From positions 1 through 64,000 of the forward strand of contig NZ_WUQY01000013.1 of assembly GCF_009829085.1 (NCBI RefSeq): a DNA stretch of 64,000 nt, given 5' to 3'. Every line of letters begins with the position of its first letter. The first letter of the stretch is position 1. The notes below the pieces were generated by a model. That model was not told the DNA's origin and did no database searches. It saw only the letters and a program-made list of their open reading frames with translations. Origin of the DNA: Sphingobacterium bovisgrunnientis. Lineage in GTDB: Bacteria > Bacteroidota > Bacteroidia > Sphingobacteriales > Sphingobacteriaceae. Shown here one piece after another: positions 1 through 64,000 of the stretch. The translations under genes were made by a program, and so were the position numbers.

Positions 1-119
1 CCGACTTCGTGAACATTGAAAATAAATTAGCGAAACAAGGTAAAATCATGAATAATGCTGTTTCTTCTTTCATATATGAGAAACTAGCCAAAGTCAAGAA
101 AAAGGCTCACTTTCGGTGA
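1..119 (+). CDS. C-terminal end of an unidentified protein (partial)
   Basis: An open frame enters from the left edge (frame starting at base 3) and ends at TGA 117-119, giving the last 38 residues of a protein. The tail is lysine-rich and ends KLAKVKKKAHFR. The stop codon lies inside the hairpin of the following terminator. Too little is visible to name a family. It is called real because it runs into a good terminator and is open across the edge. Confidence 0.5.
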   Translation, partial: DFVNIENKLAKQGKIMNNAVSSFIYEKLAKVKKKAHFR

Positions 120-131
120 GCCTTTTCTTTT
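101..131 (+). terminator. Rho-independent terminator
   Basis: A perfect 10-bp stem (101-110 with 116-125, arm AAAGGCTCAC) and a 5-nt loop are followed by a T-rich run to about 133. It ends the partial gene at the left edge and overlaps its stop codon. It may also stop the minus-strand histone-like gene. Confidence 0.85.
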
Positions 132-150
132 TTAATACGTTATACAAAGA

Positions 151-330
151 TTATTTACCTTCGTTTTTCTTATTTGTAACTTCGTTACGAATATCTTGCG
201 CTAAAGTTTTAATTTCTTGTAAACCTTTACGTACACGAGTACCCGCAGCTGAGTTACCGTTGTTGAAGAATTTTTCAGCGTCAGCTTCGATAGAAGCTAC
301 TAGTTCTTTTAATTTTGTGTAGTTTTCCAT
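151..330 (-). CDS. Histone H1-like protein (Hc1 family)
   Basis: A 59-residue protein starting MENYTKLKELVASIEADA and ending in a lysine-rich tail (TNKKNEGK). It matches the short Hc1/histone H1-like proteins common in Bacteroidota: a helical acidic front half, a central GTRVRKGLQEIK segment and a basic end. Such proteins are thought to bind DNA and help compact the nucleoid. ATG is at 328-330 and TAA at 151-153. It stands alone between the terminator at 101-131 and the S46 peptidase terminator. The assignment rests on the conserved AAGTRVRK-L-E-K pattern; function in this organism is inferred. Confidence 0.85.
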   Translation of the reverse strand: MENYTKLKELVASIEADAEKFFNNGNSAAGTRVRKGLQEIKTLAQDIRNEVTNKKNEGK

Positions 331-406
331 TTTTATTAAATATAATTTAGTTCTATTTTATATACTAAGATGTAATAAATATACAAAACATAAAAACATA
401 AAAACA

Positions 407-445
407 ACAAAATCACACTTTTTAGCAAAAAAAAGGTGATTTTGT
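407..445 (-). terminator. Terminator of the S46 peptidase gene
   Basis: Inverted repeat ACAAAATCAC (407-416) and its complement (436-445), extended by an A/T-rich inner stem, lies just after the stop of the minus-strand S46 peptidase. In that direction it is followed by a T-rich stretch. Confidence 0.6.
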
Positions 446-451
446 AGAAAT

Positions 452-2593
452 TTAGTCCCTAATCGTCAACTCATTTATAATATTTTGAGCTCCCGCGTAC
501 TTATCTATTATAAATAACACATAACGAATGTCAACTGATATCGTACGTTGTAATTTTGGATCGAATATCACATCGCCTGCCATTGCTTCAATATTGCCAT
601 CAAATGCAATACCTATCAGCTCACCATTTCCATTCAATACCGGTGAGCCTGAGTTACCTCCAGTGATATCTTGATCTGATAAGAAATTCACCGGCATATA
701 ACCTGCTTTGTCCGCGTAGCGACCATAATCTTTTTTCTCTTCTAGCTCCATTAACTTTTTAGGTAAGTCAAATTCTTCGTCGTTTGGTTTGTACTTCGCT
801 ATAGTTCCTGTCAATGTAGTGTAGTTGTTAATTTTCGCATCATTACGTGGATCTTTTGGTAATGCGCGAATTGTACCATACGTCAAACGCAACGTGCTGT
901 TAGCATCTGGATAGTATTTAGCTTTGGGATTTTGTGCTAAGAAACCTGCAATATATTTGCGGTGAGCTGCTTGGAAATTATCATCAGCTAATTGTTGCTC
1001 ATCCGTTTTTTCGCGGTATTTGTCCGCTATATCTTTGGAAATTTTGAATAATGGATCATTTTGCAACGTAGCAGCATCTGGATTAGCGATGAATGCCGCT
1101 AATTTCTCTTTAGAACCAAAAATACTAGTTTCGAAAGCTGATTTAATAACTCCATTAAATTGATTGTTGTTTTGTTTAGCCAATTCCGCAATATACGGCG
1201 CAATATTATCACCGCCTTTTGCAACGTACAAGTTCAATTCATCAACTAATACATCAATTTCTAATGGAATATAAGCTTTATCGTAATTATCTGCGATGAA
1301 AGCTTCCAAGCGAGGGGCCATTTCCTGACGTTTCGCTTCATTAGAAGCAGCATACTGCGCCAATCCATTACCCAATGAATAAGGTAGCATTGCAAACGTA
1401 GACGAACGAATCATACCGATTAAGTAATTGTCGTGTCTTGCTTTCAAATTAGTTGCCGCGTAATAATCCTCGATAGTTTTAATTACATCGCCGTACTGTG
1501 TTTTATTAGCCGGTTTATTTGCCCATTTGTTGAATTTTTTCTCTGCTTTGCGTTTCGTTGCAGATGTTTTATGCTTCGTCAATGCATCGATCATTCCTTG
1601 GCGGTTTTTCCAATAATTGGCTACCCCAGAATATTTTGATGCATAGTTAATATTCACCGTTTGGTCTTTGTCCATGTGACGTTTCATTGCATCCATACCA
1701 ACTTTTGAAGCTTCTACCCAAGCTGGATAAGCAAAGTTTACGTTTTGGTCAATACCAGCAGCAGGCATCCAACGGTTGGTACGACCTGGATAACCTAAGA
1801 TCATCGAGAAGTCACCTTCTTCAAAACCTTTTAAGCTAATCGGTAAATGGTATTTAGGTTTCAATGGAATATTCTCTTTTGCGTAAGCTGCTGGATTACC
1901 ATCTTTGTCTCCATAAACGCGGAAAACTGCAAAGTCACCTGTATGACGTGGCCATTCCCAGTTGTCCGTATCACCACCAAACTTACCAATGCTATTAGGA
2001 GGTGTACCCACTAAACGCACATCGTGGTAATCTTGGTACACGAAATAGTAAAACTCATTGCCATTGTAAAATGAACGTACATTTACTATGTATTTACCAT
2101 TTTCTGAATTTTCTTTTTCGATTTTTGCAATCTCTTGCTGAATGATTGTATTGCGTTCTTTTTCGGACATAGAATCATTCACTAATCCTAATATGCGCTT
2201 AGAAACGTCATCCATACGTACAAAGAATCGTACAAAAAGAGATTTCGGTTTTAGTTCTTCTGCATTATTTTTTGCCCAAAAACCATTTGTTAAATAATCA
2301 TTTTCTTTTGTTGATAATTCAGCGATAGCACCGTATCCACAGTGGTGGTTGGTGAACACCAAACCTGTTTTGGAAACAATTTCTGCTGTACATCCGCCAT
2401 TGAACTGCACGATAGCATCTTTAAGGCTAGAATTATTGATACTATAAATTTCTTCAGCAGTCAATTTAAGACCTTTTTTCTGCATGTCAGCCTCATTGAG
2501 ACGTTTGAGATGCATCAAGAACCACATACCCTCGTCCGCCATCGCTGCAAGACTCGTAACACACAGTACTACTAATACTACAAATTTTTTCAT
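452..2593 (-). CDS. S46 family dipeptidyl-peptidase, DPP7-like
   Basis: A secreted or periplasmic serine exopeptidase that removes dipeptides from peptide N-termini; S46 enzymes let Bacteroidota live on peptides. The 713-residue protein has a signal peptide (residues 1-19, ending AAMA), the catalytic His in TNHHC (His84, with Cys68/Cys85 placed for the conserved disulfide), the Asp region WEWPRHTGDFAVFRVY near 215-230, and the nucleophile in GGNSGSP (Ser648). The specificity segment reads FDGN with Gly666. In this family Gly at that site goes with DPP7-type preference for hydrophobic P1 residues, while Arg marks the Asp/Glu-specific DPP11. It is monocistronic, with its own terminator, and divergent from the DEAD-box helicase gene. 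Confidence 0.93.
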   Translation of the reverse strand: MKKFVVLVVLCVTSLAAMADEGMWFLMHLKRLNEADMQKKGLKLTAEEIYSINNSSLKDAIVQFNGGCTAEIVSKTGLVFTNHHCGYGAIAELSTKENDYLTNGFWAKNNAEELKPKSLFVRFFVRMDDVSKRILGLVNDSMSEKERNTIIQQEIAKIEKENSENGKYIVNVRSFYNGNEFYYFVYQDYHDVRLVGTPPNSIGKFGGDTDNWEWPRHTGDFAVFRVYGDKDGNPAAYAKENIPLKPKYHLPISLKGFEEGDFSMILGYPGRTNRWMPAAGIDQNVNFAYPAWVEASKVGMDAMKRHMDKDQTVNINYASKYSGVANYWKNRQGMIDALTKHKTSATKRKAEKKFNKWANKPANKTQYGDVIKTIEDYYAATNLKARHDNYLIGMIRSSTFAMLPYSLGNGLAQYAASNEAKRQEMAPRLEAFIADNYDKAYIPLEIDVLVDELNLYVAKGGDNIAPYIAELAKQNNNQFNGVIKSAFETSIFGSKEKLAAFIANPDAATLQNDPLFKISKDIADKYREKTDEQQLADDNFQAAHRKYIAGFLAQNPKAKYYPDANSTLRLTYGTIRALPKDPRNDAKINNYTTLTGTIAKYKPNDEEFDLPKKLMELEEKKDYGRYADKAGYMPVNFLSDQDITGGNSGSPVLNGNGELIGIAFDGNIEAMAGDVIFDPKLQRTISVDIRYVLFIIDKYAGAQNIINELTIRD

Positions 2594-2711
2594 CTAATTT
2601 TCTTTTAATTAAAGCAAAATTGGTTTTAATCATTCGTAAAACAAAATTTCAATTGCGTGAAAGTTTACTTTTTATAGATTTTCTATACCGAAGATAATCG
2701 GAGGTTTTGCC

Positions 2712-2719
2712 TATCTTTG
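2712..2719 (+). promoter_or_regulatory. -7 promoter box of the DEAD-box helicase gene
   Basis: TATCTTTG matches the Bacteroidota TAnnTTTG box. The ATG begins exactly 4 nt after the final G, so the mRNA is probably leaderless or nearly so. No clear -33 TTG was found. Confidence 0.6.
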
Positions 2720-2723
2720 CGGG

Positions 2724-4088
2724 ATGCAAGCATCATTCGAAGATTTCAAACTCAATAAACAAATACTTAATGCAATAGCCGAGGCTGGGTATGAAGTACC
2801 TACCGAAATTCAGCAAAAAGCTATTACACCTATCCTAGCAGGGCAGGACGTGATGGGTATTGCACAAACTGGAACAGGAAAAACTGCCGCTTTTGTGTTG
2901 CCTATGTTGATGAAGTTGAAATACGCTCAAGGCAATGACCCTCGTGCATTGATATTGACACCTACTCGTGAGCTCGCTATGCAAATCGAAGAAAGTATCA
3001 AAACGTATTCTACCTATTTAGATTTACGTACGGTTTTGATATTTGGAGGTTTGGGCCCTAAAACACAAAAAGAACAATTAGAGAAAGGTTGCGACATTAT
3101 CGTAGCTACACCAGGTCGCTTTTTGGAATTATATTTAGAAGGTCATATCAATACGAAATCACTGAAATTCTTGGTGATGGATGAAGCGGATAAGATGATG
3201 GATATGGGGTTTATTTCCAAAATTCATCGTATTCTTGAAGTGGTGCCGCGTAAGCGTCAAAACTTACTTTTCTCAGCAACAATGAGTGAATTGGTTCGCA
3301 AGATAGCTGGAGATTTTTTAGCTTTCCCAACGGTGATAGAAGTTACAGAACAAGCAACGCCAGCAATTAGTGTGTCCCAAGTTTTGTATCACGCACCAAA
3401 TCTTAAAACCAAAATCAATTTACTACAGCATTTGTTCCAAAATGATGAAGTCTTTCATCGTGTGATTATATTTTGTAAAACAAAAGAAGTAGCGGACAAT
3501 GTGTATGCTTTTGTGGAAAGAAAATATGGCGCTGAAAATGTACGCGTAATTCATGCCAATAAAGGACAGAATACACGTATTAACTCTATAAATGCTTTCA
3601 AATCTGGTGAAATTCGTTTTCTTGTAGCTACCGATGTGGCGGCTAGGGGATTGGATGTATCCAATGTGAGCCATGTTATCAACTTTGATGTGCCGATTAT
3701 CATCGAAGACTATGTACACAGAATTGGTAGAACGGGTCGTGCTTTCCAAAAAGGTGATTCTATTACATTCGCAAATGAAAGCGAAATGTATTATGTGGCG
3801 AAGATTGAAAAATTAATTAGACAGTCTATTCCTGTGGCGGAATTGCCAGAAGATGTTTTTGTGGAGAAAACACCTTATGAAGAGCGTCAAACTATCGCTC
3901 GTGAAATTGATAACCAAAAGAAAAAGGATAATCCAGATTATCAAGGTGCATTCCACGAGAAAAAGCATGCCGCTAAAATTGAAGAAACTAGACGTATCAA
4001 TGCGAAGAAGAAAGCTGGAAAATTAAAACGTCAACCTGTAAATAAGGATGGTGTGAAGAAAAAGGGAAAGAAATTTAAAAATACCTAA
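2724..4088 (+). CDS. DEAD-box ATP-dependent RNA helicase
   Basis: An ATP-dependent RNA unwinding enzyme acting in ribosome assembly or mRNA turnover. The 454-residue protein has the Q motif (PTEIQQKAI, 26-34), Walker A AQTGTGKT (47-54), PTRELA (80-85), DEAD (153-156), SAT (184-186), ATDVAARGLD (302-311) and HRIGRTGR (332-339). A lysine/arginine-rich tail of about 60 residues probably contacts RNA. It resembles RhlE/CsdA-type bacterial helicases; the exact subgroup cannot be fixed here. Two small genes follow almost without gaps, suggesting one transcript. Confidence 0.95.
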   Translation: MQASFEDFKLNKQILNAIAEAGYEVPTEIQQKAITPILAGQDVMGIAQTGTGKTAAFVLPMLMKLKYAQGNDPRALILTPTRELAMQIEESIKTYSTYLDLRTVLIFGGLGPKTQKEQLEKGCDIIVATPGRFLELYLEGHINTKSLKFLVMDEADKMMDMGFISKIHRILEVVPRKRQNLLFSATMSELVRKIAGDFLAFPTVIEVTEQATPAISVSQVLYHAPNLKTKINLLQHLFQNDEVFHRVIIFCKTKEVADNVYAFVERKYGAENVRVIHANKGQNTRINSINAFKSGEIRFLVATDVAARGLDVSNVSHVINFDVPIIIEDYVHRIGRTGRAFQKGDSITFANESEMYYVAKIEKLIRQSIPVAELPEDVFVEKTPYEERQTIAREIDNQKKKDNPDYQGAFHEKKHAAKIEETRRINAKKKAGKLKRQPVNKDGVKKKGKKFKNT

Positions 4089-4090
4089 CA

Positions 4091-4330
4091 GTGAAACTTA
4101 CACCCTTAAATATCACATTGGCCGTCATATTGGTTTGGATTATTTCAGAATGGCAATCCAACCAAGAAATGATTTTTTCATGGGGATGGTTATTGTTGTT
4201 GGTCGTGGTGATTAGTTTGGTTGACTTAGCCTTCAGGCTAATATTTAAGGATATGAAAAAAGTGTGGTTCCTGCAAATCGCTTTTATACTGATTGTAGGA
4301 ATGTTGATGATTATATTGAAATTACAGTAA
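4091..4330 (+). CDS. Small integral membrane protein, unknown function
   Basis: A 79-residue, very hydrophobic protein with about three membrane segments (around 5-20, 30-50 and 58-78). The start is GTG at 4091, two bases after the helicase stop, and the gene ends directly against the ATG of the GldC homologue. This tight spacing supports translation as part of the operon. No family is recognised. Confidence 0.6.
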   Translation: MKLTPLNITLAVILVWIISEWQSNQEMIFSWGWLLLLVVVISLVDLAFRLIFKDMKKVWFLQIAFILIVGMLMIILKLQ

Positions 4331-4681
4331 ATGAAAACAGCAGAAATAAAATTGAACGTTGCATTGGATGAAAACAATGTGCCAGATACTATAAATTGGT
4401 CATCTACAGATGGACAAAACGAAGAATCTTTGCCTGCGAAAGCAATGTTCTTGGCCTTGTGGGATGCACAATATAAAAATTCTATGCGTATCGATCTTTG
4501 GACAAAGGATATGCCTTATGATGAAATGAAACGTTTCTTCTATGAGACAATGCAAACTATGGGTGATTCATTTTTACGTGCTTCGGGAGGTGATCCAATG
4601 GCAGAAAAGGTAATTGGTGATTTGCGTGATTACTGTGCCCATTTCGCGGAGAAAATGGAAGTTTTAGAGCAACAAGGCTAG
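4331..4681 (+). CDS. gldC: Gliding motility-associated protein GldC
   Basis: A 116-residue soluble protein matching the GldC family, with the hallmark RIDLWTKDMPYDEMKRFF segment in the middle and a FAEKMEV ending. GldC was found through Flavobacterium gliding genetics but is widespread in Bacteroidota, including non-gliding species. Its biochemical role is unknown. No other gld or T9SS gene is present in this window, so its presence is not evidence of gliding here. It starts immediately after the preceding stop codon. Confidence 0.88.
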   Translation: MKTAEIKLNVALDENNVPDTINWSSTDGQNEESLPAKAMFLALWDAQYKNSMRIDLWTKDMPYDEMKRFFYETMQTMGDSFLRASGGDPMAEKVIGDLRDYCAHFAEKMEVLEQQG

Positions 4682-4719
4682 TTCATAGATTATTTACTTC
4701 TAACTTTTGACTTTTTAAA

Positions 4720-5127
4720 ATGAATTATTTTTTAGTAAAATCGGAACCATTCAAATACAGTTGGGAACAGTTCAATAAGGATGGTCAAACCTTTTGGGAT
4801 GGTGTTCGCAATTTTCAAGCGCGCAATAATATGAAAGCGATGAAAGAAGGCGATTTGGTTTTATTTTATCACAGTAATGAAGGTAAAGAGGTTGTGGGAA
4901 TGGCAAAAGTGGTGAAGGAGTTTTACCAAGATCCTACTACCGAAGATCCAAGATGGGTAGTCGTAGATTTGGCACCTGTGGAAACATTTAAAAAGCCTGT
5001 TACACTAGAAATGGTTAAAGCAGACGAATTACTACAAGACGTCGCTTTAGTCAAACAAGGTCGACTATCAGTCATGCCACTGAAGCCAGAAGAATTTGAT
5101 CGCATTGTGGAATTAGGCAATACATAA
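4720..5127 (+). CDS. EVE domain-containing protein
   Basis: A 135-residue protein that is a single EVE domain (PUA-like fold). It opens NYFLVKSEPFKYSWEQF and has the FWDGVRNFQARN and GDLVLFYHS segments typical of the family. EVE/PUA-like domains bind modified nucleobases; what this stand-alone protein reads is not known. It lies 38 bp after gldC and ends before a strong bidirectional terminator. Confidence 0.9.
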   Translation: MNYFLVKSEPFKYSWEQFNKDGQTFWDGVRNFQARNNMKAMKEGDLVLFYHSNEGKEVVGMAKVVKEFYQDPTTEDPRWVVVDLAPVETFKKPVTLEMVKADELLQDVALVKQGRLSVMPLKPEEFDRIVELGNT

Positions 5128-5130
5128 CAT

Positions 5131-5170
5131 AAAAATAAAGCCTTAGCTGATTAGCTAAGGCTTTATTTTT
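5131..5170. terminator. Bidirectional terminator between convergent genes
   Basis: A perfect 18-bp inverted repeat (5131-5148 with 5153-5170, 4-nt loop) has A-tracts on one side and T-tracts on the other, so it can stop both the EVE gene (+) and the thioesterase gene (-). Confidence 0.92.
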
Positions 5171-5696
5171 ATCCTTTGTGATCGAAAAGTCCTACTATAT
5201 TTTTCAATGCGGGTGCATTTTCGGGTTTTAATTTTCCTGCTAGTATTAAGCGTAACTCACGACGTTGTAACGCCTCTTCAAAAAGTTGTTTTTCTTTATC
5301 TGTCTCTGGAATTAATTCAGGTACTACTTTTGGTTTTCCTTCTGGATCTAGTGCTACGAAAGTATAATAGGCTTCGTTACTTTTTTCTTTAGTTCCTTTT
5401 GGAAGATTTTGGGCAAATATTTCCATTCGGACTTCCACTGAAGAGTTGAAAGCGCGAGTTACTTGCGCTTGAATAGTCACTACTTCACCCAATTTGATGG
5501 AACGTTTGAAAGATACATTATCCACCGAAACTGTTACTACCACATTGCTACAATGTTTTTGTGCAGCCATAGCCGAACAAATATCCATCCAATACAATAG
5601 TCTTCCACCCATCAAGTTTCCAAATGTATTGGTGTCGTTGGGCAATACCAACTCATTCATTTCGGTATAGGATTCGTGTGCTTTTTTTGCTTCCAT
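5169..5696 (-). CDS. Acyl-CoA thioesterase (hotdog fold, YciA/BACH-like)
   Basis: It hydrolyses acyl-CoA to free acid and CoA in the cytoplasm. The 175-residue protein has one hotdog domain: LVLPNDTNTFGNLMGGRLLYW near 16-36 carries the conserved Asn and the GG-R helix start, followed by SVDNVSFKRSIKLGEVV. A 40-residue charged C-terminal helix follows the domain. The ATG sits directly against the stop of the upstream SDR gene, so they are cotranscribed. The exact substrate chain length is unknown. Confidence 0.88.
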   Translation of the reverse strand: MEAKKAHESYTEMNELVLPNDTNTFGNLMGGRLLYWMDICSAMAAQKHCSNVVVTVSVDNVSFKRSIKLGEVVTIQAQVTRAFNSSVEVRMEIFAQNLPKGTKEKSNEAYYTFVALDPEGKPKVVPELIPETDKEKQLFEEALQRRELRLILAGKLKPENAPALKNIVGLFDHKG

Positions 5697-6608
5697 CTAG
5701 CTATTATATTTTTTTAACTGTTCTTCGATTTTGTGCAAAGATACAACAAAAGGTGTAGGCTTATAACTTAATATTTGTTCAGCTTTATTTAATATAAATC
5801 CAGTTTTGCGGGGCCTGTTTGTAGCCTGACCAATTTCAGCCGCTTTTATGGGGGTGATGAGCGTTTTATCATAGTTCCACGTGTCAGCTAATTTTTCTAC
5901 AGCTTCTAAGACACTCATCATTTCATTGCCTGAAATGTGAAAAATTCCAGAGGCGTTTTTTTGCATAGCTAAATAACAAGCATCCGCTAAATCATCGACC
6001 AAAGTCGGCATGCGCCATTGATCCGAAACTACCTTTATACTTGCTCCATTTTCCAATTGCTTCTTTGCCCAAAGCACGAGATTGCTTCGGTTTTTGTCTG
6101 GAATAGCTCCGTAAACCAAAATTGTACGAAGTATAGCTGTTTCCTCATTGTTAGCTAAAATAGCTTTTTCTGCGTCAATTTTACTTTGCCCGTACTCATT
6201 TGTTGCACTTACTGCGTCTGTTTCTTTGTATGGGCCATTTTTTCCATCAAAGACAAAATCAGTAGACAGAAAAGTATAATGAATAGATAGTTTTTTACAA
6301 ATCTCTGCTAACTTTTTCGGTAATTCGACATTGATTTTTTGCGCCAATTCAGGTTGTTGTTCACACACTTCGACACTAGTCAATGCTGCGGTGTGCAAAA
6401 TATGTGTAGGCTGAAAATTTATGATAGTTTTTTCCAAAGCTTCAAAATCCAACAGATCCAACTGTTGAAATGTATCGGCATTCAAATATGGATTTCTATT
6501 TTCAGATTTTGAAATACCTAAGACAGCTTTTATTTCGGAATATTCAGAAAGTTTCTCGGAAAATTTTTGTCCCAAAAATCCATTTGAACCAGTTAGTAGT
6601 ACGCGCAT
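5697..6608 (-). CDS. RmlD-like NAD(P)-dependent SDR (sugar-nucleotide reductase type)
   Basis: An extended short-chain dehydrogenase of the dTDP-4-dehydrorhamnose reductase family. The 303-residue protein begins MRVLLTGSNGFLGQ (Rossmann GxxGxxG) and has the YGQSK catalytic Tyr/Lys pair. ATG 6606-6608 is chosen: an upstream TTG at 6623 would add five residues before the Rossmann strand and overlap the M28 gene. No other rhamnose pathway genes are nearby, so it may act on another sugar nucleotide or in tRNA/methionine-related roles known for RmlD homologues. It abuts the thioesterase gene. Confidence 0.82.
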   Translation of the reverse strand: MRVLLTGSNGFLGQKFSEKLSEYSEIKAVLGISKSENRNPYLNADTFQQLDLLDFEALEKTIINFQPTHILHTAALTSVEVCEQQPELAQKINVELPKKLAEICKKLSIHYTFLSTDFVFDGKNGPYKETDAVSATNEYGQSKIDAEKAILANNEETAILRTILVYGAIPDKNRSNLVLWAKKQLENGASIKVVSDQWRMPTLVDDLADACYLAMQKNASGIFHISGNEMMSVLEAVEKLADTWNYDKTLITPIKAAEIGQATNRPRKTGFILNKAEQILSYKPTPFVVSLHKIEEQLKKYNS

Positions 6609-6610
6609 AT

Positions 6611-7552
6611 TTAATTTGTCCAAATAAAATCCATTTTGTCTTGCAACATAGAGTTATCAATTACTTTTATTTCCAATTCTAATATTGCCTTCAAAGCTTC
6701 ATAATCAATTTTGTCTGCATCATCGGTGGCTTTATGGTAATCATCATGACCGCCAGTGTGAAAAAATAGTACCGGAATATTTTTCTTATAAAAAGAAGTT
6801 TGATCCGAGCCACCATTTCCGTCCTTACTTTTGTTGAATTTGATGCTGCTGGTGACACCATCAAATATAGCTGGAAACTTAGAACTCGTGCCATAACCAA
6901 TCACTGCTAATCCATTATCTGGATTGTAGCGGCCGATCATATCCATATTGAGCATCCAGTGGATTTTTTCCAATGGGAGAGTGGGGTTTTCAGTCCAATA
7001 TCTTGACCCAACTAGCCCTAATTCCTCAGCTGAGAGGGCGATAAATAGAATATTAAATTTCTCTTTAACCTTGTTGGTGCTGTAATATCTTGCTAATTCC
7101 AATAATCCAGCTACACCAGAAGCATTATCATCCGCACCATTGTGAATATGTCCAATATGAGAAGTATCTCGAGTTCCACCAAAATCACCGTGTCCAAGGT
7201 GATCGTAATGTGCACCTACAACAATGGTGTAAGGCGCTTCATTGTCCAAAAAGCCAATAATATTTTCAGCTTGTCGAATACTATCTGGCACAATGACACG
7301 ACGAACTTTAGCTTCGAAGGCTTGTCTATATCCTTTTGTTCCCAGCGGTCTCAACTTGTATTTTTTGAATTCTTTCTCAATATATTTAGCAGATTTTGCT
7401 AGTTCTTTAGAACCTGTAGCGCGCCCTTTCATTTTGTCGTCTGCCAAAAAATAGATGTGTTTTTTCAATCTATTGATGTCAATTTCTTGTGCGCTAAGTT
7501 TAAAACTTAATAAGAATAAGAGTGCTGTGAAGAAGAAAAAATGTCTTTTCAT
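6611..7552 (-). CDS. M28 family zinc aminopeptidase, secreted
   Basis: A zinc exopeptidase cleaving N-terminal residues from peptides outside the cytoplasm. The 313-residue protein has a signal peptide (hydrophobic 4-21, cleavage after SAQ) and the M28 metal ligand set: GAHYDHLG, NGADDNASG, the catalytic EE in SAEELGLVG, NMDMIGR and the final HDDYH motif. It is the first gene of a minus-strand run with the SDR and thioesterase; two bases separate its stop from the SDR start. A second, longer M28 enzyme lies at 34276-35862. Confidence 0.92.
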   Translation of the reverse strand: MKRHFFFFTALLFLLSFKLSAQEIDINRLKKHIYFLADDKMKGRATGSKELAKSAKYIEKEFKKYKLRPLGTKGYRQAFEAKVRRVIVPDSIRQAENIIGFLDNEAPYTIVVGAHYDHLGHGDFGGTRDTSHIGHIHNGADDNASGVAGLLELARYYSTNKVKEKFNILFIALSAEELGLVGSRYWTENPTLPLEKIHWMLNMDMIGRYNPDNGLAVIGYGTSSKFPAIFDGVTSSIKFNKSKDGNGGSDQTSFYKKNIPVLFFHTGGHDDYHKATDDADKIDYEALKAILELEIKVIDNSMLQDKMDFIWTN

Positions 7553-7581
7553 AAACTTATGTAGTTAGTGGTAAATATAAT

Positions 7582-7617
7582 AACAAAGGGCTAGATTTCA
7601 ATGTCTAGCCCTTTGTT
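7582..7617 (-). terminator. Terminator of lspA
   Basis: A 14-bp perfect inverted repeat (7582-7595 with 7604-7617) begins one base after the lspA stop codon. The T-tract is weak, so its strength is uncertain. Confidence 0.7.
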
Positions 7618-8268
7618 TTAGTCTTCACGTATTTCGCTATGCGGCGTTTCTTTTTCTTGATGTTCTTCTTTGAAATATCTTTTCTGGAAAATTAATATTA
7701 GGAATACACCTACTGAAATAGCGGAGTCTGCTACATTAAAAACAGGTCTAAAAAACAGAAAGTCTTCACCACCCCATATTGGAAACCAAGTTGGGAAAGT
7801 TCCATTTATTAATGGAAAATAAAACATATCTACGACTTTGCCATGAAGCAAAGATGCATATCCACCAGCTTCTGGAAATAAAGAGGCTTTCTCAAAATAG
7901 GTGCTTTCACTGAAAATAACTCCGTAAAATACTGAATCAATTATATTACCAACGGCTCCAGCAAATATCAAAGCGACATTTAAAATAAAACCACGATTGT
8001 ATTTGTTCTGAATCATATAATGTAATCCGTAACCAATACCGCAAACGGCAATAATACGGAATACTGTTAAAAATAATTTGCCATATTCACCACCGAATTC
8101 CATGCCGTAGGCCATTCCTGGATTTTCGATAAAGTGGATTAATACTTTATCACTAATGATATGGAAATCTTGACCAATGGTCATATTTAATTTCACCCAA
8201 AACTTAGAGATTTGGTCTATTAATAGGATTATCGTAATTAGAACTAAGGGTTTAGTATAGCCTTTCAT
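7618..8268 (-). CDS. lspA: Lipoprotein signal peptidase (signal peptidase II)
   Basis: An inner-membrane aspartyl protease that removes the signal peptide of prolipoproteins after lipidation; several lipoproteins are encoded in this window. The 216-residue protein has four predicted membrane helices and both catalytic aspartates in their motifs: GNIID (Asp111) and FNVADSAIS (Asp181). It is longer than the usual 150-170 residues because of an insertion of about 40 residues before the last helix and a charged tail, as is common in Bacteroidota. It follows the DksA-like gene but is separated from it by a hairpin. Confidence 0.95.
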   Translation of the reverse strand: MKGYTKPLVLITIILLIDQISKFWVKLNMTIGQDFHIISDKVLIHFIENPGMAYGMEFGGEYGKLFLTVFRIIAVCGIGYGLHYMIQNKYNRGFILNVALIFAGAVGNIIDSVFYGVIFSESTYFEKASLFPEAGGYASLLHGKVVDMFYFPLINGTFPTWFPIWGGEDFLFFRPVFNVADSAISVGVFLILIFQKRYFKEEHQEKETPHSEIRED

Positions 8269-8280
8269 ATTATTTTCATA

Positions 8281-8320
8281 AAATAGCCTTTACAATATAA
8301 GCATTGCAAAGGCTATTTTT
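8281..8320 (-). terminator. Terminator of the DksA-like gene
   Basis: A 16-bp inverted repeat with one mismatch (8281-8296 with 8303-8318) lies between the DksA-like gene and lspA. Confidence 0.7.
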
Positions 8321-8339
8321 CGCTTTTTAATTTTCGTGT

Positions 8340-8726
8340 TTAGTATTGTTTGTTTTTTGCCTCAATACTCAAAGTAGTATGAGGTACAGCTTTCAAACGC
8401 TCTTTTTGAATTAATTTACCTGTTTCTCTACAGATGCCGTAAGTTTTATTTTCAATACGTACAAGGGCAGCTTCTAGATTGTCCATGAACTTTCTTTGAC
8501 GAGCAGCCAATTGATTTGTTTGCTCTTTCTCTAATGTAGCTGAACCATCCTCTAACGTCTTATAAGTACCTGCGGTATCATCTGTTCCGTTGGCATTACC
8601 TCCACTCAAAGTTTTGGTCAATGCATCAAGCTCTTCTCTAGCAATTCTCAATTTCTCAAGAATAATGCCTTTGAATTCTTGAAGCTCAACGTCGCTGTAA
8701 CGTGTTTTTTCTGTGTTTTCTCCCAT
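8340..8726 (-). CDS. TraR/DksA family regulator with degenerate zinc finger
   Basis: A DksA-like protein of 128 residues: an N-terminal coiled coil (about 10-95, containing DALTKTLSG and ATLEKEQTNQLAARQRKFMDNLE) and a C-terminal finger region. DksA-type proteins insert a coiled coil into the RNA polymerase secondary channel. The finger reads YGICRETGKLIQKERLKAVPHTT, so of the four canonical cysteines only the first remains, with His in place of a later one. It probably does not bind zinc in the classic way, a pattern typical of Bacteroidota members. It sits 3 bp downstream of ileS. Confidence 0.88.
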   Translation of the reverse strand: MGENTEKTRYSDVELQEFKGIILEKLRIAREELDALTKTLSGGNANGTDDTAGTYKTLEDGSATLEKEQTNQLAARQRKFMDNLEAALVRIENKTYGICRETGKLIQKERLKAVPHTTLSIEAKNKQY

Positions 8727-8729
8727 AAT

Positions 8730-11700
8730 CTAATATTTTTCGATTAATACCTCAAGTTTACTTTCATTGATCTCTATACTGTCGTTGGTGCTTACAACAT
8801 CCATAAAATCAAATGAATCAGCTAGTATTTCTGTGCAAATATACGATAAATTATTTTTGGCAGCTTCTTCGATCTCATTATTTCTACTTAGCTGAACTTT
8901 GATACGATCTGTTACCTCAAAGTTCTTCTCTTTACGTAGATTTTGAAGACGGTTGATTAATTCACGCGCAATACCTTCTTGCTTTAATTCTGGCGTAATT
9001 TGGATATCCAAAGCCACAGTCAAATTACCTAAGTTAGCAACTTGCCAGCCAGCTACGTCTTCTGCAATGATTTCAACATCTTCCAAAGTAATCGTATAGC
9101 TTGTATCTGCAAGCGCTAATGATCCATTTTTCTCTAATGCTGTAATATCTTCTGCACCTAATGCTTGAATAGCTGTGCTAACAACTTTCATATCTTTACC
9201 GACTTTAGCACCTAATGCTTTGAAGTTTGGTTTGATTTTTTTCTTAATAATTCCCGTCGTATCCGTGATGAATTCGATGTCTTTGATATTTGTCTCCGAC
9301 AAAATTAAATCTTTCACCTTTTCTACTTTTTCTTGGAATGCTGCATCCAATACAGGAACCAAAATTTTGCTTAATGGTTGACGTACGTTTATACCTACTT
9401 TTTTACGTAGTGACAATGTCAATGAAGAAATATCTTGTGCAATAGCCATTCTTTCTTCCAAAGCTTTGTCTACCAACTCCGTGTGGTATGCAGGGAAGTC
9501 AGCCAAGTGCACCGACTCAAAGTTTTCTTTCTTCGTAGCATTGTTTAAATCCAAATACAATTGATCCGCGAAGAACGGCGAAACTGGCGCCATTAATTTC
9601 GCAATCGTATCCAAACACGTATACAATGTTTGATAAGCCGAAATCTTATCTTCTGTATATTCACCTTTCCAAAAACGACGACGACACAGACGCACGTACC
9701 AGTTACTCAAATGCTCATCCACAAAATTCTGTATAGCACGAGCCGCTTTTGTTGGTTCGTAATCTGCATAGAATCCATCAACTTCTTTGCTCAAACTATT
9801 CAGCAAGGAGATAATCCATCTATCTATTTCAGGACGATCTTCAATTACAATCTCTGCTTCAGCGTAGCTGAATTTATCGATATTCGCGTATAATGCGAAG
9901 AAAGCGTATGTGTTATATAATGTACCGAAGAATTTACGACGAACTTCATCTAAACCTTCTTCGTTGAATTTCAAATTGTCCCAAGGAGATGCGTTGCTGA
10001 TCATGTACCAACGTGTCGCATCTGCCGAATATTTATCAATAGTCGCAAATGGATCGACACCGTTTCCAAGACGTTTAGACATTTTGTTTCCATTTTTGTC
10101 TAATACCAATCCGTTAGATACAACGTTTTTGAACGCTACCGAGCCACGAACCATTGTCGAAATAGCGTGAAGCGTAAAGAACCATCCACGAGTCTGGTCA
10201 ACACCTTCCGCGATGAAGTCAGCAGGAAATGCTGAATTGTATTCCGATTTGAAAGGAAGAGGGTCGCCAGCTGCTAATTTATCGTAATCTAATCCCCATT
10301 GTGCATAAGGCATCGCTCCTGAATCAAACCATACATCAATTAAGTCCAATTCACGGAACATTTTCTGGCCTGATTCTGAAACCAAAACAATATGGTCAAC
10401 ATAAGGACGGTGAAGATCTAATTTCTCTGAACCGAATTTATCTAAATATTCTTTGTTAACAGATTTTTCGTCAAGTGTAAGAACATCTGATTGCAAAGAA
10501 GCTTCTAAATATTGTTTCAATTCTATCATCGAACCGATACAGATTTCTTCGTTTTCATCCTCCGTTCTCCAGATTGGTAGTGGTGTTCCCCAATATCTAG
10601 AACGTGACAAGTTCCAGTCTACTAAGTTTTCTAACCAATTTCCAAAACGCCCTGATCCCGTCGCCTCTGGTTTCCAATTGATTGTTTTGTTCAATTCTAC
10701 CAATTTCTCTTTTACCGCTGTAGTTTTGATAAACCAACTATCCAAAGGATAATACAATACGGGTTTATCAGTACGCCAACAGTGTGGGTAGGTGTGTTCG
10801 TATTTCTTAACGTCGAACGCTTTGTTATCTTCTTTTAATTTGATCGCGATTAATACATCTGTAGGACGGAAATCTTTATCAGCGCGTTCTTCTTCCGAAT
10901 AGTATTCTTCCTTTACGAAACGGCCTGCAAAATCAGTTACTTCTTTTACAAAGCGACCAGTGCGATCTACTGTAGGTCCTTCTTTGCCATTTTCATCTTT
11001 TACCAAAATAGCTGGTACACCAGCTTCTTTGGCTACACGAAAGTCATCCGCACCGTAGGTAGGCGCGATGTGAACGATACCTGTACCATCTTCTGTCGTA
11101 ACGAAATCACCAGGAATTACGCGGAATGCTTTTTCCAATAATTCCTCAGAAGTAATATAAGGTAACAATTGGTGGTAACGTAAACCTACCAATTCGGCAC
11201 CAGTAAATTCAGCTACTTGTTCCCAAGGAACGATTTTATCACCTACTTTGTAATCTTGGAATGAAGCGTTTTCTCCTTCAGCTTTGAAATGTTTGCTGAT
11301 TAAGTTTTTCGCCAATACAACCGAAACTGGAGAACCAGTGTATTGGTTGAAAGTTTTGATTTTTACGTATTCAATTTTTGAACCTACAGCCAAAGCCGAG
11401 TTACTTGGCAATGTCCAAGGTGTAGTTGTCCACGCGATGAATGCTACATCTTCATCTGCTGATTCTACTAAGGTATTAATCAACGGATGAACTTGCGATT
11501 TGTCAACGCGGAATTCAGCAACGATAGTTGTGTCTTTCACATCTTTGTACGTGCCTGGTTGGTTCAATTCGTGTGAACTCAATCCTGTACCTGCGGCAGG
11601 TGAGTACGGCTGAATAGTGTAACCCTTGTACAAAAGACCTTTTTTGTATAAGTCTTTCAACAAGAACCACAATGTCTCGATATATTCGTTTTGATAAGTA

Positions 11701-12143
11701 ATATATGGATTTTCCAAGTCTACCCAATACCCCATTTTTTCTGTCAAGTCATTCCATACATCCGTGTATTTCATGACCTCTTTGCGACAAGCATTGTTGT
11801 AGTCTTCAACAGAAATTTTCGTTCCGATGTCTTCTTTGGTAATGCCTAAAGATTTCTCCACAGCCAACTCAATCGGAAGACCGTGCGTATCCCAACCACC
11901 TTTACGTTTTACTTGGTAACCTTTTAAAGTTTTATAACGACAGAAAATATCCTTAATCGTACGAGCCATTACGTGGTGAATGCCCGGCATACCATTCGCC
12001 GAAGGCGGACCTTCATAAAAAGTGTATGGTTTGCTTGCAGGACGATTCGAAATACTCTTTGCGAAGATATCCTCCGCACCCCAACGTCTTAAAACTTCCT
12101 TTCCGATTTCCGGTAAATTTAACTGCTTATATTCCTTGTACAT
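8730..12143 (-). CDS. ileS: Isoleucyl-tRNA synthetase (long, eukaryote-like type)
   Basis: It charges tRNA-Ile with isoleucine. The 1137-residue protein has the HIGH-type motif as GIHH (about 54-57), the editing domain with TTPWTLPSN, WFDSGAMPYAQWG, and the signature KMSKRLGN (about 687-694). The length, KMSKR form and lack of a clear C-terminal four-Cys finger place it in the eukaryote-like type 2 group, which in other bacteria is associated with mupirocin tolerance. ATG 12141-12143 is preferred over the GTG one codon earlier. The DksA-like gene follows almost at once. Confidence 0.96.
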   Translation of the reverse strand: MYKEYKQLNLPEIGKEVLRRWGAEDIFAKSISNRPASKPYTFYEGPPSANGMPGIHHVMARTIKDIFCRYKTLKGYQVKRKGGWDTHGLPIELAVEKSLGITKEDIGTKISVEDYNNACRKEVMKYTDVWNDLTEKMGYWVDLENPYITYQNEYIETLWFLLKDLYKKGLLYKGYTIQPYSPAAGTGLSSHELNQPGTYKDVKDTTIVAEFRVDKSQVHPLINTLVESADEDVAFIAWTTTPWTLPSNSALAVGSKIEYVKIKTFNQYTGSPVSVVLAKNLISKHFKAEGENASFQDYKVGDKIVPWEQVAEFTGAELVGLRYHQLLPYITSEELLEKAFRVIPGDFVTTEDGTGIVHIAPTYGADDFRVAKEAGVPAILVKDENGKEGPTVDRTGRFVKEVTDFAGRFVKEEYYSEEERADKDFRPTDVLIAIKLKEDNKAFDVKKYEHTYPHCWRTDKPVLYYPLDSWFIKTTAVKEKLVELNKTINWKPEATGSGRFGNWLENLVDWNLSRSRYWGTPLPIWRTEDENEEICIGSMIELKQYLEASLQSDVLTLDEKSVNKEYLDKFGSEKLDLHRPYVDHIVLVSESGQKMFRELDLIDVWFDSGAMPYAQWGLDYDKLAAGDPLPFKSEYNSAFPADFIAEGVDQTRGWFFTLHAISTMVRGSVAFKNVVSNGLVLDKNGNKMSKRLGNGVDPFATIDKYSADATRWYMISNASPWDNLKFNEEGLDEVRRKFFGTLYNTYAFFALYANIDKFSYAEAEIVIEDRPEIDRWIISLLNSLSKEVDGFYADYEPTKAARAIQNFVDEHLSNWYVRLCRRRFWKGEYTEDKISAYQTLYTCLDTIAKLMAPVSPFFADQLYLDLNNATKKENFESVHLADFPAYHTELVDKALEERMAIAQDISSLTLSLRKKVGINVRQPLSKILVPVLDAAFQEKVEKVKDLILSETNIKDIEFITDTTGIIKKKIKPNFKALGAKVGKDMKVVSTAIQALGAEDITALEKNGSLALADTSYTITLEDVEIIAEDVAGWQVANLGNLTVALDIQITPELKQEGIARELINRLQNLRKEKNFEVTDRIKVQLSRNNEIEEAAKNNLSYICTEILADSFDFMDVVSTNDSIEINESKLEVLIEKY

Positions 12144-12296
12144 CACGTATTTTATATCAATTTTTCAAAGGTCGCTAATTTAACGATTTAACTTTGAAAA
12201 TGGAAGGTGAAAAAAGCGAAGCATAGTTAGATAAGTATTTATGAATTTCGGATTAGATTTCTTGTGGAATAAAATCAATTTTAGCATCATTGAGGT

Positions 12297-13259
12297 ATGA
12301 AACGATTTTCTATTGTATTGTTCTATCTTTTACTCTTATATAGAGCCTATCCTCAGTCAGAAAATGAATCAAATTTGATAAAGCTTTCTAAAGACTTTCA
12401 GACTTTTTTTAACAACAAGGGATGGAGATTAAATATTCCATTAAGTAGTAGTGGATTAATCTTCACAAATGGGCCAACATTATATCGAATTAAAGACTCT
12501 GTGTATTGGAGTAAAGATGAATATAGGCTTATGAATAAGTTTGTTGTAAATAATGAAAGTATTCAAGATTCAATAATTTATATGATACTTGGGGTTAATG
12601 ATTTGATGTCTAATATGCAAATAGTAGATGTATATGAGTATGATCATTTAAAAAATGTTGAAAACGTGGGATTTCCTAATCTAGGTATCAGTGCAGAATT
12701 TGGTGGAGGTAATAGAAAATTTTGTGATTCATTCAAAAAGTACTTAAAAACGTTGGAAGAAATTCCTAATAAATTTAGTGCTCAATTTAAGCTATATTTT
12801 GCCTATAATAAATCGAATATAGAAATGACCACACAATCAGAGAATTCGTGGTTGAAAAAACAATTAGATGATTATTTGATAATTAATCCAATTAAATATT
12901 TGTCCCCAATTAGATATGGACGTCCAATATACAGTCGACATGAATTTAAGGTAAATAAAATTGGTAATGAAATTACTGTGGAGGATATAGATTATGGAGA
13001 GTCTTTCTTTTTGTATAAAGATTCTTTAACATTATATTTTATTGAACCGATTAGTAATAGTATACATCTAGAAGGGAAAATACCTTTTGTATATGATCAA
13101 AAATGGTCAGAACAGGAATTTTTAGAAAGTCCAGATATTGCTAGGATTGGTCGAGAATTGAATAGTCCAAATTTAAGATATGTTCTAAAAAAGTTTCATA
13201 ACAATTTAGTTGTTAAACCTTGCAGTGCTGTTTATGCTATATCTGTTGAACACCTTTAA
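12297..13259 (+). CDS. Secreted protein of unknown function, AT-rich
   Basis: A 320-residue protein with an N-terminal signal-like segment (hydrophobic 5-16, then YPQSENES). After it comes a soluble region rich in Asn, Ser, Lys and aromatics, with no recognised domain. The gene is visibly more AT-rich than its neighbours and uses AT-ending codons heavily, suggesting a foreign or fast-evolving gene. It is divergent from ileS and convergent with the IscA-type gene, ending before a strong terminator. Confidence 0.7.
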   Translation: MKRFSIVLFYLLLLYRAYPQSENESNLIKLSKDFQTFFNNKGWRLNIPLSSSGLIFTNGPTLYRIKDSVYWSKDEYRLMNKFVVNNESIQDSIIYMILGVNDLMSNMQIVDVYEYDHLKNVENVGFPNLGISAEFGGGNRKFCDSFKKYLKTLEEIPNKFSAQFKLYFAYNKSNIEMTTQSENSWLKKQLDDYLIINPIKYLSPIRYGRPIYSRHEFKVNKIGNEITVEDIDYGESFFLYKDSLTLYFIEPISNSIHLEGKIPFVYDQKWSEQEFLESPDIARIGRELNSPNLRYVLKKFHNNLVVKPCSAVYAISVEHL

Positions 13260-13294
13260 TAGATTATTTGGAACTAATTTATTAGAAATCTACG

Positions 13295-13336
13295 TATACA
13301 AGAAAAGCACTTCAATCGAAGTGCTTTTCTTGTATA
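13295..13336. terminator. Bidirectional terminator
   Basis: A perfect 19-bp inverted repeat (13295-13313 with 13318-13336, loop AATC) lies between convergent genes. The A- and T-rich arms allow it to work both ways. Confidence 0.93.
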
Positions 13337-13349
13337 TAAAATAAAATTA

Positions 13350-13703
13350 TTATGCAGAGAAACTCGATCCACAACCGCAGGTGCTAGTTGCATTTGGGTT
13401 GTTGAAAGTAAAGCCACGTGCATCTAGGCCATTTTTGAAATCAACTTCCATACCTGCCAGATACATGCCATGTGCCTTGTTCATAAAAATGCGAATTCCT
13501 TCGATTTCATACTCTGAATCGCCTTCTTTTTTCTGATCAAATCCCAAGATATAACTCATTCCTGAGCAGCCACCGCCTTCTACGCCTAGACGAAGACCAA
13601 ATTCTGCACCTAACTCTTGTTGATCTATTAATTTTTTTAATTCTGCTACCGCGCCCGTAGTTAAAGTAACTGGACCTGTTGCTGTTATATTTTCAGTACT
13701 CAT
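13350..13703 (-). CDS. Iron-sulfur cluster assembly protein, IscA/ErpA (HesB) type
   Basis: An A-type carrier that receives Fe-S clusters from a scaffold and hands them to target enzymes. The 117-residue protein has the three conserved cysteines: one in GGGCSGMSY and two in the C-terminal CGCGSSF. ATG 13701-13703 (MSTENITATGPV) is chosen over an upstream TTG that would add 11 residues. No isc/suf genes are adjacent, and it stands alone. Confidence 0.92.
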   Translation of the reverse strand: MSTENITATGPVTLTTGAVAELKKLIDQQELGAEFGLRLGVEGGGCSGMSYILGFDQKKEGDSEYEIEGIRIFMNKAHGMYLAGMEVDFKNGLDARGFTFNNPNATSTCGCGSSFSA

Positions 13704-13804
13704 AGTAATAACCTTTCCGAATTGATTGTTAAACAAAATTACATATTTTTAGACATTAAAAATCAACCTTATATTTTTTGACAATTTATAAACATTGAAA
13801 TAAA

Positions 13805-14332
13805 ATGGAATTTATCGAATTGCTAAAGCAATTATTTATCATTGGGTTCGGCGTATTGGTGGCATTAGTCTTAGGTTTTTATGTGATATGGCCCAAAGTT
13901 GAGAGCCTTTTTCTGAAAGTAAATGCTATTAATCAAAATAAGGAGCTTGTTAAGAACACACAACAATTACAGTTTGCAGCTTATGAACGATTGATATTGT
14001 TCGCTTATCGCATTACACCCTACCAGGTTCTATTGCGAAATCATGCGCCAAATCTTACTATTGAGCAGTATAAACAAGCCATAATTCAGGATATTGAAAA
14101 TGAATATCAGCATAATTTTACGCAACAACTTTATGTTTCGGATGCTGCTTGGACTGTTGTCAAAGATTTAAAAGATAGTACGATAGCATTGTTTAAAAAT
14201 ACCAGTAAAGTAGTTCCAGCTGATGCGACTACAGATACATATGTTGGGATGATCTTGAAGCATGTGTCCGAATTGGATGTAAATCCATACGAAACGGCAC
14301 AACTTATTCTAAAAAAGGAGCTTTCTGCCTAA
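13805..14332 (+). CDS. Membrane-anchored protein of unknown function
   Basis: A 175-residue protein with one N-terminal membrane helix (about 8-30, IIGFGVLVALVLGFYVIW) and a helical cytoplasmic part (QLQFAAYERLILFAYRITP, then a segment of about 100 residues). The layout resembles an uncharacterised conserved Bacteroidota family; I am not certain of its family number. It lies 160 bp upstream of glyA, probably with its own promoter. Confidence 0.75.
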   Translation: MEFIELLKQLFIIGFGVLVALVLGFYVIWPKVESLFLKVNAINQNKELVKNTQQLQFAAYERLILFAYRITPYQVLLRNHAPNLTIEQYKQAIIQDIENEYQHNFTQQLYVSDAAWTVVKDLKDSTIALFKNTSKVVPADATTDTYVGMILKHVSELDVNPYETAQLILKKELSA

Positions 14333-14443
14333 TAAAATTTTATTTTTCGAAAGAATCATATCTCTTTAATGAAGAATTTACTGTACATGCATTCTTTTGA
14401 AAAAGAAGTGTTAAAGAATTTAAAGAAAAGATAAGATAATCGT

Positions 14444-14451
14444 ATATTTGC
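14444..14451 (+). promoter_or_regulatory. -7 promoter box of glyA
   Basis: TATATTTG matches the Bacteroidota TAnnTTTG box and lies 43 nt upstream of the glyA start codon. A -33 element is not obvious. Confidence 0.55.
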
Positions 14452-14494
14452 GACAAAATAAAGTGAATTACGCATCCAACAATAATTAAGTATA

Positions 14495-15766
14495 ATGGAA
14501 AGAGATCAAGCCATCTTTAATCTAATCGCTGACGAGCTAAAACGCCAAGAAGAAGGTATCGAATTAATTGCTTCAGAAAACTTCGTAAGTAAACAAGTAA
14601 TGGAAGCTGCAGGTTCTGTTTTGACAAACAAATATGCAGAAGGACTTCCAGGAAAACGCTATTACGGCGGTTGTGAGGTAGTTGATGAAATTGAAACTAT
14701 CGCGATAGAAAGAGCTAAGAAATTATTCGGTGCAGAATGGGTTAACGTTCAGCCTCACTCTGGTGCACAAGCTAATGCAGCTGTATTTTTAGCTACTATT
14801 AAACCAGGTGATAAGATTTTAGGTTTAGATTTGTCGCATGGTGGTCACTTAACACATGGTTCTCCAGCAAACTTATCGGGTAAGATTTACCAACCATTAT
14901 TCTACGGAGTAAAAGAAGATACAGGTCTGATTGATTACGAATCTTTAGAAGAGACTGCATTACGCGAAAAGCCAAAAATGATTATCTGTGGTGCTTCCGC
15001 ATATTCTCGTGATTGGGACTACGCGCGTATTCGTAAAGTAGCTGATGAAATCGGCGCTTTATTAATGGCGGATATTTCGCACCCTGCGGGTCTTATTGCT
15101 AAAGGATTATTAGCAGATCCACTTCCGCACTGTCATATCGTGACGACAACTACGCACAAGACATTGCGTGGTCCTCGTGGTGGTATGATCATGGTAGGTA
15201 AAGATTTCGAAAACACTTGGGGAGCTAAAACTCCTAAAGGTGAAACTCGTACTATTACACAATTGTTAGATTTAGCGGTATTCCCAGGTACACAGGGTGG
15301 ACCATTGGAACACACTATCGCAGCAAAAGCAATTGCTTACGGAGAGGCTTTGACTGATGAATACTTAGCATATGCTAAGCAAGTACAAGCAAATGCACAA
15401 GTATTAGCTAAATTCTTTATCGATAGAGATTACAAAATCATTTCTGGCGGTACAGATAACCACTTAATGTTGGTGGACTTACGTAATAAAGATATTTCGG
15501 GTAAGGAGGCAGAGGCTGTATTAGGTCAAGCAGGTATCACAACGAATAAAAACATGGTTCCTTTTGATACACGTTCTCCTTTTGTGACTTCAGGTGTTCG
15601 TTTTGGTACTGCAGCAATCACAACTCGTGGTGTTAAAGAGGCAGAAATGATTCAAATTGGTGAATTAATCGACGAAGCATTGAAAAATCGCGGTAATGAA
15701 GCTCAATTAAATGCTATTCACGGTAAAGTGAAAGATTTAATGGCAAAATTTCCATTATATAAGTAA
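14495..15766 (+). CDS. glyA: Serine hydroxymethyltransferase
   Basis: A PLP enzyme interconverting serine and glycine with tetrahydrofolate; it is the main source of one-carbon units, for example for purine synthesis (purE and purK are nearby). The 423-residue protein has LIASENF (24-30), [21 protein letters not shown] and the PLP-lysine motif [14 protein letters not shown] with Lys222. It is full length with no odd features, and a terminator follows about 25 bp after the stop. Confidence 0.97.
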
Positions 15767-15789
15767 GAGAATTGTAAATAAATAATTTT

Positions 15790-15823
15790 AAAAGCACCAA
15801 ATCAAACTTTGGTGCTTTTTTGT
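15790..15823 (+). terminator. Terminator of glyA
   Basis: A 12-bp perfect stem (15790-15801 with 15808-15819) is followed by a T-run. Confidence 0.92.
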
Positions 15824-16015
15824 TGTTAGTTTATATCTAATGTGACTGTGAATTAATGTTAAATAAAAGCTAAGTCTTTTGAATTTATGTAGAATTTCTA
15901 CTACTTTTATACCTACAATTAGCTATTGAATTTTAAAACATAACTAAAACAAACGCTTATCGAAACACGCTTACTCTAAAATTAATTTTTGCTGTAACTT
16001 AAATAGGAAATTGTT

Positions 16016-16606
16016 ATGAAAAATTTAAATAACATGACCGATCAACAACTGATTCATCTATATGCCAGTGGCGATGAGAATGGGTTGAAAATATTGATAG
16101 ATCGATACAAGAGTAAGATATATACCTCAATATATATGCGTGTTAAAGATGAGTATGTCGCTGAAGATATATTTCAAGAGACATTCATTAAAGTTATTAA
16201 TACGATCAAATCTGGAGGATACAATGAAGAAGGTAAATTTTTACCTTGGGTGGTTCGTATTGCTTACAATATGGTCATTGATTATTTCCGCAAGGAGAAA
16301 CGTAGTCCTACAGTCATTACTGGGGATGGTTATGATATTTTTGAAGTGATGGATTTTGCAGATGATGATGTTGAACGTAAGATGGTCAGAAATCAAGTAG
16401 ATGTGGATTTGAAGAAACTTATACAGCTGTTGCCTGATGACCAAAAGGAAGTGCTTATTATGCGTCATTTTTGTGATATGAGCTTCAAAGATATAGCTGA
16501 AGTCACGGAGGTAAGTATTAATACAGCTTTAGGTAGAATGCGTTATGCGTTAAGTAATTTGAGAAGATTAATTGAAGAACATAATTTGAGTTTTCAGTAT
16601 AATTAA
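16016..16606 (+). CDS. ECF-type RNA polymerase sigma factor
   Basis: A sigma-70 family protein of 196 residues with region 2 at about 20-95 (YVAEDIFQETFIKVINTI, FLPWVVRIAYNMVIDYFRK) and region 4 at about 130-188 (LPDDQKEVLIMRHFCDMSFKDIAE, then a helix-turn-helix ending NTALGRMRYALSNLR). No anti-sigma factor or SusC/FecR-type gene lies beside it, so it is not a typical FecI-type system. Its regulon is unknown. The gene is monocistronic, with a terminator directly downstream. Confidence 0.93.
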   Translation: MKNLNNMTDQQLIHLYASGDENGLKILIDRYKSKIYTSIYMRVKDEYVAEDIFQETFIKVINTIKSGGYNEEGKFLPWVVRIAYNMVIDYFRKEKRSPTVITGDGYDIFEVMDFADDDVERKMVRNQVDVDLKKLIQLLPDDQKEVLIMRHFCDMSFKDIAEVTEVSINTALGRMRYALSNLRRLIEEHNLSFQYN

Positions 16607-16622
16607 TATCATTGTGTGATAA

Positions 16623-16658
16623 AAAAAAGGATTTTCATTTCGGTGAAAATCCTTTTTT
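16623..16658 (+). terminator. Terminator of the sigma factor gene
   Basis: A 15-bp perfect stem (16623-16637 with 16644-16658) ends in a T-run. Confidence 0.92.
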
Positions 16659-16685
16659 ATTGCTGTTATTTTGACGGTGTTTTAG

Positions 16686-16693
16686 TATATTTG
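16686..16693 (+). promoter_or_regulatory. Candidate -7 box upstream of the zinc peptidase gene
   Basis: TATATTTG fits TAnnTTTG but lies about 115 bp upstream of the start codon, leaving a long leader. This is a pattern match only. Confidence 0.35.
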
Positions 16694-16808
16694 AGGTTCA
16701 TCATTGACAAGTTGACATTAAAATATAGGATATTTAACCTAATATTATTTTTGGAATTTGTTTTGATATAGAACTGTAAATAAATAGAAATATAAATTAT
16801 AAAAAGAT

Positions 16809-17495
16809 ATGGCAATTTGGGTTTTGTTAATAGGAATTGGAATCATAAGTATGATTGTCCAAACGAGATTTAAGAATAAGTTTAAGAAGTATTCAGAAAT
16901 GCCGCTGACTTCTGGTCTTTCAGGAGCGGAGATTGCGCAAAAGATGCTTCACGATAGTAATATATACGACGTAAAGATTATTTCGGTAGAAGGTCAATTG
17001 ACGGATCACTACAATCCAGCTGATCGTACGGTAAATTTAAGTCCTGAAGTATATCACGGGCGTAGTGTAGCAGCGGCTGCTGTGTCAGCACACGAATGTG
17101 GACACGCTATTCAGCACGCTACAGCGTATTCATGGTTGCAGTTCCGTTCGTCAATGGTGCCGATTGTTAATGTAGCTTCTAAAATAGTATCATTTACTTT
17201 GATGATTGGTGTAATGTTAGCGATTTTCTCTAATAATCTCTTGTTGCTTCAAATTGGTGTTGCAGCATTAGCAGTTACTACTGTTTTCAGTTTTATTACA
17301 TTGCCTGTAGAATTTGATGCGTCAAAAAGAGCTTTAGCTTGGTTGAATACAGCGAATATCACGCATAATGTGGAAGAACATGATGGCGCAAAAGATGCAT
17401 TGAAATGGGCAGCGATGACTTATGTAATAGCGGCTTTATCAGCATTAGTAACTTTATTGTACTATGCGAGTATGTTAATGGGTCGTAGAGATTAA
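16809..17495 (+). CDS. Membrane zinc metallopeptidase (YugP family)
   Basis: A neutral zinc metallopeptidase of the membrane, 228 residues. It has the HExxH motif in SAHECGHAIQH (His95, Glu96, His99), an N-terminal membrane segment (1-18), two central hydrophobic helices (about 115-155) and a C-terminal helix (about 203-222). A conserved VEFDAS segment follows the second helix and is a likely third-ligand region. The family is widespread and its substrate is unknown. Single gene with terminator. Confidence 0.9.
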   Translation: MAIWVLLIGIGIISMIVQTRFKNKFKKYSEMPLTSGLSGAEIAQKMLHDSNIYDVKIISVEGQLTDHYNPADRTVNLSPEVYHGRSVAAAAVSAHECGHAIQHATAYSWLQFRSSMVPIVNVASKIVSFTLMIGVMLAIFSNNLLLLQIGVAALAVTTVFSFITLPVEFDASKRALAWLNTANITHNVEEHDGAKDALKWAAMTYVIAALSALVTLLYYASMLMGRRD

Positions 17496-17518
17496 TAAAT
17501 TTTAGAATTAAATAGTGG

Positions 17519-17546
17519 AAAGGGATAATTATTTTATCCCTTTTTT
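17519..17546 (+). terminator. Terminator of the zinc peptidase gene
   Basis: A 10-bp perfect stem (17519-17528 with 17534-17543) is followed by T residues. Confidence 0.85.
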
Positions 17547-17589
17547 GGTGATTTGTGTTTTGCATGAATCTCCTTTCGAAGCAATTTTG

Positions 17590-17597
17590 TAACTTTG
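17590..17597 (+). promoter_or_regulatory. -7 promoter box of ffh
   Basis: TAACTTTG matches the TAnnTTTG box, 32 nt upstream of the ffh start codon. Confidence 0.5.
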
Positions 17598-17629
17598 TCG
17601 CTTAGCATAAGAATTTCAAAAGATTAACT

Positions 17630-18973
17630 ATGTTTTCAAATCTTCAAGATAAATTAGATAGAGCCTTTAAAGTATTAAAAGGACAAGGAAATATTACAGA
17701 AATCAACGTCGCGGAGACGATGAAAGAAATTCGCAAAGCATTGTTAGATGCCGATGTGAATTATAAAACAGCCAAAACTTTTACGGATGACGTGAAGCAA
17801 AAAGCTTTGGGTGAAAATGTATTGACTAGTATCTCTCCTGGTCAGTTGTTGACAAAAATCATGAATGATGAGTTGACAGCTTTAATGGGCGGTACTGTTA
17901 CAGATCTTGATTTATCGAAGAATCCCACTGTAATCTTGATAGCTGGTTTGAACGGTGCGGGTAAAACAACCTTTACGGGAAAATTAGCAAACTATTTAAA
18001 AACTACGAAAGGTAAAAAGCCATTATTGGTTGCAGGTGACGTTTATCGTCCAGCTGCGATTGATCAATTGGAAGTTTTGGGGGGCCAAGTTGGGGTACCA
18101 GTATACACAGATCGTAATTCTACAGATCCTATTGCTATCGCAAAGGCGGGTGTAGAAGAAGGAAAAAGAAATGGAAATAATGTAATCATCATCGATACGG
18201 CTGGTCGTTTGGCTATAGACGAAGCGTTGATGAATGAAATTACAGCAGTTAAAGAGGCGACTCAACCACAAGAAATTCTTTTTGTTGTGGATTCCATGAC
18301 TGGTCAAGATGCGGTAAACACTGCCAAAACGTTTAACGATCGTTTGGATTTTACAGGCGTAGTATTAACCAAATTAGATGGTGATACTCGCGGTGGTGCG
18401 GCTTTATCGATTAAATCTGTTGTCAATAAGCCTATCAAATTCATTGGTACGGGGGAGAAGATGGAAGCTTTGGATGTATTCTATCCAGATCGTATGGCCT
18501 CTCGTATTTTGGGTATGGGTGACGTTGTTTCCTTAGTAGAGCGTGCACAACAACAATTTGACGAAAAGCAAGCAGCTGAACTTCAAAAGAAAATCCGCAA
18601 AAATAAATTTGATTTCAATGACTTCCGTTCGCAAATCCAACAAATCAAAAAAATGGGTAACATGAAAGATTTGATTGGTATGATTCCAGGAGCTGGTAAA
18701 GCGTTGAAAGATGTAGAAATTGAGGATGACGCTTTCAAACCTATTGAGGCTATTATAGATTCGATGACACCATTTGAGCGTGAAAATCCAGATGCTATAG
18801 ATCAACGCAGAAGAACGCGTATCGCTAAAGGCTCGGGTACAAACATTGACGAAGTAAATAAACTGTTAAAACAATTCATGGATATGCGTAAGGTGATGAA
18901 GCAAATGTCTAATCCGGCTATGGCGGCGAAAATGATGCGCAACATGCCAAAGATGCCAGGAAAACCATTTTAA
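17630..18973 (+). CDS. ffh: Signal recognition particle protein Ffh
   Basis: The GTPase of the SRP, which binds signal sequences of nascent membrane proteins and docks with FtsY. The 447-residue protein has an N domain (1-95), a G domain with GLNGAGKTTFTGK (about 105-117), DTAGR and TKLDGDTRGG, and a methionine-rich M domain from about 330 (MGNMKDLIGMIPG, then MRKVMKQMSNPAMAAKMM). Length is normal. Monocistronic with terminator. Confidence 0.97.
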   Translation: MFSNLQDKLDRAFKVLKGQGNITEINVAETMKEIRKALLDADVNYKTAKTFTDDVKQKALGENVLTSISPGQLLTKIMNDELTALMGGTVTDLDLSKNPTVILIAGLNGAGKTTFTGKLANYLKTTKGKKPLLVAGDVYRPAAIDQLEVLGGQVGVPVYTDRNSTDPIAIAKAGVEEGKRNGNNVIIIDTAGRLAIDEALMNEITAVKEATQPQEILFVVDSMTGQDAVNTAKTFNDRLDFTGVVLTKLDGDTRGGAALSIKSVVNKPIKFIGTGEKMEALDVFYPDRMASRILGMGDVVSLVERAQQQFDEKQAAELQKKIRKNKFDFNDFRSQIQQIKKMGNMKDLIGMIPGAGKALKDVEIEDDAFKPIEAIIDSMTPFERENPDAIDQRRRTRIAKGSGTNIDEVNKLLKQFMDMRKVMKQMSNPAMAAKMMRNMPKMPGKPF

Positions 18974-19000
18974 ATAGGAATTCAATAATAAAGAATTTTC

Positions 19001-19035
19001 AAAACCAAGTCTTTAAATGACTTGGTTTTGTTTTT
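19001..19035 (+). terminator. Terminator of ffh
   Basis: An 11-bp perfect stem (19001-19011 with 19019-19029) is followed by a T-run. Confidence 0.9.
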
Positions 19036-19081
19036 ATAAATGATTTTTGTTGCTTAATTTTAGCGGTAAAGAATTAATTGT

Positions 19082-19089
19082 TAATTTTG
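19082..19089 (+). promoter_or_regulatory. -7 promoter box of nuoA
   Basis: TAATTTTG fits TAnnTTTG. Exactly 4 nt separate it from the nuoA ATG, suggesting a leaderless transcript. Confidence 0.5.
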
Positions 19090-19093
19090 TAGC

Positions 19094-19681
19094 ATGGACG
19101 ATCACCCCACACAGCTCTCAGCATATGGATCTATTCTCTTAATCGGAGTAGTAGGTATTCTTTTGGTGTGTGTGACTATGTTTATGGCCAAATTATTGGC
19201 ACCCAATAAACCTAATCCAATCAAATTAAGTACGTACGAATGCGGTGAGGAAACGACCGGAAGTTCGTGGGTACAATTCAATCCAAGATTTTATGTCATT
19301 GCTTTAGTATTCCTTTTATTTGATGTGGAATTGGTTTTCGTATTTCCGTGGGCTACAGTCTTTGGGCAATCGGAATTAATTGCTGCAGATGCGCGTTGGG
19401 GATGGTTTACGATGATTGAAATGGCAATTTTCTTAGGCATATTGATTTTAGGATTAGTATATGTTTGGGTGCGTGGTGATCTGAATTGGGTAAAACCAAA
19501 ACATAAAATTCCTACTGTTGATACGGGTATTCCATTAAGTGCTTATGAAGCTTTGAATAGCAGACAATATCTAGTCAAAGATTATAAAGCGACCGAAGTA
19601 GTCGAAGAAGTGAAGGAAGAAACGGTACAACCGAAGACTTCTGTTGGCTTCAAACCAAGATTTAAAAAACCAAACGCATGA
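19094..19681 (+). CDS. nuoA: NADH-quinone oxidoreductase subunit A
   Basis: A membrane subunit of respiratory complex I. The 195-residue protein has three membrane helices (about 13-35, 73-95, 112-135) and the signature YECGEE plus [21 protein letters not shown]. It is longer than usual (about 120-150) because of a charged 60-residue C-terminal tail rich in Lys and Glu. Its stop overlaps the nuoB start (ATGA), so translation is coupled. Only nuoA and nuoB are here; purK follows where nuoC would be expected. Confidence 0.93.
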
Positions 19682-20184
19682 CCAATCTAGAGCAACAACT
19701 TAAATCCGATGGTGTCGTCGTCGCTAAGATTGATGACTTATTGAATTGGGCTCGTCTTTCGTCGATGTGGCCTATGAGTTTTGGTATTGCCTGCTGCGCG
19801 ATCGAAATGATGGGTGCGATGGCTTCGACCTATGATTTGGATCGTTTTGGCGTATTCCCCCGACCTTCCCCTCGTCAATCGGATGTGATGATTATTGCTG
19901 GAACGGTTACGTTCAAAATGGCGGATCGTATCAAAAGATTATACGAGCAAATGCCAGAACCGCGCTATGTGATTTCAATGGGATCATGCTCAAATTGTGG
20001 TGGTCCGTATTGGCAACATGGTTATCATGTGGTGAAAGGTGTGGACAAAATTATACCTGTGGATATATATGTGCAAGGATGTCCTCCACGTCCTGAAGCC
20101 TTAATAGGCGCATTTTTAGAATTACAAAAGAAAATTGAAAGTGAGCAAATCTTTCAAGATAAGTATTTTGAAGAGACTGTTTAA
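19678..20184 (+). CDS. nuoB: NADH-quinone oxidoreductase subunit B
   Basis: The complex I subunit that carries Fe-S cluster N2, the last electron carrier before quinone. The 168-residue protein has the cluster ligands in CCAIEMM (about 41-42), [11 protein letters not shown] and GCPPRPE. It overlaps nuoA by 4 bases and is followed after 14 bp by purK. The remaining complex I genes are not in the window. Confidence 0.96.
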
Positions 20185-20198
20185 TAGTTAAATATAAT

Positions 20199-21341
20199 AT
20201 GGCAAAAGATTTTTATGGTGAGTTGCAGTTAGGCATTCTTGGTGGTGGTCAGTTAGGCCGCATGTTTATCCAGGAAGCTATCAATTACAACGTGAATGTA
20301 CATGTGTTGGATCCGGATAAAAATGCACCGTGTCGCAAACTATGTCAACATTTCGAATGTGGCTCATTGAGTGATTATGATACAGTCTACAATTTTGGGA
20401 AAGATTTGGACATGATCACTATCGAAATCGAGAAAGTGAATGTGGATGCTTTAGAAGCATTAGAAGATGAAGGCGTTGTCGTATATCCACAATCTCGTGT
20501 TATTCGTTTGATTCAAGATAAAGGATTGCAAAAGCAATTCTTCAAACAAAATGATATTCCTACATCAGCATTTCAATTTATTTCAAATATTGATTCATTG
20601 AAAACCGCTAATCTTTCTATTCCTTACGTTCAAAAATTGCGTAAAGATGGATACGATGGTAAGGGAGTGAAGATGATTCGTACTGAAGATGATTTAGCGA
20701 AAGCGTTTACAGAGCCATCTATCATCGAAGAAATCGTTGATTTCGAAAAAGAAATTGCTGTTATCGTGGCACGTAATGACAGAGGTGAAGTAAAGACTTT
20801 TCCTATGGTCGAGATGGAATTTAATCCTGAAGCTAACTTGGTAGAATTTTTGATTTCGCCATCAACATATAGTTTTGAAATACAACAACAAGCAGAAGAA
20901 TTAGCTAAGAAAATTGCTAATGACTTGCAAATAGTAGGATTGTTAGCTGTCGAAATGTTCCTAACAAAAACAGGTGAGATTTTAGTGAATGAATTGGCCC
21001 CACGCCCACACAATTCGGGTCATCAAACTATTGAAGGGAACTTTACTTCGCAATTTGCACAGCATATGCGCGCAATTTTCAACTTACCTTTGGGTGATAC
21101 AAGCGCACGTTCAAATGCTGTAATGATTAATCTTTTGGGAGAAGAAGGTTACGAGGGATTAGCAAAATATGAAGGTGTAGAAGATGTGTTAGCTATGGAT
21201 GGCGTGTATATTCATTTATATGGTAAGAAGTATACAAAGCCTTTCCGCAAAATGGGACACGTATGTATTGTAAATGCCGATAGGGAATTGGCAATTAGCA
21301 ATGCCCGCAAAGTACAAGAAATATTAAAAGTTATTGCATAA
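20199..21341 (+). CDS. purK: 5-(carboxyamino)imidazole ribonucleotide synthase
   Basis: An ATP-grasp enzyme of de novo purine synthesis that makes N5-CAIR from AIR, ATP and bicarbonate. The 380-residue protein has ILGGGQLGRM (about 11-20), LRKDGYDGKGV and the C-terminal NELAPRPHNSGH motif. It is directly followed by purE (6 bp), its pathway partner, and preceded by nuoB (14 bp). Confidence 0.96.
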   Translation: MAKDFYGELQLGILGGGQLGRMFIQEAINYNVNVHVLDPDKNAPCRKLCQHFECGSLSDYDTVYNFGKDLDMITIEIEKVNVDALEALEDEGVVVYPQSRVIRLIQDKGLQKQFFKQNDIPTSAFQFISNIDSLKTANLSIPYVQKLRKDGYDGKGVKMIRTEDDLAKAFTEPSIIEEIVDFEKEIAVIVARNDRGEVKTFPMVEMEFNPEANLVEFLISPSTYSFEIQQQAEELAKKIANDLQIVGLLAVEMFLTKTGEILVNELAPRPHNSGHQTIEGNFTSQFAQHMRAIFNLPLGDTSARSNAVMINLLGEEGYEGLAKYEGVEDVLAMDGVYIHLYGKKYTKPFRKMGHVCIVNADRELAISNARKVQEILKVIA

Positions 21342-21347
21342 AAATTT

Positions 21348-21854
21348 ATGAGTTCACAATCGGTGCAAGTCGGCATTATTATGGGAAGTAAATCAGATCT
21401 TCCTGTCATGCAAGATGCTGTAGATGTTTTAAAAGAATTAGGTGTATCTTTCGAAGTAACAATTGTTTCGGCACACCGTACACCTCATCGTATGTTTGAG
21501 TATGCTGAAAATGCTGCTGGAAGAGGTTTGAAAGTTATTGTTGCTGGAGCGGGTGGTGCTGCGCACTTGCCAGGTATGGTAGCCTCGATTACACACTTAC
21601 CTGTCATAGGTGTTCCTGTAAAATCGTCTAACTCTATTGATGGTTGGGATTCGGTGTTATCAATTCTACAGATGCCAAATGGTATTCCTGTAGCCACAGT
21701 AGCTTTGAATGCTGCTAAAAATGCGGGTATCTTAGCCGCTCAAATTATAGCGACAAATGATGCTGATATTACTTCTAATCTTTTAAATTTCAAAAAGGGA
21801 TTAAAAGAAAAAGTTGAGGAAACAGCAACCGAAGTAGAAAATATGGATTTCTAA
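21348..21854 (+). CDS. purE: N5-CAIR mutase, class I PurE
   Basis: It converts N5-CAIR to CAIR, the step after PurK. The 168-residue protein has GIIMGSKSDLPVM (9-21), SAHRTPHRM with the catalytic His region, and AGAGGAAHLPGM. The presence of purK next door confirms the class I two-enzyme route. It ends the nuoAB-purKE run at a strong terminator. Confidence 0.97.
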   Translation: MSSQSVQVGIIMGSKSDLPVMQDAVDVLKELGVSFEVTIVSAHRTPHRMFEYAENAAGRGLKVIVAGAGGAAHLPGMVASITHLPVIGVPVKSSNSIDGWDSVLSILQMPNGIPVATVALNAAKNAGILAAQIIATNDADITSNLLNFKKGLKEKVEETATEVENMDF

Positions 21855-21891
21855 AATAAGAAAAGGGACTTTAAGTCCCTTTTCTTATTTT
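21853..21891. terminator. Bidirectional terminator
   Basis: A perfect inverted repeat, 19 bp per arm with a one-base centre (21853-21871 with 21873-21891), lies between convergent purE and the sugar isomerase-like gene and overlaps the latter's stop codon. Confidence 0.9.
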
Positions 21892-22871
21892 GCTAAATAC
21901 TTCTGCACGTAATCATAACTTTTCTTAACGCTCTCAAATTTATTTGGCAAATAAATATCATCTTGCTCCACAAAAGCGTGAACCAATCCCGATTTTTCGG
22001 CAGCTTGTACAATATTTGTAAAGTCAATATTTCCAGAACCAACTTCTGTATATTTCACTTCTTTGAATATTGAATCCAACGGCAATTGATCAAAATTTTC
22101 TCCGATTACTGGCGTAGTAAATTGTTTATCCATGTCTTTTACATGCCACATCTCAAATCTTCCAGGATATTTGTCAAAATACGTTAATGGATTTAAACCA
22201 GCTTTTTCAATCCAGAATAAATCCAGTTCAAAAGCCACTAAATCTTTTTCAGTGAAAGCCAACATAATGTCCAATCCTCTGGTATTATTAGCAAACTCTC
22301 TGAATTCCCAAAAATGATTGTGATAACCTATTTTAATGCCGGCTTTTTTTGCCATTTCACCCGCTTTATTCAGTTGATCGGCTGCATACTGATAATCTTC
22401 TATTTTCAAATTATTCAAATCATGCATAGGGTTAACAGGTGCAATCACGTATTTCTGCCCTAACTCTGCTGCTGTTTCAATATATTTTTCGACACTTTCT
22501 TTATCGTTATTGTTACGATCTAGGTATTTACTCATATCATAATGCCCACTAAATGTAGACAAACCGTTGTCATGTAATATTTTCTTTAAGTCAGGAACTT
22601 TTACGCCCCAAAAAGAGTTATTCGCAAGATCAACTCCAAAAGTCTCTATATGCGTGTATCCAATTTTGGCAACAGTTTCTAGTGTTAATTTGGGATCATC
22701 GTTTAATAAATCACGTAGGGAATAAATTTGTATACCTATATTCTTAATTGGACTACCTGTTAAAGTTGTTTTTTTAGCATCGCTACATGCTGTAAGTAAG
22801 GATGAACCGAAATAAGCACTCATAGCGCCAATTCCAGCTTGTTTTAAAAATTGTCTTCTTGAATTTTGCAT
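21885..22871 (-). CDS. Tat-exported sugar phosphate isomerase/epimerase-like protein
   Basis: A 328-residue TIM-barrel protein of the xylose isomerase-like (AP endonuclease 2) superfamily. The N-terminus carries a twin-arginine signal, SRRQFLKQAG, then a lipobox-like LLTAC with Cys29, so it is probably a Tat-exported lipoprotein. Barrel metal ligands are suggested by YTHIETFG, KIGYHNHFWEF, AFELDLFW, MWHVKDMD and AFVEQDD. Such proteins in Bacteroidota act on sugars or cyclitols; the substrate is unknown. TatC is encoded at 36323-37189. Confidence 0.88.
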   Translation of the reverse strand: MQNSRRQFLKQAGIGAMSAYFGSSLLTACSDAKKTTLTGSPIKNIGIQIYSLRDLLNDDPKLTLETVAKIGYTHIETFGVDLANNSFWGVKVPDLKKILHDNGLSTFSGHYDMSKYLDRNNNDKESVEKYIETAAELGQKYVIAPVNPMHDLNNLKIEDYQYAADQLNKAGEMAKKAGIKIGYHNHFWEFREFANNTRGLDIMLAFTEKDLVAFELDLFWIEKAGLNPLTYFDKYPGRFEMWHVKDMDKQFTTPVIGENFDQLPLDSIFKEVKYTEVGSGNIDFTNIVQAAEKSGLVHAFVEQDDIYLPNKFESVKKSYDYVQKYLAK

Positions 22872-22892
22872 GTTAGTGTTGATTATTAAGTT

Positions 22893-23420
22893 TTAATCAA
22901 AAACAATTTCCCCCTCAAATCGTTTTGATTGGTTATATATTTTGATTCCTATTAACGAAAATTCGTATTGCCCTGATACATCATATTGGAAAGAGTTATT
23001 TCCTAATGGAGTAATGTTTAATGATATTTGCTTCCATTTTACACCAGCAACTAGACCAGATAAGTTTGTTCCCGCACTCAATGGTGAGTATTGCTGTGGA
23101 TCAATAGATTTTTGATACATTAATGATATAAATAATCTAGCAAATTGTTTATCATCAATCACATAATAATTGTGATAGGGGCTTCCAATATTGTTTGAGG
23201 GCTTATTGAACGTTATAAAATTAGATTCTTTAGTTTCTTTTGGTTGGTTTGCATTGTTATAGCTCGACAATAATGAAGGAAGTGCAATAAAGAAAATTAG
23301 AGCGGGTATAACTCCTGTTTTTTTGTTAATTAGTGATATACATTTGAAAAAGTAGTAGAGGAGAAGTATGAAACTTACACCATTTAGTACGCACCATGAA
23401 AGATAAATAAAAGAGCCCAT
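22893..23420 (-). CDS. Small membrane protein of unknown function
   Basis: A 175-residue protein with two N-terminal membrane helices (about 5-28 and 36-52) and a 110-residue outside domain containing YHNYYVIDDKQFARLF and ending in beta-type sequence. The gene is AT-rich. It is 21 bp upstream of the sugar isomerase-like gene on the same strand, so they may be cotranscribed. No family recognised. Confidence 0.65.
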   Translation of the reverse strand: MGSFIYLSWCVLNGVSFILLLYYFFKCISLINKKTGVIPALIFFIALPSLLSSYNNANQPKETKESNFITFNKPSNNIGSPYHNYYVIDDKQFARLFISLMYQKSIDPQQYSPLSAGTNLSGLVAGVKWKQISLNITPLGNNSFQYDVSGQYEFSLIGIKIYNQSKRFEGEIVFD

Positions 23421-23467
23421 AATTGATTTTACGATGGTAACGTAAATATAATAAAATTAACTTTAAA

Positions 23468-23502
23468 ACAAAGGGCTACCATGTCGTATGGAAGCCCTTT
23501 GT
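23468..23502 (-). terminator. Terminator of frr
   Basis: A 15-bp imperfect stem (ACAAAGGGCT arm at 23468, partner ending 23502) lies downstream of frr on the minus strand. Confidence 0.75.
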
Positions 23503-23525
23503 GTAGCATAAAGAGATTATAAGGA

Positions 23526-24089
23526 TTATACCGTCATAATATCTTTTTCTTTCAATTCAGCTAATGTATCAACTTTAGCAATATATGTATCAGTCAATTT
23601 CTGTACTTCAGCTTCACCTACTTTGATTTCATCCTCAGAAGCACCATCATTTTTCAATTTTTTGATAGATTCGTTCGCATCTTTACGAATATTACGTACC
23701 GCTACACGACCTTTTTCTGTTTCTTCTTTCGCTTTTTTAACTAAATCACGTCTTCTTTCTTCTGTAAGAGGAGGTACTACTAAACGAATAACTACGCCAT
23801 CATTCTGTGGGTTAAGACCAATATTAGAATCGATAATTGCTTTTTCGATTGTTCCTAACATGTTTTTTTCCCATGGCTGAATCACGATAGTACGTGCGTC
23901 CGTCGTGTTCACATTCGCTACTTGAGAAAGTGGAGTTGCCGATCCGTAGTAATCTACATTAATACCATCCAACATAGATGGTGTAGCTTTACCAGCACGG
24001 ATTTTAGTCAGTTCTGTCTCCGTATGTGCGACTGCTTTAGTCATTTTCTCTTTGCAGTCATCCAATTCAATAGAAATCAGTTCGTTCAT
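23526..24089 (-). CDS. frr: Ribosome recycling factor
   Basis: It splits post-termination ribosomes together with EF-G. The 187-residue protein has the three-helix bundle pattern and conserved RAGKATPSMLDGI and PPLTEERRRDLVKKAKEETE segments. It is cotranscribed with pyrH (19 bp gap), a pairing seen in very many bacteria. Confidence 0.97.
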   Translation of the reverse strand: MNELISIELDDCKEKMTKAVAHTETELTKIRAGKATPSMLDGINVDYYGSATPLSQVANVNTTDARTIVIQPWEKNMLGTIEKAIIDSNIGLNPQNDGVVIRLVVPPLTEERRRDLVKKAKEETEKGRVAVRNIRKDANESIKKLKNDGASEDEIKVGEAEVQKLTDTYIAKVDTLAELKEKDIMTV

Positions 24090-24108
24090 ATGTTTTAATA
24101 TTTTATAC

Positions 24109-24813
24109 TTAGCTTACTACTGTACCGATATGTTCACCATCTGCTAATTTTTTCAAATTGCCTGGTTTATTCATATCAAATACAATGATTGGAAGATTAT
24201 TTTCTTGGCACAACGTAAAGGCTGTCATATCCATTACGTTAAGGCCTTTTTGGTATACTTCGTTGAATGAAATATGTTCGTATTTAGTAGCTGAAGGATC
24301 TTTTTCTGGATCAGCTGTGTAAATACCGTCTACTCGTGTTCCTTTTAATACTGCATCAGCATTGATTTCAATTGCACGTAAAGAAGCAGCTGTATCTGTA
24401 GTGAAGTATGGGTTGCCAGTACCTGCACCAAAAATTACTATTCTTCCTTTTTCTAAATGTCTTACTGCTCTACGACGAATAAATGGCTCACAGATTTGTT
24501 CCATCTTAATAGCTGTAAGCAATCTTGTTTTTAAACCTACTTTTTCTAAAGCATCTTGCAAAGCCATGCTGTTGATTACTGTAGCCAACATGCCCATATA
24601 ATCTGCTTGTACTCTGTCCATTCCAGCTTTTTCTGCACTTAATCCGCGGTAGATATTACCACCTCCGATTACGATTGCAATTTCAAGACCTTGAGAATGA
24701 ATTTCTTTGATATCTTTTGCGTATTGAGCTACGCGATTGATGTCGATACCATAATTTTGCTCACCCATAAGGGCTTCGCCGCTGAGTTTTAGTAGGATAC
24801 GTTTATATTTCAT
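24109..24813 (-). CDS. pyrH: Uridylate kinase
   Basis: It phosphorylates UMP to UDP. The 234-residue protein begins [17 protein letters not shown], the start of the amino acid kinase fold, and has [25 protein letters not shown] and [15 protein letters not shown] 24811-24813 is chosen; an upstream TTG at 24840 would add a nine-residue extension lacking conservation. It forms an operon with frr. Confidence 0.96.
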
Positions 24814-24893
24814 ATAGTTTTTTCTTTGGAAGATTTCCAAAAGACAAAGATATAATTTTTTTGCTGCTATCTAATATAGAGAAAGTAATTGTT

Positions 24894-26027
24894 TTATTTT
24901 TTTGAATTCGAGATTGCTTCTTCGTAGTACTCTTCATACAAAGGCAATATTTTGCTGATTTCAAATTTTTGAGCGTGTTCGTATGCTGCTTGCTTAAATT
25001 TCTCTAAACGATTGCAGTCTTCCAAAATATGAATAGCATGTTTGGACATTTCCTCAATGTCGCCGACATTACTCAGAAATCCAGTTACACCTTGTTCATT
25101 CAATTCGGGCAAGCCGCCGATATTTGTTGAAATAATAGGTACTCTACAAGCCATTGCTTCCAATGCTGCCAAACCAAAACTTTCGGATGATGAAGGCATA
25201 AGGAATAAATCAGAAACAGATAAAATCTCTTCCACAGCATCTTGTTTACCTAAAAAACGAACAGAGTTTGAAATGCCTAATTGACGCGAAAGCTCTTCAG
25301 CATTGCTACGTTCTGGTCCATCACCGACCATTAATAATTTACTTGGAATAGTTTGGGATACTTGATGAAAGATACGAACCACATCTTGTGTATTTTTTAC
25401 CTTACGAAAGTTTGAGGTGTGCACTAATATACGTTCATTTCCAGGTGCAATCGCTTTTTTGAAATGTTCACGATTTTTACTCACGAAACGTGTCAAATCA
25501 ATAAAGTTTGGAATCACCTTAATGTCTCTCGTAATGTCAAATGACTCTAAAGTTTGACTTTTTAAATTCTCGGAAACCGTCGTCACACCATCAGATTCAT
25601 TGATCGAAAATGTAACAACAGGTTTGAAGGTTTTATCTTTTCCGACAAGTGTGATATCTGTACCGTGTAATGTGGTGACTACAGGAATATTAATTCCGTA
25701 AGTCTTCAATATTTGCTTTGCTAAATAGGCTGCTGAAGCATGTGGGATGGCATAGTGTACGTGTAAAACATCCAATTTTTCAAAGCGTACAACATCCACT
25801 AGTTTACTCGCTAAAGCAGATTCATAAGGCGGAAAATCAAATAGGGGATATTGAGAAATAGATACTTCATGGTAATATAGATTTTCTAAAAAGAAATCCA
25901 ATCGCGCAGGTTTATTGTAGGTTATAAAATGTACTTCGTGACCTTTAGACGCGAGACCTTTACCCAATTCTGTCGCCACGACGCCGGATCCACCAAATGT
26001 TGGATAACAAACAATACCTATTTTCAT
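24894..26027 (-). CDS. bshA: N-acetyl-alpha-D-glucosaminyl L-malate synthase (bacillithiol pathway)
   Basis: A GT4-family glycosyltransferase that joins UDP-GlcNAc and L-malate, the first step to the thiol bacillithiol. The 377-residue protein matches BshA along its length: CYPTFGGSGVVATELG (7-22), HVHYAIPHASAAYLAKQ, TTLHGTDITLVG, NFRKVKNTQDVV and the donor-site segment ESFGLAALEAMACRVP. The deacetylase and ligase (bshB, bshC) are not nearby. It is divergent from arfB. Confidence 0.93.
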   Translation of the reverse strand: MKIGIVCYPTFGGSGVVATELGKGLASKGHEVHFITYNKPARLDFFLENLYYHEVSISQYPLFDFPPYESALASKLVDVVRFEKLDVLHVHYAIPHASAAYLAKQILKTYGINIPVVTTLHGTDITLVGKDKTFKPVVTFSINESDGVTTVSENLKSQTLESFDITRDIKVIPNFIDLTRFVSKNREHFKKAIAPGNERILVHTSNFRKVKNTQDVVRIFHQVSQTIPSKLLMVGDGPERSNAEELSRQLGISNSVRFLGKQDAVEEILSVSDLFLMPSSSESFGLAALEAMACRVPIISTNIGGLPELNEQGVTGFLSNVGDIEEMSKHAIHILEDCNRLEKFKQAAYEHAQKFEISKILPLYEEYYEEAISNSKK

Positions 26028-26110
26028 GAAGATTTATTTATAATTTTAAAACAACCAAAGTTAAGGAAGGTTTTACATTCGATTTGCAATAAAATCGTAA
26101 TCTTTGTGTT

Positions 26111-26518
26111 ATGATTATAAATTTGGAGGAATTAAGAAAAGAAATCAAATACAAAACAGCTCGATCTTCTGGTGCTGGAGGACAGAATGTGAATAAAGTG
26201 GAAACAAAAGTGAGTTTGATTTGGGATTTTGAACATTCAATTCTTCTTAATGATGTACAACGTTCTAAGGTTCGCTCAGCGTTTAAAAATAGACTACAAT
26301 CGGAGGGATTAATTCAAATTGATTCTTCGGAAAGTCGTAGTCAGTTAGCAAACAAGGAAATCGCTTTTGATAAACTTGTTTTTCTTATTCAAGAATCACT
26401 AAAACCCAGCAAAAGAAGAATTCCTACCAAAGTGCCTCGTTCCAAAATATTAGCTAGACTCGATCGTAAATCTAAAAATGCAGAGAAAAAATCCAATCGT
26501 AGGTGGCGAATGGATTAA
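26111..26518 (+). CDS. arfB: Alternative ribosome-rescue factor ArfB-like, GGQ domain
   Basis: A codon-independent peptidyl-tRNA hydrolase that frees stalled ribosomes. The 135-residue protein has one release-factor domain with the catalytic GAGGQNVNK motif (22-30) and the basic C-terminal tail needed to enter the mRNA channel (about 100-135, ending KKSNRRWRMD). The size matches ArfB/YaeJ and is too short for RF1 or RF2. The start lies 4 nt after a TTTG promoter end. The IS element begins 65 bp downstream. Confidence 0.92.
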   Translation: MIINLEELRKEIKYKTARSSGAGGQNVNKVETKVSLIWDFEHSILLNDVQRSKVRSAFKNRLQSEGLIQIDSSESRSQLANKEIAFDKLVFLIQESLKPSKRRIPTKVPRSKILARLDRKSKNAEKKSNRRWRMD

Positions 26519-26527
26519 TAGTCTAAC

Positions 26528-26583
26528 ACGAATTGTATTATTATAATACGAGTTAATAAAAATTATTTTAACTAAAATTTTTT
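26528..26583. repeat. Left copy of the 56-bp direct repeat flanking the IS
   Basis: This 56-bp AT-rich sequence is repeated at 28188-28243 with one difference (A at 26559, T at 28219). It touches the left tip of the IS exactly. It contains the perfect 15-bp palindrome GTATTATTATAATAC (26535-26549). It is read as a long target-site duplication. Confidence 0.95.
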
Positions 26584-28187
26584 CCTGACTTGTGCCTTTT
26601 AGTGCGGCAGATTTAATTTCCGTATTAAATCCTCCACTATAGGCATCATTTTGGCTCTTATTCTCATTTCCTTGTTAGTGATTTGACTAAACATTCTAGC
26701 GTCGGTCACTTTTTTGAGTTCAGTTACAAACTTTTTGATAGAAACATTGGTGGTTAATTCAATGTGCTTTGAAATGACTAATGCCTTAAAACAGATTAGT
26801 AAATGTAATTTTATTGGCTCTTCCTTGAAATGAAAAATGGGCCTTGTTTTGAGGTCATTTTTAGAGATTCTGAAGGCTTGCTCAATTTTATATAAATCCT
26901 GGTATCTACTAATTACGGTCTCATTATCTACAATAGACTCCTCTAGGTTTGTGTAATAACCTTTAATTCCAAGAAGAACCTTTGTTCGATTGATCAATTC
27001 ATTATTCAATGCAGGTTCTTTGTTATCGGTTTTCAAGAATTTTACTTTCTTGATTTTACCAGGCTCTTTCAGTAAGATTTCTGCACGCTGTATTTGCTTT
27101 TCCATTTCATACTTATCCTTTCGATATCTTGTATTTGAGAAACTGCAAATCAAATATCCCTTTTCTGTCTGTAGTCGAATAGTGTTTCCATCCTCTCGGA
27201 CTAAACTACTATGAATCCGTTGGAAGAGCTCATTCCCAATATTGCCCAATCGGGCACCAACAATGTAGTTAACACCTGCCTTTCTAAGCTCTTCCACATT
27301 ATCATTACTGATCATAGCAGCGTCCGCTACTATTGTAAACTGTTTAATACTGTGCTTTTGGATGAAAGCCTTAACCACGGGAAGAATGGTATGCCCCTCA
27401 AAGGTATTTCCTGGAAATACCTCATAACCTACAGGAAAGCCTTCTGGAGTAACCATTAAGGCCACTAAGATTTGTGGCTGTAGGGATTTATTATCTTTTG
27501 AAAACCCTTGCTTTCGAAATTCATCAGCATCAAATGTCTCAAAATACAATGTAGTTACATCGTAAAACAATAGTTCGAAATTGAAATCATAATTCTCCTT
27601 GAGAAATTTAATTACGATTTGTTCGACCTCTTCCTTTAAGCTTAACCAATTTCGGGCTGATTTGTAGAAAGATTTCCGGCTATGCTTGATACCAAAACAG
27701 GTTTCAAGTAATTCTATAGAACGTAATTTTGAGGAAGGATCCAGTATGCGCATAATGACCAGATCTAAAAGAAATTGTTTATTTATCCCCGATAATCCCA
27801 CTTTTATAATAATTGCTGAGAGAATCTCGTACAAATAGGTATAGTAGACTCCTAAGAAATCGGCTTTATCAAGGTAAAGTAGGTTGTCAAATTTTGTTTC
27901 TATTTCAAAAGGGAGTGTTGGTGCGTAATTGTCAATGAAATCTTGGGCTACCACTAGCATGGTTTCAAGTTCGGAATCGGTCTTAGCAGAACCAATATGT
28001 TTATAAATAACCCTTTTGCGGTTTAAATAATAAATCACCTGAACAGCTCTTGCTTCAGAACCTGTTTTTATTGTACGAATTCGCAACATAGAACACCCTT
28101 AGTGCGACAAATTACGATTTTTTATTAAATAAAAAACTGATTATCAAATGAATATATTTTCTTAGTTCTACAAGGGGACAAGTCAGG
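26584..28187 (-). mobile_element. IS1634-type insertion sequence, 1604 bp, complete
   Basis: Tips are set by the direct-repeat borders and by terminal inverted repeats that share CCTGACTTGT (26584-26593 and the complement of 28178-28187) with weaker matching inward. One intact transposase gene fills it. A 15-nt subterminal motif, TTAGTGCG-CA-ATT with two differences, occurs in the same orientation near both ends (26599-26613 and 28099-28113) and may bind transposase. The 56-bp flanking duplication fits the long, variable duplications known for IS1634. Confidence 0.92.
26599..28089 (-). CDS. IS1634 family DDE transposase
   Basis: A 496-residue transposase with the family's N-terminal segment (RAVQVIYYLNRKRVIYKHIG), the first DDE strand FELLFYDVTTLYFE (near 175), the second near QFTIVADAAMISNDNVEELR (about 250), and the Glu helix after the YQDLYKIEQAFRISKNDLKTRP segment (about 410). 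This is the classic DDE spread with a long beta insertion. The frame is intact and starts at ATG, so the element may be active. Only this copy is visible in the window. Confidence 0.93.
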   Translation of the reverse strand: MLRIRTIKTGSEARAVQVIYYLNRKRVIYKHIGSAKTDSELETMLVVAQDFIDNYAPTLPFEIETKFDNLLYLDKADFLGVYYTYLYEILSAIIIKVGLSGINKQFLLDLVIMRILDPSSKLRSIELLETCFGIKHSRKSFYKSARNWLSLKEEVEQIVIKFLKENYDFNFELLFYDVTTLYFETFDADEFRKQGFSKDNKSLQPQILVALMVTPEGFPVGYEVFPGNTFEGHTILPVVKAFIQKHSIKQFTIVADAAMISNDNVEELRKAGVNYIVGARLGNIGNELFQRIHSSLVREDGNTIRLQTEKGYLICSFSNTRYRKDKYEMEKQIQRAEILLKEPGKIKKVKFLKTDNKEPALNNELINRTKVLLGIKGYYTNLEESIVDNETVISRYQDLYKIEQAFRISKNDLKTRPIFHFKEEPIKLHLLICFKALVISKHIELTTNVSIKKFVTELKKVTDARMFSQITNKEMRIRAKMMPIVEDLIRKLNLPH

Positions 28188-28243
28188 ACGAATTGTATTA
28201 TTATAATACGAGTTAATATAAATTATTTTAACTAAAATTTTTT
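28188..28243. repeat. Right copy of the 56-bp direct repeat flanking the IS
   Basis: It matches 26528-26583 at 55 of 56 positions and begins at the base after the IS tip. Its last bases run into the likely -33 element of the encapsulin promoter. Confidence 0.95.
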
Positions 28244-28269
28244 GTTTTAAATACATTAATCTATATTTA
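28241..28269 (+). promoter_or_regulatory. Putative promoter of the encapsulin operon
   Basis: TTTG (28241-28244) and TATATTTA (28262-28269) resemble the Bacteroidota -33 and -7 boxes (TTTG, TAnnTTTG) with 17 bp between. The last base of the -7 box deviates. The repeat copy ends at 28243, inside the -33 box. This is a pattern match only. Confidence 0.4.
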
Positions 28270-28283
28270 CTATAGATATAGTA
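28268..28283. promoter_or_regulatory. 16-bp palindrome, possible operator
   Basis: TACTATA-GA-TATAGTA is a perfect dyad with 7-bp arms, overlapping the end of the putative -7 box and 42 bp upstream of the encapsulin ATG. Its position suits a repressor site. No regulator gene is adjacent. Confidence 0.4.
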
Positions 28284-28325
28284 GATTAAATAGTTTTACA
28301 TTAATTCGTAGTATTAAAATAACGC

Positions 28326-29243
28326 ATGAGTACAAAAGAAAATCAAACCGCCTTAGGCGATGTAGCAGCGAGACACCTAGCCATTGCTACCCGTACCGCA
28401 CCTCAATTAGAAAGTATCACACCGAGATGGATTACCTTATTGTTACAATGGTTGCCTGTAGAATCTGGTGTTTTCCGATTAAATCGTGTTGTAGGCGAAG
28501 AAGGAATCCAAGTAGATTGTTCACGTCGTGATGAAAGTGTATTGCCCCACACTTTTGTGGATTACGATGAGAATCCCAGAGAATACAATTTGAGTGCAGT
28601 AAATACTTTAATTGATATTCACACACGTGTATCGGATTTGTATAGTAAGCCTTACAATCAGATTAGTGAACAATTACGTCTAGCTATTGAGAAAATCAAA
28701 GAAAGACAAGAAAGTGAATTAATTAACAATGCAGATTATGGATTGTTGAATAGTGTTGCAAAGAAACAAGTTATCAAGACGCGTTTAGGACCTCCAACAC
28801 CAGACGATTTGGATGAGTTATTAACAAAAGTGTGGAAAAATCCTAGTTTTTTCTTGTTACATCCACAAGCTATTGCTGCTTTTGGTAGAGAATGTACACG
28901 TAAAGGTGTTCCGCCTCCGACAGTTTCATTATTTGGTACGCAATTCATTACCTGGAGAGGAATTCCTCTTATTCCATCCGATAAAGTGCCAATTGTGAAA
29001 GGAAAAACAAAAATCATTCTGGTAAGAACAGGAGAAAGTAAACAAGGCGTCGTAGGACTATATCAGCCTAATCTTCCTGGTGAGCAAACTCCAGGTTTAT
29101 CGGTAAAATTCACAGGGATCAACGACAAAGCTATTGCTTCGTATTTGATTTCGTTATACTGCTCATTGGTTGTATTGGTAGATGATGCATTGGCTGTATT
29201 GGAAGATGTGGATGTTACAAATTATCACGAATACAAGTATTAA
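28326..29243 (+). CDS. Family 2A encapsulin shell protein (SrpI-like)
   Basis: A self-assembling HK97-fold protein forming a protein nanocompartment. The 305-residue sequence matches family 2A shells (such as Synechococcus SrpI) over its whole length: ALGDVAARHLAIATRTAPQL near the N-terminus, LQWLPVESGVFRLNRV, SAVNTLIDIHTRVSDLYS, ERQESELINNADYGLLN, FGRECTRKGVPPPTVSLFG, ITWRGIPLIPSDKVP and DDALAVLEDVDVTNYHEY at the end. It has no cyclic-nucleotide-binding domain, which separates it from family 2B. In this family the native cargo is a cysteine desulfurase, and one follows 58 bp downstream. The shell frame is intact. Confidence 0.96.
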   Translation: MSTKENQTALGDVAARHLAIATRTAPQLESITPRWITLLLQWLPVESGVFRLNRVVGEEGIQVDCSRRDESVLPHTFVDYDENPREYNLSAVNTLIDIHTRVSDLYSKPYNQISEQLRLAIEKIKERQESELINNADYGLLNSVAKKQVIKTRLGPPTPDDLDELLTKVWKNPSFFLLHPQAIAAFGRECTRKGVPPPTVSLFGTQFITWRGIPLIPSDKVPIVKGKTKIILVRTGESKQGVVGLYQPNLPGEQTPGLSVKFTGINDKAIASYLISLYCSLVVLVDDALAVLEDVDVTNYHEYKY

Positions 29244-29301
29244 TAATTCTTGATTTTTATGCAAGATTAATAATGCAGTATTCACATTTTAAACTAATTA
29301 C

Positions 29302-31103
29302 ATGTCACAATTCAATAATATTCCTTCTGACAAGGAGTTAGAATCGGTTGTCAATCACTTATTCAAAGGATTATCGGGTTTTAATCAACTTGCGCATGTG
29401 AGTCATTCGGATTCTGGTGTCTTTCAACGTAAAGTGACTACGGATTACGATCAAATCAGTGCGCATGATAAAGAATTTAATATAGCGAATCCGCAGACGA
29501 GTCTAAAAGATCCTTTACTTCGAGATGAAGGTAAGTTCCCATTAGCACAAGCTGGGGATGGGAGTTCTCCACATTTCAAACAAGAAGGTAGAGATGCTTT
29601 AAATTCCTATGCAAATCCGTCGCAATCGGCTGGTTTGGAAGATATATCCGAGATATTCGCTGATTCTTACGCCTATCAATCGAATCTTGGTGCGAATTCG
29701 GCATCCTAAGAGGATTTGATTCCGAAAGATATCTTTGCGTTTAATAATCCAATTTCTTATCAACCTGAATACGGAGATGACATTCCTTTTGCAAAGGAAA
29801 CCTATACAACATTCAATGCTGCTATTAGTCCTTTAGGAAGTCCATATTCATTTGTAGGAAATGATTTACTCCAAGATCGCAGTTCCAATTTTGATGTGTA
29901 TGCTATCCGCAAGGATTTTCCGATTTTGAGTGAATACGTAAATGGTCGTCCGTTGGTTTGGTTTGACAATGCAGCGACGACACAGAAGCCACAAGTGGTG
30001 ATTGATCGTTTGGCTTATTTTTACCAACACGAAAATTCGAATATTCTCCGGGCGGCACATGAATTAGCTGCGCGTGCTACGGATGCCTATGAGAAAGCTC
30101 GTGAAACGATAAAATCTTTTATCAACGCAAAGTCTGTAAACGAAATCATCTTTACACGTGGAACAACGGAATCTATTAATCTTATAGCCAATAGCTGGGG
30201 TGCTGAAAATCTCAAAGAAGGTGATGAAATTATTATTTCGAATCTGGAGCATCACGCGAATATCGTGCCATGGCAATTGTTAAGTCAGAAAAATGGCTTC
30301 AAGATTAAGGTTATTCCAGTAAACGATGCTGGTGAATTGCTTATCGATGAATATAAAAAACTATTCACGGATAAAACGAAACTTGTATCTTTTACCCACG
30401 TCAGTAATGCGTTAGGCACGGTAACACCTGCGAAGCAAATCATTGAGATAGCGCATTCAGCTGGTGCTAAAGTGTTGCTGGATGGTGCACAATCTATTCG
30501 CATATCAAAGTAGATGTTCAAGATTTGAATCCAGATTTCTTTGTTTTCTCTGGACACAAAATTTTTGGACCTACTGGAATAGGTGCGGTTTATGGAAAAG
30601 AAGAATTGCTTAATCAAACGCAACCTTACCAAGGTGGTGGAAATATGATTCAGGATGTTACTTTCGAAAAGACAATTTTTCACCCTGCACCCAATCGCTT
30701 TGAAGCAGGAACTGGTAATATTGCGGATGCAGTAGGTTTAGCAGCAGCGCTGGATTATGTCCAAAAAATCGGAATTGATCGCATTGCAAAATACGAACAT
30801 GAACTTTTGGATTATGCGACTAGTTTATTTAAACAAATAACGAAAGTGAAATTGATAGGGACAGCGAAAGATAAAGCTAGCGTCATGTCTTTTACCATAG
30901 ATGGATTTAGCAATGAAGAAGTGGGTAAGGTATTGAACGATCATGGTATAGCTGTGCGTACGGGACACCATTGTGCGCAACCAATTTTGCGTCGATTAGG
31001 CTTTGAAAATTCTGTTCGTCCTTCCTTTGCATTCTATAATACATTTGCGGAGATTGATTTATTAGCAGATGTGGTTCGAAAATTAGCTTCGAGTAAATTC
31101 TAA
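29302..31103 (+). pseudogene. Encapsulin cargo cysteine desulfurase, interrupted (stop codon plus frameshift)
   Basis: A SufS-like PLP cysteine desulfurase with an N-terminal region of about 190 residues that is low in complexity and probably directs it into the shell. The reading frame is broken twice. TAA at 29707-29709 falls in frame inside the N-terminal region. At 30499-30500 one base is missing between SI and HIKVDVQ; a CCG Pro codon is expected from SufS relatives. Mending both gives about 600 residues. Catalytic parts survive: FDNAATTQKP, THVSNALGT, DGAQSI, the PLP lysine in FSGHK (30558-30560) and the catalytic Cys in RTGHHC (30972-30974). Unless the lesions are sequencing errors, no full enzyme is made. 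Confidence 0.9.
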
Positions 31104-31132
31104 TTAAAAAATTCTTTGTTACAAATAGGTTT

Positions 31133-31171
31133 AGGCTTTCATACTCACTGTAGTATGGAAGCCTTTTTTTT
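31133..31171 (+). terminator. Terminator of the encapsulin operon
   Basis: A 12-bp stem with one G-U pair (31133-31144 with 31153-31164) is followed by a run of T. Confidence 0.9.
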
Positions 31172-31174
31172 GCG

Positions 31175-31214
31175 AAAACTAAAAAAATAGTTGTAAAACT
31201 AAAAATATAGTTTT
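31175..31214. promoter_or_regulatory. Tandem BlaI/MecI-type operator dyads
   Basis: Two adjacent 20-bp dyads with the same layout: 31175-31194 (AAAACTA, 6-bp spacer, TAGTTGT) and 31195-31214 (AAAACTA, 6-bp spacer, TAGTTTT). The second is perfect. They lie 60-100 bp upstream of the BlaI-type gene, the normal place for self-repression. Confidence 0.7.
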
Positions 31215-31275
31215 AGATTAGTTTTAGTAATCGATTATAGGCAGACGTGCCAATTTAATTTTTATTAATAGAGTT

Positions 31276-31644
31276 ATGGACGAAATCAAAGAACTTACAA
31301 AGGCAGAAGAGCAAATTATGCATGAATTGTGGGAGATGGGAGGAGGCTTCGTAAAAGAAGTGATCGAACGTCTACCTGAGCCAAAGCCTGCATATAATAC
31401 TGTTTCTACAATAATTCGTATTCTCGAGACCAAGGGTTTTGTGAATCACGAGGCTTATGGTAAGAGTCATAAATATATTCCAACGATCAGCAAAGAAGAC
31501 TACAAGAAAGTCGTAGCAGACAAATTGTTGAGTGGTTATTTTGAAAATTCACCCAAACAGATGCTTTCTTTCTTTTTGGAAGAGAACAAATTGGATGTCA
31601 AAGATCTGGACGATATTTTGAACATTATCAACAAGCACAAATAA
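31276..31644 (+). CDS. BlaI/MecI/CopY family transcriptional repressor
   Basis: A 122-residue winged-helix repressor. The DNA-binding domain (1-75) includes LTKAEEQIMHELWEMGGGFVKEVIERL and the recognition segment AYNTVSTIIRILETKGFVNHE. The C-terminal helices mediate dimerisation. Members of this family are inactivated by cleavage triggered by a membrane M56 protease, and such a gene follows 28 bp downstream. It probably represses its own operon through the dyads at 31175-31214. Confidence 0.94.
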   Translation: MDEIKELTKAEEQIMHELWEMGGGFVKEVIERLPEPKPAYNTVSTIIRILETKGFVNHEAYGKSHKYIPTISKEDYKKVVADKLLSGYFENSPKQMLSFFLEENKLDVKDLDDILNIINKHK

Positions 31645-31672
31645 AATTATAAACTACTTATAAACTTACGTT

Positions 31673-33373
31673 ATGGTAATTTATCTGCTATTAGTCAATA
31701 TAGCTGTCGTCCTAAGTTATAGCTTATACTATTTCAGCTTTCGTAAATTAACTTTTTTCCAATGGAACAGAGTTTATTTACTCAGCACAGCATTTTTCGC
31801 ATTACTGATTCCGATTGGATTATTTATAGATTTATCCACATTTTTTGAGGATGATATTATTATTCCTATGGTCAATGTACACGAGTTTATTGATATACCA
31901 ATTGTCCTCTATGCACAGCAAAATTCTTCCTTGTACTTGGTAGATGTTCTAAAATGGATTTATATCGTTGGTTTGATTGCAAGTGTATCAATCATATTTT
32001 GGCGACTGTGGAATGTGCGCAAAATGTTTCAAGCTGATGCACCTTTTTTGGGTTTCTCCTTCTTCAATAAAATGTTTTTAGGTAAAGAAGTCAATTCCTA
32101 TAAAAGCATTGAACGACACGAACAAATTCATATCGAGCTAGGACACAGTTATGATGTACTATTTATGGAGTTGTTCAAGGCTTTGAACTGGTTTAATCCT
32201 GTGGTGTATCATATGAGCAAGGAAATCAAATTTCAGCATGAATGTATAGCGGATGAATTGAGTTCGGAAGATAAAGTAGCTTATGCCGAGTTATTAGTGG
32301 CTCATGCGCTCAAAGTGCCACAAAATGTATTGGTGCATGAGTTTTCCAATCAATCGTTTTTAAAGAAAAGAATCATGATGTTATTTAAGAATAAATCATC
32401 AAACAATAAACGCTTTTTGTATTTAGGCATAATTCCAGCTGTATTGGTTGTTGGAATATCAACTGTAGTTTTTAACACCTCCAGAGCAAAAACTGTTGTA
32501 GCAAAGGTTGAATCAAAAATGGAAGATGTGAAGTTGCCAACATCGGATATGTCAGTGCAGATTGAAAATTCTACTGTATTTAAGCAGTCACATCTAGAAT
32601 CTGTAAATCCATTAGTTCAAATTATGGCTAATGATACGATAAAAGTAGGCGGTAATGAAATTTTTATCGAAACAGAGATAAATCCGGAGCCTCCAGAAAG
32701 TATTGATGAATTTCGTAAGTGGATAGGTGAAAATTATCAATACCCACAAGCTGCTATTGATGCTGGTGTCAAAGGAACTATCAGAACAAATTTTGTAGTC
32801 GAAAAAGATGGCTCGTTGTCGGATATTAAAATTGTAGAAGATATAGGTCATGGAACTGGTGAAGCTGCTGTGGAGCTGCTAAAAAAATCCCCAAAATGGA
32901 AACCTGCTATTCAAAATGGTCGTAAAGTACGCTATGAATTCACCTTGCCAATACGGTTAGATTTGACGGATATGGATGGTAATTCAGAGAGTGCGCAAGA
33001 TACAATTCAAGGTAAGTTTGGTGGAAAAATAACAAAAATAGTTGAAGGAAATGAAACGTTTTCTCAAGTAGAGATTCAACCAGAGCCTCCTGGAGGATTA
33101 AATGCTTATCGTAAATGGTTAGGTGATAATTATAAATATCCCCAAGCTGCAATTGATGCCGAAGTAAAGGGGACAGTTCAAGTTACTTTTGTTGTTGAAA
33201 AAGATGGCGCACTTAGTGATTTAAAAGTGGTAAGAGATTTAGGACATGGTACAGGAAATGCAGCGATTGCTGTTTTAAAAACTTCTAAGAGATGGTCACC
33301 TGGAATTCAAAATGGTAAATCTGTACGTGTTGCATATTCTTTACCTATACGTCTTGACCTTACTAGAATGTAA
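31673..33373 (+). CDS. M56 (BlaR1-type) membrane peptidase with two TonB C-terminal domains
   Basis: The likely sensor/antirepressor for the BlaI-type protein. The 566-residue protein has membrane helices at about 1-20, 36-54, 93-112 and 250-270, and the zinc motif HEQIH (149-153) with FNPVVYHMSKEIKFQHECIADELS. After the last helix come two tandem TonB C-terminal domains (about 330-425 and 470-565), each with EPP...YPQAAIDA-VKGT, FVVEKDG-LSD, GHGTG and LPIRLDL. It has no penicillin-binding sensor domain, so the signal is not expected to be a beta-lactam. The doubled domain looks like an internal duplication. Confidence 0.92.
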   Translation: MVIYLLLVNIAVVLSYSLYYFSFRKLTFFQWNRVYLLSTAFFALLIPIGLFIDLSTFFEDDIIIPMVNVHEFIDIPIVLYAQQNSSLYLVDVLKWIYIVGLIASVSIIFWRLWNVRKMFQADAPFLGFSFFNKMFLGKEVNSYKSIERHEQIHIELGHSYDVLFMELFKALNWFNPVVYHMSKEIKFQHECIADELSSEDKVAYAELLVAHALKVPQNVLVHEFSNQSFLKKRIMMLFKNKSSNNKRFLYLGIIPAVLVVGISTVVFNTSRAKTVVAKVESKMEDVKLPTSDMSVQIENSTVFKQSHLESVNPLVQIMANDTIKVGGNEIFIETEINPEPPESIDEFRKWIGENYQYPQAAIDAGVKGTIRTNFVVEKDGSLSDIKIVEDIGHGTGEAAVELLKKSPKWKPAIQNGRKVRYEFTLPIRLDLTDMDGNSESAQDTIQGKFGGKITKIVEGNETFSQVEIQPEPPGGLNAYRKWLGDNYKYPQAAIDAEVKGTVQVTFVVEKDGALSDLKVVRDLGHGTGNAAIAVLKTSKRWSPGIQNGKSVRVAYSLPIRLDLTRM

Positions 33374-33374
33374 T

Positions 33375-34220
33375 ATGAAGGTTAGGATTATTAGTATGAT
33401 AGTACTATTTTTCTTATCAAGTTGCTCATCTCGCAAGTTTGCGAAGGAAAGTGTTTTTGTGGAAGATGTGGATGAATATTTTAATCCTGCATTGAAAATA
33501 AATGTGTGGACGTATATGAATTTCTATCCTTATCAAGATGGTGGAGAGACAGGAGTTAAGTTGAATAAGTTTTATGCTCAAGATATAGATGTACTTAAGA
33601 AAATTGGTCTAAAGAATAGAGGTTCAAAAGTTCTTTTTTCTGCTGTTCCGAATTCATCGCCTCAATACCATCTTTTAGCAGTTTTACATCAAAAGAATTT
33701 ACCAAATACTGTGGGTTTTGAAAAGAGGGAAGTCGGTAAAGATCAATATTACCTGCAAAAGGACTTTGAACTAGGGAGATTAGACATTCGTCAGGTATTG
33801 ATTCCTTTTGACAAGGGTAAAAAAATGTTGAGTCTAGTATATTATATTAGCAGTGAAAAACATCTGAATTGCAAATTTTGCAAATTGGACTATCTAGCGA
33901 AGATCAATGCAATAAACCTACAAGATTCACAGCAAAAGATTTATAGAAACAATTGGAAAATCGCGGAGAATATTTCAGAAAAAGCTCTAGATACAGAAAT
34001 TGTCGTCCCTGAAACTATTCAAGATGCGAAAGGAAAAGTTTATTTAAAACTCTTCGCGGAATATGAGACCGAAACAGGAATTAACTATTTCCATATTCTA
34101 GATTCAAAACATAAGGAAGAAAAGATAAAAATCAAGCTACTTCCAAACCGCTATTTCTTAGAATATCAAGATGAAAAGTTCAAAACAATTCACCGCGATA
34201 CGATACATATAAAATCTTAA
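33375..34220 (+). CDS. Lipoprotein of unknown function
   Basis: A 281-residue protein with a lipoprotein signal (MKVRIISMIVLFFLSSC; lipobox LSSC, Cys17). ATG 33375-33377 is chosen because it gives a clean signal peptide; a longer frame from 33312 lies inside the M56 gene. It starts one base after the M56 stop, so it belongs to the same operon. The mature part has no recognised domain, but CKFCK near 180 is a notable Cys pair. Confidence 0.8.
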   Translation: MKVRIISMIVLFFLSSCSSRKFAKESVFVEDVDEYFNPALKINVWTYMNFYPYQDGGETGVKLNKFYAQDIDVLKKIGLKNRGSKVLFSAVPNSSPQYHLLAVLHQKNLPNTVGFEKREVGKDQYYLQKDFELGRLDIRQVLIPFDKGKKMLSLVYYISSEKHLNCKFCKLDYLAKINAINLQDSQQKIYRNNWKIAENISEKALDTEIVVPETIQDAKGKVYLKLFAEYETETGINYFHILDSKHKEEKIKIKLLPNRYFLEYQDEKFKTIHRDTIHIKS

Positions 34221-34221
34221 A

Positions 34222-34260
34222 ATAATAAAGCTAGGTTAATGACCTAGCTTTATTATTTAG
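34222..34260. terminator. Bidirectional terminator
   Basis: A perfect 17-bp inverted repeat (34222-34238 with 34244-34260) lies between the convergent lipoprotein and M28 genes. Confidence 0.93.
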
Positions 34261-34275
34261 TATAAGTATTTTTAA

Positions 34276-35862
34276 TTACCTTCCAGTACCTTGTGCTTCT
34301 TCAAGCGACATATCTACAACTGGTTTTTTATCTCTATTTGCTATTTCCCAAGCGGTAAAGAAAATCAATCTCTCACGTTTTACCATCATAGGGAAGTCTA
34401 TTTTGTCAACAGTATCTTCTGGTGTATGGTAGTGAGGGTGCAATCCAGAGAAGAAAAATAACGATGGAATACCATTCTTCGCAAAATTGTAGTGATCCGA
34501 ACGGTAATACAAGCGCATTGGTTCTTCTGGATGATCGTAGTCATAATCCAATTTCATTTTTGTCTCAGCGTTTGCTTTTTCAACAATTGGTTTAAGATCC
34601 GTACTCAATTTATTAACACCAATCACGTGAATGTAGTTATGATCCCCGTTCAAGTGTTTGTCATCAATACGACCAATCATATCAATATTAAGACAAGCTA
34701 CAGTTTGCGTTAAAGGAATAATTGGATTTTCAACGTAATATTGCGAACCTAATAAGCCTTTTTCTTCTGCTGCTAATGCGATAAATAAAATGCTACGACG
34801 TGGACCTTTGCCTTCTTTTTTAGCTTTTGCAAAAGCTTTAGCAATTTCTACAACACCAACAGTACCCGAACCATTGTCATCAGCTCCAGGGAAGAATGTG
34901 CCGTCAGGTAAAATGCCGTCATGATCCCAGTGACCACATACTACTACCACTTCATTTTTAAGATCTGTACCTTCTATGTAACCAATAACATTTGGGTCGC
35001 TAAATTTCTCATTTTTTACGCCCATAGAAGCGTTCAGCGCACTTTTTATAACTTGAGGTTGCGCTGGGGTAGCAAGATTTTGTGCTTTGAATTTCTCTAC
35101 ACTTGTATTTGCTTGTGCTAACAAATGATCAGCTAATGATGTTTTGATATGTACAACCGGAATAGAAACTCGTTGATTTTGATTGGCATTACCTTTATCC
35201 AAAGCCACACGTCCCATCATGCCACGATTATTCATGCGTTTGATCATTTCCTCATTTTGAGAACTTGCCGCAAGGATTAATTTTGGATTCAACTTCATAA
35301 TTTCTTGAAGTCTCTTGAAACGGCTTGATGACCATGTAGATTTTGAAGTAGTGCCTGTGATGATCGATTTTCCTTCTGCGTCTACAGGTTCACCTTCGTT
35401 GATAAGTAACACCACTTTACCGGCGATGTCTGTATTTTTTAATTCATTGAATTTATCATCTTGAATGCCATAGCCTACGAACACAATCTCATTAGCATTG
35501 AATGACGCCGTGCTATTATCTCCCTGCACATAGAAATCCTGTCCATATACTAGTGTTTGGTTTCCTAGCGTAAAAGAGTCAACCTTATAGGAGGTCTGTA
35601 ATAATGGAACCTGCTGTAGATATGATCCATTCACGATTGGTTGCAAACCAAAAGATTTGAACTGATCTTCCGCGTATTTAACCGTTTTTTTACCGCCTTC
35701 TTGGCCTGTTCCTCTACCAGCAAATTCTTTGCTTGCTAGAATAGTTAAATATTCTTTTGAAGATTCTTCTGTAATCAGATTGGCATATTTAGATGGATTT
35801 TGAGCCACCGAACAACTGTATGCAACAGGTAGAATGAAAAGTAAGGAAAGGATTTTTCTCAT
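34276..35862 (-). CDS. M28 family peptidase, lipoprotein
   Basis: A zinc exopeptidase of 528 residues with a lipoprotein signal (LPVAYSC, Cys17), an N-terminal segment, a protease-associated-like insert (about 100-250) and the M28 catalytic domain (about 285-510). Metal and catalytic motifs are CGHWDHDG, GADDNGSGTVG, AEEKGLLGSQYY, NIDMIGRID and HPHYHTPEDTVDKID. It probably works at the cell surface or periplasm in peptide use, alongside the S46 enzyme and the shorter M28 enzyme of this window. Confidence 0.93.
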   Translation of the reverse strand: MRKILSLLFILPVAYSCSVAQNPSKYANLITEESSKEYLTILASKEFAGRGTGQEGGKKTVKYAEDQFKSFGLQPIVNGSYLQQVPLLQTSYKVDSFTLGNQTLVYGQDFYVQGDNSTASFNANEIVFVGYGIQDDKFNELKNTDIAGKVVLLINEGEPVDAEGKSIITGTTSKSTWSSSRFKRLQEIMKLNPKLILAASSQNEEMIKRMNNRGMMGRVALDKGNANQNQRVSIPVVHIKTSLADHLLAQANTSVEKFKAQNLATPAQPQVIKSALNASMGVKNEKFSDPNVIGYIEGTDLKNEVVVVCGHWDHDGILPDGTFFPGADDNGSGTVGVVEIAKAFAKAKKEGKGPRRSILFIALAAEEKGLLGSQYYVENPIIPLTQTVACLNIDMIGRIDDKHLNGDHNYIHVIGVNKLSTDLKPIVEKANAETKMKLDYDYDHPEEPMRLYYRSDHYNFAKNGIPSLFFFSGLHPHYHTPEDTVDKIDFPMMVKRERLIFFTAWEIANRDKKPVVDMSLEEAQGTGR

Positions 35863-35879
35863 AGTAGGTGTATATTAAA

Positions 35880-36311
35880 TTATGCACAAGAAATTTTGTT
35901 CACACGTGTAGCATGTCTACCGCCTTCAAATTCCGTTGTAATAAATGTATTCGTAATTTTTTTAGCTAATTCTAAATCTATAAAACGCGCAGGAATACAC
36001 AATACATTCGCGTTATTATGTTGACGTGCTAATGCCGCAATTTCATTTTGCCATGCAATTGTCGCACGTATTCCTTGATGTTTATTTGCCGTAATAGCTA
36101 CTCCATTTGCACTACCGCAAATCAAAATTCCCAATTCATTCTCTTGATTTTCTACCGAAGAAGCTACTGGATGTGCATAGTCTGGATAGTCTACAGAATC
36201 AGCTGTCGAAGGTCCGAAATCACTAACCTCATGTCCCAATTCTTTCAAAAACTCTACGATTGGAGTTTTATAATCAAATCCTGCGTGATCGCTACCTATT
36301 GCAATTTTCAT
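35880..36311 (-). CDS. rpiB: Ribose 5-phosphate isomerase B
   Basis: It interconverts ribose 5-phosphate and ribulose 5-phosphate. The 143-residue protein has GSDHAGFDYK (6-15), the catalytic Cys in ILICGSANGVAI and NKHQGIRA. It lies 11 bp downstream of tatC on the same strand and upstream of the M28 gene (17 bp gap), so all three may be cotranscribed. Confidence 0.96.
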   Translation of the reverse strand: MKIAIGSDHAGFDYKTPIVEFLKELGHEVSDFGPSTADSVDYPDYAHPVASSVENQENELGILICGSANGVAITANKHQGIRATIAWQNEIAALARQHNNANVLCIPARFIDLELAKKITNTFITTEFEGGRHATRVNKISCA

Positions 36312-36322
36312 AGTATTATATA

Positions 36323-37189
36323 TTAGTTCTTATAAAATTCTTTTTCTTTTAATTCTCTCTTACGCTGTACATTTGCCGAAACAGAAATACTCAACTCGTA
36401 CAATATAAACATTGGGGCACTCACCGTTAATAGTGTGATAATGTCCGCTGTAGGCGTAATAATAGCAGCAATGATTAATATAATTACTACCGCATAACGT
36501 CTACTCGCACGCATAAATTGCGGCGTCATAAAGCCAAGTTTGGATAGGATAAATATCAAAATCGGCAATAAAAATACTACACCACAACCCAATGTTAATG
36601 TCGCTATAGTCGACAGATAGGAGTCAATTTTGATCTGGTTTGTTATTTCCGCGCTCAATGATACATTAGCTAAAAAGTTAACAGACAAAGGAACGACAAT
36701 GTAGTAGCCAAATAATGCCCCTAAAGCAAATAATATAGTCGCATAGAATACAAAACCACTTGCCGACTTGCGCTCGACTTCTGTCAATGCAGGCTTCACA
36801 AACAACCAAATTTCAAATAAGAGATATGGAAAACCTAAGGCAAGTGCCATCAATAAACAGGAGTTTATTTGTAACATAAACTGACCCGCTAATTCCGTAT
36901 TTATAATATTAAAAGGAATTTTATCAACACAAAAACCATCTAAATTCATTAATTCTCCAACCTTACACATCATGCGGTACGTCCAGAAATCTAAATTCTT
37001 TGGCCCCATAATGATTTGGTTGAATACGAAATCATAAAATGAAAATGAAAGTATCGCAAAAACTGCTATTGCTATTACGGATCTAATGATGTGCCATCGT
37101 AATACTTCTAGGTGCTGGAAAAATGACATTTCCGCTTCGAGTGTCTTTCCTTTATCTTTTATGGCGTCAATTAGTTTTTTATTTGACAT
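36323..37189 (-). CDS. tatC: Sec-independent protein translocase TatC
   Basis: The core receptor of the twin-arginine export system in the inner membrane. The 288-residue protein has six membrane helices and the conserved MSFFQHLEVLRWHIIRS start (EL-R region) and FYATILFALGALFGYYIV. Tat cargo exists in this window (the SRRQFLK protein at 21885-22871). No tatA is adjacent. A long first periplasmic loop (about 45-105) is typical of Bacteroidota TatC. Confidence 0.95.
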   Translation of the reverse strand: MSNKKLIDAIKDKGKTLEAEMSFFQHLEVLRWHIIRSVIAIAVFAILSFSFYDFVFNQIIMGPKNLDFWTYRMMCKVGELMNLDGFCVDKIPFNIINTELAGQFMLQINSCLLMALALGFPYLLFEIWLFVKPALTEVERKSASGFVFYATILFALGALFGYYIVVPLSVNFLANVSLSAEITNQIKIDSYLSTIATLTLGCGVVFLLPILIFILSKLGFMTPQFMRASRRYAVVIILIIAAIITPTADIITLLTVSAPMFILYELSISVSANVQRKRELKEKEFYKN

Positions 37190-37268
37190 ATCTAGTTTTT
37201 AGTAGTGAAAACAAAAATACCATTCTTTGGGATAAGAATGGTATGAATTGAATATCAAAACAAAATTT

Positions 37269-38630
37269 TTACGCTTCCTCTTCTTCCGGGTATTCCGAAA
37301 GGTCGAAAGTTTCCATAAATTTCGTTGTAAAATTACCTGCTCTAAAGTTTGGATCACGCATTAATCGCAAATGCAAAGGAATAGTAGTCTTCACACCTTC
37401 AATTACAAATTCACTTAATGCTCTTTCCATCGTTGCGATAGCTTCTTCACGAGTCTGTGCTGTACAGATTAATTTCGCAATCATAGAGTCATAGTTTGGC
37501 GGAATAGTATATCCAGCATATACGTGTGTATCGACACGCACACCATGACCACCTGGTGAGTGGAAATTTGTGATTTTGCCTGGTGAAGGACGGAAATTAT
37601 TGAATGGATCTTCTGCATTGATACGGCATTCAATGGCATGCATTGTCGGCTCGTAGCTCTTACCAGAAATAGGAATACCTGCAGCCACTTTGATTTGCTC
37701 TTTGATCAAATCGAAGTTAATTACTTCTTCAGTTACCGGGTGCTCTACCTGAATACGCGTATTCATTTCCATGAAATAGAAATTGCGGTGTTTGTCCACT
37801 AAGAACTCAATGGTTCCAGCACCTTCATAATTTACAGCTGTTGCACCTTTGATCGCAGCTTCACCCATCTGTGCACGCAACTCGGGCGTAATAAATGGAG
37901 ATGGAGCTTCTTCTACTAATTTTTGGTGACGACGTTGAATAGAACAATCGCGCTCTGACAAGTGACATACTTTGCCGTATTGATCACCGATTACTTGGAT
38001 TTCAATGTGACGAGGCTCTTCAACGTATTTCTCTAAGTAAATACCATCATTACCAAATGCAGCAGCAGATTCTTGACGTGCTGAATCCCAGTTAGACTCG
38101 AAATCTTCATCTTTCCAAATGATACGCATACCACGACCACCACCACCAGCAGTAGCCTTGATAATGACAGGATAACCAATTTCATTAGCTAATTTAATAC
38201 CTGTTTTTACGTCAGGAATTAAACCATCTGATCCAGGTACTGTTGGTACACCGGCTTTTTTCATGGTGTCTTTAGCTGAAGCTTTATCGCCCATGCGTTC
38301 AATCTGATTCGCAGTCGCACCGATAAATTTGATACCGTACTCCGCACAGATAGCTGAGAATTTAGCGTTTTCAGAAAGAAAACCATAACCAGGGTGAATG
38401 GCGTCAGCATTAGTTAACTCTGCAGCCGAAATGATATTAGGAATATTTAAATAAGAATCTTTACTCGCAGGAGGACCGATACATACCGCTTCATCAGCAA
38501 AACGTACATGCAAACTATCTTTATCCGCTGTAGAATATACAGCCACACTCTTGATACCCATCTCGCGACATGTGCGGATGATACGTAGAGCGATTTCCCC
38601 TCTATTTGCTATTAATATTTTTTTGAACAT
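37269..38630 (-). CDS. accC: Acetyl-CoA carboxylase biotin carboxylase subunit
   Basis: It carboxylates biotin on BCCP using ATP and bicarbonate, the first half of malonyl-CoA synthesis. The 453-residue protein has [17 protein letters not shown] (4-20), the ATP-grasp glycine loop [10 protein letters not shown] and [15 protein letters not shown]. It lies 83 bp after accB in the fatty acid cluster. Confidence 0.97.
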
Positions 38631-38713
38631 AAGGAATGACTAAATAAACCAATTGTACTATGTTAGCATAGCATCTATTTAAACTCAAAAAGCTGCGCGA
38701 AGGCAGCTAGAGA

Positions 38714-39193
38714 TTAGTTTGGATCAACTAAGAATAATGGTTGATCGTATTCAACTGGTTGTGCGTCGTTCACTAATATTTTAACGATTTTACCAGAAAC
38801 TTCCGATTCGATTTCATTGAATAATTTCATCGCCTCGATAATACATAATGTCTTACCAGAAGTGATTTCGTCACCTACATTTACGAATACTGCTTTATCA
38901 GGACCTGGTGAACGGTAGAATGTACCAATCATTGGCGATTTTACAGTGATGTATTTAGAATCATCAGATGCTGCAGGAGCCACTGGTGTCGTCGCTACAG
39001 GAGCTGCTGGAGTCGCCGCTTGTACAGGAGCAGGAGCAGGGATAGCTGCTGGAACGCTTGCTGTTACATAAGTCGGTTCTTGATTTGTTTTTATCGTGAT
39101 TTTGAAATCTTTCTCTTCAATCGATACTTCATTCACACCTGATTTAGATACGAATTTAATCAAGTCTTGAATTTGTTTAATGTCCATACTCAT
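38714..39193 (-). CDS. accB: Biotin carboxyl carrier protein of acetyl-CoA carboxylase
   Basis: It carries the biotin arm between biotin carboxylase and carboxyltransferase. The 159-residue protein has an N-terminal helix pair, an Ala/Pro-rich linker (about 50-80) and the biotinyl domain with the biotin lysine in [18 protein letters not shown] 39191-39193 is used; a TTG six codons earlier and another ATG two codons later are alternatives. Confidence 0.96.
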
Positions 39194-39267
39194 GATAGTA
39201 GGTTTTGTCAATTTGTTAATTAATTATTAAAAAATAGTCGATAAATATAGCAAAAAATTGACTTAGC

Positions 39268-40257
39268 TTAATAAGCCCATTTTAAATAAACTGATCCCCA
39301 AGTAAATCCGCCACCGAAAGCTGCTAATATTAAATTATCACCTTTCTTCAATTGGCTTTCCCATTCCCATAGACATAATGGGATAGTACCACTTGTAGTG
39401 TTTCCGTATTTATGGATGTTTACCATCACTTTTTCTTCTGGTAGTCCCGCACGTTCGGCAGTAGCATCAATGATTCTTTTGTTCGCTTGATGAGGAACCA
39501 ACCACGCAACATTATCAGCTGTCAGGTTATTGCGTTCCATGATGCTATGTGCAACATCAGCCATATTTGTAACAGCAAATTTGAATACTGTGCGTCCTTC
39601 TTGATAAGCATAGTGTAGACCTGCCTCAATAGTTTCATGCGAAGCTGGATTCAATGAGCCACCACCTTTGATATTTAAAAATTGACCACCTGAGCCGTCA
39701 GTTTTTAAGATTGTATCTTGGATGCCGTTACCTTCGTCGTTTGGTTCTAATAATACCGCTCCACATCCGTCACCAAATAGAATACATGTATTTCTGTCAG
39801 TATAGTTGACTACTGAAGACATTTTATCTCCACCGACTACTAATACTTTTTTGTGTTTGCCAGACTCAATAAATTGTGTACCTGTCGTCAAACCAAAAAG
39901 AAAACCTGAACAAGCAGCTTGTAAGTCATAACCCCAAGCGTTCTTTGCCCCGATTTTATCTGCTAATATATTTGCAGTAGCAGGAAATAACATGTCTGGT
40001 GTACTAGTACAGAATATTATTAAATCGATTTCTTCGGCAGATATACCTCTTTTTTCAAGAAGACCTTTTACCGCTGGTACAGCAAGATCTGAGGTTGCTA
40101 ATCCTTCTCCTTTTAGAATACGACGTTCTTTAATACCTGTACGAGAGACGATCCATTCGTCGTTCGTGTCCACCATAGTTTCTAGTTCCTTGTTCGTAAG
40201 AACATAATCCGGAACATATCCGTTTACCGCCGTAATAGCCGCGTGAATTTTAGACAT
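39268..40257 (-). CDS. fabH: Beta-ketoacyl-ACP synthase III
   Basis: It starts fatty acid chains by condensing an acyl-CoA primer with malonyl-ACP. The 329-residue protein has the Cys-His-Asn triad: Cys in [12 protein letters not shown] (about 115), His in VPHQANKRI (about 258) and Asn in [12 protein letters not shown] (about 288). It lies 6 bp downstream of plsX, the widespread plsX-fabH arrangement. Confidence 0.97.
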
Positions 40258-40263
40258 ATAATG

Positions 40264-41202
40264 TTAGTTAAAAGCAGTTTTTATCTTATCGATAAATTTC
40301 GATTCGATCATACCTTTGGATAGTAATACCATATTTTTAATTGCAGTAGGAGTGGAAATGCCATGCCCGATAAGCACCGGTGCATTGACACCTAGAATTG
40401 GACTACCTCCATATTGCTCATAGTTGAACCTATCAAAGAAATCATCTTTAAAACCTTTTTTCAAAGTAACAACATAGAATGATTCGGCTAATTTAAGAAC
40501 CACATTTCCTGTGTAACCGTCACATACATATACATCGGCATGATCCGAGAATAAGTCACGGCCTTCGGCATTACCAATGAAATTAATTTTAGTGTTTGAT
40601 TTAAGTAATGGATAGGTTGAGATTGTTAGGGCATTACCTTTTTCTTCTTCTTCGCCAATGTTTACCAATGCAACTTTGGGATTGGAGACATTATACATAT
40701 GCTCGGCATATAAGCTTCCAAGAATCGCAAACTGGTTTAACATTTCAGGCTTACAATCAGCATTGGCACCTACATCGAGAAGTATGCCGAATCCTTCTTT
40801 TAGCTTTGGAACATTAGTAGCTATTGCTGGGCGAAGTACGCCTGTAATAGTTTTTACACTAAACATAGCGCCTACTAGCATAGCGCCAGTATTACCTGCT
40901 GAAGAAAATGAATCTATCACCCCATTTTTCAACAACTCAAATCCTTTTGCGATACTTGAGTTTGGTTTTTGGGTGATAGCCTTTGTGGGATGCTCATGCA
41001 TAGAAATACTTTCAGGAGCATGTACATAATCAAATAATGATGGATCTGCACCTGCTTCTTCTATGCGTTTTTTTGTATCTTCTTCGTCTCCGAATAATAC
41101 TATTCGTTGATCTGATGATAGACTTTTTTGTGCTTCAATTGCACCTAATATGTTTGATTTGGGGGCATAATCCCCACCTAGAACGTCTAATCCTATCTTC
41201 AT
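40264..41202 (-). CDS. plsX: Phosphate acyltransferase PlsX
   Basis: It makes acyl-phosphate from acyl-ACP for phospholipid synthesis. The 312-residue protein has the family start MKIGLDVLGGDYAPKSNI, HEHPTKAI, SAGNTGAML and DGYTGNVVLKL. A hairpin separates it from rpmF, so it may have its own promoter. Confidence 0.96.
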   Translation of the reverse strand: MKIGLDVLGGDYAPKSNILGAIEAQKSLSSDQRIVLFGDEEDTKKRIEEAGADPSLFDYVHAPESISMHEHPTKAITQKPNSSIAKGFELLKNGVIDSFSSAGNTGAMLVGAMFSVKTITGVLRPAIATNVPKLKEGFGILLDVGANADCKPEMLNQFAILGSLYAEHMYNVSNPKVALVNIGEEEEKGNALTISTYPLLKSNTKINFIGNAEGRDLFSDHADVYVCDGYTGNVVLKLAESFYVVTLKKGFKDDFFDRFNYEQYGGSPILGVNAPVLIGHGISTPTAIKNMVLLSKGMIESKFIDKIKTAFN

Positions 41203-41234
41203 CCGTTATTATTTTTCTACTTCAATAATACGCA

Positions 41235-41290
41235 AAAACATCCCAAAGTAAAGCAAAAAAATCTATTTTTTACTCAATTTGGGATGTTTT
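41235..41290 (-). terminator. Hairpin between rpmF and plsX (terminator or attenuator)
   Basis: A perfect 13-bp inverted repeat (AAAACATCCCAAA at 41235-41247, partner 41278-41290) with a 30-nt A/T-rich loop. On the minus strand it is followed by a short T-tract. It would reduce read-through from rpmF into plsX. Confidence 0.65.
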
Positions 41291-41304
41291 ATCCAAAGAT
41301 ATTT

Positions 41305-41496
41305 TTAGACTGCAGCTGTTCTTTCAACGATTAATTTACCGTTGTAAAATAAGTTACCATCAACTTCGTACGCTTTGTGAGGTACGTGTACAGCACCAGT
41401 TTCTTTACATACTGTCAATGTAGGTTTCTCAGCCTTATAGTGCGTTCTTCTTTTGTCTCTTCTTGATTTCGAAGTTTTACGTTTTGGATGTGCCAT
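41305..41496 (-). CDS. rpmF: 50S ribosomal protein L32
   Basis: A 63-residue protein beginning MAHPKRKTSKSRRDKRRTHY, the L32 signature. The zinc-binding cysteines of some L32 forms are absent except one (TVCKETGAVHVPH). It follows yceD by 15 bp, a near-universal pairing. Confidence 0.97.
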   Translation of the reverse strand: MAHPKRKTSKSRRDKRRTHYKAEKPTLTVCKETGAVHVPHKAYEVDGNLFYNGKLIVERTAAV

Positions 41497-41511
41497 CTCG
41501 TATATGTTTTT

Positions 41512-42042
41512 TTAATTGTTTTTAATATTCTTTAATGCGGCCCAACGTGGGTCAATGTTTTCTTCTTCTATTTCGATTCCTTCTTCTGTACTGATTTTAG
41601 CTAGCATTTCTGGATCACAAGTGATATTTACTCCTTGCTCAGTGCATTTAGCGTAATATGGAACTTGCACGTTTATATATTCGTACAATAGGTTCGCTAT
41701 ATCTAGCTCGTGATCTGTTTTATTCAAAATGATAACCTCATCAGTTTCGTTGTCCCATTCCTCGTTTACAAACTTAACTATAAGTTTTTCATCAAAGGAA
41801 ACAGGAGCGTCAAATTCGGTCAAGCAAACGTCGCAAGTTAATTTGATTGTGCCTTTGATGTCAAAATTCACAATTAACATCGTCTCTTGTTTTTGAAGAG
41901 AAACGTTGGCAGTCAGATTACCTTTCTTTACTAATGAATGCTCGTAGCAGTCAAAGAACTTATCGTTTATCTCAAAATCAAAATCGTGCTTTCCTGCTGC
42001 TAATCCCGAAAACGGAATTCTATATTGTTTTAGATACTTCAC
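41512..42042 (-). CDS. yceD: YceD family protein (DUF177)
   Basis: The 176-residue protein has the DUF177 pattern: Cys pair in KLTCDVCLTEFDAPV (about 87-101) and a C-terminal IDPRWAALKNI that ends just before L32. The family is linked to 23S rRNA/L32 assembly. The start is GTG (42040-42042). Confidence 0.92.
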   Translation of the reverse strand: MKYLKQYRIPFSGLAAGKHDFDFEINDKFFDCYEHSLVKKGNLTANVSLQKQETMLIVNFDIKGTIKLTCDVCLTEFDAPVSFDEKLIVKFVNEEWDNETDEVIILNKTDHELDIANLLYEYINVQVPYYAKCTEQGVNITCDPEMLAKISTEEGIEIEEENIDPRWAALKNIKNN

Positions 42043-42108
42043 AATCCTGTATTTGAGCCTGCAAAATTAATGTTTTATATTTTAGGATGCAATTATTTTA
42101 TGAAATAA

Positions 42109-42771
42109 TTATTCATTATCTCCATAATATTTTACCCCCAATTCTATTTTCTCACGACCATTAGCCATACGCCATTTGTTGGTGTCACGAAGGGAATATG
42201 CACAACCACAGTACTCTTGCATATAAAATCGTTCACGTTTACTAATTTCCAACATACGTGCACCTCCACCTTTTTTACGCCAATTTAATGTCCAATAATC
42301 CATGTCTGGATGACGAGATGCGGCGCGAACACCACAATCGTTTATCTGATCCATGTTCTTCCACCGCGAAATCCCTAAAGAGCTGGATATGACATCAAAT
42401 CCATTTTCGGCAGCATATTCAGCTGTTTTTTCAAATCGCATATCGAAGCACATTGTGCATCTTATTCCTTTTTCAGGTTCATTTTCCATGCCTTTTGCTA
42501 ACTCAAACCAATGATCTACATCATAGTCAGCATCTATGAAAGGTATGTTGTGTTTCTCTGCAAAGCGAATATTTTCTTCTTTGCGAATGTCATATTCTTT
42601 GCGTGGATGAATATTTGGATTGTAAAAATAAATTGTAAACTCAATGTCGGAAGCAATTAGTGCCTCCATTACCTCTCCAGCACATGGTGCACAGCAAGAA
42701 TGTAATAACAATTTCTTGCCTTGGTTTGGTAAAGTGAGTTTTTCTCTTACAAATTCTTTTTTCGTTTCCAT
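42109..42771 (-). CDS. queH: Epoxyqueuosine reductase QueH
   Basis: It performs the last step of queuosine tRNA modification, reducing epoxyqueuosine, as a non-homologous substitute for QueG. The 220-residue protein has the Cys set of the family: [29 protein letters not shown] and [15 protein letters not shown] 42769-42771 is used; a TTG eight codons upstream is less likely. TTTG ends 4 nt before the ATG on this strand, resembling the leaderless starts elsewhere in the window. Confidence 0.93.
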
Positions 42772-42920
42772 ATGACAAATGGTAATCTTCTGCAATTTTA
42801 CGCAAATCTAATGGCTTTTGAAAGTTATTTCATTTTTGTAACGTTTAGATTGCTATTTTCGTTTAAATACTTACAGACAAAAATGTATACATTTGTAATC
42901 TAGTAATCGATTCAATTTTT

Positions 42921-44015
42921 ATGCGTAAAATTTTATTTTTATACCTCATACCCGCTTTATTAATAAGTGTTATTGCGTGTCAACGAGATGACGACGAGCC
43001 TCCTTCACGAGAAATCAAAGATATATCTAGACTTTATATTTCCACTTCTGATTACCAAATTGGGGCATCAGAAAATTTGAATAACATTTATGTAATTGAT
43101 CAAGCTGATGAGGATAGTTTTCCATCTGTTGATTCCTTGTATTCTTACAATTCTGGGGCTAAAGGTGCGCGTACTATTCATTTTGCACCAAATGGGGGGA
43201 TGATTTTTCAATCTAGTTTAAACACTCCAGGAACAAATGATACGAGTATATATGTAATGAATGTCAATATTAGAGGTGATATTTCGTCTAGAGGTAAAAT
43301 TTCCAATCGTAGATTTGATAATATAAGAGGGTTATATTATACGGTAGTAAATGTAGGTGTTTCGCTTTCTAATGATTATTTACTAGCAACAAATAAGTCA
43401 AATAGAGATGCTAATGGTAATATGTATGTTTTCTTAAGGCCACAAAACTCAGGTGCATTCAGAGTGCCATCTTTTAGGTTGCCTTTAAATTTCGTTCCAT
43501 GGGCACTTACTGTTTATGAAAAGGATGTTTTTGTTGTTAAGACCGGAACAGAAGGAGGGGTTGAAGTGTATAAAGATTTAACACAAAAATTTATAGATAG
43601 TCAGGATACATTATTAAATGTGAATCCTACGTTTTCACTTACTGTGAACGGCTCTAGAAATCTTCGTGGCATTTCGTATTCAAGAATAAAGGATATTTTA
43701 GTGATGACAGATTACTCTATCAATGGTAATGTAATCGAGGATGGTAGAATTTTAATTTTTGAGAATTTCTCTTCAAACACCACGACAAAAGAAATCTCTC
43801 CTACTCGTGTTATCAAAGGTTTGACTACAAAATTGAAGCAGCCAATCGATGTTGCAATTGACACCCGAGACGATGGAAAGTATATTTATGTAGCTGATCC
43901 TGGCGCTAAAAGTGTTTTTCGTTATTTAATTAGTGATGAGGGAGATGTAGCTCCCAATGCTTCATTAGATTTTAACGGTAAAACACCAGAAAGTATATCC
44001 CTGGATACTCGTTAG
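42921..44015 (+). CDS. Lipoprotein with beta-propeller-like repeats, unknown function
   Basis: A 364-residue protein with a lipoprotein signal (ALLISVIAC, Cys20) followed by an acidic QRDDDEPP stretch. The rest has repeated beta-rich units (NIYVIDQAD, RTIHFAPNG, GRILIFENF, VAIDTRDDGKYIYVADPG), suggesting a propeller. The unit KYIYVADPGAKSVFRY resembles NHL/SMP-30 blades. Its last four bases overlap the convergent SirB1-like gene. Confidence 0.8.
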   Translation: MRKILFLYLIPALLISVIACQRDDDEPPSREIKDISRLYISTSDYQIGASENLNNIYVIDQADEDSFPSVDSLYSYNSGAKGARTIHFAPNGGMIFQSSLNTPGTNDTSIYVMNVNIRGDISSRGKISNRRFDNIRGLYYTVVNVGVSLSNDYLLATNKSNRDANGNMYVFLRPQNSGAFRVPSFRLPLNFVPWALTVYEKDVFVVKTGTEGGVEVYKDLTQKFIDSQDTLLNVNPTFSLTVNGSRNLRGISYSRIKDILVMTDYSINGNVIEDGRILIFENFSSNTTTKEISPTRVIKGLTTKLKQPIDVAIDTRDDGKYIYVADPGAKSVFRYLISDEGDVAPNASLDFNGKTPESISLDTR

Positions 44016-44854
44016 TCTTCAATAATTTTTAAAAGGATGTCTATTTCCTCTTTTTTCTGAGGACTTCCAATATTCTCATAAGCCGTTATTAAATTGCGAA
44101 GTACGCGTTTGATAATGGCTTTATTCGTACACGGCATGGTGTACTCCTCATTAGGAGGGAGGTTTAATTGTTTTAAAAAGGAATATATGTCGTTATGATG
44201 CATTACTTGTCCTCTGTTAAAAGCATTGATATAAAATAGGGGAGGTTGTTCTGTATCTTCTATGTAGGCTACTATAAAATGTTTTGGAAGATTAATTCCA
44301 TAAACAGGGATATCTAGCTGTTGTGCAATTATGCTATATACACAGGATAAAGATATAGGGTTGCCTTTTTTGCTTTCTAAAACTTTATGTATAAACGAAT
44401 TTTGTGGGTCATGATAATTTGTTGTATTTCCCGATAATCCAAATTCACGAAACAATACATTATTTAACAGTTTGACTTTCTCCAACGGACTCATGTCATA
44501 CATAAGTTGAAACCAAGCGTTACGTTTAAGTTCAGAAATAGTTAACAACACATTATTCTCATCCAAATTTGGGTATTGGTACCTATTTATAATAAGTAAT
44601 CCCTCTAATAGGTCGTCGCTATTTTTGAGATCCCAAAATTGAAGGTCATATTTTATCTGATCAAATTGGATTTTATGAATAATATTTTCAATCCGAGATT
44701 GCGATAATGGATCAAATGAAGACTCCCAATTTTCTTCTAACAAAGGAATTACATCTGGTCCTGCAGTAACAAGGCGTTCTTCCAATTGGTTGAAAATTTC
44801 AGTGTCTGGATCGTCTAATAAAGATATTATCGCTTTAATCTCTCTCTCATTCAT
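44012..44854 (-). CDS. SirB1/transglutaminase-like protein
   Basis: A 280-residue protein of the SirB1 (transglutaminase-like core 2) family. The central segment KGNPISLSCVYSIIAQQLDIPVYG plus NLPKHFIVAY (about 165-205) is diagnostic, with Cys and His in the places of the catalytic pair. Front part is helical; the C-terminal helices are TPR-like. The biochemical role of this family is not settled. Confidence 0.85.
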   Translation of the reverse strand: MNEREIKAIISLLDDPDTEIFNQLEERLVTAGPDVIPLLEENWESSFDPLSQSRIENIIHKIQFDQIKYDLQFWDLKNSDDLLEGLLIINRYQYPNLDENNVLLTISELKRNAWFQLMYDMSPLEKVKLLNNVLFREFGLSGNTTNYHDPQNSFIHKVLESKKGNPISLSCVYSIIAQQLDIPVYGINLPKHFIVAYIEDTEQPPLFYINAFNRGQVMHHNDIYSFLKQLNLPPNEEYTMPCTNKAIIKRVLRNLITAYENIGSPQKKEEIDILLKIIED

Positions 44855-44922
44855 ATATAAATTTAGTTAAATCTATTGATTTATTAAAAATGAACTGTCT
44901 TAATAATGTAAATCAATATATG

Positions 44923-44930
44923 TATTTTTG
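44923..44930 (+). promoter_or_regulatory. -7 promoter box before the methyltransferase remnant
   Basis: TATTTTTG fits TAnnTTTG and ends 4 nt before ATG 44935, supporting that ATG as the start. Confidence 0.45.
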
Positions 44931-44934
44931 CAAA

Positions 44935-45360
44935 ATGATTTATTTTCTGCAGAAAATCAAGCATTACATCACTTCAAATACTCGTCATGGCACACACTCA
45001 CCTTTTGTATATGCTCTGGCGGATGAGTTGATATATAATAAGAACATTACTCGTTGTGATTCGTTGATAGAGGATATTATCGCGTATTATCTTTCAAAAG
45101 GATTGACAGAATTTTCTTTTTTAATTACTGATTTTAAGCAACATTCTTTTGCAGATTTGTTAGTTCTTCAAAATTCCTATTTTATGATTTTCGTGAAAGA
45201 CATTAATGATTGTTCTTATCATCGAAAACTTTGGAAAACTATGCAAGCACATAAAGATTTTGTAGTGTTAATTGATTTGTTTGAATTTGGAATAATTTGT
45301 AAACGAAAAGAGCAACCCAAAGAAAATTTTAAGTTGCGCTATCCCTATTTTTACTACTAA
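44935..45360 (+). CDS. Methyltransferase-like protein lacking its SAM-binding core
   Basis: A 141-residue protein. The N-terminus (NTRHGTHSPFVYALADEL) and C-terminus (VVLIDLFEFGIICKRKEQ, then ENFKLRY) match the two ends of a Bacteroidota class I SAM-methyltransferase group that is normally about 240 residues. The central Rossmann part with the SAM-binding Gly-rich motif is missing; about 40 residues without it (TDFKQHSFADLLVLQN) join the ends. The frame is open, so it may be a stable shortened product rather than a fresh lesion. An upstream ATG at 44890 would precede the promoter box. Confidence 0.7.
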   Translation: MIYFLQKIKHYITSNTRHGTHSPFVYALADELIYNKNITRCDSLIEDIIAYYLSKGLTEFSFLITDFKQHSFADLLVLQNSYFMIFVKDINDCSYHRKLWKTMQAHKDFVVLIDLFEFGIICKRKEQPKENFKLRYPYFYY

Positions 45361-46496
45361 AAAGCTTCACTTATACTTAAGTAAAATCCAGATTGTCGCT
45401 CTTCTCCTGGCTTTTTTTCGCCAAAGGCGTAATCGAGACGTATACTACTGCTGTGCTCAATACTAAAGAAATAGCGAAGTCCAGCACCATACGTTGGTAT
45501 AAACCGTGCCTTATGCTGTTTTGAGAAAGTGGTGCCGGCGCCGACAAAACCTGATAGGCCGAATCTAGGATGTAAGCGATAGCGAAGTTCTGCTTGTGTG
45601 GCTAAATAATTTTTGTCTTTGTATCTTCCTAAATAGTATCCACGCATTGTCATGTCTCCCCCAAGATCGCGTAAAGTATAAAAAGGAATGTTTTCGCCAA
45701 ATGTTCCACGGTAAAGTATTTGCCCAGCAAAATTTAGTTTTCGATTCAATGGGTGAAAGCCACGCAGGTCAGTTTCTAACAATGACCCATTAAAATCCTC
45801 GTAGGTAAAAAATTTAGGGGCATAGGCATATTTTATACGACCGTAAAAACCTTTATTTGTATATGTTGTCACATCACGTGTGTCGAATAATGCAGATAGA
45901 CCTAAGGTAATGTATTGACCACCAGTTTTACCAATGATGCTGTTGGATTCAAAGATGCCGTCTGCTTCAACATCTTTGAATTTATAATTGTCATAGCTGG
46001 TATTTACACCTACATAAAACCTTGGTAATATCTTCTTTTCAATATCGGCCTTGAAACGGTATAGTGTCTGATCCAAATAATCTTCATCTGCTTTCCATGT
46101 ATCATTTCCAATGCCGTAAAAATTGAATGGCCATTCTCTTGCGCGTAACTCTAATAAGATATGGTAGTCATTGTCTTTGGTCCATAAATCGGATGTAATA
46201 TTAATTTTTTTCTGCTTTTTTGTGGTAATAGTGCTAATTAGAGTGATGTTTGATGTACGGCTTACAAGGCTATTTTTGTCTAAATAAAAATTATAAGTTG
46301 CTGCGACACCAAATTCTGGGCCTGTTTCTTGCGCGTATGAAAACGCAGGTACTACAAAATAGCTCCCATTTCTAGTGGTGTCACCTTGCGAAGAGAAAGT
46401 TTTTTTTATTATTTTTTCAATAAAATTTGTAGAGTCTTGAGCTAGTGCAATATGGGCGCATATTAAAAATAGAAAAATAGATACATACTTTTTCAT
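45357..46496 (-). CDS. BamA/TamA-like outer membrane beta-barrel protein
   Basis: A 379-residue outer-membrane barrel of the Omp85 (surface antigen D15) type. It has a signal peptide (1-19, ending ALAQ) and then direct beta-strands, with the family segments FGVAATYNFYLDK, LFDTRDVTTYTNKGFYG, LRDLGGDMTMRGY (the VRGY/F-like loop motif) and a terminal aromatic SISEAF. POTRA domains are absent, so it is a lone barrel; function unknown. Its stop overlaps that of the convergent neighbour. Confidence 0.87.
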   Translation of the reverse strand: MKKYVSIFLFLICAHIALAQDSTNFIEKIIKKTFSSQGDTTRNGSYFVVPAFSYAQETGPEFGVAATYNFYLDKNSLVSRTSNITLISTITTKKQKKINITSDLWTKDNDYHILLELRAREWPFNFYGIGNDTWKADEDYLDQTLYRFKADIEKKILPRFYVGVNTSYDNYKFKDVEADGIFESNSIIGKTGGQYITLGLSALFDTRDVTTYTNKGFYGRIKYAYAPKFFTYEDFNGSLLETDLRGFHPLNRKLNFAGQILYRGTFGENIPFYTLRDLGGDMTMRGYYLGRYKDKNYLATQAELRYRLHPRFGLSGFVGAGTTFSKQHKARFIPTYGAGLRYFFSIEHSSSIRLDYAFGEKKPGEERQSGFYLSISEAF

Positions 46497-46849
46497 GCAT
46501 CACTGTTGGAAATTATCGTGCCAAAGATGCGTCAATGCTTCTTGTGAAGTAGGTGTTAATTTCATATTGAAAAATTATCAGACTGCATATCAGCTTAATG
46601 GATGATTCTCGTATGTTTTTTTATGTAAAAATTTTTGAAATGTCATGTCGGTGTCTATCTTTGCAACATCAAAAACGATCACAGTTGTCGATTTGTGAGC
46701 GTTTTTGAATAGAGTTCTTTAAGAAATAGAAAAGTAAAAGTTTTTAAAAAATTCTCTTGCAAGTTTGAAATGAATTTTTCTATCTTTGCACCAGCTGCCC
46801 GGAAGGGTAGATGTTCTTCGAGAGTTTGAAAAGACAAAAATAATAGTAA
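46497..46849 (+). promoter_or_regulatory. 353-bp gene-free region with tandem promoters for the tRNA-tuf operon
   Basis: No coding frame seen. It holds two promoter matches on the plus strand. The first has TTTTTG at 46632-46637 and TATCTTTG at 46656-46663 (18-bp spacer). The second has TTG at 46757-46759 and TATCTTTG at 46781-46788 (21-bp spacer). Both agree well with the Bacteroidota TTTG / TAnnTTTG consensus. Strong paired promoters fit a stable RNA/translation operon. Confidence 0.65.
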
Positions 46850-46922
<73 letters not shown>

Positions 46923-46946
46923 CTAAATGCGAGACATCGCAGGTCT

Positions 46947-47027
46947 GGAGGGGTTCCAGAGCGGTCAAATGGGACGGACTGTAAATCCGTTGCTTCGGCT
47001 TCGAAGGTTCGAATCCTTCTCCCTCCA
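46947..47027 (+). tRNA. tRNA-Tyr (GTA)
   Basis: An 81-nt tRNA with a class II long variable arm (TGCTTCGGCTTCGA), acceptor GGAGGGG/TCCCTCC and the anticodon GTA in CTGTAAA. Confidence 0.97.
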
Positions 47028-47072
47028 CACTAAATTTGTTGTTTTTAGTATTTCATATATTAAAAACAAAAA

Positions 47073-47145
47073 GCGGAAGTAGCTCAGTTGGTAGAGCGAT
47101 AGCCTTCCAAGCTATAGGTCGCGAGTTCGAACCTCGTCTTCCGCT
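47073..47145 (+). tRNA. tRNA-Gly (TCC)
   Basis: A 73-nt cloverleaf: acceptor GCGGAAG/CTTCCGC, anticodon stem ATAGC/GCTAT with loop CTTCCAA (anticodon TCC). Confidence 0.97.
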
Positions 47146-47233
47146 CATTTTCAAGGTTTTTCAGTCTCTATCTTTCATGATTTAAATATGTAAGGTGGAG
47201 GCATAATTCCGTAAATGAGCTTTTTAATTAAAA

Positions 47234-47305
<72 letters not shown>

Positions 47306-47378
47306 CGTCAAAAAAGTTTACTATTTTTGTAAAGAATTTATATAAAGAAATATTTAATAATTACTAATTCGCATAAAC

Positions 47379-48563
47379 ATGGCAAAAGAGAAATTTGACC
47401 GTAGTAAACCCCACTTAAACATTGGTACTATCGGTCACGTTGACCACGGTAAAACAACTACAACTGCAGCTATCACTAAAGTATTAGCGGATGCAGGTTT
47501 ATCAGAAGCTCGTTCATTTGATTCAATTGACTCTGCTCCTGAAGAAAAAGAGCGTGGTATCACGATTAATACAGCGCACGTTGAGTACTCAACTGCAAGT
47601 CGTCACTATGCACACGTTGACTGTCCAGGTCACGCCGATTACGTTAAGAACATGGTAACTGGTGCTGCTCAAATGGACGGTGCTATCATCGTTGTTGCTG
47701 CAACTGATGGTCCTATGCCTCAAACTCGTGAGCACATCTTGTTAGCTCGTCAGGTAGGTGTACCAGCGTTAGTAGTATTCTTAAACAAAGTTGACTTAGT
47801 AGATGATCCTGAGTTATTAGAGTTAGTAGAAATGGAAGTACGTGAGTTATTGTCATTCTACGAATTCCCAGGTGATGATATTCCAGTAATCCAAGGTTCT
47901 GCTTTAGGTGCATTGAATGGTGAGCCTGAGTGGGTTGCTAAAGTGATGGAATTAATGGACGCTGTAGATAACTACATTCCAATTCCTCCACGTTTAACTG
48001 ACTTACCTTTCTTGATGCCAGTAGAGGACGTATTCTCGATCACAGGTCGTGGTACAGTAGCTACAGGTCGTATCGAAAGAGGTGTGATCAACTCTGGTGA
48101 TCCAGTTGAAATCTTAGGTATGGGTGCTGAAGATTTAAAATCTACAGTAACAGGTGTTGAGATGTTCCGTAAAATCTTAGATTACGGTGAAGCAGGTGAT
48201 AACGTAGGTTTATTATTACGTGGTATTGAGAAAACTGATATCAAACGTGGTATGGTTATCGTTAAACCAGGTTCAGTAACTCCTCACGATCACTTCAAAG
48301 CTGAGGTTTACGTATTGTCAAAAGCAGAAGGTGGTCGTCACACTCCATTCTTCAACAAATACCGTCCTCAATTCTATTTCCGTACAACAGACGTAACAGG
48401 AGAGATCATGTTGCCAGAAGGTACTGAAATGGTTATGCCAGGTGATAACGTTACAATTACAGTTAAATTAATCTCTGCAATTGCAATGGAAAAAGGTCTA
48501 CGTTTCGCTATCCGTGAGGGTGGTCGTACAGTAGGTGCTGGTCAGGTAACTGAAATCATTTAA
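47379..48563 (+). CDS. tuf: Translation elongation factor Tu
   Basis: The GTPase that brings aminoacyl-tRNA to the ribosome. The 394-residue protein has [15 protein letters not shown] (19-33), the switch I segment [28 protein letters not shown] and NKVD. It lies in the tRNA-tuf-tRNA-secE-nusG order typical of bacteria. A TATTTTTG box at 47322-47329 may give an extra promoter. A terminator follows. Confidence 0.98.
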
Positions 48564-48589
48564 TCTTTTTTTAGATTAATAAAATAATA

Positions 48590-48628
48590 AAATAAGCTAA
48601 TCGGCTGATGCTGATTAGCTTATTTTTT
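48590..48628 (+). terminator. Terminator of tuf
   Basis: A 13-bp perfect stem (48590-48602 with 48613-48625) is followed by a T-run. Confidence 0.9.
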
Positions 48629-48674
48629 CCAACACAAAATTGTTCTTTAAAACATATAAAAAATGCAAAAAATA

Positions 48675-48706
48675 TTTGTTCTAATAGGTTTAGAACACTA
48701 TATTTG
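48675..48706 (+). promoter_or_regulatory. Promoter of the tRNA-Trp-secE-nusG unit
   Basis: TTTG (48675-48678), a 20-bp spacer and TATATTTG (48699-48706) form a near-consensus Bacteroidota promoter 19 nt upstream of tRNA-Trp. Confidence 0.7.
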
Positions 48707-48725
48707 CATCATCAAAAAAAAACAC

Positions 48726-48797
48726 AGGGATATAGTATAATGGTTAGTATCGTGGTCTCCAAAACCATTGGTCTGGGTTCGAATCCTAGTATCCCTG
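48726..48797 (+). tRNA. tRNA-Trp (CCA)
   Basis: A 72-nt cloverleaf: acceptor AGGGATA/TATCCCT, anticodon loop CTCCAAA (anticodon CCA), discriminator G. It sits directly before secE, as in many bacteria. Confidence 0.97.
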
Positions 48798-48821
48798 CTA
48801 AATAACTTAAATAATCAAACA

Positions 48822-49013
48822 ATGGCTAACGTACTTGATTTTTTTAAAGAGTCTTATCAAGAGGTGACTGAGAAAGTTACTTGGCCTACTTGGTCTCAAT
48901 TGCAAAATCATGCAGTCGTAGTCCTTGTAGCTTCGTTGATCATAGCTTTAGTAGTATTGTTAATGGACAAAGCTTCAAGTAACGTGTTGGAGTTGTTGTA
49001 CGGTACTAAGTAA
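48822..49013 (+). CDS. secE: Preprotein translocase subunit SecE
   Basis: A 63-residue single-helix subunit of the SecYEG channel. It has the amphipathic segment ESYQEVTEKVTWPTWSQL and one membrane helix (about 29-47). ATG 48822-48824 is used; the longer open frame upstream runs into tRNA-Trp and is not coding. Confidence 0.95.
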   Translation: MANVLDFFKESYQEVTEKVTWPTWSQLQNHAVVVLVASLIIALVVLLMDKASSNVLELLYGTK

Positions 49014-49033
49014 GGTTTTATCTAGAAGACATT

Positions 49034-49579
49034 ATGGCTGATCAAAGTTTAAAGTGGTACGTAGTACGTGCTGTAAGTGGTAAAGAGAAGAAAGTAAAAC
49101 AATACGTAGAAGCGGAAGTTAGTAGATTGGGTATTCAACATTTAGTGCCTCAAGTATTAATTCCGATGGAAAAGTATTACCAAATGCGCGACGGAAAAAA
49201 GGTCGCTAAAGAGCGTAATTACTATCCTGGATATGTGTTGATTGAAGCTGCTCTTGATGGGGAGATTGAACACGCGATCAAGAATTTGAACAGTGTAATT
49301 GGTTTCTTAGGAGATAAAGCAGGTGTGGCTATTCCATTGCGTCCATCTGAAGTTAATAGAATTTTGGGTAAAGTGGATGAGATGGCTGAGCAAGGCGAAT
49401 CAATCAACGTTACTTATTACGTTGGAGAGTCTGTAAAAGTTACTGATGGACCTTTCAACGGATTTACAGGTGAGATTGAAGAGGTTCATGAGGATAAGAA
49501 AAAGTTAACTGTAATGGTTAAAGTATTCGGTCGTAAGACTCCACTTGAATTGAACTACATGCAAGTAGAAAAGGAATAA
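49034..49579 (+). CDS. nusG: Transcription termination/antitermination factor NusG
   Basis: It binds RNA polymerase and links it to Rho or the ribosome. The 181-residue protein has the NGN domain (KWYVVRAVSGKEKKVKQYVE) and a C-terminal KOW domain (VKVTDGPFNGFTGEIEEV). It lies 20 bp after secE. Confidence 0.97.
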   Translation: MADQSLKWYVVRAVSGKEKKVKQYVEAEVSRLGIQHLVPQVLIPMEKYYQMRDGKKVAKERNYYPGYVLIEAALDGEIEHAIKNLNSVIGFLGDKAGVAIPLRPSEVNRILGKVDEMAEQGESINVTYYVGESVKVTDGPFNGFTGEIEEVHEDKKKLTVMVKVFGRKTPLELNYMQVEKE

Positions 49580-49601
49580 TAGATTTATTATAAAATATAC
49601 G

Positions 49602-49634
49602 AAAAAGCTTCTTATGAAAATATGAAGCTTTTTT
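49602..49634 (+). terminator. Terminator of nusG
   Basis: A 10-bp perfect stem (49602-49611 with 49624-49633, arm AAAAAGCTTC) with a terminal T-run. It separates nusG from the ribosomal protein operon. Confidence 0.85.
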
Positions 49635-49740
49635 GTGTTTCGCTATCATTATTTATTTCGCACGATAGACGTGGCTAATGACTGTAGGCTCAATCATTTT
49701 AAATAAAAAAGAATATTTAATAAATATTTGTGAGCAACTA

Positions 49741-49771
49741 TTTTGTGAATCAAATATTCTTATTATCTTTG
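49741..49771 (+). promoter_or_regulatory. Promoter of the rplKAJL-rpoBC operon
   Basis: TTTTG (49741-49745), an 18-bp spacer and TATCTTTG (49764-49771) lie 109 bp upstream of rplK. The rest of the 301-bp gap between nusG and rplK (49580-49880) holds only the nusG terminator; no gene is seen there. Confidence 0.65.
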
Positions 49772-49880
49772 CACCTCGTTTAGTTGTGAAAACTTCTGTT
49801 TTAACGCTAACCGATATAAATGTTACAAGTATTGCTTCCAACTTACTAACAAACATTTAACAAATTAAATTCAAAACAAA

Positions 49881-50324
49881 ATGGCAAAAGAAGTCAGTGC
49901 GTTAGTAAAATTACAAGTAAAGGGCGGTGCAGCCAATCCATCTCCTCCAGTAGGACCTGCTTTAGGTGCTAAGGGTGTGAATATCATGGATTTCTGTAAG
50001 CAGTTCAATGCTCGTACGCAAGACAAACCAGGTCAAGTATTACCAGTAGTGATTACTGTTTATGCTGACAAGTCATTTGATTTTATCATCAAAACTCCAC
50101 CGGTAGCTGTTCAATTGAAAGATGCTGCTAAATTAAAAAGTGGATCAGGTGAGCCAAATCGTAAGAAAGTTGCTTCAATTACTTGGGAGCAAGTAGAGAC
50201 GATTGCAAAAGACAAAATGACTGACTTAAATGCTTTCACTGTAGAATCTGCAATGAGCATGGTAGCTGGTACAGCGCGTAGTATGGGTATCACTGTTTCA
50301 GGTGACGCTCCTTGGAAAAATTAA
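49881..50324 (+). CDS. rplK: 50S ribosomal protein L11
   Basis: A 147-residue protein with the L11 signature [19 protein letters not shown] and the C-terminal rRNA-binding domain ([18 protein letters not shown]). First gene of the L11-L1-L10-L12-beta-beta' operon. Confidence 0.98.
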
Positions 50325-50346
50325 TTAACGAAATCAGTTTAAGAAA

Positions 50347-51045
50347 GTGGCTAGATTAACAAAAAATCAAAAAGCGGCACTATCCAAAATTGAAGCTGGT
50401 AAAGCGTATACTTTGGCTGAGGCTTCTGCTTTAGTGAAAGAGATTACTACAACAAAATTTGATGCTTCAGTGGATATCGACGTACGTTTGGGCGTAGATC
50501 CACGTAAAGCGAATCAGATGGTTCGTGGTATTGCGACGTTACCTCACGGAACTGGTAAGACTGTTCGCGTTTTAGCATTAGTTACTCCTGATAAGGAAGA
50601 AGAAGCTAAAGCTGCAGGTGCAGATTACGTAGGTCTTGATGAGTACATCAGTAAAATTGAAGGTGGTTGGACTGACGTTGACATTATCATCACTATGCCT
50701 TCGGTAATGGCTAAAGTAGGTAAATTGGGTCGTATTTTAGGTCCAAGAAACTTAATGCCTAACCCTAAGACTGGTACAGTAACTACAGAAGTAGGTAAAG
50801 CTGTAACAGACGTAAAAGGCGGTAAGATCGATTTTAAAGTTGACAAGACAGGTATCATCCATACTTCGGTAGGAAAAGTGTCTTTCCCGGCAGAGAAGAT
50901 TTATGAGAACGCATTAGAAGTATTACAAGTGCTTTCAAAATTAAAACCTTCAGCGGCTAAGGGAACATACTTCAAGAGTATCCATATCTCATCTACGATG
51001 AGCCCGGGTATTCATGTAGAAACTAAATCAGTAGCAGGTATTTAA
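50347..51045 (+). CDS. rplA: 50S ribosomal protein L1
   Basis: A 232-residue protein with [20 protein letters not shown]. The start is GTG at 50347, 22 bp after rplK. L1 commonly represses its own operon by binding the leader mRNA; no leader site was examined in detail here. Confidence 0.98.
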
Positions 51046-51047
51046 TC

Positions 51048-51566
51048 ATGAGAAAAGAAGAAAAACAAGAAATTGTTCAAGCTTTAGCAGAGCAGATTAA
51101 ATCTTACGGTAACTTCTATATTACTGACACTGCTGATTTATCTGTTGAAAAGATCAATGGAATCCGTCGTAAATGTTTCGAGCAAGGTATTATCATGCAA
51201 GTGGCTAAAAACACTTTAATTGAGAAAGCTTTAATCGAAGCAGGTATCGAATCAGAAGAATTAGTAGGCGTATTGAAAGGTGCTTCTACATTATTGTTCT
51301 CTGAGACAGGTAACGCTCCAGCTAAATTGATTAAAGATTTACGTAAAGCAGGTGACAAACCAGTATTAAAAGCAGCTTATATTCAAGAGACAGCTTTTGT
51401 TGGTGACGATCAATTAAATGCTTTAGTAACTCTTAAATCGAAGGACGAACTTGTTGCAGATATTATCGCGGCTCTTCAATCACCAGCGAAAAACGTTATT
51501 TCTGCGCTTTCATCAGGCGGAAATACTATTTCAGGTGTGTTAAAGACTTTAGAACAAAGAGGTTAA
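51048..51566 (+). CDS. rplJ: 50S ribosomal protein L10
   Basis: A 172-residue stalk base protein that anchors L12 dimers. The sequence includes NGIRRKCFEQGIIMQVAKNT. It starts 2 bp after rplA and precedes rplL by 79 bp. Confidence 0.97.
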   Translation: MRKEEKQEIVQALAEQIKSYGNFYITDTADLSVEKINGIRRKCFEQGIIMQVAKNTLIEKALIEAGIESEELVGVLKGASTLLFSETGNAPAKLIKDLRKAGDKPVLKAAYIQETAFVGDDQLNALVTLKSKDELVADIIAALQSPAKNVISALSSGGNTISGVLKTLEQRG

Positions 51567-51645
51567 CGAACACCTTATTACAATAAAAAAGTTCGAGATT
51601 TAATTAACAATATTTTTAAAAAGAACATTCAAAAATCAAAATAAA

Positions 51646-52020
51646 ATGGCAGATTTAAAACAACTTGCTGAACAGTTAGTTAACTTAACGGTAAAAGAAG
51701 TTAAAGAATTAGCTGATATCTTAAAAGACGAGTACGGTATCGAGCCTGCTGCTGCTGCTGTTGCAGTTGCTGCTGCTCCAGCTGAAGGCCCTGCTGCTGC
51801 TGAAGAGAAAACTTCATTCGACGTTATCTTGAAAGAAGCTGGTGGTCAAAAATTAGCTGTAGTTAAATTAGTAAAAGACTTAGCTGGTTTAGGATTGAAA
51901 GAAGCTAAAGATTTAGTTGACGGTGCTCCTAAAGAATTAAAAGCTGGTGTTTCTAAAGACGAAGCTGAAGCTTTGAAAAAACAATTAGAAGAAGCTGGTG
52001 CTGTAGTTGAGATTAAATAA
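51646..52020 (+). CDS. rplL: 50S ribosomal protein L7/L12
   Basis: A 124-residue stalk protein: N-terminal dimerisation segment, Ala/Pro-rich hinge (about 37-55) and the C-terminal factor-binding domain ([20 protein letters not shown]). Highly Ala-rich hinge codons are mostly GCT, as expected of a strongly expressed gene. Confidence 0.98.
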
Positions 52021-52034
52021 TTTCAAATACCATC

Positions 52035-52081
52035 AAAACGAGATTAGACTCTGGTAATTTATCAGAGTCTATTCCCGTTTT
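52035..52081 (+). promoter_or_regulatory. Hairpin in the rplL-rpoB gap (attenuator or processing site)
   Basis: A 19-bp stem with two mismatches (52035-52053 with 52063-52081, 9-nt loop). The inner eight pairs are perfect (AGACTCTG). There is only a short T-tract, so partial termination or RNase processing is likelier than a full stop. This gap is a known control point between ribosomal and RNA polymerase genes in other bacteria. Confidence 0.7.
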
Positions 52082-52182
52082 AATATAATATTAGTCTTTT
52101 CATACGTGTGCTGGCGTGTGAATATATCATACAAAAACAGCAAACATTAAGTTCAGTTTTTTTAAACTAAAATCTTATTCCC

Positions 52183-55100
52183 TTGGCAAACAATAATATT
52201 CAAAACGAAAGAGTAAACTTTGCTACAAGTAAGAAGGTAATTGATTATCCGGATTTCTTGGACGTGCAATTGGAGTCTTTCAGGGAGTTTTTTCAATTAG
52301 AAACTACTTCTGATAACCGCCATCAGGAAGGGTTGTACAAGGTTTTCGCAGAAAACTTCCCTATTTCTGATTCAAGAAACATATTCGTGCTAGAGTTTTT
52401 GGATTATTTCATTGATCCTCCTCGCTATGATATCCAAGAATGTATCGAGCGTGGCTTGACTTATAGCGTGCCTTTGAAAGCAAAATTGAAGTTGTCTTGT
52501 AATGATGAAGAACACGAAGATTTCGAAACTATCGTACAAGATGTATACTTAGGTACAATTCCATACATGACACCAAAAGGTACTTTCGTTATCAATGGTG
52601 CAGAGCGTGTAATCGTATCTCAGTTACACCGTTCTCCTGGTGTATTCTTTGGTCAGAGTAGACACACAAATGGTACAAAACTTTATTCGGCAAGGGTAAT
52701 TCCTTTTAAAGGATCTTGGATTGAATTCGCGACAGACGTGAATAACGTAATGTACGCGTATATCGATCGTAAGAAAAAATTCCCAGTTACTACTTTATTA
52801 CGTGCTATTGGTTACGATTCAGATAAAGATATCTTAGAATTGTTTGACTTAGCTGACGAAGTAAAAGTTAGTAAAACGGGTCTTAAGAAATACGTTGGTC
52901 GTCGTCTAGCGGCAAGGGTATTGAATAAATGGACAGAAGATTTCGTAGATGAGGATACTGGTGAAGTAGTGTCTATCGATCGTAACGAAATTATCTTTGA
53001 ACGTGAAACTGTATTAGAAGAAGATCATATTGATTTGATCATCGAAGCTGGAGTTAAGTCTATTATCTTAGCAAAAGAAGATGAGTCAAACAATGCGGAC
53101 TATTCAATCATATATAACACTTTACAAAAGGATACGTCTAACTCAGAGAAAGAAGCGGTAGAACATATCTATCGTCAATTGCGTAACGCTGAACCACCTG
53201 ATGAGGAAACTGCACGTGGTATCATCGATCGTTTATTCTTCTCAGACAAGCGTTATGATTTAGGTGATGTAGGTCGTTACCGTATCAACCGTAAGTTGAA
53301 GTTAGATACACCTCCTGAAACTAAAGTATTGACTCGTCAAGATATCATCGCTATTGTGAAATATTTGATCAACTTGATCAATTCTAAAGCAGAGGTAGAT
53401 GATATTGACCACTTGTCAAATCGTCGTGTACGTACTGTTGGTGAGCAGTTGTATGCACAATTCGGTGTTGGTCTAGCTCGTATGGCACGTACTATTCGTG
53501 AGCGTATGAATATTCGTGACAACGAAGTATTTACACCTACTGATTTGATCAATGCACGTACATTGTCATCAGTAATCAATTCGTTCTTCGGTACGAATCA
53601 GCTTTCTCAATTCATGGACCAAACAAATCCATTAGCTGAGATTACGCACAAGCGTCGTTTATCAGCGTTAGGTCCAGGTGGTCTTTCACGTGAGCGTGCT
53701 GGTTTCGAGGTTCGTGACGTTCACTACACGCATTACGGTCGTTTGTGTACTATCGAAACTCCTGAGGGACCAAACATTGGTTTGATTTCATCTTTATCTG
53801 TTCACGCTAAAATCAACAACTTAGGATTTATCGAGACTCCTTACCGTAAAGTAAGAGACGGTAAAGTCGTAGTTGATGAGCCTGTAGTTTATTTATCTGC
53901 AGAGGACGAAGATGGTAAGACAATCGCGCAAGCGAATGCTTACTATGATGATAAAGGTAATTTTGAAGATCCAAAAGTAAAAGCTAGATACGAGGGTGAC
54001 TTCCCGATTATCGATCCTGAGAAATTGGATTATATGGACGTTGCTCCAAACCAAATTACTTCGATCGCGGCTTCATTAATTCCTTTCTTGGAGCATGATG
54101 ATGCCAACCGTGCGTTGATGGGATCGAACATGCAGCGCCAGGCTGTACCATTATTGCGCCCTCAAGCGCCAATCGTAGGTACTGGTTTGGAAGGTCGCGT
54201 GGCTTCGGATTCACGTACGTTGATCAATGCAGAAGGTAATGGTGTTGTTGAATATGTTGATGCTGAAGAAATCAAAATCCGTTACGAACGTAATGAAGAT
54301 GAGCGTTTAGTATCATTTGATGATGACATCAAAACTTACCGTTTAATTAAATTTAAGAAAACCAACCAAAATACTTGTATCAACTTGAAGCCTATCGTTA
54401 AGAAAGGTCAAAAAGTTACTAAAGGACAAGTATTGTGTGAGGGATATGCAACAGAAGATGGCGAGTTAGCATTAGGTCGTAACTTGAAAGTGGCTTTCAT
54501 GCCTTGGCAAGGTTACAACTTTGAGGATGCGATCGTAATCTCTGAGCGTGTTGTTTCTCAAGATATTTTTACTTCACTTCACATCGAAGAGTTTGAATTA
54601 GAAGTACGTGATACAAAACGTGGTGAAGAAGAGCTTACAGCTGATATTCCTAACGTTTCGGAAGAAGCTACTAAAGATTTGGACGAAAATGGTATTATCC
54701 GTGTAGGTGCTGAAGTAGTTGAGGGTGACATCTTAATTGGTAAGATTACACCTAAAGGTGAATCAGATCCTTCTCCAGAAGAGAAATTATTACGTGCAAT
54801 ATTTGGTGACAAAGCTGGTGACGTAAAAGATGCTTCTTTGAAAACTCCTCCTTCTATTAAAGGTGTAGTTATCGATACGAAGTTATTCTCACGTGCGAAG
54901 AAAATGTCTAAAGAAGTCGAAAGAAAAGCTTTAGAAAAATTGGAAATTACGCATGAGAAAAACGTAAGAGTACTAAAAGAGCGATTGGTAGAGAAATTAT
55001 TCACTATTGTGAATGGTAAAACTAGCCAAGGTATCTATAACGTTTATAAAGAGTTGTTAGTAGCTAAAGGTGCTAAATTCACTCAAAAAATCTTAACTGA

Positions 55101-55992
55101 TCTTGACTATGCAAACATTAACCCGTTTGGATGGACTACAGATGAAGATAAAAATGAGTTAATCAAATTGGCATTGCACTATTACAACATTAAGTTAAAT
55201 GAAGAATTAGGTGCATTCAAACGCGATAAATTTGCAGTTTCTGTAGGTGATGAGCTTCCTTCTGGTATTGTTCAGATGGCTAAAGTTTATGTAGCTAAGA
55301 AACGTAAATTGAAAGTGGGTGATAAGATGGCAGGTCGTCACGGTAACAAAGGTATCGTCGCACGTATTGTACGTGATGAAGATATGCCATTCTTAGAAGA
55401 TGGTACTCCAGTAGATATCGTATTGAACCCTCTAGGTGTACCTTCTCGTATGAACTTAGGCCAGATTTATGAAACAGTTCTTGGATGGGCTGGTCAAAAA
55501 TTAGGTATGAAGTTCGCTACGCCAATCTTCGATGGTGCTGAAATGGATCAAGTAGAAGAGTGGGTAGAGAAAGCGGGATTACCGAAATCAGGTCGTACAT
55601 ACTTGTACAACGGTTTGACAGGAGAGCGTTTTGATCAACCAACTACTGTTGGTGTTATCTACATGTTGAAATTAGGTCACATGGTTGATGACAAAATGCA
55701 CGCACGTTCGATCGGACCATACTCATTGATTACACAACAACCATTGGGTGGTAAAGCTCAATTCGGTGGTCAGCGTTTTGGTGAGATGGAGGTTTGGGCT
55801 CTTGAGGCATTCGGTGCATCTAACATCTTACAAGAGATCTTAACTGTGAAGTCGGATGATGTTGTAGGTCGTGCTAAAACTTACGAAGCTATCGTAAAAG
55901 GTAACAACTTACCAACGCCATCAGTTCCTGAATCATTCAACGTATTAGTACACGAGTTGCGTGGTCTAGGTTTAGATATCACATTAGATTAA
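52183..55992 (+). CDS. rpoB: RNA polymerase beta subunit
   Basis: The 1269-residue beta subunit with the full set of conserved regions, including [19 protein letters not shown] (rifampicin region), [24 protein letters not shown] and [20 protein letters not shown] at the C-terminus. The start is TTG (52183-52185), read as [16 protein letters not shown]; no ATG gives the conserved N-terminus. The rifampicin segment has the wild-type pattern ([22 protein letters not shown]), so no obvious resistance change. Confidence 0.98.
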
Positions 55993-56064
55993 TCAAGTAA
56001 TATTCAAGCATAAGAGGTGAAGAGCCTCTTATGCTCTAACATACATCTTTAAGTTATACAACGT

Positions 56065-59000
56065 ATGTCTTACAAAAAAGATAATAAAATTAAAAGTAAC
56101 TTTACTTCAATCACGATTAGCTTAGCTTCTCCAGAAACTATTTTGGAGCGTTCAAGCGGTGAGGTTACTAAACCAGAAACGATCAACTATCGTACATACA
56201 AACCTGAACGTGATGGTTTATTCTGTGAGCGTATCTTCGGTCCAGTAAAGGATTACGAATGTCACTGTGGTAAATACAAACGTATCCGTTATAAAGGTAT
56301 AGTGTGTGACCGTTGTGGTGTGGAGGTTACGGAGAAAAAAGTACGTCGTGAGCGTATGGGACACATCGCATTAGTTGTGCCTGTTGCACACATTTGGTAC
56401 TTCCGTTCTCTTCCTAATAAAATTGGTTACTTATTAGGTCTTCCTACGAAGAAATTAGATATGATCATCTACTACGAGAGATACGTTGTTATTCAAGCAG
56501 GTATCAAAGAAGATGATGGTATTTCTTTTATGGATTTCTTGACAGAAGAAGAGTATTTAGATATTTTAGATACTTTACCAAAAGAAAACCAATATCTTGA
56601 TGATCACGACCCTCAAAAATTCGTTGCTAAAATGGGTGCTGAGGCGTTGGAAGAATTATTAAAACGCATTGATTTAGATAAATTATCATACGATTTACGT
56701 CACCAAGCAGCTAATGAAACTTCACAACAACGTAAAAACGAAGCGTTAAAACGTCTCCACGTTGTAGAAGCTTTCCGTGGTTCTAGAGACCGTATTGAAA
56801 ATCGTCCAGAATGGATGATTGTGAAGATCGTTCCTATCATTCCACCAGAGTTACGTCCTTTAGTTCCTTTGGATGGTGGTCGTTTCGCGACTTCGGATTT
56901 AAATGACTTATACCGTCGTGTGATTATCCGTAACAACCGTTTGAAACGTTTGATCGAAATCAAAGCACCAGAAGTAATCTTACGTAACGAAAAACGTATG
57001 CTTCAAGAAGCTGTTGATTCGTTATTTGATAACTCACGTAAAGTTAACGCTGTGAAAACAGAAGGTAACCGTGCGTTGAAATCATTATCTGATATTTTGA
57101 AAGGTAAACAAGGTCGTTTCCGTCAAAACTTATTAGGTAAACGTGTGGATTACTCCGCTCGTTCGGTAATTGTTGTTGGTCCTCACTTGAAATTACACGA
57201 GTGTGGTCTTCCTAAAGATATGGCTGCAGAGCTTTACAAACCATTCATCATTCGTAAAATGATCGAGCGTGGTGTTGTAAAAACTGTAAAATCGGCTAAG
57301 AAAATCGTAGATCGTAAAGATCCTATCGTATGGGATATCCTTGAGAATGTATTAAAAGGACACCCAGTATTACTTAACCGTGCGCCTACGCTTCACCGTT
57401 TGGGTATTCAAGCTTTCCAACCTACATTAGTAGAAGGTAAAGCGATTCAATTGCACCCATTAGTGTGTACAGCGTTCAACGCCGATTTCGATGGTGACCA
57501 GATGGCGGTTCACTTACCATTAGGTAATGCTGCAATTTTGGAAGCACAAATCTTAATGTTGGCGGCACACAATATTCTTAACCCTGCAAACGGTTCTCCA
57601 GTTACTGTACCTTCACAAGATATGGTATTGGGTCTTTATTATATTACTAAAGGCCGTAAATCTGACGAGACACGTAAAATGAAGGGTGAGGGAAGTACGT
57701 TCTATTCTCCAGAAGAGGTAATCATTGCCTTGAATGAGAAACAAGTAGATCTTCACTCTTGGATTAAAGTTAGAACTAAAGACTTGAATGAAAATGGTGA
57801 GTTGGTTCAAAAAATTATCGAAACTACTGTAGGTCGTGTAATTTTCAACCAAATTGTACCTGAAGAAGTTGGATTTATCAACGAGATTTTAACGAAGAAA
57901 TCATTACGTAATGTAATTGGTGATATCGTGAAAAATACAGGTATGGCTCGTGCAGCTCAATTCTTGGATGATATGAAGGAATTAGGTTTCCAAACAGCCT
58001 TCAAAGGAGGTCTGTCATTCAACTTACAAGACGTTCAAATTCCTGCTGCTAAAACTGAATTGATTGCGCAAGCTACTGCTGAAGTAGAGGATGTAATGAA
58101 TAACTATAATATGGGTTTCATTACAAACAACGAGCGCTATAACCAAATCATCGATATCTGGACACGTATCAACAATAAGTTGACAGCACACGTTATGGAT
58201 ATTCTTTCGAATGATAATCAAGGTTTCAACTCTGTATATATGATGTTGGATTCTGGAGCCCGTGGTTCGAAAGAGCAGATTCGTCAGTTAGCAGGTATGC
58301 GTGGTTTGATGGCTAAGCCTCAAAAATCAGGATCTTCTGGTGGTGAAATTATCGAAAACCCGATTTTATCAAACTTCAAAGAAGGTCTATCTGTATTAGA
58401 ATACTTTATCTCTACTCACGGTGCGCGTAAAGGTCTTGCCGATACGGCATTAAAAACAGCCGATGCGGGTTACTTGACTCGTCGTTTACATGACGTAGCA
58501 CAAGACATGATCGTTGTAGATTTTGACTGTGGAGGTTTAAGAGGTATTTATACAACAGCATTAAAAGATAACGATGATATCGTTGAGCCATTATACGATC
58601 GTATCTTAGGTCGTACACCATTGAATGATGTTGTACATCCAGAGACTAACGAACTTATCGTTGCGGCTAACGATGATATTACTGAGGAAGTAGCGCAAGC
58701 TATTGACGAAGCAGGTATCGAAGGTTTAGAAATTCGCTCAGTATTGACGTGTGAATCTAAACGTGGTGTATGTGCTTGCTGTTACGGTCGTAACTTAGCA
58801 TCTGGTAAACGCGTTCAATTGGGTGAAGCTGTCGGTGTAATCGCAGCACAATCAATTGGTGAGCCAGGTACACAGTTGACACTTCGTACGTTCCACGTGG
58901 GTGGTACGGCTTCTAACATTGCTTCTGATTCAGCAGTTATTGCTAAATACGAAGGTACTGTAGAATTCGAAAATGTACGTACAGTAGAGAAAGAAGGCGA

Positions 59001-60339
59001 AGAAGGTCCATACCAAGTTGTATTAGGACGTTCGGGAGAGATCAAAATCGTTAATAACGGTAAAGTTCTTTACCAACAAATCATCCCTTACGGATCGAAC
59101 TTATACGTTAAAGAAGGTGATAAAGTTGAAAAAGGTGCTAAACTTGTTGATTGGGATCCATACAATGCGGTAATTATCTCTGAGTTTGCTGGTAAGGTTG
59201 AGTTTGATGCAATCATTGAAGGTGTTACCTTCCGTGAAGAGTCAGATGATCAAACTGGTCACAAAGAGAAAGTAATTATCGAAACACGTGATAAAACGAA
59301 AAACCCTACTATCAAAGTTCTTGACAACAAAGGTGAGGTAATTCGTTCATACAATATTCCAGTTGGAGCTCACGTTTCCGTATCTGATGGTCAGAAATTG
59401 AAAGAAGGTGCTATCTTAGTTAAGATTCCACGTTCTACAGGTAAGACACGAGATATTACGGGTGGTCTTCCACGTGTAACGGAATTATTCGAAGCACGTA
59501 ACCCTTCAAATCCTGCTGTTGTTACAGAGATTGATGGTGTTGTAACTTTAGGTGGTGTTAAACGTGGTAACCGTGAGGTTTCTATCGAATCGCGTGATGG
59601 TCAAGTTAAAAAATACTTAGTTCCACTTTCGAAACACATCTTAGTACAAGATAATGACTTTATCAAAGCAGGTATGCCATTATCAGATGGTCAGATTGCT
59701 CCAGGTGATATCTTAAATATCAAAGGTCCTTCGGCAGTTCAACATTATATCGTAAATGGTATTCAAGAGGTTTACCGTCTTCAAGGTGTAAAAATCAACG
59801 ATAAACACTTTGAGACAATCGTTCACCAAATGATGCAAAAAGTTCACATTGAAGATCCAGGAGATACTCGTTTCTTAGAAAAAGAAGCCGTAAACAAATG
59901 GGATTTCATGGAAGAAAACGATACTATCTTCGATAAGAAAGTAGTTGTGGATGCAGGTGATTCTAATAACTTACGTCCAGGTCAGATCGTTACTTTACGT
60001 GGATTACGTGAAGAAAACTCTAACTTGAAACGTCAAGATTTGAAATTGGTACAAGTAAGAGATGCAGTTCCTGCAACTTCTAGTCCAATGCTTCAAGGTA
60101 TTACAAGAGCTTCATTAGGTACTAAATCATTCATTTCAGCAGCCTCTTTCCAAGAGACTACGAAAGTATTGAATGAGGCAGCTATCGCAGGTAAACGTGA
60201 TAACTTATTAGGATTGAAAGAAAACGTAATCGTTGGTCACTTGATTCCTTCAGGTACTGGTTTACGTTCGTACAGCAACATTATTGTTGGTTCTCGTGAA
60301 GAGTACGATCAATTATTAGCTTCTAAAGAAGAAGATTAA
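56065..60339 (+). CDS. rpoC: RNA polymerase beta' subunit
   Basis: The 1424-residue beta' subunit with zinc site 1 ([20 protein letters not shown]), the active-site [15 protein letters not shown], the trigger loop/bridge region (GGSSGGEI...[18 protein letters not shown]) and zinc site 2 ([13 protein letters not shown]). It lies 72 bp after rpoB and ends the operon at a strong terminator. Confidence 0.98.
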
Positions 60340-60354
60340 TCTTCTTCTCTTCAT

Positions 60355-60397
60355 AAATACGAAAGGCTTTCCAAATTTTGGAAAGCCTTTCGTATTT
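60355..60397. terminator. Bidirectional terminator after rpoC
   Basis: A perfect inverted repeat of 21 bp per arm (60355-60375 with 60377-60397) lies between the convergent rpoC and KDPG aldolase genes. Confidence 0.93.
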
Positions 60398-60413
60398 TAT
60401 ATCAAAATTGGGA

Positions 60414-61049
60414 TTATTTAGCCCATTCAAGCAAATTACTGCATCTTTCTGCTAACCAATTTTCATTAGAAGAATCGGTCGGATCAGCAAATAATTTAGA
60501 ACCTAATCCTACGGAAAATACTCCGGCTTCTCTCCAAGATTTGATGCTTTCGGGTGTTGTGTCTACGCCACCTGTCGGCATGAATTTTAGGTTTGGGAAG
60601 AGAGGTTTTATAGCTTTCAAAAAATTAACACCTAAAGAATCACCTGGAAACAACTTTACCAATTTAGCATCTAATTCTTCTGCAAAGGCAATTTCTGTAG
60701 GCGTCATACAGCCCGGAATCCAATCTAAATTGTATTCTTTTGCTACTGCAGCGATCTCAGCTTTTACAATTGGACTTACTAAGAATTCTGTACCCGCATC
60801 TGCAAAGTCCTTTGCTTGTTGTGCAGTTTTGATGGTTCCAATTCCAAGTTTTAGATCAGGGAAATGTTCGTTTTTATACGCTAACAACGCTTTGAAATTT
60901 TCGAAGGCTTTCTCACCCCGATTTACAAATTCAAATACCCGTATTCCTCCTTTATAACAATCCTTTAATGTATTGATACATTTTTCTACATCGTCATTAT
61001 AATAAACCGGAATGACCGGGTAGTGTTTTATGGTTTCTAGTATACTCAT
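60414..61049 (-). CDS. eda: 2-keto-3-deoxy-6-phosphogluconate (KDPG) aldolase
   Basis: It cleaves KDPG to pyruvate and glyceraldehyde 3-phosphate at the end of hexuronate or gluconate breakdown. The 211-residue protein has the catalytic Glu region RVFEFVNRGEKAF (about 36-48), LGIGTIKTA, GCMTPTE and the Schiff-base lysine in KLVKLFPGD. Downstream of the KDG kinase gene by 3 bp on the same strand, so the two steps are encoded together. Confidence 0.93.
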   Translation of the reverse strand: MSILETIKHYPVIPVYYNDDVEKCINTLKDCYKGGIRVFEFVNRGEKAFENFKALLAYKNEHFPDLKLGIGTIKTAQQAKDFADAGTEFLVSPIVKAEIAAVAKEYNLDWIPGCMTPTEIAFAEELDAKLVKLFPGDSLGVNFLKAIKPLFPNLKFMPTGGVDTTPESIKSWREAGVFSVGLGSKLFADPTDSSNENWLAERCSNLLEWAK

Positions 61050-61052
61050 CTT

Positions 61053-62072
61053 TTATATTTTTCCATTTCCAAAATCACCTTCTACAAAAAGTTTTTCGAA
61101 ACCAGCAGACGTTGCTGTATCGATAATTTCTTGTGGAGCTAATTTCTTTATTATTGCATAAATCAACCCCGCCATAAATGCATCGCCACTTCCGATACGA
61201 TCGACAACCTCATTTGTTAGTCGAGTTTCAGAATATGTATTCGTTTCACGATTATGGTATGTACCATAAAACAAATTGTGCTGTGGATTATCCATGAATC
61301 GGAATGTATTGGCAATATGTTTTACTTTCGGGAATTTTTCGAAGGTTGCTTGCGCTACTTGATTCGCGAACTTTACATAATCTTCTTTGGGAGTATTTCT
61401 GTCCAAAGATTCGTCAATACTCGTTCCCAACATTTTATTCGAAGCCCAAATATTTCCCATCACAACATCTGCGTATTGGATTAAGTTTGGCATGATGTCA
61501 ATAGGATTTTTACCATATTGCCATAATTTACTTCGATAATTTAAATCTACAGAAATGATTATATTCCGTTTAGACGCTTCAGCTAACGCTTTCTCAGTCA
61601 AAAAGGCTAAATCTTCACTGAGTGCTGGAGTAATCGCCGTAAAGTGAAACCATTCTATCCCTTCATATAATTTATCCCAATTTATATCTTCTGATTTCAA
61701 ATTACTAAATGAAGAATATTTGCGATCATAGATTACCTCACCATTCGTGAGGCCATTTGCTGAAAGCAAATAATACGAACCAATGCGATCGCCTTGGTGT
61801 AAAATTTTGGAAGTGTCCACATTATTTGACTCCAATAAATCTTCAATTTCTTTTGTTAAAGCATTGAAAGGAGCAGCACTAAAATAGGATGTAGGAATAT
61901 TTAGTTTCCCTAAAGTCACAGCGACATTCGCTTCAGAACCACCAGGATATATTTTTAAATTATTTTGACCTATAGTAAAAAAGGAATCAACTGTGGATTG
62001 CAAACGTATGAGCAATTCACCAAAACATAATACGCGATTAGTAGGATTATTCATGGATTGATTTATAATCAT
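61053..62072 (-). CDS. kdgK: 2-keto-3-deoxygluconate kinase (PfkB family)
   Basis: It phosphorylates KDG to KDPG. The 339-residue protein has the PfkB signatures: GGSEANVAVTLGKLNIPT near the N-terminus and DRIGSGDAFMAGLIYAI at the C-terminus with the catalytic Asp. ATG 62070-62072 is given; another ATG six codons later is possible. Assignment as KDG kinase rather than another sugar kinase rests on its neighbours (eda, mannonate genes). Confidence 0.87.
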   Translation of the reverse strand: MIINQSMNNPTNRVLCFGELLIRLQSTVDSFFTIGQNNLKIYPGGSEANVAVTLGKLNIPTSYFSAAPFNALTKEIEDLLESNNVDTSKILHQGDRIGSYYLLSANGLTNGEVIYDRKYSSFSNLKSEDINWDKLYEGIEWFHFTAITPALSEDLAFLTEKALAEASKRNIIISVDLNYRSKLWQYGKNPIDIMPNLIQYADVVMGNIWASNKMLGTSIDESLDRNTPKEDYVKFANQVAQATFEKFPKVKHIANTFRFMDNPQHNLFYGTYHNRETNTYSETRLTNEVVDRIGSGDAFMAGLIYAIIKKLAPQEIIDTATSAGFEKLFVEGDFGNGKI

Positions 62073-62229
62073 CCAAATTACGAATACTTTAACGAATACC
62101 TTGAAGACTACACTTCTAATTTTGCGAAATCGTTATCGTAAAAAAATGCCGCTAAAATCTTTTAATTCCAGCATGATATTAGCACCTTTATGTTAGTTAT
62201 AAACCTTATTTAGAGAGCAGTATCATATC

Positions 62230-63051
62230 ATGGGTATTTTGGATCAGTTTTCCCTGAAGGGAAAGGTCATTGTTATCACCGGAGGAACAGGCATTCTCGG
62301 CGAGTCATTCGTGAAAGCATTAGCCGAAGCGGGAGCAAAAGTTGCGATTATTGGAAGAAATGCGGAAAAGGCCACAGAGCGTGTTCGTCTTGTTGAATCT
62401 TTAGGCAGCGAAGCAATCGCTATACAAGCGGATGTATTGATAGAAGAACAAATTATTAAAGCAAAGCAAGAAATTTTAGATAAATGGGGTACCATCGATG
62501 GCTTAGTAAATGCGGCTGGTGGAAATATGCCTAATGCTACTATTGGTCCAGATAAAAACTTATTTGATGTAAGTGTGTCCGACACGATAGCAGCAATTGA
62601 ACTTAATCTTAATGGCACTATTATCCCAACGCAAGTTTTTGGACAGGTAATAGCCGAAAAGGGTAAAGGTTCGATTATAAATATCGCTTCTCTTTCGTCG
62701 CATCAAGCTATCACACGTGTATTAGGTTATACGGTTGCAAAAACGGGTATAGTAGGCTATACAAAGTGGATGGCTACAGAGTTGTCTTTACGCTATGGCG
62801 ATGGTGTTCGTGTAAATGCAATTGCACCAGGGGTATTCTTGACAGAACAAAATCGAGCGTTGGTAACTAATCCGGATGGAACTTATACCGAGCGTGGTGA
62901 AAAATTTATTCGTAATACGCCATTTTCAAGACTTGGAAGTCCTTCAGAATTGGAAGGTGCTTTGGTATTTCTATTAAGTGATGCCGCAAGTTTTATTAAC
63001 GGTGAGATTTTGTATGTAGATGGTGGATTTTCAGCATGGTCTGGAGTTTAA
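62230..63051 (+). CDS. SDR-type D-mannonate oxidoreductase (fructuronate reductase)
   Basis: A classical short-chain dehydrogenase of 273 residues: TGGTGILGESF (cofactor binding, 18-28), NAAGGN, SLSS and YTVAK (catalytic Ser-Tyr-Lys), and RVNAIAPGVFLT. Next to uxuA it is most likely the SDR version of UxuB, as in Bacillus, reducing fructuronate to mannonate with NAD(H). It is 12 bp upstream of the uxuA start. Confidence 0.88.
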   Translation: MGILDQFSLKGKVIVITGGTGILGESFVKALAEAGAKVAIIGRNAEKATERVRLVESLGSEAIAIQADVLIEEQIIKAKQEILDKWGTIDGLVNAAGGNMPNATIGPDKNLFDVSVSDTIAAIELNLNGTIIPTQVFGQVIAEKGKGSIINIASLSSHQAITRVLGYTVAKTGIVGYTKWMATELSLRYGDGVRVNAIAPGVFLTEQNRALVTNPDGTYTERGEKFIRNTPFSRLGSPSELEGALVFLLSDAASFINGEILYVDGGFSAWSGV

Positions 63052-63063
63052 TAATTTAGGTAA

Positions 63064-64000
63064 ATGAGTAAACAAAAATTAGAGCAAACTTGGAGATGGT
63101 ATGGACCGAACGATTCGGTGAGTTTGTCTGATGTAAAACAAGCAGGTGCAACAGGTATCGTGTCTGCACTACATTATATTCCACATGGCGAAGTATGGCC
63201 CGTTGCGGATATATTAGAAAGAAAAAATACAATTGAAGCAGCAGGTTTAGTCTGGTCAGTGGTAGAATCAGTTCCCGTACATGAATCGATAAAGACAAAA
63301 TCAGCAGACGCCGCAAAATATATTGAGAATTACAAACAAACTCTAAGTAATCTAGCTGAATGTGGCATTTTTACGGTTTGCTATAATTTCATGCCTGTAC
63401 TAGACTGGACCCGTACAGATTTAGCATATGAAATGAAAGACGGCTCTAAGGCACTGTATTTCAATTGGTCAGATTTAGCATTATTTGATATTCATATTCT
63501 GAAAAGGGAAGGAGCGCAGCAGGATTATAATGAAATCATTTTGAAAGAAGTTGACCAAAAAATAGCTACGCTTTCTGAAGATGACAAAAAAGCTTTGGCC
63601 CAAAATATTCTAATGGGAATTCCAACCGAAAAGGAAATCTTATTGGAAGATTTAACAGCGAGTATAGAGATATACAAAAATATAGGTACTGAGGGGCTTC
63701 GAAACAACTTAATTTGGTTTTTGAATGAAATAGCTGAAACTTGCGAATCCACAGGAATCAAGATGACTATTCATCCAGACGATCCTCCATTTCCTATTCT
63801 AGGTTTACCACGCATCGTTTCAAATTACGAGAATTACCAGGAGCTTTTAAGAGGAGTTGACAAATCTTTTAATGGATTTTGCTACTGCACTGGTTCTCTC
63901 GGTGCTAATCCTAATAATGATTTGTTAGCCATTTTTGAGCTTATAAAGGATCGTGTTTATTTTACGCATTTGCGTAATGTGCGTATCGATGAAATTGGAA
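63064..64000 (+). CDS. uxuA: Mannonate dehydratase (partial, runs off the window)
   Basis: It dehydrates D-mannonate to 2-keto-3-deoxygluconate, which the kinase and aldolase encoded opposite then use. The visible 312 residues begin MSKQKLEQTWRWYGPNDSVS and show SALHYIPHGEVW, VCYNFMPVLDWTRTDL, KMTIHPDDPPFPILGLPRI and FCYCTGSLGA, all diagnostic of UxuA. The 3' end lies beyond base 64000. Confidence 0.95.
   Translation, partial: MSKQKLEQTWRWYGPNDSVSLSDVKQAGATGIVSALHYIPHGEVWPVADILERKNTIEAAGLVWSVVESVPVHESIKTKSADAAKYIENYKQTLSNLAECGIFTVCYNFMPVLDWTRTDLAYEMKDGSKALYFNWSDLALFDIHILKREGAQQDYNEIILKEVDQKIATLSEDDKKALAQNILMGIPTEKEILLEDLTASIEIYKNIGTEGLRNNLIWFLNEIAETCESTGIKMTIHPDDPPFPILGLPRIVSNYENYQELLRGVDKSFNGFCYCTGSLGANPNNDLLAIFELIKDRVYFTHLRNVRIDEIG

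Follow-up and report, generated by a model that had tools for sequence, protein, structure and literature searches.

The window analysed here, a stretch of 64,000 nucleotides from Sphingobacterium bovisgrunnientis, raises the question of what becomes of an encapsulin shell when the gene of its cargo is broken. The initial annotation of this locus described an intact SrpI-like family 2A shell gene, a SufS-like cysteine desulfurase directly downstream as its cargo, and two lesions in the cargo frame. It went on to propose that an empty, fragment-filled or re-used shell would be a new device. We have compared the locus with operons in related species, with database proteins and with family 2A genomes from two surveys, and have examined how far the shell and cargo genes of this group of species are still under constraint.

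The shell gene and its interrupted cargo

The features of the operon and its borders are summarized in Table 1. In profile searches the shell passes the family 2A cut-off, scoring 518.5 bits against NF041162 (cut-off 380) in a clean frame of 305 residues, and it also matches PF19307. Residues 5-305 align with Synechococcus SrpI (PDB 6x8m) at E=3e-146. At residues that are at least 98% conserved in 120 reference shells, the window shell has zero deviations. If expressed, it would probably still assemble; an icosahedral shell is predicted because its sequence is similar to 6x8m. By sequence, PDB entries 8t6r, 9ksl, 8wol and 8won belong to the same shell family as the window, the comparison being of the shells alone; we take the organisms of these entries to be Acinetobacter and mycobacteria, and their function to be that of a sulfur store.

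The cargo gene (29302-31103) adjoins the shell gene, its remnant beginning 58 bases past the shell stop, and consists of three pieces (29302-29709, 29716-30513 and 30525-31103). The desulfurase pieces match NF041166, the model for family 2A cargo desulfurases, with 420.6 and 396.6 bits, neither over the cut-off of 800, and the domain matches of the two halves meet near 30500. The window cargo is not one open frame over that cut-off. A family match was sought for the N-terminal 135-residue fragment and none was found. The descriptive claims of the initial annotation are borne out by these results: the shell is intact and SrpI-like, the gene directly downstream is a SufS-like cysteine desulfurase, and its frame has two lesions, an in-frame TAA and a one-base frame change near 30505. 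In addition, the window cargo carries H249L at a position that is H in 118 of 118 reference cargos, so that the invariant residues of the catalytic domain are not all kept. On this reading of the sequence, the desulfurase compartment of the window probably does not work as such now. A separate full-length SufS-like gene is found elsewhere in the same genome (C38:17137-18342), and iron-sulfur supply would come from it; a serine acetyltransferase-like gene is found on contig C47.

Table 1. Features of the family 2A encapsulin operon and its borders, in window coordinates
Feature	Position	Strand	Remarks
Release-factor-domain (ArfB-like) gene, left border of operon site	26111..26518	+	PF00472
IS1634-family insertion sequence between arfB-like gene and shell	26584..28187	-	transposase 26599-28089, NF033559 301.8 bits
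Family 2A encapsulin shell gene	28326..29243	+	305 aa, uninterrupted frame
N-terminal loading-region fragment of cargo	29302..29709	+	open frame, 135 aa, ended by lesion 1
Lesion 1, in-frame TAA in cargo gene	29707..29709	+	open here in S. cavernae and S. litopenaei
Rest of loading region and first half of cysteine desulfurase domain	29710..30513	+	NF041166 positions 218-427; ends at shifted stop
Lesion 2, one-base frame change (near 30505)	30498..30513	+	exact place set by alignment
Second half of cysteine desulfurase domain, other frame	30525..31103	+	NF041166 positions 438-623
BlaI-like repressor gene, right border of operon site	31276..31644	+	PF03965

The system is like SrpI/CyD of S. elongatus (6x8m; PMC8049743, drawn on here in part) in that the shells can be aligned over residues 5-305 and a SufS-like cargo with a long N-terminal region adjoins the shell gene. 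It differs in its cargo: the frame of the gene is broken twice in the window, an invariant residue is substituted, and the loading motif has V for a conserved A.

Lesion 1 is seen in the window sequence only. The database protein P0002 has the same shifted ending as lesion 2, has no stop at lesion 1 and differs elsewhere; lesion 2 is supported as real because P0002 carries the same frame change independently. As a baseline, 53 other window ORFs were picked by hand from the 67 of at least 100 residues, and 51 of them could be compared with S. cavernae. A frame-changing gap past the first 12 columns was found in none of these 51 (gaps in the outermost columns were not counted). Two baseline ORFs were flagged in the comparison with S. 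cavernae, 5697-6623 for a gap at column 11 and 42109-42795 for one aligned stop codon.

The operon in related species and across the family

The same operon is found in S. cavernae (G035, L015) and S. litopenaei (G002, L016), with 97% and 87% DNA identity to the window, respectively, in the same gene order and at the same site between the arfB-like and blaI-like genes. The S. cavernae cargo reads through at the sites of both window lesions but shifts frame by one base further on, which leaves frames of 464 and 149 residues. In S. litopenaei the cargo has a stop in the loading region and a two-base frame change in the enzyme domain, and the shell has a stop near codon 40. The cargo is broken in all three of the operon-holding genomes of this group, by five different lesions in three non-overlapping sets. 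Window-S. litopenaei identity is 99% in 30576-30723 and 90-97% from about 31172 (31172-32522), as against 63-92% in most other operon stretches; in sequence terms this pattern suggests recent exchange or recombination between the species.

The genes next after the window operon are the blaI-like repressor and then an M56/TonB-domain gene. The latter (M56 peptidase/TonB C-terminal, 31673-33373) has repeated TonB-like ends and differs in length, with 656 residues in S. cavernae and 682 in S. litopenaei. In five shell-less relatives (G249, G255, G059, G324 and G045) the arfB-like and blaI-like genes are adjacent. In a tree of the neighbouring bshA-like gene, S. litopenaei, G249, G059 and the window-cavernae pair form one group (support 96/96) without resolved order among them; G255 lies outside it, and the three species with the operon do not come out as a clade. 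G249 and G059 are species of the same group with no operon at the site, and no working copy is present among the five genomes of the group examined. Either the operon entered the site once and was then lost without a scar from G249 and G059, or it was passed between lineages.

The IS1634-family element of the window has 17-nt inverted ends and 56-nt flanking direct repeats (98% alike), within 26528-28243, and its transposase is the sole copy found in the genome. The part of PMC2266710 used here reports that two members of this family have long repeats of variable size, 8-514 bp. The element was rejected as the cause of the decay on two grounds: the intergenic sequence between arfB and shell still lies beside the shell, short of roughly ten bases, and S. 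cavernae and S. litopenaei, which are broken as well, lack the element.

In a survey of the family, the shell model was matched in 47 of 399 genomes, in 46 of them over the cut-off. In 42 of the 47, the shell has next to it a cargo that exceeds the cut-off and whose match contains no stop (open frames 548-780 residues). The other five are the three genomes of the window group together with G244 and G437, neither of which is testable: the G244 shell is a fragment in a genome that is 68% complete, and the G437 cargo leaves the contig after 185 residues. Six more family 2A genomes, belonging to other families, were examined, and all six have an intact cargo. Outside the group, all 48 testable family 2A genomes thus have an uninterrupted cargo next to the shell; inside it, 0 of 3 do. 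A phylum-wide survey matched the shell model in 62 of 395 genomes, namely that of the window, the six intact ones from other families and 55 from one other family, which were omitted from the cargo survey. Some shells of these 55 pass the 2A cut-off, but with positions 49-295 alone, and the others fall short of it; most have frames of about 490 residues, and they are probably family 2B-like.

Intact family 2A operons occur in six other Sphingobacterium genomes: G028 (L035), G026 (L036), G057 (L037), S. corticibacterium (G036; L038, L019), S. chungjuense (G243; L075, L017) and S. corticibacter (G208; L076, L018). Their shells are 84-87% identical to that of the window and the shell-then-cargo order is the same. 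Unlike the window operon, they have an uninterrupted cargo and no bshA-, arfB- or blaI-like neighbours in the 10-11 kb around the operon, and in G026, G028 and G036 a serine acetyltransferase gene follows the cargo. In L018 it is a DUF4395 gene that does so. Only 24 of 43 intact family loci have a serine acetyltransferase gene directly behind the cargo (G307, where it is about 2 kb away, is excluded). Lacking this gene is thus not enough to predict decay, and a missing operon partner was rejected as the cause. G363 holds two copies of the family 2A operon, one of which, L077 (G363:C1:5905000-5911500), has an in-frame shell stop, an intact cargo and a serine acetyltransferase-like gene. A search of the literature for loss of encapsulin operons or cargo, Sphingobacterium included, found no paper, judging by titles and the beginnings of abstracts.

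Constraint on the two genes

A database protein search placed three close cargo relatives, P0001, P0002 and P0003, among the best 120 matches listed. P0001, with 600 residues and 22 member sequences, is the one open-frame cargo of the group. It carries the substitutions R258C and G491R, each at a residue shared by 117 of 118 references, and R573P, at a residue shared by all 118; R573 lines up with what is presumably the substrate-binding arginine of SufS. P0002 (404 residues) has R258G, and P0003 (402 residues, without the loading region) keeps all invariant catalytic residues. Q228K in the S. cavernae cargo and S400L in that of S. litopenaei likewise replace residues on which all 118 references agree.

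For the shell, the comparison covered nine sequences of the group and the 120 references; P0163 is S. litopenaei again. Seven of the nine deviate at residues that are at least 98% conserved (S. cavernae, S. litopenaei, P0121, P0122, P0123, P0125 and P0160, the last of which starts late), and the window and P0124 are clean. Counting all alleles, 8 of 19 shell variants fall on conserved residues, compared with 12 of 147 in six control clusters (Fisher P 0.0004) and a chance expectation of 0.49. Leaving out P0124 gives 8 of 13, and restricting the count to genomes gives 2 of 4; 8 of 19 is the fairer figure because the exclusion of P0124 was decided after the list had been seen. For the cargo, with S. 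litopenaei and lesion-side codons left out, the count is 6 of 13, compared with 14 of 297 in six control clusters and 0.46 by chance. Of the variants at conserved sites, six of the eight in the shell and four of the six in the cargo stem from database proteins, which may hold errors; the controls are drawn mostly from the same database. Overall, both genes look unconstrained in the group at present, because their variants fall on conserved residues at about the chance rate.

The window and all 120 references have G at shell residue 194 (28905-28907), where S. cavernae and S. litopenaei both have V and P0121 has D. This pattern may reflect repeated change, shared ancestry or exchange, and the variants of S. 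cavernae and S. litopenaei may not be independent because both are V.

Between the window and S. cavernae, the shell differs by 12 synonymous and 2 non-synonymous changes (dN/dS 0.046) and the cargo by 30 and 13 (dN/dS 0.115), compared with a background median of 0.033 over 49 other genes, at which level genome-wide decay was rejected. Between the window and S. litopenaei, dN/dS is 0.012 for the shell and 0.038 for the enzyme domain of the cargo. Because these ratios are low for both genes, the system appears to have been kept by selection for most of that time and to have decayed recently. Only four derived changes lie on the window branch of the shell, which makes its intactness weak evidence for selection.

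Decay of the compartment and its alternatives

It is quite likely that related Sphingobacterium species have recently been losing the entire system, shell and cargo, in parallel, and that the window operon, a family 2A encapsulin with a doubly broken cargo, is one case of this. Selection on the system would have ceased recently in several lineages, with random damage coming after. So far, two of the three genomes would have lost a reading frame only in the cargo gene, which is the longer one, and the intact shell of the window would be one that has not yet been hit. Were it expressed, this shell would probably assemble with nothing inside or with small amounts of the 135-residue N-terminal fragment.

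The same decay might have had another driver, in which selection favours loss of the system and disabling mutations spread by it and not by drift. This reading overlaps the preceding one and is unlikely. Loss of the desulfurase would be advantageous in the group, and mutations disabling the cargo, then the shell, would have risen under selection, separately and at roughly the same time, in three species or more. Consistent with this, all three species with the operon have broken it recently and independently, P0002 has the frame change of the window in a diverged background, and G249 and G059 lack the operon; however, plain relaxation would account for these numbers too. If loss were indeed advantageous, the group would be a natural experiment on the host cost of a sulfur nanocompartment.

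Judging from the window alone, the undamaged shell, without deviations at conserved residues, and the near-background dN/dS between window and S. cavernae (0.046 for the shell) would make continued selection on the shell possible, so that it would work empty or with another cargo since the desulfurase was lost. The rest of the group makes a retained shell quite improbable. The S. litopenaei shell has a stop, and conserved residues are changed in S. cavernae and in five of the group's six database shells. Searching the genome of the window with the loading region returned only the locus itself and one chance-level match (E 0.2), that is, no other protein with a similar loading region that might point to re-use of the shell, and the next genes encode a BlaI-like repressor and an M56/TonB-domain protein. 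The new device put forward in the initial annotation is not upheld: two related species break the cargo independently, S. litopenaei has broken its shell as well, and the variants of both proteins fall on conserved residues at about the chance rate.

That the 135-residue fragment fills the shell and is now a functional product is very improbable, although there are points in its favour. In S. elongatus, according to the part of PMC8049743 used here, the first 100 residues of the loading region brought sfGFP into the shell, less well than all 225, and because 100 residues suffice for some loading there, traces of the fragment might enter the window shell. The fragment also keeps a counterpart, ELESVVNHLF, of the cargo motif LARLANEFFS published for the N-terminal domain in the same part of that source. 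However, the residue before N in the motif, A in 88 of 88 pattern-fitting references (31 of 119 references did not fit the pattern), is V in the window. The change is common to the window, S. cavernae, P0001 and P0002, and S. litopenaei retains A; as the sole founding lesion it was rejected, since the window-S. cavernae dN/dS of the cargo is not near 1 and S. litopenaei has A. A stand-alone homologue of the fragment was sought among proteins of about 74-236 residues and none of 16 candidates scored, in a library that does not list the window's own fragment either and may lack such pieces. The N-terminal cargo frames also vary by species, with 135 residues in the window, 464 in S. cavernae and 187 in S. 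litopenaei.

Sequencing or assembly errors, conceivable in a draft assembly of 264 contigs (3.98 Mb) in which lesion 1 is peculiar to the window, are hardly credible as the source of the lesions, given the same reading of lesion 2 in P0002, the different breaks in two other genomes and the lack of any similar break when 51 other window ORFs were compared with S. cavernae.

Under recent parallel loss of the system, finding an undamaged shell gene next to a disrupted cargo gene would not by itself imply that the shell has been put to new use. More notable here is the loss of both parts in one group of species. To our knowledge, it is poorly known when family 2A encapsulins are needed. A group in which shell and cargo decay beside intact congeners would be a setting where the compartment is dispensable, and the decaying and intact operons of these congeners would provide a comparison set for finding its purpose.
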